From positions 1 through 40,672 of the forward strand of contig JALHSP010000003.1 of NCBI GenBank assembly GCA_022865305.1: a DNA stretch of 40,672 nt, written 5' to 3'. The DNA comes from Bacteroidales bacterium. GTDB taxonomy: Bacteria > Bacteroidota > Bacteroidia > Bacteroidales > VadinHA17. This document shows positions 1 to 40,672 of this stretch, piece by piece (the stretch's first letter is position 1; each line of letters starts with the position of its first letter). The notes beneath the pieces are model-generated. The model was not told the DNA's origin. It did no database searches and saw only the letters and a list, made by a program, of their open reading frames with translations. Made by a program: the position numbers and the translations under genes.

Positions 1-91
1 ATATCATTAATCAACCCTTTAAACATAAATGACAGTATTCGGGCATAGCAGGATAAAATGCTGTCGCGTAAGCTTCCAGTGGTTATTGGTG

Positions 92-1015
92 TTATTTTAT
101 TTTGCCAGACTCATTTTCCTTCTCTTTTTTTTTACGTTCCTGAGTCAACCCCATGGTCATTGCTGTTATTCCAGTAAGGCCGCCTAACTGCATGGTCTCA
201 AGTGCTGAGCTTGGAACAATTACTATTGTAGAGTTCGTCTTCAATCCTTCATAAAGCATGTTCATGGCCCTCAGATGAAGAGCTACAGGATTGTTTTCAT
301 ATGTTTTGGCAGCCTCTCCAAACTTCTCTGCCACCTGTCGCTCAGAATCACCAAGTATCACCCTTGCCTGACGTTCTCTTTCCGCCTGAGCCTGCATCGA
401 CATTGCATCCTGCAGTGAAGCAGGGATATTGACATCTTTAACCTCAACAGAGATCACATTGATACCCCATGGTTCGGTACGTTCATCAATGATCTTCTGA
501 AGCTTTTCGCTCATCTTGTCCCTGCCTTCCAGCATCTCCGAGAGCATTGTCTTACCGATGACATCACGCAGGGCTGTCTGTGAGGCCCAGTTAATTGCGC
601 CTTTATATTCGGCTATCTCAAGAGCAGCCTTCTTGGCATCCAGAACTTTCCAGAATAGCACTGCATCCACATCAACAGGTACAGTATCTTTTGTAAGAGT
701 TTTTTCTGCCGTAAAAGAAGTTGTAATGACCCGGATGTCAATCCAGTAAGCTACGGTATCAATGATCGGTATAATTAAAAATAGTCCCGGTCCCCTGAGT
801 GAATGGAAACGTCCTAACCGTAATACTACTGCCTTTTCCCACTGATCTGCGATCTTTATTGCAGATGAAACAATAAGGGCAACCAGGAAAGAAATCACTC
901 CAATCCATATGGCTCCCGTTCTGGCCTGAACATCATACCTGGTATATGCCAATGCTATACCAATGGCAAGAATTACAAAAAAGATTAATACTGAAAAAGA
1001 ACTTTTTGTTTTCAT
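92..1015 (-). CDS. Slipin: SPFH/band-7 membrane protein (stomatin-like)
   Basis: A 307-residue stomatin/prohibitin-family protein, presumably a membrane-microdomain scaffold. Two hydrophobic segments lie at the N-terminus (about residues 7-25 and 33-52). An SPFH domain follows from about 55 to 230, starting with the family signature 'EKAVVLRLGRF' and 'GPGLFLIIPIID'. A charged Ala/Glu/Arg helix ('QAQAERERQARVILGDSE') and a Lys/Glu-rich tail complete it. The ATG at 1015 is preferred over the in-frame ATG at 1030 because GGAGG lies about 8 nt before it, a rare clear Shine-Dalgarno here. Slipins often neighbour an NfeD protease partner; none is visible nearby, and the end of the gene is close to the window edge. 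Family assignment is firm; the cellular role is inferred. Confidence 0.9.
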   Translation of the reverse strand: MKTKSSFSVLIFFVILAIGIALAYTRYDVQARTGAIWIGVISFLVALIVSSAIKIADQWEKAVVLRLGRFHSLRGPGLFLIIPIIDTVAYWIDIRVITTSFTAEKTLTKDTVPVDVDAVLFWKVLDAKKAALEIAEYKGAINWASQTALRDVIGKTMLSEMLEGRDKMSEKLQKIIDERTEPWGINVISVEVKDVNIPASLQDAMSMQAQAERERQARVILGDSERQVAEKFGEAAKTYENNPVALHLRAMNMLYEGLKTNSTIVIVPSSALETMQLGGLTGITAMTMGLTQERKKKEKENESGKIK

Positions 1016-1661
1016 AACAATAACCTCCATTTATAAGTTTTAAGTCGGATCTTTTTCTGGTACCGATGTGTCGGATCGATGCGGAGCCGGTTTCCCTGCT
1101 CAAAGACATATCAAATTTAGGAAATATTCTATCGCAATACAATTAAAACGTCTGTGACTGGGCTTCTCTTTTTGCTATGCTGGCACTTACGTTGAACTAT
1201 GTCAGCATCATACTTTCCCTTCGCTTAATGCAATTTCGCCTTATTTACTGCTTACTACCGACTTATCCTTCTCTATGCGAAGGACGATCTCTTTTTGTTT
1301 ATATCTTTGTTTTCATCAGGGGAATCATGTACCTTTGTTCTACTTCTACTGTTAAATTCTTCATCTTGAAACTTTTTTTGACGAGGGGGAGCAAAGCAAA
1401 AAGTATTTTATTATTCCATCATCCCTAAAAGTTGCATCTATTCGTTGAATTTAGGGGAGGTTATTTGACAAAAGCAATAATAAAGAAGATTAATAGTTGC
1501 AGTCTTCTCACTCTTCTCACTCTTCACAATGATTAATTTCATGGAAGGTTCATTTACAGACAAGTAATATCCTGAGGTACTCCTCCAACAACTCTTCTTC
1601 TGAAGAATTTAAGTATGCTTAATTAAATTCTGGAATAATTATTAAAGGACTTATATAAAAT
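1016..1661. other. Intergenic region between slipin and mreB
   Basis: About 645 bases between divergently transcribed genes. I see no open frame with coding character, no tRNA and no clear hairpin followed by a T-run. The stretch is pyrimidine-rich on the plus strand in its first half. A promoter for mreB must lie here, but I found no convincing TAnnTTTG box close to the start codon. Confidence 0.5.
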
Positions 1662-2681
1662 ATGGGATTGTTTTGTTTTCAACAGGAACTGGCGATTGAC
1701 CTTGGCACAACAAATACACGGATTATTCATAAAGACAAAGTTGTAGTGAATGAGCCATCCATCGTTGCTATTGATACAATGACGGGCAAGATGATTGCAA
1801 TAGGTGAAAAAGCCCACATGATGCATGGTAAAACACATGAAAACATTACAACAATCAAACCTCTCAGGGATGGTGTAATTGCAAACTTTGATGCTGCCCA
1901 ACAAATGATACAGGGGATGATGAAAATGATCAACAAACGTAACCTCCTTTTTGCTCTCTCCCTAAAGATGGTGATCACTATTCCTTCAGGATGTACTGAA
2001 GTTGAAAGAAGAGCTGTCAGGAATTTAGCGGAACACGCAGGTGGCAGAAATGTATATATGATATACGAATCTATGGCAGCCGCCATAGGAATAGGTATCG
2101 ATGTGAGTGCCCCGTACGGAACCATGGTTGTCGACATTGGCGGAGGAACCACTGAAATTGCAGTTATTGCTTTCGGTGGAGTTGTCTTCAACCAATCTCT
2201 CAAAATTGCAGGTGATGATTTTACATCTGATATCCAGACTTATATGAGACACCAGCACAATATAATAATTGGTGAAAGTACTTCTGAAAAGATTAAAATT
2301 GGAGTTGGTTCAGCACTTTGTGAATTGGTAAATCCACCTCCCGATTTTAATGTCAGGGGACATAATATTATGACAGCAAGGGCCGGTGAAATTCCAGTCT
2401 CTTATCAGGAAATTGCCAATTGCCTTGATAAATCTATTTCAAAAATTGAAACAGCGATCTTTTCAGTTATCGAACAAACACCACCTGAACTTTATGTAGA
2501 TATTCTTCATCGAGGAATCTACCTTGTAGGTGGTAGTGCCATGCTCAGAGGACTTGACAAGAGATTTACTGATAAAATACATATTCCTTTCCATGTAGCT
2601 GAGGATCCTTCGCTTTCAGTTGTACGAGGAACAGGTATTGCTTTGAAAAACGTTAGCAAATTCTCGTTTCTTATGAGATAG
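1662..2681 (+). CDS. mreB: MreB-family rod-shape actin homologue
   Basis: A 339-residue bacterial actin homologue, normal length for MreB. It polymerises under the inner membrane and guides lateral wall synthesis. The N-terminus 'MGLFCFQQELAIDLGTTNTR' contains the membrane-binding start and the phosphate-1 loop at residues 13-20. The phosphate-2 loop 'VDIGGGTTEIAV' starts near residue 157, and the adenosine motif 'GIYLVGGSAMLRGLD' near 284. No mreC, mreD, pbp2 or rodA follows, so this is a stand-alone copy and could be a second MreB paralogue. Several usually conserved stretches are divergent (for example 'KMIAIGEKAHMMHGKTHE'), which also fits a paralogue. The ATG at 1662 is the only start that keeps the conserved N-terminus. 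Confidence 0.92.
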   Translation: MGLFCFQQELAIDLGTTNTRIIHKDKVVVNEPSIVAIDTMTGKMIAIGEKAHMMHGKTHENITTIKPLRDGVIANFDAAQQMIQGMMKMINKRNLLFALSLKMVITIPSGCTEVERRAVRNLAEHAGGRNVYMIYESMAAAIGIGIDVSAPYGTMVVDIGGGTTEIAVIAFGGVVFNQSLKIAGDDFTSDIQTYMRHQHNIIIGESTSEKIKIGVGSALCELVNPPPDFNVRGHNIMTARAGEIPVSYQEIANCLDKSISKIETAIFSVIEQTPPELYVDILHRGIYLVGGSAMLRGLDKRFTDKIHIPFHVAEDPSLSVVRGTGIALKNVSKFSFLMR

Positions 2682-2858
2682 AATCAGAGTAAATATGAGA
2701 AGATAAATTGTAAAATGAGTAATCTTATCTGATACAAATCTGTTAAATTGTTGAATTAAAAAAGTTAGTTTCAAACAAACTTATCATTATTACTACATAA
2801 GAAATGAGTGACAGATATTTTAAGATTAGATTAAAATTATCAAAGTTGATTTTTTTAT

Positions 2859-2866
2859 TAATTTTG
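2859..2866 (+). promoter_or_regulatory. Candidate -7 box (TAATTTTG) for the thiamin operon
   Basis: TAATTTTG matches the Bacteroidota sigma-70 -7 consensus TAnnTTTG. It lies just before the riboswitch, so transcription would start at about the first base of the aptamer. No TTG is seen at the ideal 19-20 nt upstream, so the call rests on the -7 box and its position. Confidence 0.5.
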
Positions 2867-2867
2867 T

Positions 2868-2958
2868 AACATCTTTAATAGGGGTGCCTTAATATTAAAG
2901 GCTGAGATCAAACCCATTGAACCTGCTCCAGGTAATGCCGGCGAAGGGAAATGAGGAT
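2868..2958 (+). promoter_or_regulatory. TPP riboswitch (THI element)
   Basis: The highly conserved THI-box parts occur in order: GGGGTGCC, then GGCTGAGATCAAACCC, then TGAACCTG, then TCCAGGTAATGCCGGCGAAG, closing with GGAAATGAGG that can pair back to the 5' side (P1). This aptamer binds thiamin pyrophosphate. It sits 68 nt before the thi4 start and should repress thi4-thiE-thiC-thiD when TPP is abundant. Confidence 0.96.
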
Positions 2959-2969
2959 AAACTGTTTCA

Positions 2970-2996
2970 GATGGTATGTTGCCTCTATATACCATC
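2970..2996 (+). promoter_or_regulatory. Hairpin in the riboswitch expression platform
   Basis: Eight-base arms GATGGTAT and ATACCATC flank an 11-nt loop containing CCTC. The hairpin lies between aptamer and start codon and is not followed by a T-run, so it is not a standard intrinsic terminator. The loop CCTC could pair with GAGG at the 3' edge of the aptamer (2953-2956), a possible switch between folds. Confidence 0.45.
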
Positions 2997-3026
2997 ATAG
3001 GTTTAACCAAATATATCCAGATAAAA

Positions 3027-3794
3027 ATGGAAAAGTTAGTGTCGCTAGGGATCATTGATTCCTATTTTCAAAAATTGAAAGATAACCTTTCAGTTGACTG
3101 TGCTATTGTTGGTGGTGGTCCTTCAGGATTAGTTGCTGCCTATTATCTTGCGAAAGCTGGAAGAAAAGTATCATTATTTGAACGCCGGCTTGCTCCCGGT
3201 GGAGGTATGTGGGGTGGCGCTATGATGTTCAACCAGATTATCGTACAGGAAGAAGCTTTGCCAATTTTAGATGGATTTAATATTTCGTATGTGCCTTATG
3301 AGAAAAGTCATTACGTGGTTGATTCGGTACAAGCCACTTCTTCTCTCATATATCACGCGACAAAGGCAGGCGTAGTGATATTTAATTGCTTCTCGGTTGA
3401 AGATGTTGTCTTTCAAAATGAGAAAGTGAGCGGTATTGTGGTTAATTGGGCGCCGGTTCATAGAGAACACTTGCATGTAGATCCTCTTATTATTATGGCT
3501 AAAACCGTTCTTGAAAGTACAGGCCATGATTGCGAGATTGCTAAAATTGTTGCCAGAAAAAATAATGTCAAACTAAATACTTCAACTGGTGAGGTGATAG
3601 GTGAACGTTCGCTGTCTGTTGAAGAAGGCGAAAGAACCACTATCGAAAATACCAAAGAAATATACCCTGGTCTTTTTGTATCAGGTATGGCAGCCAACGG
3701 CGTGAGCGGTGGTTTTAGAATGGGTCCTATATTCGGCGGAATGCTGCTTTCAGGGAAAAAGGTCGCAGACTTGATAAATAATAGTTTAAAGTAA
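3027..3794 (+). CDS. thi4: THI4-family sulfide-dependent thiazole synthase
   Basis: A 255-residue THI4-type enzyme that makes the adenylated carboxythiazole precursor of thiamin from NAD, glycine and sulfide with iron. The dinucleotide-binding motif 'AIVGGGPSGL' is near residues 27-36, followed by 'FERRLAPGGGMWGGAMMF'. At the sulfur-donor position (Cys205 in yeast, followed by M-D-P) this protein has His150 in 'HLHVDP', as in archaeal enzymes. It should therefore use free sulfide and turn over many times. The C-terminal FAD/NAD motif 'GLFVSGMAANGVSGGFRMGP' is present. The ATG at 3027 is preferred because upstream codons run into the riboswitch hairpin. Four nt separate it from thiE. It likely stands in for ThiG/ThiH/ThiS, none of which is in the operon. 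Confidence 0.93.
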   Translation: MEKLVSLGIIDSYFQKLKDNLSVDCAIVGGGPSGLVAAYYLAKAGRKVSLFERRLAPGGGMWGGAMMFNQIIVQEEALPILDGFNISYVPYEKSHYVVDSVQATSSLIYHATKAGVVIFNCFSVEDVVFQNEKVSGIVVNWAPVHREHLHVDPLIIMAKTVLESTGHDCEIAKIVARKNNVKLNTSTGEVIGERSLSVEEGERTTIENTKEIYPGLFVSGMAANGVSGGFRMGPIFGGMLLSGKKVADLINNSLK

Positions 3795-3798
3795 AAGA

Positions 3799-4410
3799 AT
3801 GAAAGATTTTGGTTTATATATCATAATCACCAGGCCTGTGATTCCTTATTCCAGAATTGCTGAGATCTGTGTGAACAATGAGATAGCAATGCTACAACTG
3901 AGGGAAAAATATCTAAGTGACAAAGAGATCGTAAAGATAGGACTAGAATTGAAATCGATTATCAAAGGTTCCAAAACAAACCTCGTTATTAACGACAGGC
4001 CTGATATTGCAGTTCTCTGTGAAGCTGATTGCTTACACCTCGGGCAGGATGATATAACTTATGAGGATGCAAGAAAGATAGTTGGAAATGATATGCAAAT
4101 AGGTTTATCTACTCATTCTATTCAACAGGCAAAAGATGCATTGAAAAAAGGGCCTGATTATATTGGATTCGGGCCGATTTATGCAACTACAGTAAAGACC
4201 AATCCTGATCAGGTGGTCGGAACGGATCAACTCAAAGAGGTTTTGTCTTTTGCCAATGTTCCCGTTGTTGCCATTGGAGGGATATTTCCTGAGAATATTG
4301 AAGCGGTACTAAAAACAGGAGCGCGGAATATTGCAATGGTGAGATATTTTATGCAAGCAGAAGATATGGATAAAAAGATAAAAGAAATTAAATCACTTAT
4401 TAATAAATAA
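3799..4410 (+). CDS. thiE: Thiamine-phosphate synthase
   Basis: A 203-residue TIM-barrel enzyme that joins HMP-pyrophosphate and the thiazole phosphate to give thiamin phosphate. Family motifs are visible: 'LREKYLSDKEIVKIGLEL', 'INDRPDIAVLCEADCLHLGQDD', 'IGLSTHSIQQAKDA', 'GPDYIGFGPIYATTVKT' and the phosphate-binding 'VVAIGGIFPENI'. The length is normal. Only 4 nt separate it from thi4 upstream and from thiC downstream, so it is translated from one polycistronic message under the TPP riboswitch. A TenI-type paralogue is possible in principle, but no other ThiE is in the operon and the substrate loops look complete. Confidence 0.92.
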   Translation: MKDFGLYIIITRPVIPYSRIAEICVNNEIAMLQLREKYLSDKEIVKIGLELKSIIKGSKTNLVINDRPDIAVLCEADCLHLGQDDITYEDARKIVGNDMQIGLSTHSIQQAKDALKKGPDYIGFGPIYATTVKTNPDQVVGTDQLKEVLSFANVPVVAIGGIFPENIEAVLKTGARNIAMVRYFMQAEDMDKKIKEIKSLINK

Positions 4411-4414
4411 AACC

Positions 4415-5686
4415 ATGACACAACTACAGCAAGCACTTAAGGGTATTGTAACCAAAGAGATGCACGAAGTTGCACAATATGAAAATCTCGATCCGGAATG
4501 GATTCGTAACGAGGTTGCATACGGTCGAATAGTGATTCCTAAAAATATCCATCATACTTTTGAAGCCAGAGGCATTGGCAACGGTCTTAAGACCAAAGTA
4601 AATGCCAATATTGGCACCTCTCCAAAACATTGTAATCCTGAAGAAGAGCTAAGCAAATTAGAAGTAGCTGTCAAATTTGGTGCTGATGCCGTAATGGATT
4701 TATCAACCGGTGGGGATTTAAAACAAATATTGAAATCAATTATCGAACATTCACCGTTAATGATAGGTACTGTTCCAATCTATGCAGTAATTACCAGATT
4801 AATCAGGGAAGATAAAGAAATAGCTGATATGAATCCCGACAGCTTGTTCTCCGAGATTGAGGATCAGGCAAAGGCTGGTGTGGATTTCATGACTTTGCAT
4901 TGTGGCGTCACAAAAACTTCCTTATCTTTTTTACAGAATGACGAACGTGTCGCAGGCATAGTCAGCCGGGGCGGTTCGTTAATAAAAAGATGGATGATGG
5001 AAAATAAATCCGAAAATCCATTATATGAACAGTTTGATAGAGTACTTAATATTTGTGAAAAAAATGATGTAACGATCAGTTTAGGCGATGGTTTACGTCC
5101 GGGGGCTGGCAATGACGCCAGCGACAGAGGACAGATAGCAGAGCTTTTGATATTAGGAGAACTGGTTGAACGGGCTCATAAGCACGGTGTTCAGGTGATT
5201 GTTGAAGGACCAGGACATGTGCCGCTTGATCAAATCGAAATGAATGTGAAGCTTATGAAAAGGATTTGTAATAATGTTCCTTTTTATGTACTTGGCCCTC
5301 TTACTACCGATATAGCTCCTGGTTATGATCATATTGTCGGAGCTATTGGCGGTGCAATAGCAGCAGCATATGGTGCTGATTTCCTTTGTTATGTCACTCC
5401 GGCGGAACATATCTGTTTGCCAACGATTGAGGATGTCAAAGAAGGCGTGGTGGCCAGTAAGATAGCTGCCCACAGCGGCGATATTGTTAAAAAAATAAAA
5501 GGATCGCGAGAACTTGATTATGCCATGTCTCGAGCCAGAAGAGAATTAAATTGGGAAGAAATGTTTAAATACGCCATTAATCCTGAACTGGCACGAAGCA
5601 GAAGACAAAATTCGGAAAGCGCCAATGAAGATTATTGCACAATGTGTGGATATCTTTGTGCAATAAAGACAGATAGAGGAATATGA
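4415..5686 (+). CDS. thiC: Phosphomethylpyrimidine synthase, short form
   Basis: A 423-residue radical-SAM enzyme that rearranges aminoimidazole ribotide into HMP phosphate. Typical ThiC stretches are present: 'VNANIGTSP', 'GADAVMDLSTGGDL', 'TLHCGV', 'SRGGSL', 'LGDGLRPGAGNDASD', 'EGPGHVPLDQIEMNV', 'GPLTTDIAPGYDHI' and 'GAIAAAYGADFLCYVTPAEH'. The C-terminal cluster motif reads CTMCGYLC, so the cysteines are spaced CX2CX3C rather than the CX2CX4C of the long E. coli-type enzyme. The N-terminal extension of the roughly 600-residue form is absent, as in archaeal and anaerobe proteins. A benzimidazole-forming BzaF-like paralogue has similar length, but the operon and riboswitch argue for ThiC. Its last 4 nt overlap thiD. 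Confidence 0.93.
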   Translation: MTQLQQALKGIVTKEMHEVAQYENLDPEWIRNEVAYGRIVIPKNIHHTFEARGIGNGLKTKVNANIGTSPKHCNPEEELSKLEVAVKFGADAVMDLSTGGDLKQILKSIIEHSPLMIGTVPIYAVITRLIREDKEIADMNPDSLFSEIEDQAKAGVDFMTLHCGVTKTSLSFLQNDERVAGIVSRGGSLIKRWMMENKSENPLYEQFDRVLNICEKNDVTISLGDGLRPGAGNDASDRGQIAELLILGELVERAHKHGVQVIVEGPGHVPLDQIEMNVKLMKRICNNVPFYVLGPLTTDIAPGYDHIVGAIGGAIAAAYGADFLCYVTPAEHICLPTIEDVKEGVVASKIAAHSGDIVKKIKGSRELDYAMSRARRELNWEEMFKYAINPELARSRRQNSESANEDYCTMCGYLCAIKTDRGI

Positions 5687-6420
5687 AGTATTATTTAACT
5701 ATTGCAGCATCTGACAATAGTGGTGGAGCCGGAATTCAGCAAGATTTAAAGGTGGCTGAAAGCATGGGCTATTGGGGATTATCAGCCATAACAGGGATCA
5801 CCATCCAAAATTTCATGAAATTAGATTCTATATATCCTATTCCTGCCAATATTTTATCACAACAAATTGAAATGAATATTAATTCATTCAATATTAATGC
5901 CTGTAAGATTGGTGCTATTTGCAGTGAAGAGAACATTCAAGTAATCTCATCGATATTACAAAAATATGAACTAAAAAATATTGTTCTTGATACAGTCTTT
6001 TCCCCGACACACGGGAAAGCATTTATCAACCATGGATCGATAAAAATATTTAAGAGGGAATTATTACCTCACGTCAATATTATCACCCCTAATAAAGATG
6101 AGCTATCATTACTAACCGAAATAGAGATATTAAATTTTGACCAAGGTATTGAAGCAGCCTTGAAACTTGCAAAACAATATAATTGCACTATTTATATGAA
6201 GGGGGGCCATTATGAAGGTAATACAATAAATGAAGCTCTCATTAATAAAAATAAGGTAGTCAATTTTGAAAAAGAAAGATTGACTTTAAAATATTCTCAT
6301 GGCACGGGTTGTACTTTTTCGACAGCTTTGACCTGTTATCTCGGTAATGGATTATCTTTGAAAGAGGCTTGCGTGAAAGCTTCTGAATATGTAAGCAATA
6401 TGTACAAAAAATATTCTTGA
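5683..6420 (+). CDS. thiD: Hydroxymethylpyrimidine / phosphomethylpyrimidine kinase
   Basis: A 245-residue ribokinase-fold enzyme that phosphorylates HMP and HMP-P to HMP-PP for ThiE. Seen motifs are the N-terminal 'AASDNSGGAGIQQDLK', 'GLSAITGITIQN', 'ITPNKDEL' and the ATP/anion-hole motif 'HGTGCTFSTAL' near the C-terminus with the catalytic Cys region. The start codon overlaps the thiC stop (ATGA), which implies translational coupling. It is the last gene of the riboswitch operon. Length is slightly below that of many ThiD proteins (about 260-270), but no motif is missing. Confidence 0.93.
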   Translation: MKYYLTIAASDNSGGAGIQQDLKVAESMGYWGLSAITGITIQNFMKLDSIYPIPANILSQQIEMNINSFNINACKIGAICSEENIQVISSILQKYELKNIVLDTVFSPTHGKAFINHGSIKIFKRELLPHVNIITPNKDELSLLTEIEILNFDQGIEAALKLAKQYNCTIYMKGGHYEGNTINEALINKNKVVNFEKERLTLKYSHGTGCTFSTALTCYLGNGLSLKEACVKASEYVSNMYKKYS

Positions 6421-6442
6421 TTATTTTTGGAAACAGAGGTAA

Positions 6443-6492
6443 ATTACGATACAGTTATCTGTTTACACAAAATTATATACAGTATCGTAGAT
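6443..6492. terminator. Inverted repeat downstream of thiD
   Basis: TACGATAC (6445-6452) and GTATCGTA (6482-6489) form an imperfect long-loop hairpin with an inner ACAG/CTGT pair, just after the thiD stop and at the end of the oppositely oriented receptor fragment. There is no T-run, so a role in stopping transcription is only possible, not shown. Confidence 0.25.
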
Positions 6493-6697
6493 TAAAATAT
6501 ATGCCTCTGCCTCTTGTCGTAAAACCGTTGATTTCTCTATATTTTGTATCAAAGATGTTTTCTACTCGTGCACCTGCCGAAAAATCCAACAATGTGTAAT
6601 CAGCCATACCCTCGGTTCCCAAAGCACCATAAGGACCAAGTTGTGAATTAAATAAAATATCATTCCTTGAACCATATTGCGGAAGAATGAGAAGATA
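6473..6697 (-). pseudogene. C-terminal remnant of a TonB-dependent outer-membrane receptor
   Basis: Reading the minus strand gives 74 codons that match the last beta-strands of a TonB-dependent receptor: 'YTLLDFSAGARVENIFDTKY', then 'REINGFTTRGRGIYFNLRY' and a stop at 6473-6475. An in-frame stop at 6698-6700 and no start codon show that only the tail survives. The normal terminal aromatic residue is lost (it ends in RYCI). It faces the thiamin operon. In Bacteroidota, TPP-regulated loci often include a thiamin-related receptor, so this may be the remnant of such a gene, but the tail alone does not reveal its ligand. Confidence 0.7.
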
Positions 6698-6732
6698 TTA
6701 CCGGGAGCCCTGAGATTAAGAAAATGATGTAG

Positions 6733-6972
6733 CCTCAAAATTCAGGAAACTATGGACGAGATGGACAGGGAAATATTGGAACGGAAACTCGATGCAATTC
6801 TTTTTATAAGGCAAAGGTAAAAGGCACCTCATACAAGGAAGAATATGTTGCCTTCTCAAAAGAATTGAGGGAAAGAGTAGAGTTGAGTAAGAAGTCAGCT
6901 GAGAAAATTGGTGAGAGCCATAAACCATACAAGTTTAAGGATATAGACTGGAATGATCATTTGATCGAGTGA
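6733..6972 (+). pseudogene. Unrecognised gene fragment, C-terminal part
   Basis: A plus-strand frame opens after a stop at 6730-6732 and runs 79 codons to TGA at 6970-6972 with no suitable start. It reads like real protein, with a charged helical section ('EEYVAFSKELRERVELSKKS') and a polar end ('PYKFKDIDWNDHLIE'). I do not recognise the family. It lies between two minus-strand remnants, so the most likely reading is the tail of a broken gene. Confidence 0.35.
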
Positions 6973-7008
6973 ATTTGGGTTGATCAGACTATCATAAAGT
7001 TACCAAAT

Positions 7009-7149
7009 TCATACCTGATTTAGTAAAACACCAAATACCTGAATACTAACTGTTTTACTATCAATATTTTCGCCTCCATTAATCCCCTTTGTAAATAGCC
7101 CAATATGGGTAGCAAAATCTTTGAATGTTATGCAATATGTTTGCAAATG
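7009..7149 (-). pseudogene. Possible coding remnant next to tRNA-Met
   Basis: The minus strand carries about 46 stop-free codons ending at TGA 7009-7011, with plausible protein composition ('FKDFATHIGLFTKGINGGEN', then 'SIQVFGVLLNQV'). There is no start, and its upstream edge merges with the tRNA terminator. It may be a third decayed gene tail or a chance frame. Confidence 0.2.
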
Positions 7150-7185
7150 AAAAAGGTTACATTGTATAAAACCTTGTAACCTTCT
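7149..7185 (-). terminator. Intrinsic terminator of tRNA-Met
   Basis: On the minus strand AAGGTTACA and TGTAACCTT form a 9-bp stem around a 13-nt loop, followed by a T-run (plus-strand AAAA at 7151-7154). It starts about 12 bases after the tRNA 3' end. Confidence 0.7.
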
Positions 7186-7196
7186 GATTTACTGCG

Positions 7197-7270
7197 TAGC
7201 GAGAGAGGGAATTGAACCCTCGACCTCATGATTATGAATCATGCGCTCTAACCATCTGAGCTATCTCGCC
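7197..7270 (-). tRNA. tRNA-Met (anticodon CAT)
   Basis: A complete cloverleaf without encoded CCA. The acceptor stem is GGCGAGA with TCTCGCT (a G-U first pair) and discriminator A. The D arm contains AGCTCAGATGGTTAGAGC, the anticodon stem is CATGA/TCATG with loop TTCATAA, and the T arm contains GGTTCAATTCC. Anticodon CAT with a paired first position points to elongator Met. A lysidine-modified tRNA-Ile2 cannot be excluded from sequence alone. Confidence 0.93.
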
Positions 7271-7287
7271 AAAGCTTTTTGCGGGTG

Positions 7288-7318
7288 CAAATATAAATAG
7301 TTTGAAGGTAAATAACAA
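7288..7318 (-). promoter_or_regulatory. Bacteroidota-type promoter of tRNA-Met
   Basis: The minus strand shows TTG (plus CAA 7316-7318), a 20-nt spacer and TATATTTG (plus CAAATATA 7288-7295), matching the -33/-7 consensus. The -7 box ends 17 nt before the tRNA 5' end. Confidence 0.7.
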
Positions 7319-7382
7319 TACGAATTTTTTTATGTTTCAATATTTTTTCTATATTGCAGAAAGGTAAAGAGGAGATTACAGG

Positions 7383-7763
7383 ATGAGATTAAAATACGAA
7401 TTGGAATATACATTGAACTGCTCTCCAAAAGTTCTGTTTTCGAGGCTTAGCACTCCTGAAGGACTCTGTGAATGGTTCGCAGACGATGTTAATGTTGAAG
7501 GAGATTTCTTTTCTTTTTACTGGAGCAAATCTGAATCAAAAGCAAAACTGACAGCTCTCAAAGAAAATAAATTTGTGAGGTTTGAATGGCTTGATAAAAG
7601 TGATGAAGAATCAAACTTCTTCGAATTCAGAATCAATATTGAGGAATTAAGCGGAAGCCTCGCACTGATCATAATCGATTTTGCTGAACCGGAAGAAAAA
7701 GAGGATGCTATCTACCTGTGGGATACCCAGATTACAGATCTTAAAAGAGTTTTAGGGATTTAA
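7383..7763 (+). CDS. START-like (SRPBCC) domain protein
   Basis: A 126-residue single-domain protein of the helix-grip START/AHSA1 fold. It begins with the typical 'YELEYTLNCSPKVLFSRLST' strand-helix and 'GLCEWFADDV', continues through beta strands, and ends in the long C-terminal helix 'DAIYLWDTQITDLKRVLGI'. No signal peptide is present, so it should be cytoplasmic. Proteins of this type commonly precede the LptF/LptG-family permease and ribBA in Bacteroidota, which is the order here. The ligand is unknown. The ATG at 7383 is the first possible start and preserves the first strand. Confidence 0.8.
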   Translation: MRLKYELEYTLNCSPKVLFSRLSTPEGLCEWFADDVNVEGDFFSFYWSKSESKAKLTALKENKFVRFEWLDKSDEESNFFEFRINIEELSGSLALIIIDFAEPEEKEDAIYLWDTQITDLKRVLGI

Positions 7764-7771
7764 TATGTTCA

Positions 7772-7795
7772 TTTCTTTTGCTTGCCCAAAAGAAA
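7772..7795. repeat. Perfect 9-bp inverted repeat after the START-like gene
   Basis: TTTCTTTTG (7772-7780) and CAAAAGAAA (7787-7795) flank the loop CTTGCC. It lies in the 101-bp gap before the permease gene and has no T-run. It may be a stem of an intergenic repeat or an attenuator. Confidence 0.5.
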
Positions 7796-7837
7796 CGAAC
7801 CAAAGAAGGTCGAATGGTATTTTTACCAAAAATCAAG

Positions 7838-7845
7838 TAGTTTTG
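7838..7845 (+). promoter_or_regulatory. Candidate -7 box (TAGTTTTG) before the permease gene
   Basis: Matches TAnnTTTG and lies 19 nt before the ATG at 7865. No TTG stands at the ideal distance upstream, so this is a partial match. Confidence 0.35.
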
Positions 7846-7864
7846 TCATCTGAAAAAATAATCA

Positions 7865-9358
7865 ATGAAAAAGGTCGACAAATTTGTCCTGAAATCCTTT
7901 ATTGGCCCTCTTTTTCTCACTTTTTTTATAGTGCTTATAATTCTCTTGTTGCAATTTTTATGGATGTATGTTGATGAACTTGTTGGAAAAGGCCTTGATT
8001 TTAAGATACTTGCTGAATTACTATACCAGTTCGCACTATCATTTGTCCCTACTGCTCTTCCCCTGGCAATACTGCTTGCAGCTTTAATGACGTTTGGGAA
8101 TATGGGAGAATTCAGCGAGCTTACTGCGCTTAAATCTTCAGGAATCTCGCTCCAGCGTATCATGAGACCCTTAATAATTCTAATTGGTTTCCTCTGTATA
8201 GTGTCATTCCTGTTTTCAAACTATGTTCTGCCTTATTCAAACCGGCAGGCCAGAACGCTTCTCTATGATATAAGAATGAAACGTCCCGATATTAATTTAC
8301 AGTCAGGAACCTTTAACAATGATATTGACGGATTCAGCATCAAGATTACTTCTAAAGATCCCATAACCAACCGGCTTGATAAGCTTATTATTTATGATCA
8401 TCGAGATAAAAGAGGAAACATCTCCGTAATCACCGCCGACTCAGGTTATATAAAGGTAACTCCCGATGAAACAGCAATGATAATGATCCTTTACAATGGC
8501 ATTTCATATACTGAATTGGAAGAAAAGAACGTCGGACCACAAGAGAGAAGATACCCTACCAGGAAAGATGCTTTCAAAGAGCAGAGTTATGTTATGTCAC
8601 TATCAGGCTTCGACCTTGAACGAAGCGAAATTGATATGTTTAAATCCAACTCATGGATGCTGAATCTGGCACAACTGACACATTTTATCGACTCTCTCAA
8701 TATCAGGTTCAACACACAACAAAATAACCAGTTTAAAGAATTTAATGGCAGCAAGCTTTACCTGCAGCGGAATTTCCTGTCAGGTACTGAAAATAAAAAT
8801 GATACCGGTATGGTTTCAAAGGAAATAGTGGCATTTGATGCTAATGCACTTTTCGACTCAATTTCGGTTTATGAAAAAAGGACAGTCCTGTTAACAGCAA
8901 TTGAAAATCTGAAAGACGCATCTAATTATCTGACTTCAAGGAATGAATCAACAAAATATGAGATAAGGAGGTTAAAAAGGTACGAAGTAGACTGGAACAA
9001 GAAACTAACGTTACCATTTGCCTGCCTGGTATTCTTTTTCATTGGTGCACCGCTGGGTTCAATAATACGAAAAGGAGGTCTGGGAACTCCTGCTGTAATT
9101 TCAATTTTTTTCTTTGTGATCTGGTACGTTATCTCTCTTTCGGGAGAGAAACTGGTAGAAGAAAACCTTGTAAGCACGTTTGCAGGAATGTGGGCAGCTT
9201 CATACATTTTACTGCCTGTCGGAATATTTCTGACTTATAAAGCTTCCACTGATTCTGTAATATTGAATATTGACACATATCTTGCATTTTTCAGGAAGAT
9301 AAAAGATTATATGTATAGGGTTTACATGACAGGAACAGGGAAGAAAAAGGAAAAATAA
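7865..9358 (+). CDS. LptF/LptG (YjgP/YjgQ) family lipopolysaccharide transport permease
   Basis: A 497-residue membrane protein of the LPS-export ABC transporter family, which passes LPS from the inner membrane to the periplasmic bridge. The N-terminal 'KFVLKSFIGPLFLTFFIVLI' forms the first helix. Two more helices follow ('FALSFVPTALPLAILLAALM', 'LIILIGFLCIVSFLFSNYVL'), then a large periplasmic domain (about residues 125-375), and three C-terminal helices starting near 'LPFACLVFFFIGAPLGS'. The protein is longer than the roughly 360-residue E. coli LptF/G because the periplasmic region is enlarged, which is usual in Bacteroidota. F and G subtypes cannot be separated here. ribBA follows after 12 nt, so they are co-transcribed. 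Confidence 0.9.
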   Translation: MKKVDKFVLKSFIGPLFLTFFIVLIILLLQFLWMYVDELVGKGLDFKILAELLYQFALSFVPTALPLAILLAALMTFGNMGEFSELTALKSSGISLQRIMRPLIILIGFLCIVSFLFSNYVLPYSNRQARTLLYDIRMKRPDINLQSGTFNNDIDGFSIKITSKDPITNRLDKLIIYDHRDKRGNISVITADSGYIKVTPDETAMIMILYNGISYTELEEKNVGPQERRYPTRKDAFKEQSYVMSLSGFDLERSEIDMFKSNSWMLNLAQLTHFIDSLNIRFNTQQNNQFKEFNGSKLYLQRNFLSGTENKNDTGMVSKEIVAFDANALFDSISVYEKRTVLLTAIENLKDASNYLTSRNESTKYEIRRLKRYEVDWNKKLTLPFACLVFFFIGAPLGSIIRKGGLGTPAVISIFFFVIWYVISLSGEKLVEENLVSTFAGMWAASYILLPVGIFLTYKASTDSVILNIDTYLAFFRKIKDYMYRVYMTGTGKKKEK

Positions 9359-9370
9359 AACACTTTTAAG

Positions 9371-10603
9371 ATGAATAATATAAAGCTTAATACTATCGAA
9401 GAGGCTGTTGAGGACATAAAAGATGGTAAGCTTCTTATAGTAGTTGATGATGAAGACCGTGAGAATGAAGGAGATTTCATCTGTTCTGCCGAATTGATTA
9501 CGCCGGACCTTGTTAATTTTATGGCAAAGCATGGCCGGGGGCTTATCTGTGTAGCTTTACCAGAGGAACGCTGTGATGAACTCGACCTTGATCTGATGGT
9601 TGGCATAAATACTTCAATACACGAAACACAGTTTACTGTTTCTGTTGATCTTATCAATGAAGAAACAACAACAGGAGTTTCGGCTAAGGACCGTTCCCTC
9701 ACTATAAAAGCTCTCGTGGATCCTTCTACAAAACCTTCCGACCTCGGACGTCCGGGTCATATATTTCCTCTTAAAGCAAAAGCAAAAGGAGTTCTCAGAA
9801 GGGCAGGACATACGGAAGCTGTGGTTGACCTGACCCGCTTTGCCGGCCTTCGTCCAGGTGGTGCTCTTGTAGAGATTATGAACGATGATGGCTCAATGGC
9901 CCGTTTGCCTGACCTGGTAAAAATCAGGAAAAAATTCAATATCAAAATAATTACAATACGGGATCTTATAAAATATAAGCTTGAAAGAGACTCAATTATT
10001 GAAAAGGGCGAAAGAGTCAAACTACCCACAGAGAGAGGAGAATTTGAATTCATTCCGTTCAGGCAGACAAGCAATGGACTGGAGCATAGCGCTCTGGTAA
10101 AAGGAACATGGACAAAAGAGGAACCGGTACTTGTCCGGGTTCATTCTTCCTGTTTTACAGGGGATATTTTTGGCTCTTTGAGATGTGATTGCGGCCCTCA
10201 GCTGCATAAAGCAATGGAGATGGTCGAAGCCGAAGGTAAGGGAGTCGTCATTTATCTTAGCCAGGAGGGCAGAGGAATCGGGCTTTTCAACAAGATCAAA
10301 GCATATAGCCTTCAGGATGAGGGTATGGATACCGTTCAGGCTAACCTGAAGCTTGGCTTTGGAGTAGACGAAAGGGATTATGGTGTGGGAGCAAGTATTA
10401 TGAGAGAACTTGGACTGGGCAAGGTAAGACTGATATCAAACAATCCGGTTAAAAGAGCAGGACTGGAAGGATATGGAATAAAAATAGTTGAAACAATCCC
10501 GCTTGTAATCGAATCTAATCCCCATAATAAATTCTATCTCGAGACAAAAGCCAACAAGATGGGGCATAACCTTACCTGCAACAAGCATATTGTAAACGAC
10601 TGA
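9371..10603 (+). CDS. ribBA: Bifunctional DHBP synthase / GTP cyclohydrolase II
   Basis: A 410-residue fusion that starts both branches of riboflavin synthesis. The N-terminal RibB half (about 1-205) converts ribulose 5-phosphate to dihydroxybutanone phosphate and has '[19 protein letters not shown]' and '[11 protein letters not shown]' and '[12 protein letters not shown]'. The C-terminal RibA half (about 206-400) opens GTP and has the zinc cysteines in '[18 protein letters not shown]', then 'SQEGRGIGL' and '[13 protein letters not shown]'. All key residues of both halves appear intact. The gene follows the permease closely; fmt follows after 42 nt. The ATG at 9371 gives the standard N-terminus. 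Confidence 0.96.
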
Positions 10604-10645
10604 TTTTTTTTACTAGCTATACTCAATTATTGAACCGTACTGTTT

Positions 10646-11611
10646 ATGAAAAACCTCAGGATAATATTTATGGGCACACCTGAGTTTGCAGTGGCTACCC
10701 TTGGCTCACTGCTCATGAATGGTTTCAATGTTGTCGGTGTTGTCACTGTACCTGACAAGCCATCAGGAAGAGGGAAAAAGATTACCAAATCGGCTATAAA
10801 GGAATTTGCGGAATTCAGCCCCCTGCCAATAATGCAACCTGGCAATCTGAAAAATGCTGAATTCATTTTCAATCTCAGTAAACTCAACGCTGATGTATTC
10901 ATAGTTGTTGCATTCCGCATGCTACCTGAAGTTATCTGGAAAATGCCAGCCTCCGGAACTATAAATCTCCATGCATCACTTTTACCTCATTACCGGGGTG
11001 CGGCACCGATTAACCATGCAATTATGAACGGAGAGTCAACGACCGGAGTAACTACCTTTTTCATAGATGATAAAATTGACACCGGAAATATTCTGTTAAG
11101 AGAAGAAATACAGATATTTCCATTTGAAAATGCAGGAGACCTTCATGACAGGCTGATGAAACAAGGAGCCAGACTGGTAATCAGCACATTAGCATCTATT
11201 GCAGAAAACAGGATTGATCCTCAACCTCAGTCAAAATTCCTGAAATCCGGGGAGATTCCGAAAACTGCACCAAAAATCCATCCTGAGAATTGTATAATTG
11301 ACTGGAATAACGACCCGGTAAAAATCCACAATTTTATCAGGGGACTGGCCCCTTATCCGGGTGCAAAATCATCCCTCAGAGAAGGCTCTGAAACACTTTC
11401 ATTTAAAATATTTGAAAGTCAGCCTGAAATGAAAGATCATAAGTATAAACCGGGATCCATTATATCCGATGGAAAGCATTTTTTGAGAATAGCCTGCAGG
11501 AATGGGTATGTTAATATTACAAACATTCAGCTTGAGGGGAAGAAAAGACTGAATATTGTTGAATTCCTGAAAGGTTATAAGATTGCAAATTACATTATTC
11601 CTGTCAGTTAA
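10646..11611 (+). CDS. fmt: Methionyl-tRNA formyltransferase
   Basis: A 321-residue enzyme that formylates initiator Met-tRNA using 10-formyl-THF. The start 'LRIIFMGTPEFAVATL' is typical. The catalytic region 'GTINLHASLLPHYRGAAPIN' carries the Asn and His and the SLLP signature; the catalytic Asp is in 'FIDDKIDTGNIL'. A C-terminal OB-like domain follows from about residue 205 ('APKIHPENCIIDW'). Normal length. It probably belongs to the transcription unit that includes the permease and ribBA. Its last 8 nt overlap the end of the convergent glucosaminidase gene. Confidence 0.95.
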   Translation: MKNLRIIFMGTPEFAVATLGSLLMNGFNVVGVVTVPDKPSGRGKKITKSAIKEFAEFSPLPIMQPGNLKNAEFIFNLSKLNADVFIVVAFRMLPEVIWKMPASGTINLHASLLPHYRGAAPINHAIMNGESTTGVTTFFIDDKIDTGNILLREEIQIFPFENAGDLHDRLMKQGARLVISTLASIAENRIDPQPQSKFLKSGEIPKTAPKIHPENCIIDWNNDPVKIHNFIRGLAPYPGAKSSLREGSETLSFKIFESQPEMKDHKYKPGSIISDGKHFLRIACRNGYVNITNIQLEGKKRLNIVEFLKGYKIANYIIPVS

Positions 11612-12629
11612 CCGGCTTCAGATTTCTCAGCCATATCTTCTGGCCTGCCGTTAGCTCTTCTCCTTCAGCCATTCTGTTCATCTCATACAGGCTTTTAAGC
11701 TTTATGCCATACTTCTGTGATATGGAGTACATCGTATCTCCTTCAGCAACAGTATGATGTTCTTTACCTGGTTCAGCTTTTTCCCTTTTTGGCTGGAGGT
11801 AAAGCAATTGCCCGGCAACCGGGCTGAAATCACTGGCAAGTTCATTGTACCTCGATAGTTCCCACTTAAGTAACTGAAATTCATTTTCAATCTTTTCCCG
11901 TGTCTCGCCATCTTTGACAATAATATATTGTATCCTGTTATTCTCCATCACTCTGTTAACCCGGGCTGTAACTTTAAAGTTATCATTAATTTCAGGTACG
12001 GCATTTCGGTTGTTTACTGAATCATGCTGAGCGACTATAACATTTACCAATGCAGGCTGCTGCTGGGGCAGCTTTGCGACAGTATAACCCCGATCAAAAT
12101 TATAAAGATTGTTCTCTTCAATTTTCCTTATCAGCATATTTGCGTACTGGGGATTTGTGGCATATCCGGCTTTTTTCAGACCTCTTGCCCAGGCTTTATA
12201 GTCAGTGGGTTCAATTTCGAAAAGGAAGCGGTAGCGTGAAACTGATCTGAGAAAATCGGAATGATCATAATAAGAGTCCTCCGGTCTGGAATATTTCCTG
12301 AAACACTCATTGCGCCTGTCATCATTATGACGAATAGTTGGACCTTTCCAGTCATCGTGACATTTGATTCCGAAGTGATTGTTTGCTTCACGGGCGAGAC
12401 GGCTATGCCCAAAATCAGATTCTATCATCCCCTGTGCAAGAGTTATGCTTGCCGGTATTCCGGTCCTCTTCATCTCGTTAACGGCCAGATCCTTAAAATC
12501 ATTTATATATACTTGCGCATTTGGTTCTGATCCCGCAGTCGAAACAATAGGTCTGGTTGACCTGCAGGAGAGAAGTCCGGGTATGATTATCGCGACAAGT
12601 AATATATATGTTAGCCGACGCAAGTTCAT
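11604..12629 (-). CDS. LysM-containing glucosaminidase lipoprotein (peptidoglycan hydrolase)
   Basis: A 341-residue predicted envelope lipoprotein: 'IIIPGLLSC' places a lipobox Cys at residue 22. A glucosaminidase/muramidase domain (about 45-190) contains 'ITLAQGMIESDFGHSRLA', with the catalytic Glu in IESDFG, and 'NNHFGIKCHDDWKG'. Two LysM modules follow: a weak one near 228-275 and a clear one at about 290-337 ('HHTVAEGDTMYSISQKYGI'), which should bind cell-wall glycan. The ATG at 12629 is chosen because it gives an intact lipoprotein signal; a longer frame to 12722 would add residues encoded in repeat-like DNA. It likely acts in wall remodelling. It overlaps fmt tail-to-tail by 8 nt. Confidence 0.9.
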   Translation of the reverse strand: MNLRRLTYILLVAIIIPGLLSCRSTRPIVSTAGSEPNAQVYINDFKDLAVNEMKRTGIPASITLAQGMIESDFGHSRLAREANNHFGIKCHDDWKGPTIRHNDDRRNECFRKYSRPEDSYYDHSDFLRSVSRYRFLFEIEPTDYKAWARGLKKAGYATNPQYANMLIRKIEENNLYNFDRGYTVAKLPQQQPALVNVIVAQHDSVNNRNAVPEINDNFKVTARVNRVMENNRIQYIIVKDGETREKIENEFQLLKWELSRYNELASDFSPVAGQLLYLQPKREKAEPGKEHHTVAEGDTMYSISQKYGIKLKSLYEMNRMAEGEELTAGQKIWLRNLKPVN

Positions 12630-12653
12630 AATTTTTGGGCAAATATATAAAAA

Positions 12654-12745
12654 AGTGCCTTGAGTGCCTACAGTGCCTATAGTACTTAGAGTTGTAAACT
12701 TAAGTAACTTTAAGTACTCCACACTTTAGCTCACTTTAGGCACTT
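12654..12745. repeat. Divergent degenerate AGTGCCTA array
   Basis: On the plus strand four 9-bp units are in tandem (AGTGCCTTG, AGTGCCTAC, AGTGCCTAT, AGTACTTAG at 12654-12689). The right part carries the same word on the minus strand (AAGTGCCTA, AAGTGAGCTA, AAGTGTGG, AGTACTTA, reading from 12744 to the left). The result is a roughly 90-bp inverted arrangement between two divergent genes. Confidence 0.7.
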
Positions 12746-12769
12746 CCCAATACTTTAAGCAATTTTTAT

Positions 12770-12777
12770 TACATTTG
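12770..12777 (+). promoter_or_regulatory. Candidate -7 box (TACATTTG) of cdd
   Basis: An exact TAnnTTTG match 24 nt before the cdd start codon. The -33 TTG is not evident at the ideal spacing. Confidence 0.5.
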
Positions 12778-12801
12778 TAATCAATACATAATAAGCTCAT
12801 T

Positions 12802-13299
12802 ATGATAAAAACACTCAATATCCCATTTACATACAAAGAATTAGATAGCCCGGAAGAGCTGAATCCCGATGACAGGGAATTGCTCTTTTCTGCACGCGAA
12901 GTCGCTTTAAAGGCATATGCTCCATATTCCGGATTCATGGTAGGTGCAGCAGTGAGGCTCAGCAGCGGGAAAATTATTCTCGGTACAAATGTTGAAAATG
13001 CTGCTTTTCCTTCAGGGATTTGCGCCGAAAGAAATGCCCTGTCAAATGCTTCATCAAATCATCCCGAAGATAAACCTGTCGCAATGGCTGTTGCAGCAAT
13101 GACCAATGCAGGTTTGAGTGCAAATACTGTTTCCCCATGTGGCAATTGCCGGCAGGTGATAGCTGAAGAAGAATTCAGAAATGGAGCAAACATCAGGATA
13201 ATTTTGAGCGGTAGAAATAAAATACAGATAATTGATAAGGGAGGAGATCTTCTTCCTTTGCAATTTAACAGCGATAATCTGAAATTTAGCCCTCACTGA
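12802..13299 (+). CDS. cdd: Cytidine deaminase
   Basis: A 165-residue zinc enzyme that deaminates cytidine and deoxycytidine in pyrimidine salvage. It has 'YAPYSGFMVGAAV' and 'GTNVENAAFPSGICAERNAL', with zinc ligand Cys74 and catalytic Glu76, and the second zinc motif 'PCGNCRQ' with Cys113 and Cys116. Three cysteine ligands indicate the short homotetrameric type, although an N-terminal extension of about 25 residues is present, as in other Bacteroidota. The last 14 nt overlap the end of the convergent response-regulator gene. The start at ATG 12802 follows a good -7 box. Confidence 0.95.
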   Translation: MIKTLNIPFTYKELDSPEELNPDDRELLFSAREVALKAYAPYSGFMVGAAVRLSSGKIILGTNVENAAFPSGICAERNALSNASSNHPEDKPVAMAVAAMTNAGLSANTVSPCGNCRQVIAEEEFRNGANIRIILSGRNKIQIIDKGGDLLPLQFNSDNLKFSPH

Positions 13300-13981
13300 T
13301 AATCAGCTGGAAACCTGCACCGTGTATGTTTTTAATATTCAGGTTTGGATCATCAGACAGGTATTTCCTCAGCTTGGTTACATAAACGTCCATGCTTCGA
13401 GCAGTAAAATAGTCGTCATTGCCCCATATCTTTTTAAGTGCCATCTCTCTGCTGATCAGTGCGTTCGGATTAATAGCCAGTAACTCGAGCAGTTGCGCCT
13501 CTTTTGGCGAAAGCTTTTTCTCCTTATCCCCTATTGTCAGTGTTCTGAGTTTGGAATTAAAAACAAACTTGCCAATTTCAAAAATATCCCTTGTACCACT
13601 CTGATATTCACGGCGGGCAAGTATTGCCCGTATCTTGGCCAGCAGGATGTCAGTATCAAAAGGTTTGGTAATATAGTCATCACCTCCGGCTCCGTATCCC
13701 CTGAGTACATCCTCTTTAAGCTTTTTTGCCGTAAGGAATATTATGGGAACAAAATTGTTTATCTGTCTTATCTCATTTGCGATAGTGAATCCATCTACAT
13801 GCGGCAGCATCACATCAAGGATGCATATATCGAACATTCCTTTCCTGAAGTGATCAACAGCATATTTACCATCATCAACCCACTCAACAGAAAAGTCGTT
13901 TATTTCGAGATATGATTTAAGAACCGATCCGAAACTTAAATCGTCCTCCACAAGAAATATCTTAACAGGCTTCAAATTCAT
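13286..13981 (-). CDS. OmpR/PhoB-family response regulator
   Basis: A 231-residue DNA-binding response regulator. The receiver domain (about 5-118) has the acidic pair in 'LVEDD', phospho-acceptor Asp56 in 'CILDVMLPHVDG', Thr84 in 'FLTAKK' and Lys106 in 'DYITKPF'. A winged-helix output domain (about 135-229) includes 'LSPKEAQLLELLAINPNALI' and the recognition part 'SMDVYVTKLRKYLSDDP'. The start overlaps the kinase stop by 4 nt, so both are translated together. The four-copy direct repeat upstream of the kinase gene is the likely operator. It resembles the Bacteroidetes RprY class, but the stimulus is unknown. Confidence 0.94.
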   Translation of the reverse strand: MNLKPVKIFLVEDDLSFGSVLKSYLEINDFSVEWVDDGKYAVDHFRKGMFDICILDVMLPHVDGFTIANEIRQINNFVPIIFLTAKKLKEDVLRGYGAGGDDYITKPFDTDILLAKIRAILARREYQSGTRDIFEIGKFVFNSKLRTLTIGDKEKKLSPKEAQLLELLAINPNALISREMALKKIWGNDDYFTARSMDVYVTKLRKYLSDDPNLNIKNIHGAGFQLIISEG

Positions 13982-15603
13982 TTTTCATTCTCCAGGTTAA
14001 ATGGAATAAATACTATGAACCGGCTTCCTTTACCCGGTTCGCTGATAACAGAAATAGTGCCCTTGTGGGCATCAACTATTGCACGGACATAGTTAAGTCC
14101 CAATCCGAATCCCTTAACATAATGCACGTTACCGGAACTTTGACGGTAGAATCGTTCAAATATTTTACTCTGGACACTTTTGCTCATCCCGGCTCCTTTA
14201 TCCTCGACAGATAAAATAATCCCTTTTTCATTATTCTTTGTTTCTACCGTAATACTGGGCGATTCGGGGGAATATTTGATCGCATTGTCAAGAAGGTTAT
14301 TTACCAGATTTGTAAGATGCTCAGCATCTCCAAACACAACGGGTTCTGACGCCAGAAGGTTCAGCCTTACAGATCCGTTTTTCTGCTGCACCTGTATATC
14401 AATAGTATCAACTGCCCGTTCAATAACAGCATGTAGTGAAAGGTTCTCAAATTTGAAATTAATCTCTTTCTTGTCAAGCGATGCAATCTGCAGGATGGTT
14501 TCCACCTTTTTATTCATCCTGTTGTTCTCCTTTTTGATCATACTGATGAAATGCCTGATACTGGACTCATCATGAATAACTTTTGGATTGGTTATTGTAT
14601 CAGCAGCCAGGGAGATCGTAGCAATCGGTGTCTTAAACTCGTGAGTCATATTATTAAGAAAATCGGATTTCATTTCTGAAATCTTCTTCTGCCGGATAAT
14701 GAAAAACAGGCTCATGGCAAATGTCGCCAGGATAATAAGAGAAAAAAGAAGTGATCCGCCAAGTAGCCATGCCATCGATCCCAGGACATAATTAGTACGG
14801 TCAGGAAATACGAGTGATAGAATAAGATCCTGGCGTATTATATTATCTGGAAATAGCCTGACCATGTAGTTGCTTTTCAAAAATTCATTCTTCCCCGATT
14901 TTTTAAAGGTACCCTCCTTCACTTCACCATCTTTGATTACCGCAAACTCGAAAGGAGTCTGAATTCCTGAATATAACAATGATCGCTTTAGTGCAAATTC
15001 AACTTCCCTGTTGTCAAGTTCCATTGTCTTCTCCCACGTGTAAACCTCTGAGATCATCTGGTCGCTCATATTCTGAAATTCATTCGATCTTTTTCGGACC
15101 CAATCAATGAACTCCTGTTGTCTGACATAGACCGCTCCGTCATTATTACCGGCTTCTTTCCCCTTCCTGACTATCTTCATTTTACCCGGCTCATCAGGTG
15201 ATGTCATAAACAGAGTAACTGAATCGGAAGTAATAGTGGTATCGTGAGTAATAATAACCGGTTTTTCACCAGGTTTTTCAGTAACAGATTGATTTGTGAT
15301 CCTGACACTCAGGTTACCTCCGTTTTCCAGAGTAAAGCTTTCAATGTTTAAATACCCTGAAACATTACCGGATTGCTTATCATATGAATATGGATCTTTC
15401 AGTATGAAGTCATTAAAGAAATTCATCTTTCTTGAAGACTCAATTGTTTTTGCAGCATCATGAATGCTGGCAATTACCCTTGCATTGAAATTTTCATTCA
15501 GAACTCCAACTGCATTGCTTATCCAAATTATCTGAACCCAGATAATACCGACAATCGAAAACAGCATCATGAAGATAAGTCCGATGAATTTTTTCCTGTT
15601 CAT
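13978..15603 (-). CDS. Membrane sensor histidine kinase
   Basis: A 541-residue inner-membrane kinase, partner of the adjacent regulator. One transmembrane helix lies at about 7-28, then a large periplasmic domain (about 30-280) without a recognised fold, then a second helix near 283-305 ('LLFSLIILATFAMSLFF'). The phospho-acceptor is His321 in 'NNMTHEFKTPIATIS'. The ATPase domain shows the N box 'LVNNLLDNAIKYSP', G1 'VEDKGAGM' and G2 'GFGLGLNYVRAIV'. The periplasmic part contains 'ITHDTTITSDSVTLFM', similar in style to the exported protein encoded divergently. No HAMP or PAS domain is evident. The architecture resembles RprX-like kinases of Bacteroidota. Confidence 0.93.
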   Translation of the reverse strand: MNRKKFIGLIFMMLFSIVGIIWVQIIWISNAVGVLNENFNARVIASIHDAAKTIESSRKMNFFNDFILKDPYSYDKQSGNVSGYLNIESFTLENGGNLSVRITNQSVTEKPGEKPVIITHDTTITSDSVTLFMTSPDEPGKMKIVRKGKEAGNNDGAVYVRQQEFIDWVRKRSNEFQNMSDQMISEVYTWEKTMELDNREVEFALKRSLLYSGIQTPFEFAVIKDGEVKEGTFKKSGKNEFLKSNYMVRLFPDNIIRQDLILSLVFPDRTNYVLGSMAWLLGGSLLFSLIILATFAMSLFFIIRQKKISEMKSDFLNNMTHEFKTPIATISLAADTITNPKVIHDESSIRHFISMIKKENNRMNKKVETILQIASLDKKEINFKFENLSLHAVIERAVDTIDIQVQQKNGSVRLNLLASEPVVFGDAEHLTNLVNNLLDNAIKYSPESPSITVETKNNEKGIILSVEDKGAGMSKSVQSKIFERFYRQSSGNVHYVKGFGLGLNYVRAIVDAHKGTISVISEPGKGSRFIVFIPFNLENEK

Positions 15604-15643
15604 AGCACAAAATTAACTTATGATCCTGAAACTCATGCATGTT

Positions 15644-15680
15644 TTAACTTTTCATTAACTCTTATTAACCTGAAATTAAC
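15644..15680. promoter_or_regulatory. Phased TTAAC direct repeats: likely response-regulator operator
   Basis: TTAAC occurs at 15644, 15655, 15665 and 15676, spaced 11, 10 and 11 bp, so all copies face the same side of the helix. OmpR/PhoB-family dimers bind such tandem half-sites. The block lies between the divergent kinase gene and the exported-protein gene, ending 21 bp before a -7 box. A further TTAAC at 15613 is out of phase. Confidence 0.65.
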
Positions 15681-15701
15681 TGTATTCCGCAGGCAATAAA
15701 G

Positions 15702-15709
15702 TAATTTTG
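15702..15709 (+). promoter_or_regulatory. Candidate -7 box (TAATTTTG) of the exported-protein gene
   Basis: Matches TAnnTTTG, 27 nt before the ATG at 15737. No -33 TTG is seen at the right spacing. The TTAAC block would cover roughly -65 to -29, a typical activator position. Confidence 0.5.
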
Positions 15710-15736
15710 ATTTGTAAAGAACTAAATCTACATGCC

Positions 15737-16498
15737 ATGAAAATAGTTTACAAAATGATGTTCCTATTCCTTCTTACCGGATCAATTCCTCTATCGTCGG
15801 CTTTTGGTCAGGAGAAGAAGAATGAACAGAAAATAAAAGTCATTATTGCCGACGAATCAGGAACTAAAACCGTCATTGATACAACTTTGACCGGTAATTC
15901 CATGCCTGAAACCATAACACTTAAAAACGGGAAAGTAATTTTTATCGGAAAACCCGGGACCAGCATGAGCCACAAAGAGTCCACGGGCGGGAAAGAGAAT
16001 GTAATCGTTACTGTAACATCTGATGAGGACGGGGAAAAGAGAAAAGAGGAAAGGATCATCATAATGAGCTCTGATTCTGTTGAATGGACCCTCTCATCAA
16101 TTGACAAGGGGAGAGATTTCTATGTTTACAGCCATTCAGAGAGTAAGGATGGGAAACCTTTAAAACATATTACAACAGCTTCAGCAGGAGCAGGATACGG
16201 TACATGGGCAGATTCAGCAGGTAAAAAAGTTATCATTATAAAAGATATAAAGGAAAAGGTCGGTAAAAACGGAAAAACCTTTGATATAATTGTTGAACCG
16301 GATGATATGGATACTGACACAGATGTTACAAAGTATGTAGTGGCAAAAGACGGGATTGTCGTAACAGTTGAATGTAATGATGAAGCCAGGGCAAAGGAGC
16401 TGATCAAAGAAATTGAAAGCAAACTTGATGTAAAAAGTGAGCAGGAAGGAAATAAAGAAGTCGTAAAAACTGAAACAAAAAAGATAATAAAAAAATAG
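15737..16498 (+). CDS. Exported hypothetical protein divergent from the two-component system
   Basis: A 253-residue protein of unknown family. A signal peptide is clear ('MFLFLLTGSIPLSSAFGQ'), so it enters the periplasm or beyond. The mature part is rich in Lys, Glu, Asp and Val/Ile, with alternating beta-like segments ('KIKVIIADESGTKTVIDTTL', 'VEWTLSS', 'KKVIIIKDIKEK') and a charged C-terminal helix ending in polylysine. No catalytic motif or T9SS tail is seen. The ATG at 15737 is preferred over an upstream start because it directly precedes the signal peptide and follows the -7 box. Its position suggests it is a target, and perhaps an accessory or feedback factor, of the adjacent kinase/regulator pair; this is inference. 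Confidence 0.75.
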   Translation: MKIVYKMMFLFLLTGSIPLSSAFGQEKKNEQKIKVIIADESGTKTVIDTTLTGNSMPETITLKNGKVIFIGKPGTSMSHKESTGGKENVIVTVTSDEDGEKRKEERIIIMSSDSVEWTLSSIDKGRDFYVYSHSESKDGKPLKHITTASAGAGYGTWADSAGKKVIIIKDIKEKVGKNGKTFDIIVEPDDMDTDTDVTKYVVAKDGIVVTVECNDEARAKELIKEIESKLDVKSEQEGNKEVVKTETKKIIKK

Positions 16499-16530
16499 AG
16501 AATCCCGATCAGGCTTTCATGTTCATTCCT

Positions 16531-16566
16531 GAAAATGAGTCCGGTTTTCCGGCTCATTTTCTTTTT
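16531..16566 (+). terminator. Intrinsic terminator after the exported-protein gene
   Basis: GAAAATGAGTCCGG and CCGGCTCATTTTC form a strong stem with a TTTT loop, followed by TTTTT. It lies 33 nt after the stop codon and ends at the 3' end of the convergent rluA-type gene. Confidence 0.85.
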
Positions 16567-17245
16567 ATATGCCGGTATCCTTAAATGAGTTCCAGATATC
16601 GCCTTCTGGTAATGGTGCAGTGATCATGATATTTTCTTTTCTGACCGGATGTATAAATTCCATTTTTCGTGCAAAAAGGCTGATACTGCCATCTTCATTT
16701 GACCTGGCAAAACCATATTTCAGATCTCCCTTCACAGGACAACCTATCCTGGCAAGCTGTGCCCTGATCTGGTGATGTCGTCCCGAATGAAGCTCAATCT
16801 CCAGAAGATAATAGCGTTCCGACCTGCCCGCTAGTCTGTAGGTAAGACTGGCTTTCTTTGATCCTTTCACCTCGTTATCATACACATATGTCTTGTTCTG
16901 CTTTTCATTCTTTTTCAGAAAATGTGTAATTGTTGAATGATCTTCAGGAGGCCTCTCTTTTACAATTGCCAGGTAGGTTTTTTTAATCTGGTTTGTCCGG
17001 AACATTTCATTCAACCTCTCAAGAGCTTTGGACGTTCGGGCATAAACGATAACGCCACCTACCGGACGATCGAGACGGTGAATAACACCAAGAAAAACTT
17101 CACCTGGCTTCCTGTACTTTTCCGCAATATATTTCTTTATTATGGTGTCAAGCGATGTATCCCCCGTCTTATCACTCTGTGCCAGGTCGGAAGATCTTTT
17201 ATTAACGGCAATGATATGATTATCTTCGTAAAGTATTTCGATCAT
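16565..17245 (-). CDS. RluA-family 23S rRNA/tRNA pseudouridine synthase
   Basis: A 226-residue enzyme that isomerises uridine to pseudouridine in structured RNA. The start 'ILYEDNHIIAVNKRSSDL' and the catalytic signature 'HRLDRPVGGVIVYARTSKAL' (Asp in HRLD) identify the RluA family; 'LHSGRHHQIRAQLARIGCPV' is the second signature. There is no N-terminal S4 domain, so it is a minimal RluA/TruC/YlyB-like form and its exact target base cannot be told. It lies 11 nt after panB on the same strand and is likely co-transcribed. The stop codon touches the T-run of the convergent terminator. Confidence 0.9.
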   Translation of the reverse strand: MIEILYEDNHIIAVNKRSSDLAQSDKTGDTSLDTIIKKYIAEKYRKPGEVFLGVIHRLDRPVGGVIVYARTSKALERLNEMFRTNQIKKTYLAIVKERPPEDHSTITHFLKKNEKQNKTYVYDNEVKGSKKASLTYRLAGRSERYYLLEIELHSGRHHQIRAQLARIGCPVKGDLKYGFARSNEDGSISLFARKMEFIHPVRKENIMITAPLPEGDIWNSFKDTGI

Positions 17246-17256
17246 CTCAGATGAGA

Positions 17257-18072
17257 TTAATACTGTTCCTTTTCATTCGGGAACTGCTGTGTCTTTACAT
17301 CATTTATATATGTCTGCACAGCTCCTTTAATTTCTGAGTAAAGATTATGATACCTACGAAGAAACCTTGGAGAAAATTCCTGGGTAATACCCAGCATATC
17401 ATGAAGGACAAGCACCTGTCCGTCAGTTTTACCACCTGCTCCAATACCGATTACAGGTATCTTAATAGCACCTGTTACCTCTTCAGCCAGCTTAGCCGGT
17501 ATTTTTTCAAGCACTAAAGCAAAACAACCTGTCTTTTCCAGAAGTCTGGCATCTTCCATAAGTTTTCGGGCTTCCTCTTCTTCTTTTGCCCTGACAACGT
17601 AAGTTCCAAACTTATAAATAGACTGCGGAGTGAGTCCAAGATGTCCCATCACAGGTATTCCTGCAGAGAGAATTCGCTCAACCGATTCGATAATCTCTTG
17701 TCCGCCTTCCAGTTTAACAGCATGTGCACCTGTTTCTTTCATTATCCTGATCGATGAAGCCAACGCTTCCTTTGAATTGCCCTGGTAGGTTCCAAATGGC
17801 AGGTCGACCACAACCAAAGCCCTTTTAACTGCTCTAACTACTGATGCAGCATGATAGATCATATTGTCGAGAGTAATGGGGAGCGTTGTATCAAAACCGG
17901 CCATCACATTCGAGGCAGAATCTCCAACCAGAATAACATCAATCTCGGCTTCATCAAGTATCCTGGCAATGGAATAATCGTAGGCAGTGAGCATTGCAAT
18001 CTTCTCGCCTTTGATCTTCATCTCATTCAGTATGTGAGTTGTGATCCTTTTAACAGATTTATGTATCGACAT
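17257..18072 (-). CDS. panB: 3-methyl-2-oxobutanoate hydroxymethyltransferase
   Basis: A 271-residue TIM-barrel enzyme that makes ketopantoate from ketoisovalerate and methylene-THF, the first step of pantothenate and CoA synthesis. Motifs are '[19 protein letters not shown]', the metal/substrate site '[20 protein letters not shown]', '[15 protein letters not shown]', 'KLEGGQE' and '[11 protein letters not shown]', then '[20 protein letters not shown]'. Length and residues are normal. No panC or panD is adjacent. It is followed on the same strand by the pseudouridine synthase gene 11 nt away. Confidence 0.96.
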
Positions 18073-18099
18073 AATTCTAAATTTGTTAATTCAAGAGCG

Positions 18100-18107
18100 C
18101 AAAGTTA
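18100..18107 (-). promoter_or_regulatory. Candidate -7 box (TAACTTTG) of panB
   Basis: The minus strand reads TAACTTTG (plus CAAAGTTA), 27 nt before the panB start. The -33 element is not recognisable. Confidence 0.45.
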
Positions 18108-18240
18108 CTGATTTGAAACAGATGATACATCTTCATAGTAATATCTTTTTATTTTGGCAGTTTCTGATATAATTCCTGTCGTTTTGTCATAATAAGTTTT
18201 TAAAGAGACCTCTATTCTCCCTAAGTTGCGCCATATTTAC

Positions 18241-18265
18241 CTGAATCGTACTTCTGAATCGTACT
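18241..18265. repeat. Two 12-bp direct repeats (CTGAATCGTACT) upstream of dnaK
   Basis: Identical copies at 18241-18252 and 18254-18265, period 13 bp, about 70-90 nt before the dnaK ATG. No CIRCE (TTAGCACTC...GAGTGCTAA) is present in this leader. It may be a regulator site. Confidence 0.6.
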
Positions 18266-18333
18266 ATTATCTCTGTTGGCATAATCATTGCAGACACATT
18301 CTATCAAAACAAAAATTCTTAAATCAAAATAAA

Positions 18334-20259
18334 ATGGGAAAAATAATTGGTATCGATCTTGGAACAACAAATTCATGTGTTGCCGTAATGGAAGGCAATG
18401 AACCCGTCGTGATCCCCAACAGTGAAGGTAAGAGAACAACACCATCAATTGTTGCATTTGTTGAGAACGGTGAACGCAAGGTAGGTGACCCTGCAAAACG
18501 TCAGGCAATTACCAATTCCAAAAAAACCGTTTACTCCATAAAGAGATTCATGGGTGAACCATATGAAAAGTTGAATAAAGAGATAAAAAGAGTAACCTAT
18601 ACCGTGGTTAAAGGTGATAATAGCACTCCAAGAGTCAAAATTGATAACAGGATGTATTCTCCGCAGGAGATTTCGGCAATGATCCTTCAGAAAATGAAAA
18701 AAACAGCAGAAGATTATCTTGGGCAGGAGGTTACGGATGCAGTCATTACAGTTCCTGCATACTTCAGCGATTCTCAGCGCCAGGCCACAAAAGAGGCCGG
18801 CGAAATAGCAGGGTTAAATGTTAAAAGGATAATCAATGAACCAACTGCTGCATCGCTTGCCTACGGTCTTGATAAAAAATCTCAAGATCTTAAAATTGCT
18901 GTGTTTGATCTTGGCGGAGGCACTTTCGATATTTCGATTCTTGAACTGGGTGATGGTGTTTTTGAAGTCAAATCGACAAATGGGGACACCCATCTCGGTG
19001 GCGACGACTTTGATCATCTGATTATTGACTGGCTCGCTGAAGAGTTTCTGAAAAATGAAGGATTAGATCTCAGAAAAGATTCTATGGCATTGCAGAGACT
19101 TAAAGAGGCTGCTGAAAAGGCTAAAATCGAATTGTCAAGCGCTACATCAACAGAGATCAATCTTCCATATATCATGCCTGTCGACGGAATTCCAAAACAT
19201 CTGGTGAAGACACTGACACGTGCAAATTTTGAAAAGATATGCGATTCCCTGATCCAGGCTTGCATTGAACCATGCCAGAAAGCAATGAACGATTCAGGTT
19301 TCAAGGTTTCCGATATTGATGAGGTTTTACTTGTTGGAGGATCAACCCGGATACCAGCAATACAGCAGATTGTCGAGAAATTTTTTAACAAGGTCCCTTC
19401 AAAAGGTGTTAATCCTGATGAAGTTGTTGCAGTGGGTGCTGCCATTCAGGGAGGTGTGCTTACGGGAGAAGTGAAAGATGTCCTGCTTCTTGATGTAACT
19501 CCATTGTCACTGGGGATTGAAACTATGGGTGGGGTGATGACCAAACTTATTGATTCAAACACAACAATACCAACCAAAAAAACAGAGGTATTTACCACGG
19601 CTGCCGATAGCCAGTCGTCGGTTGAAATCCACGTTCTTCAGGGAGAGAGACCTATGGCAGTAGGAAACAAAACAATCGGGCGCTTTCATCTCGATGGAAT
19701 TCCACCTGCACCAAGAGGCATTCCACAAATTGAAGTAACTTTCGATATCGATGCAAATGGTATTTTACATGTTACTGCAAAAGACAGGGGAACAGGTAAA
19801 GAACAGAGAATAAGGATTGAAGCCTCTTCTGGTTTAAGTGATGATGAGATAAAAAGAATGAGAGACGAGGCGAAGGCATATGCCGAAGCAGACAGTAACG
19901 CGAGAGCTAAAGCCGATAAGATCAATACTGCCGACAGCATGATCTTTACAACCGAAAAACAGCTTAAAGAATTTGGTGATAAGCTCCCTGCTGACAAAAA
20001 ACCTGCTATTGAAGATGCACTTGCAAAACTTAAGGAAGCTCATAAAAACCAGGATATTGTAGCTATCGATAAGGCTCTTGCCGACCTGAATGCTGTATGG
20101 CAAGCCGCCTCCGAAGAGATGTACAAAACAGCTCAGAGTACCAGTCAGACTACATCACAACCAGGACCCGATCAACCCGGAAAGGATCAACCCGGCGGTT
20201 CCGGACCAAAGTCAGGTAATGATGAAGTTACTGATGTGGATTTCGAAGAGGTAAAATAA
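18334..20259 (+). CDS. dnaK: Chaperone Hsp70
   Basis: A 641-residue Hsp70 that uses ATP cycles to bind unfolded segments with DnaJ and GrpE. The ATPase domain (about 1-385) starts '[20 protein letters not shown]' and has '[16 protein letters not shown]' and '[17 protein letters not shown]'. The linker '[19 protein letters not shown]' leads to the substrate domain and helical lid. The C-terminal tail is Gln/Pro/Gly-rich and ends in the conserved '[11 protein letters not shown]'. The start at 18334 is chosen because upstream in-frame codons do not resemble DnaK. No grpE or dnaJ is adjacent, so it is monocistronic here. Confidence 0.97.
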
Positions 20260-20312
20260 ATACCAGGGATAGTCCTGATATGTAGTACAATTTCAACGTA
20301 GAGGGTGTATTA

Positions 20313-20462
20313 AAAGGACACCACCTCCCCCCTGACTGTAAACGTCAGGGGTACTCCTCCTCTGAAGAGGAGGAGAAAGTTATATAATTATATATCAGTC
20401 ATTTCCCCTCCTTTTCAAAGGAGGGGTGTCCCAACCACGGTGTTGGGACGGGGTGGTTGATA
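20313..20462. repeat. Multi-hairpin GC-rich intergenic repeat element
   Basis: Between dnaK and the next gene lie successive hairpins: CCCCTGAC/GTCAGGGG, CTCCTCCTCT/GAGGAGGAG, an AT palindrome around TATATAATTATATA, CCCCTCC/GGAGGGG, and GTCCCAACCA/TGTTGGGAC. The outer edges CCACCTCCCC and GGGGTGGT can also pair. There is no coding frame. It looks like a REP-like mobile intergenic element. The rest of the 307-bp gap is AT-rich and featureless. Confidence 0.7.
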
Positions 20463-20566
20463 CTACTTTTTAGAAATCCCCTGCTTTATTTAAATCATAA
20501 ATCCATTAAAAATTCCGATACCTCCTTTTTTTTGTACTTTTATGCCAGATATCCCGTTTTTTATTT

Positions 20567-21364
20567 ATGAGTATTAGAATAATTAGAATAATTACAATTG
20601 TCTCTCTGTTAATCTTTTCGGCCAATGCAATTAGTCAGACTGCATCAGATATCAATAAAACTGATCAGCAGGGTCGTAAACAAGGTCGCTGGATTAAAAA
20701 ATACCCCAATAAGAACATTATGTACGAGGGTATTTTTAAAGACAACTATCCTGCTGGTGAGTTCAGGAGATATTATGAAGACAAAACGATAAAATCCATT
20801 CTTATTTTTAGCAACGAGGGGGAAATAGCCGATGCAACAATTTATCATCCAAATGGTTTTGTTTCAGCTCAGGGGAAATATATTAATCAGCTAAAAGAAG
20901 GGAAATGGAAGTTCTTTTCTTACTCTGTCAATGGTTATCTAATATGTGAGGAAGAGTATTCAAAGAATTTCAGACACGGACAATCATTAAAGTTTTTTCC
21001 GGACAGTACTGTTGCCGAAAGGATAAATTTTGTGAATGATATCCGGCAGGGCGAATGGTTGCAATACTATTCAAACGGAAAAACCTTCCTGAAATCTTAT
21101 TATAAAGATGGATTGCTTAACGGGAAAATTGAAGTATGGTTTGAAAACGGTGCAATTGAGCTTTCGGGATTTTATAAAAATAATCTGCGCGAGGGACACT
21201 GGCATATCTATAATGAAGATGGAAGTCTGAAATATGAACTGGATTATGTTGCAGGGATAACAAAAGACCGTCAGATGGATGTAGATGCTTCTGATCTGAT
21301 TGACTCACTTGAAAAAAATAGCGGGAAAATTGCTGATCCGGAGAAAACCGGGGAAATAAGATAA
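20567..21364 (+). CDS. Exported MORN-repeat protein, YwqK family
   Basis: A 265-residue protein with a signal peptide ('IVSLLIFSANAISQ') followed by about seven MORN/YwqK-type repeats of the pattern G-x-W-x-x-Y/F-x-N-G, for example 'GRKQGRWIKKYPNKNIMYEG', 'GKWKFFSYSVNGYLICEE' and 'REGHWHIYNEDGSLKYEL'. These fold into stacked beta-hairpins. Databases often name the family YwqK antitoxin, but nothing here supports a toxin partner. It should lie in the periplasm or outer envelope. Its stop codon shares a base with the start of the subtilase gene (TAATG), so translation is coupled. Confidence 0.85.
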   Translation: MSIRIIRIITIVSLLIFSANAISQTASDINKTDQQGRKQGRWIKKYPNKNIMYEGIFKDNYPAGEFRRYYEDKTIKSILIFSNEGEIADATIYHPNGFVSAQGKYINQLKEGKWKFFSYSVNGYLICEEEYSKNFRHGQSLKFFPDSTVAERINFVNDIRQGEWLQYYSNGKTFLKSYYKDGLLNGKIEVWFENGAIELSGFYKNNLREGHWHIYNEDGSLKYELDYVAGITKDRQMDVDASDLIDSLEKNSGKIADPEKTGEIR

Positions 21365-23022
21365 TGGATAAATACACTTTATTACGGAGGAAAGGGATAC
21401 CGTGTATCTTCGTCCTGATATTCTTTTTTATATGGAATAATCTCTCCGGACAAAGTGAATTCTATTATTATTTCTACAGGGTTTATTTCAGGGATAAAGG
21501 CGAAAACAGCATCGTAAATTATCTTCCTGAAGATCTCCTTTCACAAAGAGCCCTGAACAGGAGAGCAAATGCAGGGATAGAAGTACCAGATTTCAGGGAT
21601 ATTCCCGTCTTTAGGGGATACCTGAATCAGATAACATCTTTGGGTTACAAATTGCATTGCTCTTCGAAATGGATGAATACGGCACTCTTTAAGACACAGG
21701 TTCCTGCTGATCTGAATGTATTGCTGAACCTGCCATTTGTCAGCGATGTCAAAATTGTGAAAAAACCTGCAGGTAAAAGTCTCTTCAAGGATAAACTTGA
21801 CTTTTCCATGAATCAGGCGGACTATCCCCCGTACGATCGTCCTGTTACCATGGTCAACGGTTATCCGTTGCATAATTCAGGATTTGATGGCAGGGGAATA
21901 CTTATTGCTGTCCTCGATGGAGGGTTCCATAATGCTGACCTGGTATCTTCCCTGAACCTACTTCGCAACCGCCACGGAATAAAGAAAACATACGATTTTG
22001 TTAAAAATAATGAATTTGTGTTTGACTACCATAATCATGGAACAGCTGTGCTTTCTGTCCTTGCCGGGAAAATTGACGGAATAATTCAGGGGACAGCTCC
22101 GGGTGCAGATTTTATGCTTTTCCGAACTGAAGACGTTGAGAGTGAATTTCCTGTCGAGGAAGATTTCTGGGTTTCAGGAGCTGAATATGCTGATAGTGCT
22201 GGAGTTGATATAATATCCTCATCATTAGGTTATTATGTTTTTGATGATCCGACTCTCAATTATAAATACTCTGATCTTGACGGCAATAGCACTTTTATAT
22301 CCTGTGCGGCCGATATTGCAGCTTCAAAAGGGATTCTGGTAATTAACAGTGCAGGAAATGAAAGGAATAAGGAATGGATGAGAATCATTGCTCCTTCCGA
22401 TGGTGATAGTGTAGTTGCAGTAGGGGCAGTTGACGGCAATAATATAATTTCTACTTTCTCTTCAGCCGGGCCCTCTTCTGACGGTGGAATTAAGCCCGAC
22501 AATACAACCATGGGAGTCAGTGTGACGGTACAAACCGATCCTGCTTCAGTGGGCAGGTCAAGCGGAACATCTTTTTCTTGTCCTGTTTTGAGTGGAATGG
22601 CAGCATGCCTGATGCAAGCCGTTCCGGGAGTGACAAATACCGAAATTATCAATGCTCTTCATTATTCTTCCGACAGGTTTTTCTCACCCGATTCGTTATA
22701 TGGTTATGGAATACCTGATATGATAAAAGCTCTGACAAAATTACAGGACTTACATGTTAATATACCTGATAAAGAATATGTTGCAGGGCCAAATCCGACT
22801 ACGGGTGATTTTGAAATAACTTTCAGACAGAATCCGGTATATCTGTTAATTGAGATTTTTTCTTTATCGGGAGAAACAATCTTCAGGCAGGAATATAAGG
22901 AATATGCAGGCCGTGTAATCAGAATAACAGCACTGAATAATAAAGAACAGGGAATTTATTTTGTACGGCTGATAACGGAAAATAACACCTGGCTCAATAA
23001 AGTAATTAAACTGAACAGGTAA
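21364..23022 (+). CDS. Secreted S8 subtilisin-like peptidase with T9SS sorting domain
   Basis: A 552-residue secreted serine protease. A hydrophobic signal lies near 13-30. The N-terminal part 'YYFYRVYFRDKGENSIVNYL' with 'LSQRALNRRA' is typical of Bacteroidota S8 proteins. The triad is Asp185 in 'IAVLDGGFHNAD', His225 in 'HNHGTAVLS' and Ser403 in 'SGTSFSCPVLSGMAA'; the oxyanion Asn is in 'INSAGNERN'. The last 80 residues ('VAGPNPTTGDFEI' through 'GIYFVRLITENNTWLNKVIK') form a type A C-terminal sorting domain, so export is by the type IX system to the cell surface. The start overlaps the MORN gene stop by one base; xseA follows after 2 nt. Confidence 0.93.
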   Translation: MDKYTLLRRKGIPCIFVLIFFFIWNNLSGQSEFYYYFYRVYFRDKGENSIVNYLPEDLLSQRALNRRANAGIEVPDFRDIPVFRGYLNQITSLGYKLHCSSKWMNTALFKTQVPADLNVLLNLPFVSDVKIVKKPAGKSLFKDKLDFSMNQADYPPYDRPVTMVNGYPLHNSGFDGRGILIAVLDGGFHNADLVSSLNLLRNRHGIKKTYDFVKNNEFVFDYHNHGTAVLSVLAGKIDGIIQGTAPGADFMLFRTEDVESEFPVEEDFWVSGAEYADSAGVDIISSSLGYYVFDDPTLNYKYSDLDGNSTFISCAADIAASKGILVINSAGNERNKEWMRIIAPSDGDSVVAVGAVDGNNIISTFSSAGPSSDGGIKPDNTTMGVSVTVQTDPASVGRSSGTSFSCPVLSGMAACLMQAVPGVTNTEIINALHYSSDRFFSPDSLYGYGIPDMIKALTKLQDLHVNIPDKEYVAGPNPTTGDFEITFRQNPVYLLIEIFSLSGETIFRQEYKEYAGRVIRITALNNKEQGIYFVRLITENNTWLNKVIKLNR

Positions 23023-23024
23023 TT

Positions 23025-24395
23025 ATGACTGAGAAACTTTCACTGACAGAATTACAGTTATTGATCAGGGATTCACTATATATGTCTCTGCCGGATATGT
23101 ATTGGGTAATAGCAGAGATATCGGAGATTAAGGAAAACTATGCAGGTCATTGCTACCTTGAGCTTATTGAAAAACATCCTGATGAGAAAAATGTCCGGGC
23201 ACGCGTAAAAGCAATAATCTGGAGCAAACGTTATAGATTCCTGAAAGCATTTTTTGAAAATATTACCGGCGAAACACTCAGGCAGGGTTTGAAAATCCTG
23301 GTCAGAACTAAAGTAGAATATCACGAACTATATGGTCTGAGCCTTGTCATATCCGATATCGATCCTTCTTTTACACTGGGAGAAATGGCAATAAAACGCC
23401 AGCTCATTATAAAAAGGCTTGAGGATGAAGGTGTGATTACTATGAACAAAGAACTGGATTTTCCTCTTGTCCCCCAGAAGATTGCAATAGTTTCTTCTAA
23501 AAGTGCAGCAGGTTATACTGATTTTCTTTCTCACCTGACTGATAATAGTTACGGTTATATCTTCTATACTCTCCTGTTCGAAACAGCCATGCAAGGAACA
23601 GATACAGAAATAAGTGTAATAAATACACTTAATAGAATTGCACAATTTACCGGACTATTCGATGTTGTTGTAATAATACGGGGAGGTGGTTCCCTGACTG
23701 ACCTTAGCTGGTTCGATAATTACAATATTGCATACCTTGTAACACAATTCACGTTGCCGGTAATCACAGGTATCGGGCATGAAAAAGACCTTTCAGTTAC
23801 CGATATGGTTGCTTATCAATCGCTTAAGACTCCTACTGCCGTCGCAGATTACCTGATCGACTGCATAGCCCGTTTCGAAAACCATCTGAATGAGATGAGC
23901 TCTGAAATCATTGAAAGTTCCAGAATAATTCTTGAAGAAAACAGAAACCGGGTAGAAACATGCAGATTGAAACTTATTCCGGTTGCAAGGGTAATGATCT
24001 CAGACATAAAAGAGCAACTTTCAGGCAGACTGATTGAAATAATAAATACCGGAAAAGAAATTATGGGAAAAGCTGCCCTGGTTCCTGCTTACCTGAAATC
24101 AAGACTGCTTTCAGCAACAAAATCCATAATAGAAAAAAATGATTCATCTTTTAAACAAAAAAAATATAACATGGTAAGTTATACCACTAATTACCTTAAT
24201 AGTAATAACAATAAAATTGACGGACTTGGCAATTCCCTCAAAATATTAAGTCCTGGAAATGTACTTAAAAGGGGTTATACCATCACTTCTTTGAACGGGA
24301 GAATAATAAAAAGCTCCGGGGTAATAAAAACTGATGACATAATTGATACCACATTCTCAGATGGTAAAATAAAAAGTAAAGTGATAAAAAGATAA
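23025..24395 (+). CDS. xseA: Exodeoxyribonuclease VII large subunit
   Basis: A 456-residue catalytic subunit of ExoVII, which degrades single-stranded DNA from both ends. The OB-fold (about 5-105) starts 'LSLTELQLLIRDSLY' and 'YWVIAEISEIKENYAGHCYL'. The nuclease core contains 'IAIVSSKSAAGYTDFLSHL', 'VVIIRGGGSLTDLSWFDNY' and 'PVITGIGHEKDLSVTDMVAY', all conserved, followed by a long helical region and a C-terminal 'VLKRGYTITSLNG' segment. It is adjacent to xseB as usual. Being directly behind a secreted protease gene is unusual functionally but the 2-nt spacing suggests one transcript. Confidence 0.95.
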   Translation: MTEKLSLTELQLLIRDSLYMSLPDMYWVIAEISEIKENYAGHCYLELIEKHPDEKNVRARVKAIIWSKRYRFLKAFFENITGETLRQGLKILVRTKVEYHELYGLSLVISDIDPSFTLGEMAIKRQLIIKRLEDEGVITMNKELDFPLVPQKIAIVSSKSAAGYTDFLSHLTDNSYGYIFYTLLFETAMQGTDTEISVINTLNRIAQFTGLFDVVVIIRGGGSLTDLSWFDNYNIAYLVTQFTLPVITGIGHEKDLSVTDMVAYQSLKTPTAVADYLIDCIARFENHLNEMSSEIIESSRIILEENRNRVETCRLKLIPVARVMISDIKEQLSGRLIEIINTGKEIMGKAALVPAYLKSRLLSATKSIIEKNDSSFKQKKYNMVSYTTNYLNSNNNKIDGLGNSLKILSPGNVLKRGYTITSLNGRIIKSSGVIKTDDIIDTTFSDGKIKSKVIKR

Positions 24396-24420
24396 ATTAT
24401 GAAGATTTAAACTAAATGAT

Positions 24421-24618
24421 ATGGCAAAAAAGGAATTTTCATTCAACGAAGCTGTCAAAGAGATTGAAAAAATTCTCGGGAATATCGAAAGTGGCATTCT
24501 TGATGTGGATAAATTATCGGTTGAAGTGAAGAAAGCTGCCGGACTAATCAGGCAATGTCAGAAAAAGCTAAGATCAACCGAGGAGGAGATCAACAGTATC
24601 TTTAAAGACCTGGGATAA
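24421..24618 (+). CDS. xseB: Exodeoxyribonuclease VII small subunit
   Basis: A 65-residue, mostly helical protein that coats the long helices of the ExoVII large subunit. 'FSFNEAVKEIEKILGNIESG' and 'DVDKLSVEVKKAAGLIRQCQ' match the family, as do size and position after xseA (25-nt gap). ATG at 24421 is the only sensible start. A strong terminator follows 12 nt after the stop. Confidence 0.93.
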   Translation: MAKKEFSFNEAVKEIEKILGNIESGILDVDKLSVEVKKAAGLIRQCQKKLRSTEEEINSIFKDLG

Positions 24619-24630
24619 CTGGTATAAAAA

Positions 24631-24658
24631 TTAAATCAGGACCGAAGTCCTGATTTAA
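24631..24658. terminator. Bidirectional intrinsic terminator (xseB / trx)
   Basis: A perfect 12-bp stem TTAAATCAGGAC/GTCCTGATTTAA with loop CGAA. Read on the minus strand the loop is TTCG closed by C-G, the extra-stable UUCG tetraloop, followed by TTTTTAT. It can end both convergent transcripts. Confidence 0.85.
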
Positions 24659-24822
24659 TTTACTACCCTAAACCTAAATCCATGAAAAAACTCATGTAAC
24701 CTTCTGTTACTACCTTCTTATGCATTAAACGTATGTAAGGATGAAATGTTTCAATTTTCCCTCTATTTTTTAAAACAAAAATGCTTTTTTTTTAAAACAA
24801 AACTGTTTTTTTGGTTAATAAC

Positions 24823-25182
24823 CTATTTTTCTATGCCAAGAACATCTTTAAAAGCTTTAATGAAGGTATCCTTTGGCAAGGCACCCAAAGCCATCTGAGG
24901 TTGCCCCTCAGCAGGGATAAAAAGAAATGACGGAATGCTTCTGATCCCAAAAGCTGCTGCAAGCTCCTGCTCCTCCTCAGTATTGACTTTATAAAAATCT
25001 ATTTTCCCTTCAAAATCTTTTGCCAGGTCTTCCAGAACGGGAGCTACCATTTTGCATGGACCGCACCAATCGGCATAGAAATCAATAATACCTGGTTTTG
25101 CACCTTCAAACTTCCATTCCTTATTTTCTTCGTAGTTAAATACCTTACTTAAAAAGGTTTCCTTGGTTAAATGTTCTATCAT
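24823..25182 (-). CDS. trxA: Thioredoxin
   Basis: A 119-residue thioredoxin-fold protein with the active site Cys40-Gly-Pro-Cys43 in 'DFYADWCGPCKMVAP', the conserved Asp/Ala context and the cis-Pro loop 'FGIRSIPSFLFIP'. No signal peptide is present, so it is cytosolic and reduces protein disulfides. An N-terminal extension of about 15 residues ('MIEHLTKETFLSKVFNY') is common in Bacteroidales thioredoxins. It is monocistronic, facing xseB across a bidirectional terminator; the 204-bp gap downstream holds a duplicated T-rich segment (about 24765-24812) and no gene. Confidence 0.92.
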   Translation of the reverse strand: MIEHLTKETFLSKVFNYEENKEWKFEGAKPGIIDFYADWCGPCKMVAPVLEDLAKDFEGKIDFYKVNTEEEQELAAAFGIRSIPSFLFIPAEGQPQMALGALPKDTFIKAFKDVLGIEK

Positions 25183-25292
25183 ATAATTTTTATTATATTA
25201 AACACACGTCAATCCAGTTTGTTTATTTTCTGTCAAGCTTCGTGCCATCAGGTTACAATCTTTATGATTTACAAAAAATTGCCCGTAAATTG

Positions 25293-25300
25293 TAACTTTG
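25293..25300 (+). promoter_or_regulatory. Candidate -7 box (TAACTTTG) of the cca-like gene
   Basis: Exact TAnnTTTG match 33 nt before the ATG at 25334. A TTG is seen upstream but only 11 nt away, so the -33 match is poor. Confidence 0.5.
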
Positions 25301-25333
25301 TCATGATTATATAACAAATTGTCATATCTATAT

Positions 25334-26758
25334 ATGAATATATGTCTTAATGACGAGATTTTTAAGATCCTTTCAGAGGTGGCAACGAAAGAAAATGTAA
25401 GATCCTATGTCATTGGAGGTTGGGTAAGGGATTGTCTTTTAAAAAGGGACCACTCAGATAAGGATATCGATATTGTTGTCATTGGCAGCGGGATTGATAT
25501 AGCGAGAAAAACAGCAAAAAAAATAAATCCAAAGATAAAAGTAAGCGTATTTAAGAATTTTGGAACTGCAATGTTCAGATACGATGACTATGAGATTGAG
25601 TTTGTTGGTGCAAGAAAAGAATCATATAATAGAAGTTCCAGAAAACCGGTTGTGGAAAATGGCACCCTGGAAGATGATCAGAAAAGAAGGGATTTTACAA
25701 TTAACACTCTGGCTGTAAGCATCAATCGTGATACTTTTGGAGAATTTCTTGATCCTTTCGGTGGCATCGAAGATCTCAAGAAAAAGATTATCAGGACGCC
25801 TCTTGAACCAGGTAAGACTTTTTCAGATGATCCTCTCAGGATGATGCGGGCAATCAGGTTTGCTGCTCAGCTAAATTTCAAGATTGAAGATGATACATTC
25901 AGATCCATAAAAGAAAACGTTGAACGGATAAAGATCGTTTCATCTGAGAGGATCATCACTGAGATGAATAAAATAATAATGTGTGATCATCCTTCAAAAG
26001 GCTTTATACTGCTTGAGAAAGCAGGTCTTCTCCGGATCGTTTTCCCTGAGCTCGATAACCTCAAGGGAGTGGATAAGAAAGAGGGAAAAGCGCATAAAGA
26101 TAATTTCAATCATTCCATTAAAGTCCTTGATAATATAAGCAGACATACTGATAATTTATGGCTCAGGTGGGCTGCTCTTCTTCATGACATTGCCAAGCCA
26201 CTAACAAAAAAATACTCTACGGATGCCGGCTGGTCTTTTCACGGGCATGAATATATAGGCTCAAAGATGATCCCTGACATTTTCAGAAAGCTGAAACTTC
26301 CGTTAAATGAGAAGATGAAATATGTTCAGAAACTGATTGATCTCCATTTGCGGCCAATTGCACTTTCACAGGAGGAAGTTACTGACTCAGCCGTAAGAAG
26401 ATTACTTTTTGAAGCAGGCGATGACATTGACGATCTGATGCTATTATGCGAGGCTGATATAACTTCAAAGAACGAAGCAAAAAAAACAAGGCATCTTGAA
26501 AATTTCAGCTATGTCAGGGAGAAACTAAGGGAGATTGAAGAGAAGGACGCAATCAGAAACTTTCAGCCTCCTGTTGACGGATGTGAGATCATAAAAACAT
26601 TCGGTATAAAACCCGGGAAGGAAGTAGGACTAATTAAAAAAGCTATCAGAGAAGCCATTCTGGATGGCATTATCCCGAATGAATACGAAGCTGCCAGAAA
26701 ATTGATGATTGAAAAGGGAAAAGAGCTTGGGCTTACTCCTTCTGATCGTCATGCCTGA
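25334..26758 (+). CDS. cca: CCA tRNA nucleotidyltransferase / poly(A) polymerase family with HD domain
   Basis: A 474-residue class II nucleotidyltransferase, most likely adding CCA ends to tRNA; neither tRNA gene in this window encodes CCA. The head domain shows 'SYVIGGWVRDCLLKR' and the metal-binding pair in 'DKDIDIVVIG', then 'RRDFTINTLAVSI' and 'DPFGGIEDLKKKIIRTP' and 'FSDDPLRMMRAIRFAAQL'. A C-terminal HD phosphohydrolase domain has 'ALLHDIAKP' and a His-containing 'SFHGHEYIGSK'. ATG at 25334 is preferred over the TTG at 25319. The last 26 nt overlap the convergent EEP gene. A poly(A) polymerase role is less likely but not excluded. Confidence 0.9.
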   Translation: MNICLNDEIFKILSEVATKENVRSYVIGGWVRDCLLKRDHSDKDIDIVVIGSGIDIARKTAKKINPKIKVSVFKNFGTAMFRYDDYEIEFVGARKESYNRSSRKPVVENGTLEDDQKRRDFTINTLAVSINRDTFGEFLDPFGGIEDLKKKIIRTPLEPGKTFSDDPLRMMRAIRFAAQLNFKIEDDTFRSIKENVERIKIVSSERIITEMNKIIMCDHPSKGFILLEKAGLLRIVFPELDNLKGVDKKEGKAHKDNFNHSIKVLDNISRHTDNLWLRWAALLHDIAKPLTKKYSTDAGWSFHGHEYIGSKMIPDIFRKLKLPLNEKMKYVQKLIDLHLRPIALSQEEVTDSAVRRLLFEAGDDIDDLMLLCEADITSKNEAKKTRHLENFSYVREKLREIEEKDAIRNFQPPVDGCEIIKTFGIKPGKEVGLIKKAIREAILDGIIPNEYEAARKLMIEKGKELGLTPSDRHA

Positions 26759-27779
26759 TCTTAAGATCGAGCAGTACAGGCAGGTGATCGCTGAAACCGC
26801 CCTGGTACCTGTATCCCCGGTAAGTCGACAGAGGACTTTCACCCGGATATTTCGGATCTTTCTTCATAAGGAATCCAGGCTTAAAAATTCTTAACATATT
26901 TGAATCTGTATATAACCCATCCTTACAATTAATAAGCTTTTCGGAGACAATTACCTGGTCGATCATTTCCCAAGTGCCCATATAACGATAGGTACCAGAT
27001 CCTTCAGAAACATTCTCTGACAGATTGAAAAGAGATACTTCTGATCCTTCTCCAGCTGTAAGTGACTTTACCACAGGACTATCCGGAGAGCTATTAAAAT
27101 CTCCCATAATGATGATCTTTGCACTCCCTGCATTAATTCCGGCGATTGAATCCGCTTTGGACCTGACCATCTCAGCAAATCCGGAACGTTGATTTTCTGC
27201 TGCCAGCACTCCTCCCCTTCTCGAAGGCCAATGATTTACAATTACATGAACAGTATCTTTTAAGATCACGCATCGTGTATAAAGAACACTTCTGGTCGGA
27301 AAATCATTCTTGTCAGGATACGACGGCATCCAATATTGGTAATTGACAATCTCCAGCAGATCTTTTCGGTAAATAAGGCTAACATCAATGCCTCTCTGGT
27401 CAGGAGAATCTTCGTGTATAATAGAATAATTAAATTTTGACAAATATGCCCCTGACACGAGATCTTCAAGAACTTTCCTGTTTTCGATTTCACACAATGC
27501 GACTAACACCGGAGGATTCCACTCACCTGCTGCCATTATCGTCTTATATACAGCGTTTATCTTCCTGTTGTACCTCGTAATATTCCACCTCCTCAAACCT
27601 CCCGGCAGAAATTCATCGTCGTCTTTAAGGGTGTCATCAAATGTATCAAACAGGTTTTCGACATTGTAAAACATAAACCTCACAGGAGGCATCCGGACAT
27701 CCTGCAGATAACCGTTGAAAAACAATACTAAAGGCAGCATTAGGGTACCGGTCAGCCTGATTATGATACCTTTTGACAT
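26733..27779 (-). CDS. Exported endonuclease/exonuclease/phosphatase (EEP) family protein
   Basis: A 348-residue metal-dependent hydrolase of the DNase I-like fold. Motifs include 'FMFYNVENLFDT' (metal Asn), 'VLVALCEIENRKVL' (metal Glu), 'VIVNHWPSRRGG' (catalytic His), 'IIMGDFNSSPDSPV' (Asp, Asn) and C-terminal 'GFSDHLPVLLDL' (Asp-His). The N-terminus 'IRLTGTLMLPLVLFFNG' is a hydrophobic export signal, so it likely acts outside the cytoplasm on nucleic acid or a phosphoester. The substrate cannot be told. Its tail overlaps the cca-like gene by 26 nt; upstream on the same strand, 21 nt away, lies the porP/sprF gene. Confidence 0.9.
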   Translation of the reverse strand: MSKGIIIRLTGTLMLPLVLFFNGYLQDVRMPPVRFMFYNVENLFDTFDDTLKDDDEFLPGGLRRWNITRYNRKINAVYKTIMAAGEWNPPVLVALCEIENRKVLEDLVSGAYLSKFNYSIIHEDSPDQRGIDVSLIYRKDLLEIVNYQYWMPSYPDKNDFPTRSVLYTRCVILKDTVHVIVNHWPSRRGGVLAAENQRSGFAEMVRSKADSIAGINAGSAKIIIMGDFNSSPDSPVVKSLTAGEGSEVSLFNLSENVSEGSGTYRYMGTWEMIDQVIVSEKLINCKDGLYTDSNMLRIFKPGFLMKKDPKYPGESPLSTYRGYRYQGGFSDHLPVLLDLKIRHDDQKE

Positions 27780-27800
27780 ATCATGTAAAAAACAATTTTA

Positions 27801-28811
27801 TCAATAAGCGTTTATCCAGCGATATCTTCTTGCGCTTTCACCAAATTTAACTGCCAGAGTCAGCTCATGTGTACCGAAGCTCTGTTTCCTTATATCCGTT
27901 AATGTAAAATCAAATGCATATGCAAAATAGAATCTGTCATATTTCAAACCCAGCATCATGATGATAGCATCATTTGTTCTCCATGAGAGCCCCATCCAGT
28001 AGTCATCTTTAAAATAAATCCTTGTAGTTAGATCCATCTGTAAAGACTTGAGGAGCATATCAGAGGATTTAATTAATGCTGATGGTTCGAGAGTCCAGCT
28101 GGGATTCAGCGGAATTTTGACACCTCCTGTCAGGAAATAATGTCCCAGCTCCGTTCTTTTTGAATCTGAATTTTTGGCAAACAGGAGTGAACCCCTTAAT
28201 ATATTTGTCATCGCGAATCCCATATAATATTTTGATGTCGTGAAACTTACGCCAAAATTAAAATCAGGGATAAAAACCGATCGGTCGTAGTTATTCAGGA
28301 ATTCGTCGTCAATATCATGTAAAACAAGGTCCCCGTTAAGGTCAATAGCGTATTGATATAGGGTACCTGCAAGCCCAAATGCAAGATTATTCGGGTATCC
28401 TTCTGTTGCTCCCACTCCCATCGAAATATGATATGCATAAGCTACCTGAATTCCCGTTCGCCTCATAATGCCATTATTATCATTGAATACATACCCACCG
28501 AGTCCAACTTTTCCTCCCTTGGTTGGCCTTACAAGCTTACGTCGGACTGAGGTAGCCTTCATTATATAGCTGTTCTTCAGAATGCGTGTCTGGAAGCTGG
28601 CTGCATAGGTACTTGGAGCCTGACCTAAACCGACCCATTGCTCTCTGGCTGTGATGTTTACAGTAGTATAACCATCACGTCCGGCAAATGACGGATTTAT
28701 CAGGAAACCATTCATCATGTACTGGCTATACATGGGGAATTGCTGCGCCTGAGCAGCTCCACACAAGAAGCTCAGGATAATCACCGATAATATACTTTTA
28801 AAATATTTCAT
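27801..28811 (-). CDS. Type IX secretion system membrane protein PorP/SprF family
   Basis: A 336-residue outer-membrane beta-barrel of the PorP/SprF family. It has a signal peptide ('FKSILSVIILSFLCGAAQAQ') followed by the hallmark 'QFPMYSQYMMNGFLINPSFA' and 'GYTTVNITAREQWVGLG'. The ATG at 28811 fits the signal peptide better than 28826. Members are paired with large adhesins carrying the gliding-motility C-terminal domain, as SprF is with SprB, and help deliver and anchor that partner. The giant adhesin gene ends just 28 nt upstream of this start, so the two form one unit and PorP/SprF here most likely serves that adhesin. Confidence 0.94.
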   Translation of the reverse strand: MKYFKSILSVIILSFLCGAAQAQQFPMYSQYMMNGFLINPSFAGRDGYTTVNITAREQWVGLGQAPSTYAASFQTRILKNSYIMKATSVRRKLVRPTKGGKVGLGGYVFNDNNGIMRRTGIQVAYAYHISMGVGATEGYPNNLAFGLAGTLYQYAIDLNGDLVLHDIDDEFLNNYDRSVFIPDFNFGVSFTTSKYYMGFAMTNILRGSLLFAKNSDSKRTELGHYFLTGGVKIPLNPSWTLEPSALIKSSDMLLKSLQMDLTTRIYFKDDYWMGLSWRTNDAIIMMLGLKYDRFYFAYAFDFTLTDIRKQSFGTHELTLAVKFGESARRYRWINAY

Positions 28812-28839
28812 GTCGTTTTTCCTCATACTTTACCAGTTA

Positions 28840-31800
28840 TTACCTTATTACACTTATTATACCAGACCTTGGTTCAGATCCGTCATTCAGATATAAGATA
28901 TAATGATAAGAATCTGTCGGCACCAGTCTGCCATTATTAAATGTACCATCCCATTGATTTGTCAATGGGTTCTTTGTGCGGAAGATAAGTTTGCCCCACC
29001 TGGTGAATACAAGAATTTCAGCATCGGGGTACATATCAATGTTCCTGATTATCCATGTATCATTCTTGCCATCACCATTCGGCGTAATGACCTGTGGTAT
29101 AGAAACACATCCGAATGTACCGTCAAAATCAACTGGTATATTAAGAGAGGCTGGACATCCGTTCTGGTCAGTTACTACCACGCTATATGTGCCTGGAAGC
29201 AAACCTGTTCTGCTGGAATTAGTATTGCCATCAGACCATATTATATTATATGGGGAGGTTCCTCCGGTTATTGTAAGGTTAATTGATCCTTCATTTGTAT
29301 CAGGGCACCTTGCATTTCCTGATATCCCCTCAACTGACAATGCCTGTGGCTCAGTAATAGTAACAGTACCTGTAATGGTACATCCTGCGAAATCTGTGAC
29401 AGTAACGGTATATGTTCCTGCATCTAGTCCCGATACAGCAGCAGTAGTTTGTACAGGTGAAGTGTTCCATGAATAAGTATAAGGTTCTGTACCACCTGAT
29501 CCGGTGGCGGAAGCACTTCCATCTGATGACCCCGAGCAGCTTATATTGACTTGTGCTGTTGTGACTGCCAGTGCTGTTGCCGGTTGTGTTAATGTAACAC
29601 TGGCTGTCGCTGTACAGCTGTTTGCATCAATAACTGTGACAGTGTACATCGCAGCAGGAAGACCGGATGCTGTTGCCGTTGTCTGAACAGGCAATGTATT
29701 CCATGAATAATTATATGGTCCGACACCGCCTGCCGGTATGGCAGTTGCACTTCCTGTTGATGAACCGAAGCATAATACATCAACCTGTGGGGTGGTTACT
29801 GAAAGCACTGATGGTTCTGTTATTGTAACAGGAACATCATATGTAGCCAGGAGCGCATCCCTCACGGTAACAGTGTATATACCAGCAGTAAGTGATCCGA
29901 AAGTGCCTGAAACCTGATAAGGTCCGGCATTAAGCCTATATTCATAAGGCGTTATTCCTTCTACTCCAGTTACCGTCACATTTCCTGTATTTCCGCCGAA
30001 GCAGAGAACATTATTCTGGGATGTGATAGTCCCTTCAAGTGGACCTGCTGGTTGCGTAATTGTAACAGGTACAACGAATGTACAAAGGTTAATATCCTGT
30101 ACAGTAACTGTATATGAACCTGCAATAAGTGTATTAAATGTTCCCGAAGCCTGGTATAAACCTGCATCAAGTCTATATTGATAAGGGGCAGATCCATCAG
30201 AACCATCAACAGTAACACTTCCGTCATTACCGCCATAAGTTGATACATTTATTTGCGATGTAATGATCCCTGATAGTACAGTCGGTTCTGTAACATCAAG
30301 CGTACCTGTCAATGGACCGCACAGGTTGGCATCAGTAATGCTCCATGCATATGCCACTCCTGCCGGTATCCCTGCAAAGACTCCTGTCCCATTGGTTACT
30401 CCGTTGAACGTATAGGATAACGGTGCTGTACCGCCACTGCCTGTTACAGTAACTGTGGCTGTTCCTCCATTGCATGGTATTGCCGTCGTGACTGATGCAG
30501 AGCCTGTCATTGCTCCAGGTTCTGTAGCATCCAGTGTCCCTGTTAATGGTCCGCACAGGTTGGCATCTGTGATGCTCCATGCATATGCCATTCCTGCCGG
30601 TATCCCTGCAAAGACTCCTGTCCCATTGGTAACTCCGTTGAACGTATAGGATAACGGTGCTGTGCCGCCACCGCCTGTAACTGTCACTGTGGCTGTACCG
30701 CCATTGCATGCTATTGCTGTCGTGACCGATGCAGAACCTGCTATTGCTGACGGTTCTGTAACATCAATCGTACCTGTTAATGGTCCGCACAGGTTGGCAT
30801 CTGTGATGCTCCATGCATATGCCATTCCTGCCGGTATCCCTGCAAAGACTCCTGTCCCATTGGTAACTCCGTTGAATGTATAGGATAACGGTGCCGTGCC
30901 GCCAATGCCTGTAACTGTAACTGTGGATGTACCTCCATTGCATGCTATTGCTGTCGTGACTGATGCAGAGCCTGTTATTGCTCCTGGTTCTGTTACATCA
31001 AGCGTAGCTGTTAATGGTCCGCACAGGTTGGCATCAGTGATGCTCCATGCATAACCTGTCCCTGCAGGTATTCCGCTAAAGATTCCCGTTGCATTAGTCA
31101 CTCCGTTGAATGTAAATGATAAGGGTATAATGCCGCCTGATCCTGTTATTGTAATTGTTGCTGTACCACCGTTACATGGAATTGGAGTCGTAACAGATGC
31201 TGAACCTGTTATCGCTGTTGGTTCTGTTACATCAAGTGTACCTGTTGCGGGTGTGCACAGACTTGCATCAGTGATGTTCCATGCATAACCCGTCCCTGCT
31301 GGTATGCCGCTGAAGATTCCCGTTGCATTTGTTACTCCATTGAATGTATAGGATAATGGTGCCGTGCCGCCCCCTCCTGTCAGCGTTACAGTTGCTGTAC
31401 CTCCGTTACATGCAATTGCAGTTGTAAATGATGCTGATCCTGTTAATATTGCAGGTTCTGTCACATCGAGAGTGCCGGTTACCGGTCCGCACAGATTTGC
31501 ATCGGTAATGCTCCATGCATAACCGTTACCTGCAGATATTCCACTGAAGATGCCCGTTGCATTGGATACCCCGTTAAATGTATAGGATAACGGTGCTGTA
31601 CCACCACTACCGGTAATAGTTACATCAGCCGTACCACCATTACATGCAATTGGAGATGTAACTGATGCTGATCCTGTTAATAATACAGGTTCTGTCACAT
31701 CAAGGGTTCCTGTTACCGGTCCGCAACTGTTAGCATCGGTGATGCTCCATGCATAACCTGTCCCTGCAGGTATACCGCTGAAGATTCCCGTTGCATTCGT

Positions 31801-34800
31801 CACTCCGTTGAATGTATATGATATTGGTGGTGTACCGCTGCTGCCTGTCAGAGTAACAGTTGCCGTACCACCATTACAAATAATTGCAGTCGTAACTGAT
31901 GCTGACCCTGTTAATAATGCAGGTTCTGTCACATCAAGCAGGCCTGTCAGCAATCCGCAACTATTCGCATCGGTGATGCTCCATATATAACCTGTCCCTG
32001 CCGGAATATCGCTGAAGATTCCCGTTGAATTGGTATTACCGTTGAATGTATATGATAATGGTGGTGTACCGCCTCCTCCGATCATCGTTATGGTTGCAGT
32101 GCCTCCGTTACATAAAACAGGAGTCGTGACCGATGCTGATCCTGTTATTATTGAAGGTTCTGTCACATCAAGCGTTCCTGTCACAGGTGCGCAACTATTG
32201 ACATCGGTGATGCTCCATGCATAGCCGGTTCCTGCAGGTATACCGATGAAAAGTCCCGTTGCATTGGTCACACCATTGAATGTATATGATAATGGTGCTG
32301 TGCCACCTGATCCTGTCATTGTAACTATTGCTGTGCCTCCGTTGCACAAAATTGCAGTTGTAACTGATGCTAAACCTGTAATTATTGCAGGCTCTGTTAC
32401 ATCAAGCGTTCCCGTCACCGGTCCGCAACTGTTCGCATCAGTAATGCTCCATGCGTATCCGTTTCCTGCAGGTATCCCGCTGAAGATTCCCGTTGCATTG
32501 GTTATGCTGTTAAATGTATATGATAATGGAGCTGTTCCGCCCCCGCCGGTAAGTGTTACTGTTGCCGTGCCGCCATTGCATGGGATTGCTGTGGTGACCG
32601 ATGCTGAACCTGTTAATGCCGGAGGCTGAGTGATGTTAATATTCTGAGTAAATGTACACAGGTTGGCATCCCTGACAATCAGGGAATGAGGTCCTGCCGG
32701 CAGGCTATTAAAAATTCCCGGAGAAATGTATGCACTGCCATCAAGGCTATATGTCAGAGGTGCTGTTCCACCGGAACCTGCAGCTGTAATACTACCTGTA
32801 CTTTCACCATAACATTCAACATCGACTTTGGTTACTGTTGCGGTTAGTAGGGAAGGTTGGGTGATTGCAAAGCTGACATTAAATGTGCAGAATAAATCAT
32901 CACGGATAGTTACATTATGAATACCGGGGCCAAGACCTGTAAATGTTCCTAATGCCTGGAATGGAGCACCGTCCAGTGAATACTGATATGGGGGTTTACC
33001 TGTCCCTGCAGTTGCAGTGACAGTAGCCTCACCGTCAGCATAACCATTGCATGTGATATTTTTCAATGACGTCAAACTTCCGGCCAGATTAAAAATACTG
33101 ATATTTATAAAAATTGCACTGGAACAGCCAGCGCCTGACTCAACACTTACAGCGATCATGCCTGCCGGACCGGCACCCCATCTGACTGTGACAAAATTAC
33201 TGCCGGTTCCTCCCCCTGTTATTGAACCTCCGGTGACGATCCATGTATAATCTGAAAATGGCTGAGTTAAAGTATAAGTTACCACTGAATTAAAACATAC
33301 TTCAGTAGCCGGATTGTTAAAGACAGGTAAAGGCAATAAGTTTATTGCAACTGTATCAACAACTGTAGATTCACAAGGATCCCCGAGAATATTTGTCTTT
33401 GCGGCTGTTGAAATTATTACACCCTGAGTTACTCCCATATTCCAAAGAACTTCCACACTGCTGGTATCAAGAGGGGAGGTAATTATTGTACCATTCTCAA
33501 CACCCCAGTTATAGGTTGCTGCAGGATCATAATTTACTGTGTATCTTTCCGTAGAACCCTCACATGCAGCTGAATATCTTACAGTTATATTATTAAACAT
33601 AAGGCCGGATTTAGTGATTACCATGTCCATGGTATCCCTGCAGGCATTCCCGTCAGTCACAATGAGCCGGATAGTATAAATTCCGTCAGGCATCAGGTTA
33701 TTGAAGAATGGCATTTCCGCAGTGCTTGTATTTGAGAATACAATAAAGGGAAATGTCGCCGTGAATGATATGAACGGATCTACCGAATCGTCAAGCCCAT
33801 CCCAGAAGTAGGAGTAATTTCCATCTCCGCCGGAAACATTAGATTCATATAAAGCATAAGGCCCTGCAACATCACAGCTGCTGAGTGATGTACTGTTTAT
33901 TGTCAATGATGACTGAACCGTTATCTGGACTGTTGAAACTGCCGTATTGCCATAAGTATCCTGAGCAGTGAATGTTACGGTTTTCTGACCCTGATCGGAA
34001 CAGGAAAAGGTATTTGGGAATACAGATAATGAAGCAAGAGTACAATTATCATATGTACCATTATTTACATCCGACGGAAGAAGAGTGCCATTCCCTGTCG
34101 TATCGAGAAGGACAGTAAATGTTTTTGTATTGATAACCGGTCGGACTGTATCAAGAACTGTAACCCGGGCAGTACATGAAGCTGAATTGCCCGAAGGATC
34201 TGTACCAGTAAGCAAAACTGGAATAGTAAGTCCGGCATCTGCGCAGGTAAAGTCCGATCTGCCAGGAACGAGAAGCAGAGAACAATTATCTGATGAACCG
34301 TTATCAATATCACTTACATTTAATGTTGCAGTACCCAGAAGTCCGATGTAGAGGTTTATATCTTTACACAGGACAACCGGTAATTCATTGTCATTTACTA
34401 TCACATTGAATTTACAGGAATCTTTTATTGCAGCACCATTTCTGAGATAATAGACCACCTGATGGGTGCCCGCATTAAAAAAATCTCCGGGATCATAGTT
34501 GCTTGTGATTATGTCACCCACACATGCCGGGCTGATTACAGGAGGAATCCAGGAGACAGTGTTTCCGCATGCACCGGGCTGATTATTAACAACCACATCA
34601 CCGGGGCAATTTAAAAGGGCTGAATTACAGACTTCGGTATATGCAACAGCAAAATTATTTGTAAATGTTGTTAAGTCATCCCTTCGGAGCAAAGCCGGAG
34701 TACCAGCTGCGTGTGTGCCATTCAGGACCCAGTCCATACCTGAGACTCTTGACAAAACTCTCGTATTTTCGTCAACTGTATAAGATGTAAATCCCGAAGG

Positions 34801-36360
34801 AACAACACTAAGATCATATGTGCCGTTAAAACTGAATGCCCCATCCTTTATTAAGTTCCAGTACCCTTCAGGGAACAGGAAGTTAAATATATAAATGTCT
34901 TCAACCAGTGGTAATCCTGATGATGTTGGCGGAGTTCCGATAAAATCTACACTTAAAACGCCTGCTGTAGTGATTTCAGCAAAGTTAAGAGTCAGGCTTC
35001 TGCCATAATTATTGTCTCCTACCGGGAAAAACAGGTCAGTCCCATTTTGTAACGGTGCTGCCCACCTTGAAAATGTACCGTATACCCATCCGGAAGAATG
35101 AGAAAGTGTTCCGGGATTAGCTGCACCGGTGCCAAGTAAAAAAGTCTTACCCGGCATCAGAATAACGCCGTTTGTAATTGACAGATTATTTGTTACTGCC
35201 AGGTTACATGTTGAGATCACCGGTCCTCCTGTATTGAATTCCAGATCGTAGTATGTCTCAGAACCTGTCAGAGCATTTATGATTGATTGTGTACTGCTGC
35301 CATTAAAGATTACCTTTCCCTGGTTTTCATTGAATATACCATAACTGATCCATGATCCGCCAAGATTAATATTGTAATTATTAATGCTCAGGTCCAGAGT
35401 CGTATTAATTCCGATAATCAGGTTCCCTGTAATTGTAATGTTATCAGCCAGTGTTTTAGCACCCGATGTGGCTGTTGTCAGATGACCATATACAGGTTCG
35501 GCAGATACTGTCTGTGAAGTGTTTGCCTGATAAGAAACTGTACTGTTGGAATGAAGTAAGATATTGGAAGTAATGAAGTTTGCAGGGAATGAGACATTGG
35601 TTGCAATTGCAGTGTTCCCGATAAGCAAATTGGTACCCGAAGCCATTGTAAATGTCCCTGTAGCATTTCCGGTAATCTGGAACTGATTAGTTTGCAGATT
35701 CGAGCTTCCTGAGACAGCAAGATTGCCATTTATGGTGGTTGCAGCCTGCAAAACCTTTGTACCCGAGCCCGATGTAGTAAGATTGTAGTAAGTTGTTCCC
35801 CTTATTGTCTGGCCACCGGTGCCATTATAGTTCACAGTCCCCGTACCCGCATTGAAAGTCCCTATTGTAACATTACTACCGGCGATATTTAAAGTACCTG
35901 ATGTAAATGATAACGTTCCTGCACCCGACAAATTACCGGTCATTGTAAGCGTGTTGGAAGAGATATCCAGGGTTCCTACATTAAGATTTACATTCCTTAC
36001 GCTTGAGGTAATATTTGCATCGAGAGTGACCGTAATGCCGGCCCCGAATATAAAAACATTATGTATTTCAGATTCGAATCCCGGTTGCCCCGGGTATGTT
36101 GCAGCCGACGGGCCTGTTTTAATCCATGGTACTGTCGTCCAGTTCCCTGATGTGTTTGCAGTAAATGTTGTCTGAGCTTCTATATCTGCAGAACATAAAG
36201 TAATGACGATAACCGATAAAAGTGCAAATTTTCGAAAATCTTTTCTTCTAATTTCCCGGGATGAATTATTAAATTCACTTTCTCGTAACATATTGAAAAG
36301 GGAATGTTTAAAAGATGCGATTGCCAGATTTAACAATGGAACAAAACTATTGCATCTCAT
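28840..36360 (-). CDS. Giant T9SS-exported adhesin with SprB-type repeats and gliding-motility C-terminal domain
   Basis: A 2506-residue surface protein. A hydrophobic signal lies at about 44-63 ('FALLSVIVITLCSADIEAQ'). The long n-region means ATG 36291 may be the true start. Residues 64-580 are beta-helical, with many 'GTLNIAG'-like strands. HYR-like Cys domains follow (about 580-815), including 'LPVVLCKDINLYIG', then PKD-like domains to about 1095. Next come about 17 SprB-type repeats (1098-2410), ten of them 78-residue units with 'CNGGTATVT' and 'YAWSITDANLCGPLTGTLDV'. The last 85 residues, 'PQVITPNGDGKNDTW' to 'SGIISVIR', form the gliding-motility/T9SS type B domain. It should form a long adhesive fibre on the cell surface. 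Confidence 0.94.
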   Translation of the reverse strand: MRCNSFVPLLNLAIASFKHSLFNMLRESEFNNSSREIRRKDFRKFALLSVIVITLCSADIEAQTTFTANTSGNWTTVPWIKTGPSAATYPGQPGFESEIHNVFIFGAGITVTLDANITSSVRNVNLNVGTLDISSNTLTMTGNLSGAGTLSFTSGTLNIAGSNVTIGTFNAGTGTVNYNGTGGQTIRGTTYYNLTTSGSGTKVLQAATTINGNLAVSGSSNLQTNQFQITGNATGTFTMASGTNLLIGNTAIATNVSFPANFITSNILLHSNSTVSYQANTSQTVSAEPVYGHLTTATSGAKTLADNITITGNLIIGINTTLDLSINNYNINLGGSWISYGIFNENQGKVIFNGSSTQSIINALTGSETYYDLEFNTGGPVISTCNLAVTNNLSITNGVILMPGKTFLLGTGAANPGTLSHSSGWVYGTFSRWAAPLQNGTDLFFPVGDNNYGRSLTLNFAEITTAGVLSVDFIGTPPTSSGLPLVEDIYIFNFLFPEGYWNLIKDGAFSFNGTYDLSVVPSGFTSYTVDENTRVLSRVSGMDWVLNGTHAAGTPALLRRDDLTTFTNNFAVAYTEVCNSALLNCPGDVVVNNQPGACGNTVSWIPPVISPACVGDIITSNYDPGDFFNAGTHQVVYYLRNGAAIKDSCKFNVIVNDNELPVVLCKDINLYIGLLGTATLNVSDIDNGSSDNCSLLLVPGRSDFTCADAGLTIPVLLTGTDPSGNSASCTARVTVLDTVRPVINTKTFTVLLDTTGNGTLLPSDVNNGTYDNCTLASLSVFPNTFSCSDQGQKTVTFTAQDTYGNTAVSTVQITVQSSLTINSTSLSSCDVAGPYALYESNVSGGDGNYSYFWDGLDDSVDPFISFTATFPFIVFSNTSTAEMPFFNNLMPDGIYTIRLIVTDGNACRDTMDMVITKSGLMFNNITVRYSAACEGSTERYTVNYDPAATYNWGVENGTIITSPLDTSSVEVLWNMGVTQGVIISTAAKTNILGDPCESTVVDTVAINLLPLPVFNNPATEVCFNSVVTYTLTQPFSDYTWIVTGGSITGGGTGSNFVTVRWGAGPAGMIAVSVESGAGCSSAIFINISIFNLAGSLTSLKNITCNGYADGEATVTATAGTGKPPYQYSLDGAPFQALGTFTGLGPGIHNVTIRDDLFCTFNVSFAITQPSLLTATVTKVDVECYGESTGSITAAGSGGTAPLTYSLDGSAYISPGIFNSLPAGPHSLIVRDANLCTFTQNINITQPPALTGSASVTTAIPCNGGTATVTLTGGGGTAPLSYTFNSITNATGIFSGIPAGNGYAWSITDANSCGPVTGTLDVTEPAIITGLASVTTAILCNGGTAIVTMTGSGGTAPLSYTFNGVTNATGLFIGIPAGTGYAWSITDVNSCAPVTGTLDVTEPSIITGSASVTTPVLCNGGTATITMIGGGGTPPLSYTFNGNTNSTGIFSDIPAGTGYIWSITDANSCGLLTGLLDVTEPALLTGSASVTTAIICNGGTATVTLTGSSGTPPISYTFNGVTNATGIFSGIPAGTGYAWSITDANSCGPVTGTLDVTEPVLLTGSASVTSPIACNGGTADVTITGSGGTAPLSYTFNGVSNATGIFSGISAGNGYAWSITDANLCGPVTGTLDVTEPAILTGSASFTTAIACNGGTATVTLTGGGGTAPLSYTFNGVTNATGIFSGIPAGTGYAWNITDASLCTPATGTLDVTEPTAITGSASVTTPIPCNGGTATITITGSGGIIPLSFTFNGVTNATGIFSGIPAGTGYAWSITDANLCGPLTATLDVTEPGAITGSASVTTAIACNGGTSTVTVTGIGGTAPLSYTFNGVTNGTGVFAGIPAGMAYAWSITDANLCGPLTGTIDVTEPSAIAGSASVTTAIACNGGTATVTVTGGGGTAPLSYTFNGVTNGTGVFAGIPAGMAYAWSITDANLCGPLTGTLDATEPGAMTGSASVTTAIPCNGGTATVTVTGSGGTAPLSYTFNGVTNGTGVFAGIPAGVAYAWSITDANLCGPLTGTLDVTEPTVLSGIITSQINVSTYGGNDGSVTVDGSDGSAPYQYRLDAGLYQASGTFNTLIAGSYTVTVQDINLCTFVVPVTITQPAGPLEGTITSQNNVLCFGGNTGNVTVTGVEGITPYEYRLNAGPYQVSGTFGSLTAGIYTVTVRDALLATYDVPVTITEPSVLSVTTPQVDVLCFGSSTGSATAIPAGGVGPYNYSWNTLPVQTTATASGLPAAMYTVTVIDANSCTATASVTLTQPATALAVTTAQVNISCSGSSDGSASATGSGGTEPYTYSWNTSPVQTTAAVSGLDAGTYTVTVTDFAGCTITGTVTITEPQALSVEGISGNARCPDTNEGSINLTITGGTSPYNIIWSDGNTNSSRTGLLPGTYSVVVTDQNGCPASLNIPVDFDGTFGCVSIPQVITPNGDGKNDTWIIRNIDMYPDAEILVFTRWGKLIFRTKNPLTNQWDGTFNNGRLVPTDSYHYILYLNDGSEPRSGIISVIR
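30241..32580 (-). repeat. Ten-unit 234-bp tandem repeat array inside the adhesin gene
   Basis: The first Cys codon of each unit (CNGG motif) ends at 32580, 32346, 32112, 31878, 31644, 31410, 31176, 30942, 30708 and 30474, an exact 234-bp period with no indels. Each 78-residue unit has a second Cys near residue 52. The last three units are the most alike at DNA level (shared 'GVTNGTGVFAGIPAG'), indicating recent duplication at the C-terminal side. Confidence 0.95.
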
Positions 36361-36622
36361 AAAGATCAGGTTCAGGGTTTATTTATTTATAGTCAGATCC
36401 AATATAAAATAAATACACATCTTTTGCTTATATTTTTCTCTTTAAGCAACAGTTTCTCAAGCTCAACTATTTAGTATAGCGAATGTATGAATTTTTTTAT
36501 CATAAGTGAAAAAAGATTTCCCCACTGTTTTCAACATATTAACATGACTTATCAATAAGGTTTAAAGTTGCATTAAATGATGAGATTCACAGATCTCGCC
36601 GGTATCATTTCTTAAAAGATTT
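36361..36622. other. Intergenic region upstream of the adhesin gene
   Basis: AT-rich DNA between the divergent adhesin gene and tRNA-Val. No coding frame, hairpin terminator or clear TAnnTTTG box for the adhesin operon was found. Confidence 0.5.
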
Positions 36623-36653
36623 TTTGCAGAAATAAAAATGAAGTCTATATTTG
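36623..36653 (+). promoter_or_regulatory. Consensus Bacteroidota promoter of tRNA-Val
   Basis: TTTG (36623-36626), a 19-nt spacer, then TATATTTG (36646-36653), 13 nt before the tRNA. Both boxes match the -33/-7 consensus, and the -7 box is identical to that of tRNA-Met. Confidence 0.85.
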
Positions 36654-36666
36654 CAGTCGCTTTAAT

Positions 36667-36741
36667 GGGCGATTAGCTCAGCTGGTTCAGAGCATCTGCC
36701 TTACAAGCAGAGGGTCGGGGGTTCGAATCCCTCATCGCCCA
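36667..36741 (+). tRNA. tRNA-Val (anticodon TAC)
   Basis: Acceptor stem GGGCGAT/ATCGCCC with discriminator A, D arm with AGCTCAGCTGGTTCAGAGC, anticodon stem CTGC/GCAG with loop CTTACAA (anticodon TAC), and T arm GGGGGTTCGAATCCCTC. CCA is not encoded. Confidence 0.97.
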
Positions 36742-36750
36742 CACTGATAA

Positions 36751-36784
36751 TAAAGGAGTTAGAGAGATTTAGCTCCTTTTTTTT
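36751..36784 (+). terminator. Intrinsic terminator of tRNA-Val
   Basis: AAAGGAG...CTCCTTT stem (36752-36779) extended by wobble pairs, followed by an unbroken run of T to 36784. Confidence 0.85.
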
Positions 36785-37006
36785 CAATTGCATGGAATTT
36801 GCAAACAACTTTATACCTATATGAGACCTAAAAAAGGGTAAGTATTTGTTAGTAACTTATTTTCTGATCTTTGTTCTGCCAACATTCTTCCTTCCAATTC
36901 TATGCAAACAGAATTACGGACATTGATGTTAACAGGGTGCTGGTTTCTTTATTTAAGAAAAGCCCCGGAGCTGATTTCCGATGGCTACCAATCTATGCAT
37001 ATTTCC

Positions 37007-37426
37007 TCACCTTGTATATTTAATCCTTAGATGAACAACTTTATCGTAAACAAAATAACAAGGATCGGAGCATTTCTCCTTTACATATCTAACCCTCGGA
37101 GTTGCCGAATCAACTGCAATATAATTATGTGGAGGTATATTATAGTTAGCTGTGACAGTATAATTCTTATTTAGGAGAACAGGAATCGTTTCACTTTCAC
37201 CACTACCATTGATTGAGCAATATAAGACACTATCTTCAAGATTACCTTCATAAACCTTTATTAATGTGGGCATGCCCATAAAATTTATGTCAATTTTGAT
37301 TTCAAGATCGGTTCCTAAAGGTTCTACTGCAAGGCAATCGTTACAATTAACAAAAAGACCTTGTTCTTCACATGAGAAACAAAAACCCAGAAAAAGAAAC
37401 AGGAATAATTCTTTAATTATTCTCAT
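37007..37426 (-). CDS. Hypothetical lipoprotein
   Basis: A 139-residue protein with a lipoprotein signal ('LFLFLFLGFCFSCEEQG', lipobox Cys near residue 19). The mature part has further Cys residues ('FVNCNDCLAVEP', 'KEKCSDPCYFV') and looks beta-rich, with segments such as 'GTDLEIKIDINFMGMPTLIK'. I do not recognise the family. It is probably anchored in the outer or inner membrane facing the periplasm. The 222 bases between the tRNA-Val terminator and this gene hold no clear gene. It lies in the gene-poor right part of the window with another orphan lipoprotein. Confidence 0.7.
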   Translation of the reverse strand: MRIIKELFLFLFLGFCFSCEEQGLFVNCNDCLAVEPLGTDLEIKIDINFMGMPTLIKVYEGNLEDSVLYCSINGSGESETIPVLLNKNYTVTANYNIPPHNYIAVDSATPRVRYVKEKCSDPCYFVYDKVVHLRIKYTR

Positions 37427-37498
37427 TTAGAATAATATTTCATGGTCAAAATTTATTATAAAGATACAGGAAGATTTTTTTTATTTAGTGTTTTTAAT

Positions 37499-37640
37499 CG
37501 GGAAGAAGCCCTGCCAACACGTAGCAAGGCCGAAATCTAATTAAATAGTCATGAAGTTGCTGGAGATGACTCTCCGATCTAAAGCTGTCTGAAGTCGCTC
37601 CAGATTATTCCTCTCTCCCAGAAGAGAGGGGCATAATTCC
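37499..37640. repeat. Non-coding intergenic repeat with several inverted segments
   Basis: Contains GCCCTGCC...GCAAGGC (about 37508-37531), related copies TGAAGTTGCTGGAG and TGAAGTCGCTCCAG that can also pair through CTGGAG/CTCCAG, and CCTCTCTCCCAGAAGAGAGG. No coding frame of useful length. It resembles dispersed intergenic elements of Bacteroidota. Confidence 0.45.
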
Positions 37641-37697
37641 AACTTATTTACTTTATTGGAAGTTAGGTCTAAATGGTTTATATCATTCTGAATTTAT

Positions 37698-38378
37698 TTA
37701 TCTAATTCCATTTAGTTTATCAACTATTTCTGGTGAAATATCTTCATATAATTCTATAACTAATTCCATCCCGTCTTCTCGCTTTAAGAGTTTAACCTCA
37801 CCTATTCTTAAATCATTTTCATCATCCTTAAATCTTATATATAATTTTTGACAACTTTCTTTTTGTAAATAAATTTGATAATCCAATGGGAAACGACATA
37901 TTACTTTAGAATTTATGTGAGAAATTGAATCATTCAAAAAATAAAAACAATTAATTCCTTGATAGAGGATTCCTGAACCAGCATGTGCCGTAAAAGAAAG
38001 TTCATATTCCGAGTCATTATTAAGATCCGTTACAAGCAAATTATTAAAATCCGTTCCACTTGCGTACTGATTTCCGGGAAATAAATCATAAACTCTTTTA
38101 TCTTTTATAAAAAGCCACCTGTTGGTTAAACCTGGCACATCAGATATTACTCCAAATACCTGACCATTTAATTTCACATAAATTTCATCTGTTGTATATT
38201 CAATGACAGAAAAGGAAAGAGAAGGATTCATTTCAGGATTATAATCATTATAAATCCATGTGGTGATTAGATTTTTAGCATCTTCTTTTGTAACAGCATA
38301 ATCAATTTTGGTATCATCTTTTCCACAGGACTGAAAAAAGAAACTGAAAACCAGGGATAATAAAACAAAATTTCTCAT
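37698..38378 (-). CDS. Hypothetical lipoprotein
   Basis: A 226-residue protein with an N-terminal lipoprotein signal ('LLSLVFSFFFQSCGKDD', lipobox Cys at residue 18). The mature domain starts with a helix ('VTKEDAKNLITTWIYNDYNP') and contains mixed beta segments with 'RWLFIKDKRVYDLFPGN' and 'LLVTDLNNDSEYELSFTAHA', which has an EF-hand/FG-GAP-like D-x-N-x-D motif and so a possible calcium loop. Family not recognised. A consensus-like promoter lies about 130 nt upstream. It is likely a periplasmic or surface orphan lipoprotein specific to this lineage. Confidence 0.7.
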   Translation of the reverse strand: MRNFVLLSLVFSFFFQSCGKDDTKIDYAVTKEDAKNLITTWIYNDYNPEMNPSLSFSVIEYTTDEIYVKLNGQVFGVISDVPGLTNRWLFIKDKRVYDLFPGNQYASGTDFNNLLVTDLNNDSEYELSFTAHAGSGILYQGINCFYFLNDSISHINSKVICRFPLDYQIYLQKESCQKLYIRFKDDENDLRIGEVKLLKREDGMELVIELYEDISPEIVDKLNGIR

Positions 38379-38715
38379 AGTCAGTAATTTTATTCCAAAA
38401 AAAGATGATGAATTTGTAATTTATATGGTTGCGTTCTAATATCTCTTTGACCTTTATTGTTGCATTAAAACATAACTTTAGTGTGTTTTATATAAAGTTT
38501 AAAACTATAACCAAAGTTACACACTATTTAAGCTGAAGTCAATTTTATTTTAGAGTACCTTGATTCTCTTCAATTGTTAAAATTCTTAACAACAAATGAA
38601 GGTTCTTTGTAATGCAAACTGCTGTCTGGAAGGATGATTTTATTGAAAAACATAACTCAGTCTATTAAAAAGAGTAACTTGGTAATTAAATTCTAAATCC
38701 TAATACTATTAAAAC
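38379..38715. other. Divergent intergenic region
   Basis: 337 AT-rich bases without a gene. They hold the minus-strand promoter at 38512-38542 and a palindrome TTGTTAA-N5-TTAACAA at 38574-38592 that could be a regulator site. Confidence 0.5.
38512..38542 (-). promoter_or_regulatory. Promoter of the 226-residue lipoprotein gene
   Basis: On the minus strand: TTG (plus CAA 38540-38542), 20-nt spacer, TAACTTTG (plus CAAAGTTA 38512-38519). Same geometry as the tRNA-Met promoter; it implies a leader of roughly 125 nt. Confidence 0.55.
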
Positions 38716-39057
38716 ATGAAAACAATACGTCTTCTTGCCGGGTTACTCCTGGTGATCTCAGGAGTTTTGCATATTGCAATGTATTTTAAGGTTCCCAATG
38801 ATCCGGGAAGTATTGGTATGTTGGTCTTTGGAATTATTTATGGTTTGACAGGCTTGCTACTTTTTACCCCGAAAATGTATCCTGTTTACCTGGGCCTGAT
38901 CTTCCCTCTAATTGGGATGACTGTTGCTCTTATAAAATTTGGATTTCCGGTTCTGGTATCAATGATGACCTTGCTTTACCTGATAGATGTAATAGTCATC
39001 ATTTGTTGTGTATTCCTCATCGTGAATCGAAAAAAGGCATCTGAAGTCACAAATTGA
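38716..39057 (+). CDS. Small four-helix membrane protein of unknown function
   Basis: A 113-residue integral membrane protein with four predicted helices: about 4-24 ('LLAGLLLVISGVLHIAMYF'), 33-52, 57-75 ('VYLGLIFPLIGMTVALIKF') and 80-103. Short loops include 'KVPNDPGS' and 'TPKMYP'; the tail 'NRKKASEVTN' should be cytoplasmic. I do not recognise a named family. No catalytic residues stand out. It is transcribed away from the lipoprotein gene. Confidence 0.75.
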   Translation: MKTIRLLAGLLLVISGVLHIAMYFKVPNDPGSIGMLVFGIIYGLTGLLLFTPKMYPVYLGLIFPLIGMTVALIKFGFPVLVSMMTLLYLIDVIVIICCVFLIVNRKKASEVTN

Positions 39058-39158
39058 AAATAACCTGGCCGATTTAAAAACAGAAGGTTTAAACTCAGCG
39101 AAACATATTAATTCCACTGGGAGAAGCTGCTTTTTTATTTATGTGTGTTGTAAAAACC

Positions 39159-39224
39159 ATGAAAAGGTTATTTACTTTATTGTCTGTGTTAAGGTTAGTT
39201 GTATTTATTTTCCCCCCTTATTAG
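39159..39224 (+). pseudogene. Isolated signal-peptide-like start of a lost gene
   Basis: A 21-codon frame 'MKRLFTLLSVLRLVVFIFP' plus two residues, then a stop. It looks like a signal peptide without a mature protein, at the edge of the next pseudogene. It may be a remnant or chance. Confidence 0.2.
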
Positions 39225-39535
39225 TATCCCATAATATTGAAAAAATATCCCACCAACAGGAATATTAATAGCAAAAGTGCAGCAATTGTTGGAGGACGTC
39301 CCTTAGTTTTGGTTCTGACCAATAAGGTGGCGTACAAGGTCCCAAGTGTCAATATACCACCAACAATTAATTATGCCAATGCAATCCAATGATTCTGGCT
39401 TCTATTGAATTCTAGTTGCAGAATAATTACGGCTATTGAAACAGATAGAAATCCACCACCTACTGTTCGCATAAGAGCAAGTATCAAAGTCTGCATTTCA
39501 TGACTCAACTCGTTCCAATCTTTTTGTATTGCCAT
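39221..39535 (-). pseudogene. Small membrane protein gene with one in-frame TAA
   Basis: The minus strand reads as one intact 104-residue frame from ATG (39533-39535) to TAA (39221-39223), broken only by TAA at 39371-39373 (codon 55). The first half is 'MAIQKDWNELSHEMQTLILA' then 'RTVGGGFLSVSIAVIIL'; the second half is 'LIVGGILTLGTLYATLLVRT' then 'KGRPPTIAALLLLIFLLVGY'. It forms about four hydrophobic helices, a common small membrane-protein layout. No frameshift is present, so inactivation by one base change is likely recent. Confidence 0.7.
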
Positions 39536-39694
39536 TCTATGGTACCCCATAAATTTAGATCTAAAACGGGTAGGGGTTGTCTTGTCATGATAAAGTTGTC
39601 TGGCCTGCCGAAGGCAACCGAGGAGACCATGCAGTGGGATCTGAGCTCGGCGAAGCCAATTAACTATACCATCCGTGTTATAGTGCGTTATTTA
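39536..39694. other. Short GC-richer stretch, no gene recognised
   Basis: About 39596-39665 is visibly richer in G and C than its surroundings and can be read as 'PAEGNRGDHAVGSELGEAN' before a stop, without a start codon. It could be a piece of an inserted element. I cannot assign it. Confidence 0.25.
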
Positions 39695-40231
39695 TTAGGT
39701 CATTGTCTTTGGTTTAACCTTGTTTTTAAGATTAGATATTCCGAATCTTGCACCAATAGTTAATGCTGGAAAGGGAACATAAACAAATCTATCTTTTACA
39801 TCACATGTTATAGGTAATGACAAGCTTAAATATGGTTCAAGGATTACTATTTGAGTAATCTGTGCTTTGTAGTTTATTTTAAGTCCAGGTATCAGACCGA
39901 AATTTGAAATTTGATTGAAATCTGTCATGTATGCAGTTCCAAGATAAGCGCTTACGAAAAAATGTTTGAATTTGTCTGGTTTGAAATAATGTCTTTTTTC
40001 AACTGCGAGTTCCAATCCATAAACTGGAATGTCGAGGTAGTAAAATGAGCCAACAACGCCCATACCGCCCCAATAGTTAGTTGTCTTCTTAGGTTTTTTT
40101 GCATTTTCAAAACTGTAGATCAATTCCGCTGAGTAGCAAAAAACTGAATATTGTATCGGAAAGAAGATTGCATCAGAATTGGCTGAAAATGTTTTAATTG
40201 TTAATGCCAGAAGGAGAGCGATTTTTTTCAT
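39695..40231 (-). CDS. Hypothetical exported beta-barrel-like protein
   Basis: A 178-residue protein with a signal peptide ('MKKIALLLALTIKTFSANS'). The mature part shows alternating amphipathic beta strands typical of small outer-membrane barrels, for example 'YSAELIYSFENAKK', 'VVGSFYYLDIPVYGLELAVE', 'HFFVSAYLGTAYM' and 'FPALTIGARFGI'. The usual C-terminal aromatic is not present; the last residues are basic and Thr-rich. No family is recognised. It is a single gene in a region of fragments. Confidence 0.6.
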   Translation of the reverse strand: MKKIALLLALTIKTFSANSDAIFFPIQYSVFCYSAELIYSFENAKKPKKTTNYWGGMGVVGSFYYLDIPVYGLELAVEKRHYFKPDKFKHFFVSAYLGTAYMTDFNQISNFGLIPGLKINYKAQITQIVILEPYLSLSLPITCDVKDRFVYVPFPALTIGARFGISNLKNKVKPKTMT

Positions 40232-40409
40232 TTTATTGTGTTTAAGGGTCTGTCTTGTTGGAGACTATATTACAAAAATTTAACCAAAGTTTTTTGAGCA
40301 TTACGAGTGTCGCGGTACAAGGCTTATTCGGAGCCAGTTAATTATTTTATGGTAACTTAATTTTTAATTTCTTGAGATATCAATTTAGTCCAGTTTATCT
40401 TAAATCTTA

Positions 40410-40568
40410 TTAATTAATCCAATCAAACTTTCCATTTTGCCATTCAGCACATCGAACCATGGTATTTTCATAACGCCAATATCCAATAATATTATTTGTA
40501 TAATCAAAATCAAGTTGAGGATAACCTATTCTAATTAGGGTTTGCTGAGGAAGTCTTTTAATGCACAT
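40410..40568 (-). CDS. Short ORF, possibly the tail of a lost gene
   Basis: A 52-codon minus-strand frame from ATG 40568 to TAA 40410. The protein ('LIRIGYPQLDFDYTNNIIGY' then 'WRYENTMVRCAEWQNGKFDW') is rich in aromatic residues and looks like the end of a larger protein. No family is recognised. The remaining bases from 40232 to the window end hold nothing else I can support. Confidence 0.3.
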   Translation of the reverse strand: MCIKRLPQQTLIRIGYPQLDFDYTNNIIGYWRYENTMVRCAEWQNGKFDWIN

Positions 40569-40672
40569 ATAATGTTAATAATCAACGATATATGTTAATA
40601 TCTTTAGCTTGAATAAATAGTAAAAATGCAAATAAAAACATAAATTCCGTTAAAAATATTTGCATTTATGAT

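Follow-up and report, generated by a model that had tools for sequence, protein, structure and literature searches.

Four TTAAC boxes, spaced about one DNA turn apart, separate a two-component kinase/regulator operon from a divergently transcribed gene in a Bacteroidales bacterium, and this block is a genuine control element whose type has been described before, very probably bound by the partner regulator of the kinase. We propose, with high confidence, that it comprises two tandem dimer sites, one for each of the two divergent promoters, and that the RprY-like response regulator of the adjoining operon uses it as its operator. All positions refer to the 40,672-nucleotide stretch of DNA that was analysed as a whole (hereafter the window), and the features discussed below are collected in Table 1.

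Table 1. Operator, promoter and gene features around the TTAAC array, in window positions.
Feature	Position	Strand	Remarks
OmpR-type response regulator, 231 aa	13286..13981	-	Pfam Response_reg + Trans_reg_C; best NCBIfam model RprY, 278 bits
Sensor histidine kinase, 541 aa	13978..15603	-	HisKA, HATPase_c
Proposed -7 element of kinase promoter, TAATTTTG	15608..15615	-	28 nt from box 1, 4 nt from kinase ATG
Fifth TTAAC	15613..15617	+	Overlaps kinase -7 element; out of phase with array
Boxes 1+2 (TTAAC at 15644, 15655)	15644..15659	+	Kinase-proximal pair, proposed dimer site for kinase/regulator promoter; pair kept upstream of related kinases
Boxes 3+4 (TTAAC at 15665, 15676)	15665..15680	+	Target-proximal pair, proposed dimer site for divergent promoter
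Proposed -7 element of divergent gene, TAATTTTG	15702..15709	+	21 nt from box 4
Divergent gene, 253 aa from ATG	15737..16498	+	Apparent signal peptide (by eye)

A phased array between two promoters

The first-pass annotation, made from the sequence alone, had described four helically phased repeats next to a regulator of the OmpR family, and both statements hold. The boxes occupy 15644-15680 with the letters TTAACTTTTCATTAACTCTTATTAACCTGAAATTAAC, exact to the base, at spacings of 11, 10 and 11 bp, and the adjoining regulator carries the two Pfam domains of that family (Table 1). The array was the sole match in the window at up to three mismatches (mean over 100 shuffles, 0.01). Dinucleotide shuffling of the 133-nt intergenic region (n=20,000, either strand) yielded no four-box runs, no three-box runs and 64 two-box runs, and when five boxes were placed at random, a phased run of four arose in 45 of 200,000 draws. 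Direct repeats about one helical turn apart, the layout of a tandem OmpR/PhoB-family operator, are thus present beyond chance. We rejected RprY as the regulator's name, as its score against the equivalog model NF051850 falls below the curated cut-off of 370 bits, and refer to the protein as RprY-like only.

Bacteroidota promoters carry a -7 element with the consensus TAnnTTTG, usually preceded by a TTG at -33, with 19-21 nt between the two. The kinase and the divergent gene are both preceded by TAATTTTG, which fits the -7 consensus. Under the proposed mechanism, the RprY-like regulator encoded next door would bind the block as its own operator, with boxes 1-2 and boxes 3-4 each taking up one dimer, both head-to-tail and facing the same side of the helix. 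Positioned immediately before the core promoter of the kinase/regulator operon, the kinase-proximal dimer would autoregulate that operon; the target-proximal dimer, which overlaps or adjoins the -33 region on the divergent side, would control the secreted protein, which may in turn feed back on the kinase. An earlier placement of the block at the activator position of the divergent gene survives in part: the array does stand just upstream of the divergent promoter, but its better conserved side is that of the kinase promoter.

The divergent protein itself matched no Pfam or NCBIfam family. A protein search with it listed 76 proteins (query included), among which every given name but one was 'hypothetical' and none carried a Pfam domain. 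Profile comparison did not settle homology to the distant divergent proteins, which scored no better than sequences shuffled outside the signal peptide, and the predicted structure was too poor for a fold search (mean pLDDT 41.5, pTM 0.28).

Conservation at related kinases and decay after target loss

A kinase scan of named genomes, from which the best 80 loci were kept, left 78 to examine once two loci with no upstream sequence (L113, L116) had been skipped. Among these loci are records from Bacteroidales, Flavobacteriia, Cytophagales and Saprospiraceae; both orthologues and paralogues may be present, and the loci are related to one another, with all counts from them uncorrected for kinship. 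At least two phased GTTAA boxes were present in 61 of the 78, and in 58 of the 64 whose match starts at residue 4 or earlier; four boxes were present in 21 of those 64. Within the same set of best 80 loci, 51 of the 61 with a pair had TAnnTTTG no more than 40 nt from its kinase-proximal copy (none was found in 10), and the gap between pair and element was 27 nt in 25 loci, 28 nt in 25 and 26 nt in 1. Because this gap is kept even where the matched start is farther off (for example at L112), it belongs to the promoter and not to the gene start.

Across 52 related kinase promoters drawn from the best 80 loci, the first in-frame start codon followed the -7 box by 1-6 nt in 42; the frame is interrupted at L112 and at L114, where the start lies 7 nt after the box. 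So short a distance suggests that the kinase mRNA is leaderless or nearly so. The flavobacterial kinase promoters L138, L143, L145, L158, L159, L172 and L177 carry an extra GTTAA pair, 8 bp apart (GTTAAAATGTTAA), which lies just upstream of the kinase start and runs into the -7 element; it is perhaps a second, repressing site.

With the window included, 62 loci had at least two boxes: 22 with four, 1 with three and 39 with two (best 80 loci plus window). Of the 22 loci with four boxes, 19 had a second -7 element 21-23 nt past box 4 (none was found at L101, L139 and L150), and 16 had a divergent frame with a signal-like start. The 39 two-box loci include many flavobacterial ones, and at 26 of the 39 there was instead a gene of 192-199 codons pointing toward the kinase. 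Five two-box loci (L106, L114, L115, L144 and L178) nevertheless have a divergent frame with a secretion-like start, which counts against our proposal; by eye, box 3 is degenerate and box 4 still in place at L106, L114 and L115. Counts of -7 elements and boxes in this set, and in the set of close loci that follows, were made by hand.

The two promoters behaved differently where the target gene had been lost. We compared 26 close loci, taken from 28 rows after leaving out L097, which shares its genome with L098 and has just 28 nt of sequence downstream, and L101 (same array as L086, taken as a duplicate); L079 and L080, two places of one genome, were both retained. The target was intact in 11 of these loci and absent or a remnant in 15. 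Its -7 element was present at 11/11 loci with the target and at 6/15 without it, for a hypergeometric value of C(15,9)/C(26,9) = 5005/3124550, or about 0.0016, by hand arithmetic that ignores relatedness. The kinase -7 element, by comparison, was present at 10/11 and 13/15. Once the target is lost, its -7 element thus often decays and that of the kinase rarely does. At L105, the target and boxes 3-4 are gone, and the kinase pair and its -7 element are kept. Box 4 was present at 11/11 loci with the target and still at 12/15 without it, a persistence that counts against our proposal. Most likely, the kinase-side dimer site is widely conserved, and the target-side site is tied to a fast-changing secreted partner.

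As for the sign of regulation, the sites are probably activating, because they stand at or next to the -33 position, where a TTG is seldom seen in the kinase promoters: only 1 of the 52 (from the best 80 loci) has one with a 19-21-nt gap to the -7 element, and six more have one at 22 nt. It seems somewhat unlikely that the regulator instead represses one or both promoters, for example by negative autoregulation of the kinase operon. There is precedent for such an arrangement, in that Porphyromonas gingivalis RprY binds its own promoter and is proposed, in the text available, to be a repressor (PMC3646045); likewise, among PhoP-bound genes with changed expression in a Riemerella anatipestifer phoP mutant, 34 went up and 16 down, according to the article text (PMC9603813). 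In the same mutant, however, the bat operon is reported as down without phoR (PMC9603813). In the loci studied here, moreover, the sites lie upstream of the -7 boxes and not over them, and the scarcity of a -33 TTG also speaks against repression.

RprY-like regulators and the reach of the pattern

That such boxes accompany this type of regulator, as had been supposed for the neighbouring gene, was borne out across genomes. Applying the RprY model to 14 genomes gave 81 OmpR-type regulators, which we split at a gap in score into 38 RprY-like proteins (at least 209 bits) and 43 others (at most 181 bits). By script, a phased pair was found near the operon start of 31/38 RprY-like regulators and 1/43 others, and the reversed pattern at 0/81; each of the 31 carriers had GTTAA oriented toward the operon. 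The lone pair among the others (L256) has the opposite orientation and lies 10 nt inside the reading frame as called. Re-reading by eye raised the RprY-like count to 35/38, as L201, L204, L207 and L224, where the script had left the kinase unlinked, do have pairs; it covered only the seven RprY-like misses, the 43 others being scored by script alone, and the script linked a kinase in 34/38 RprY-like cases against 11/43 others. The exact pair is absent at the operons of L199, L221 and L225, a point against our reading. An OmpR/PhoB-family regulator is thereby linked to the site both as the neighbouring gene and through the RprY-like association.

Within the genome of the window, a TTAAC/GTTAA pair or array stands at 4/4 RprY-like systems (contigs C160, C161, C120 and C66) and at 0/4 systems with other OmpR-type regulators. 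Two of these arrays resemble that of the window in lying between an RprY-like system's kinase and a small gene that is divergently oriented and begins with a signal-like sequence: one of four boxes at C120:12906-12942 (L190) and one of three at C66:124959-124985 (L191). The C120 system adjoins efflux-like genes.

With four RprY-like systems sharing one box in a single genome, a motif match does not reveal which regulator binds, and this sharing weighs against assigning the array to its neighbour. We therefore considered that a paralogue (from C160, C120 or C66), or several in competition, might be the main protein at the operator, with the neighbour as one of many readers, and judge this rather improbable. 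In favour of a paralogue, TTAAC/GTTAA pairs accompany the operon of each of the four regulators, and their recognition helices are alike; the helix is well conserved across RprY-like regulators (consensus ARSMDVFITKLRKYL), and two of the four deviate from it at several places. Yet the array sits at the promoter of its own kinase and regulator and is kept there in related loci. Moreover, the sequence separating the boxes varies from one system to another but is shared by close relatives of this locus, as would be seen were each system to prefer its own variant. Assignment to the neighbouring regulator thus remains our preferred reading, and it raises a question of specificity: how four RprY-like regulators in one cell share one five-letter box.

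Two or more TTAAC at 10-11 bp had been offered as a ready motif for finding the rest of the regulon, with the caveat that the pattern should not be equally common in background DNA. As a regulon finder the bare pair failed, and we dropped it: TTAACN{5,6}TTAAC occurred 35 times genome-wide against 49 for the reversed control, a lack of enrichment that counts against our proposal. Triples with up to two mismatches were dropped likewise (28 against 29 in the control). For both forms the pattern is therefore as common in the background; for exact triples it is not, with 7 overlapping matches at 5 places in the window's genome against 0 for the control. Across the 98 family genomes scanned, they numbered 356, the control 62, and they were present in 88/98 genomes against 20/98 (37 of the 62 control matches sit in two genomes).

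Combining a pair with its distance to the -7 element succeeded where the bare pair had not. In the window's genome, the kinase-type pattern (a pair plus its distance to TAnnTTTG) gave 4 matches against 0 controls, falling at the kinases on C120, C160 and C161 and at a gene on C172 that by eye is membrane-fusion-like. The target-type pattern (a pair plus its -7 distance) gave 5 against 1, at the divergent genes on C161, C120 and C66, at moxR on C117, and on C23. We surveyed 247 genomes of the phylum, 61 from the window's class (taken as Bacteroidia) and 186 from others. The kinase-type pattern was present in 48/61 genomes of the class, with 96 matches against 22 control matches in 16 genomes, and in 18/186 genomes of the other classes, where about 9, counted by eye, had a control match. 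Many Bacteroidota two-component systems thereby gain a combined operator and promoter pattern that can be tested.

A chance origin of the array, from intergenic DNA rich in A and T, we take as refuted by conservation: bare pairs are indeed no commoner than the reversed control in the window's genome, but the shuffles, the exact triples, the fixed geometry in related loci and the 31/38 against 1/43 regulators all speak against it. A joint, class-wide reading goes further, and on it we are evenly divided. In it, RprY-like systems of Bacteroidia would autoregulate through a TTAAC dimer site that replaces the -33 element, 27-28 nt from the -7 element of a nearly leaderless kinase mRNA; the four-box form would add a second dimer site driving a secreted, rapidly evolving protein that partners the kinase, and one DNA word would serve several paralogous systems in each genome.

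Known systems and candidate targets

The nearest described counterpart is R. anatipestifer PhoP (RAYM_RS09740, kinase RAYM_RS09735), like the window's protein an OmpR-type regulator of Bacteroidota in a kinase/regulator operon. In the text of PMC9603813, its DAP-seq motif has TTTAACA as the most conserved letters and is said to resemble the Escherichia coli ArcA motif, and the protein binds its own promoter and the moxR promoter; further sources on this regulator are PMC5399024 and PMC11834572. All four boxes of the window contain TTAAC and none the full TTTAACA: box 1 reads TTTTAACT, and an A follows no box. The article text available describes no phased repeat geometry, -7 distance or divergent four-box form for PhoP.

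E. coli ArcA, also of the OmpR/PhoB family, has sites of between two and five direct repeats, 92 of them with three to five, and a centre-to-centre distance that is mostly 11 bp, as given in the text of PMC3798270. ArcA is a different regulator from a different phylum, and its spacing is mostly 11 bp where that of the window is 11-10-11; the same text mentions no set position with respect to a kinase promoter. RprY/RprX of Bacteroides and Porphyromonas (PMC3646045 and PMC6032018, each in the text available) provide the best NCBIfam model for the window's regulator, which at 278 bits lies farther from it than the RprY of the same genome on C160 (about 363 bits). The text available on P. gingivalis RprY and HaeR yielded no binding motif, and a TTAAC of Flavobacterium columnare was set aside as a parallel, as it sits in a CRISPR repeat. 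Box and layout are thus already known; in the open-access text covered, neither a constant spacing of operator and promoter nor a divergent arrangement of four boxes was found described.

Predicted members of the regulon in the window's genome are the divergent secreted proteins, moxR with its operon, and an efflux-adaptor-like gene. Recalling PhoP at moxR, three phased TTAAC and a downstream TAATTTTG precede a moxR/bat-like operon at C117:235097-235140 (L194). The kinase-type operator-promoter pattern ahead of the membrane-fusion (efflux adaptor)-like gene lies at C172:27035-27085 (L271) and marks it as a candidate envelope-stress target. By eye, a three-box array also precedes a radical-SAM activase-like gene at C1:127789-127815 (L193), and arrays resembling it recur in several genomes of the 98-genome family scan.
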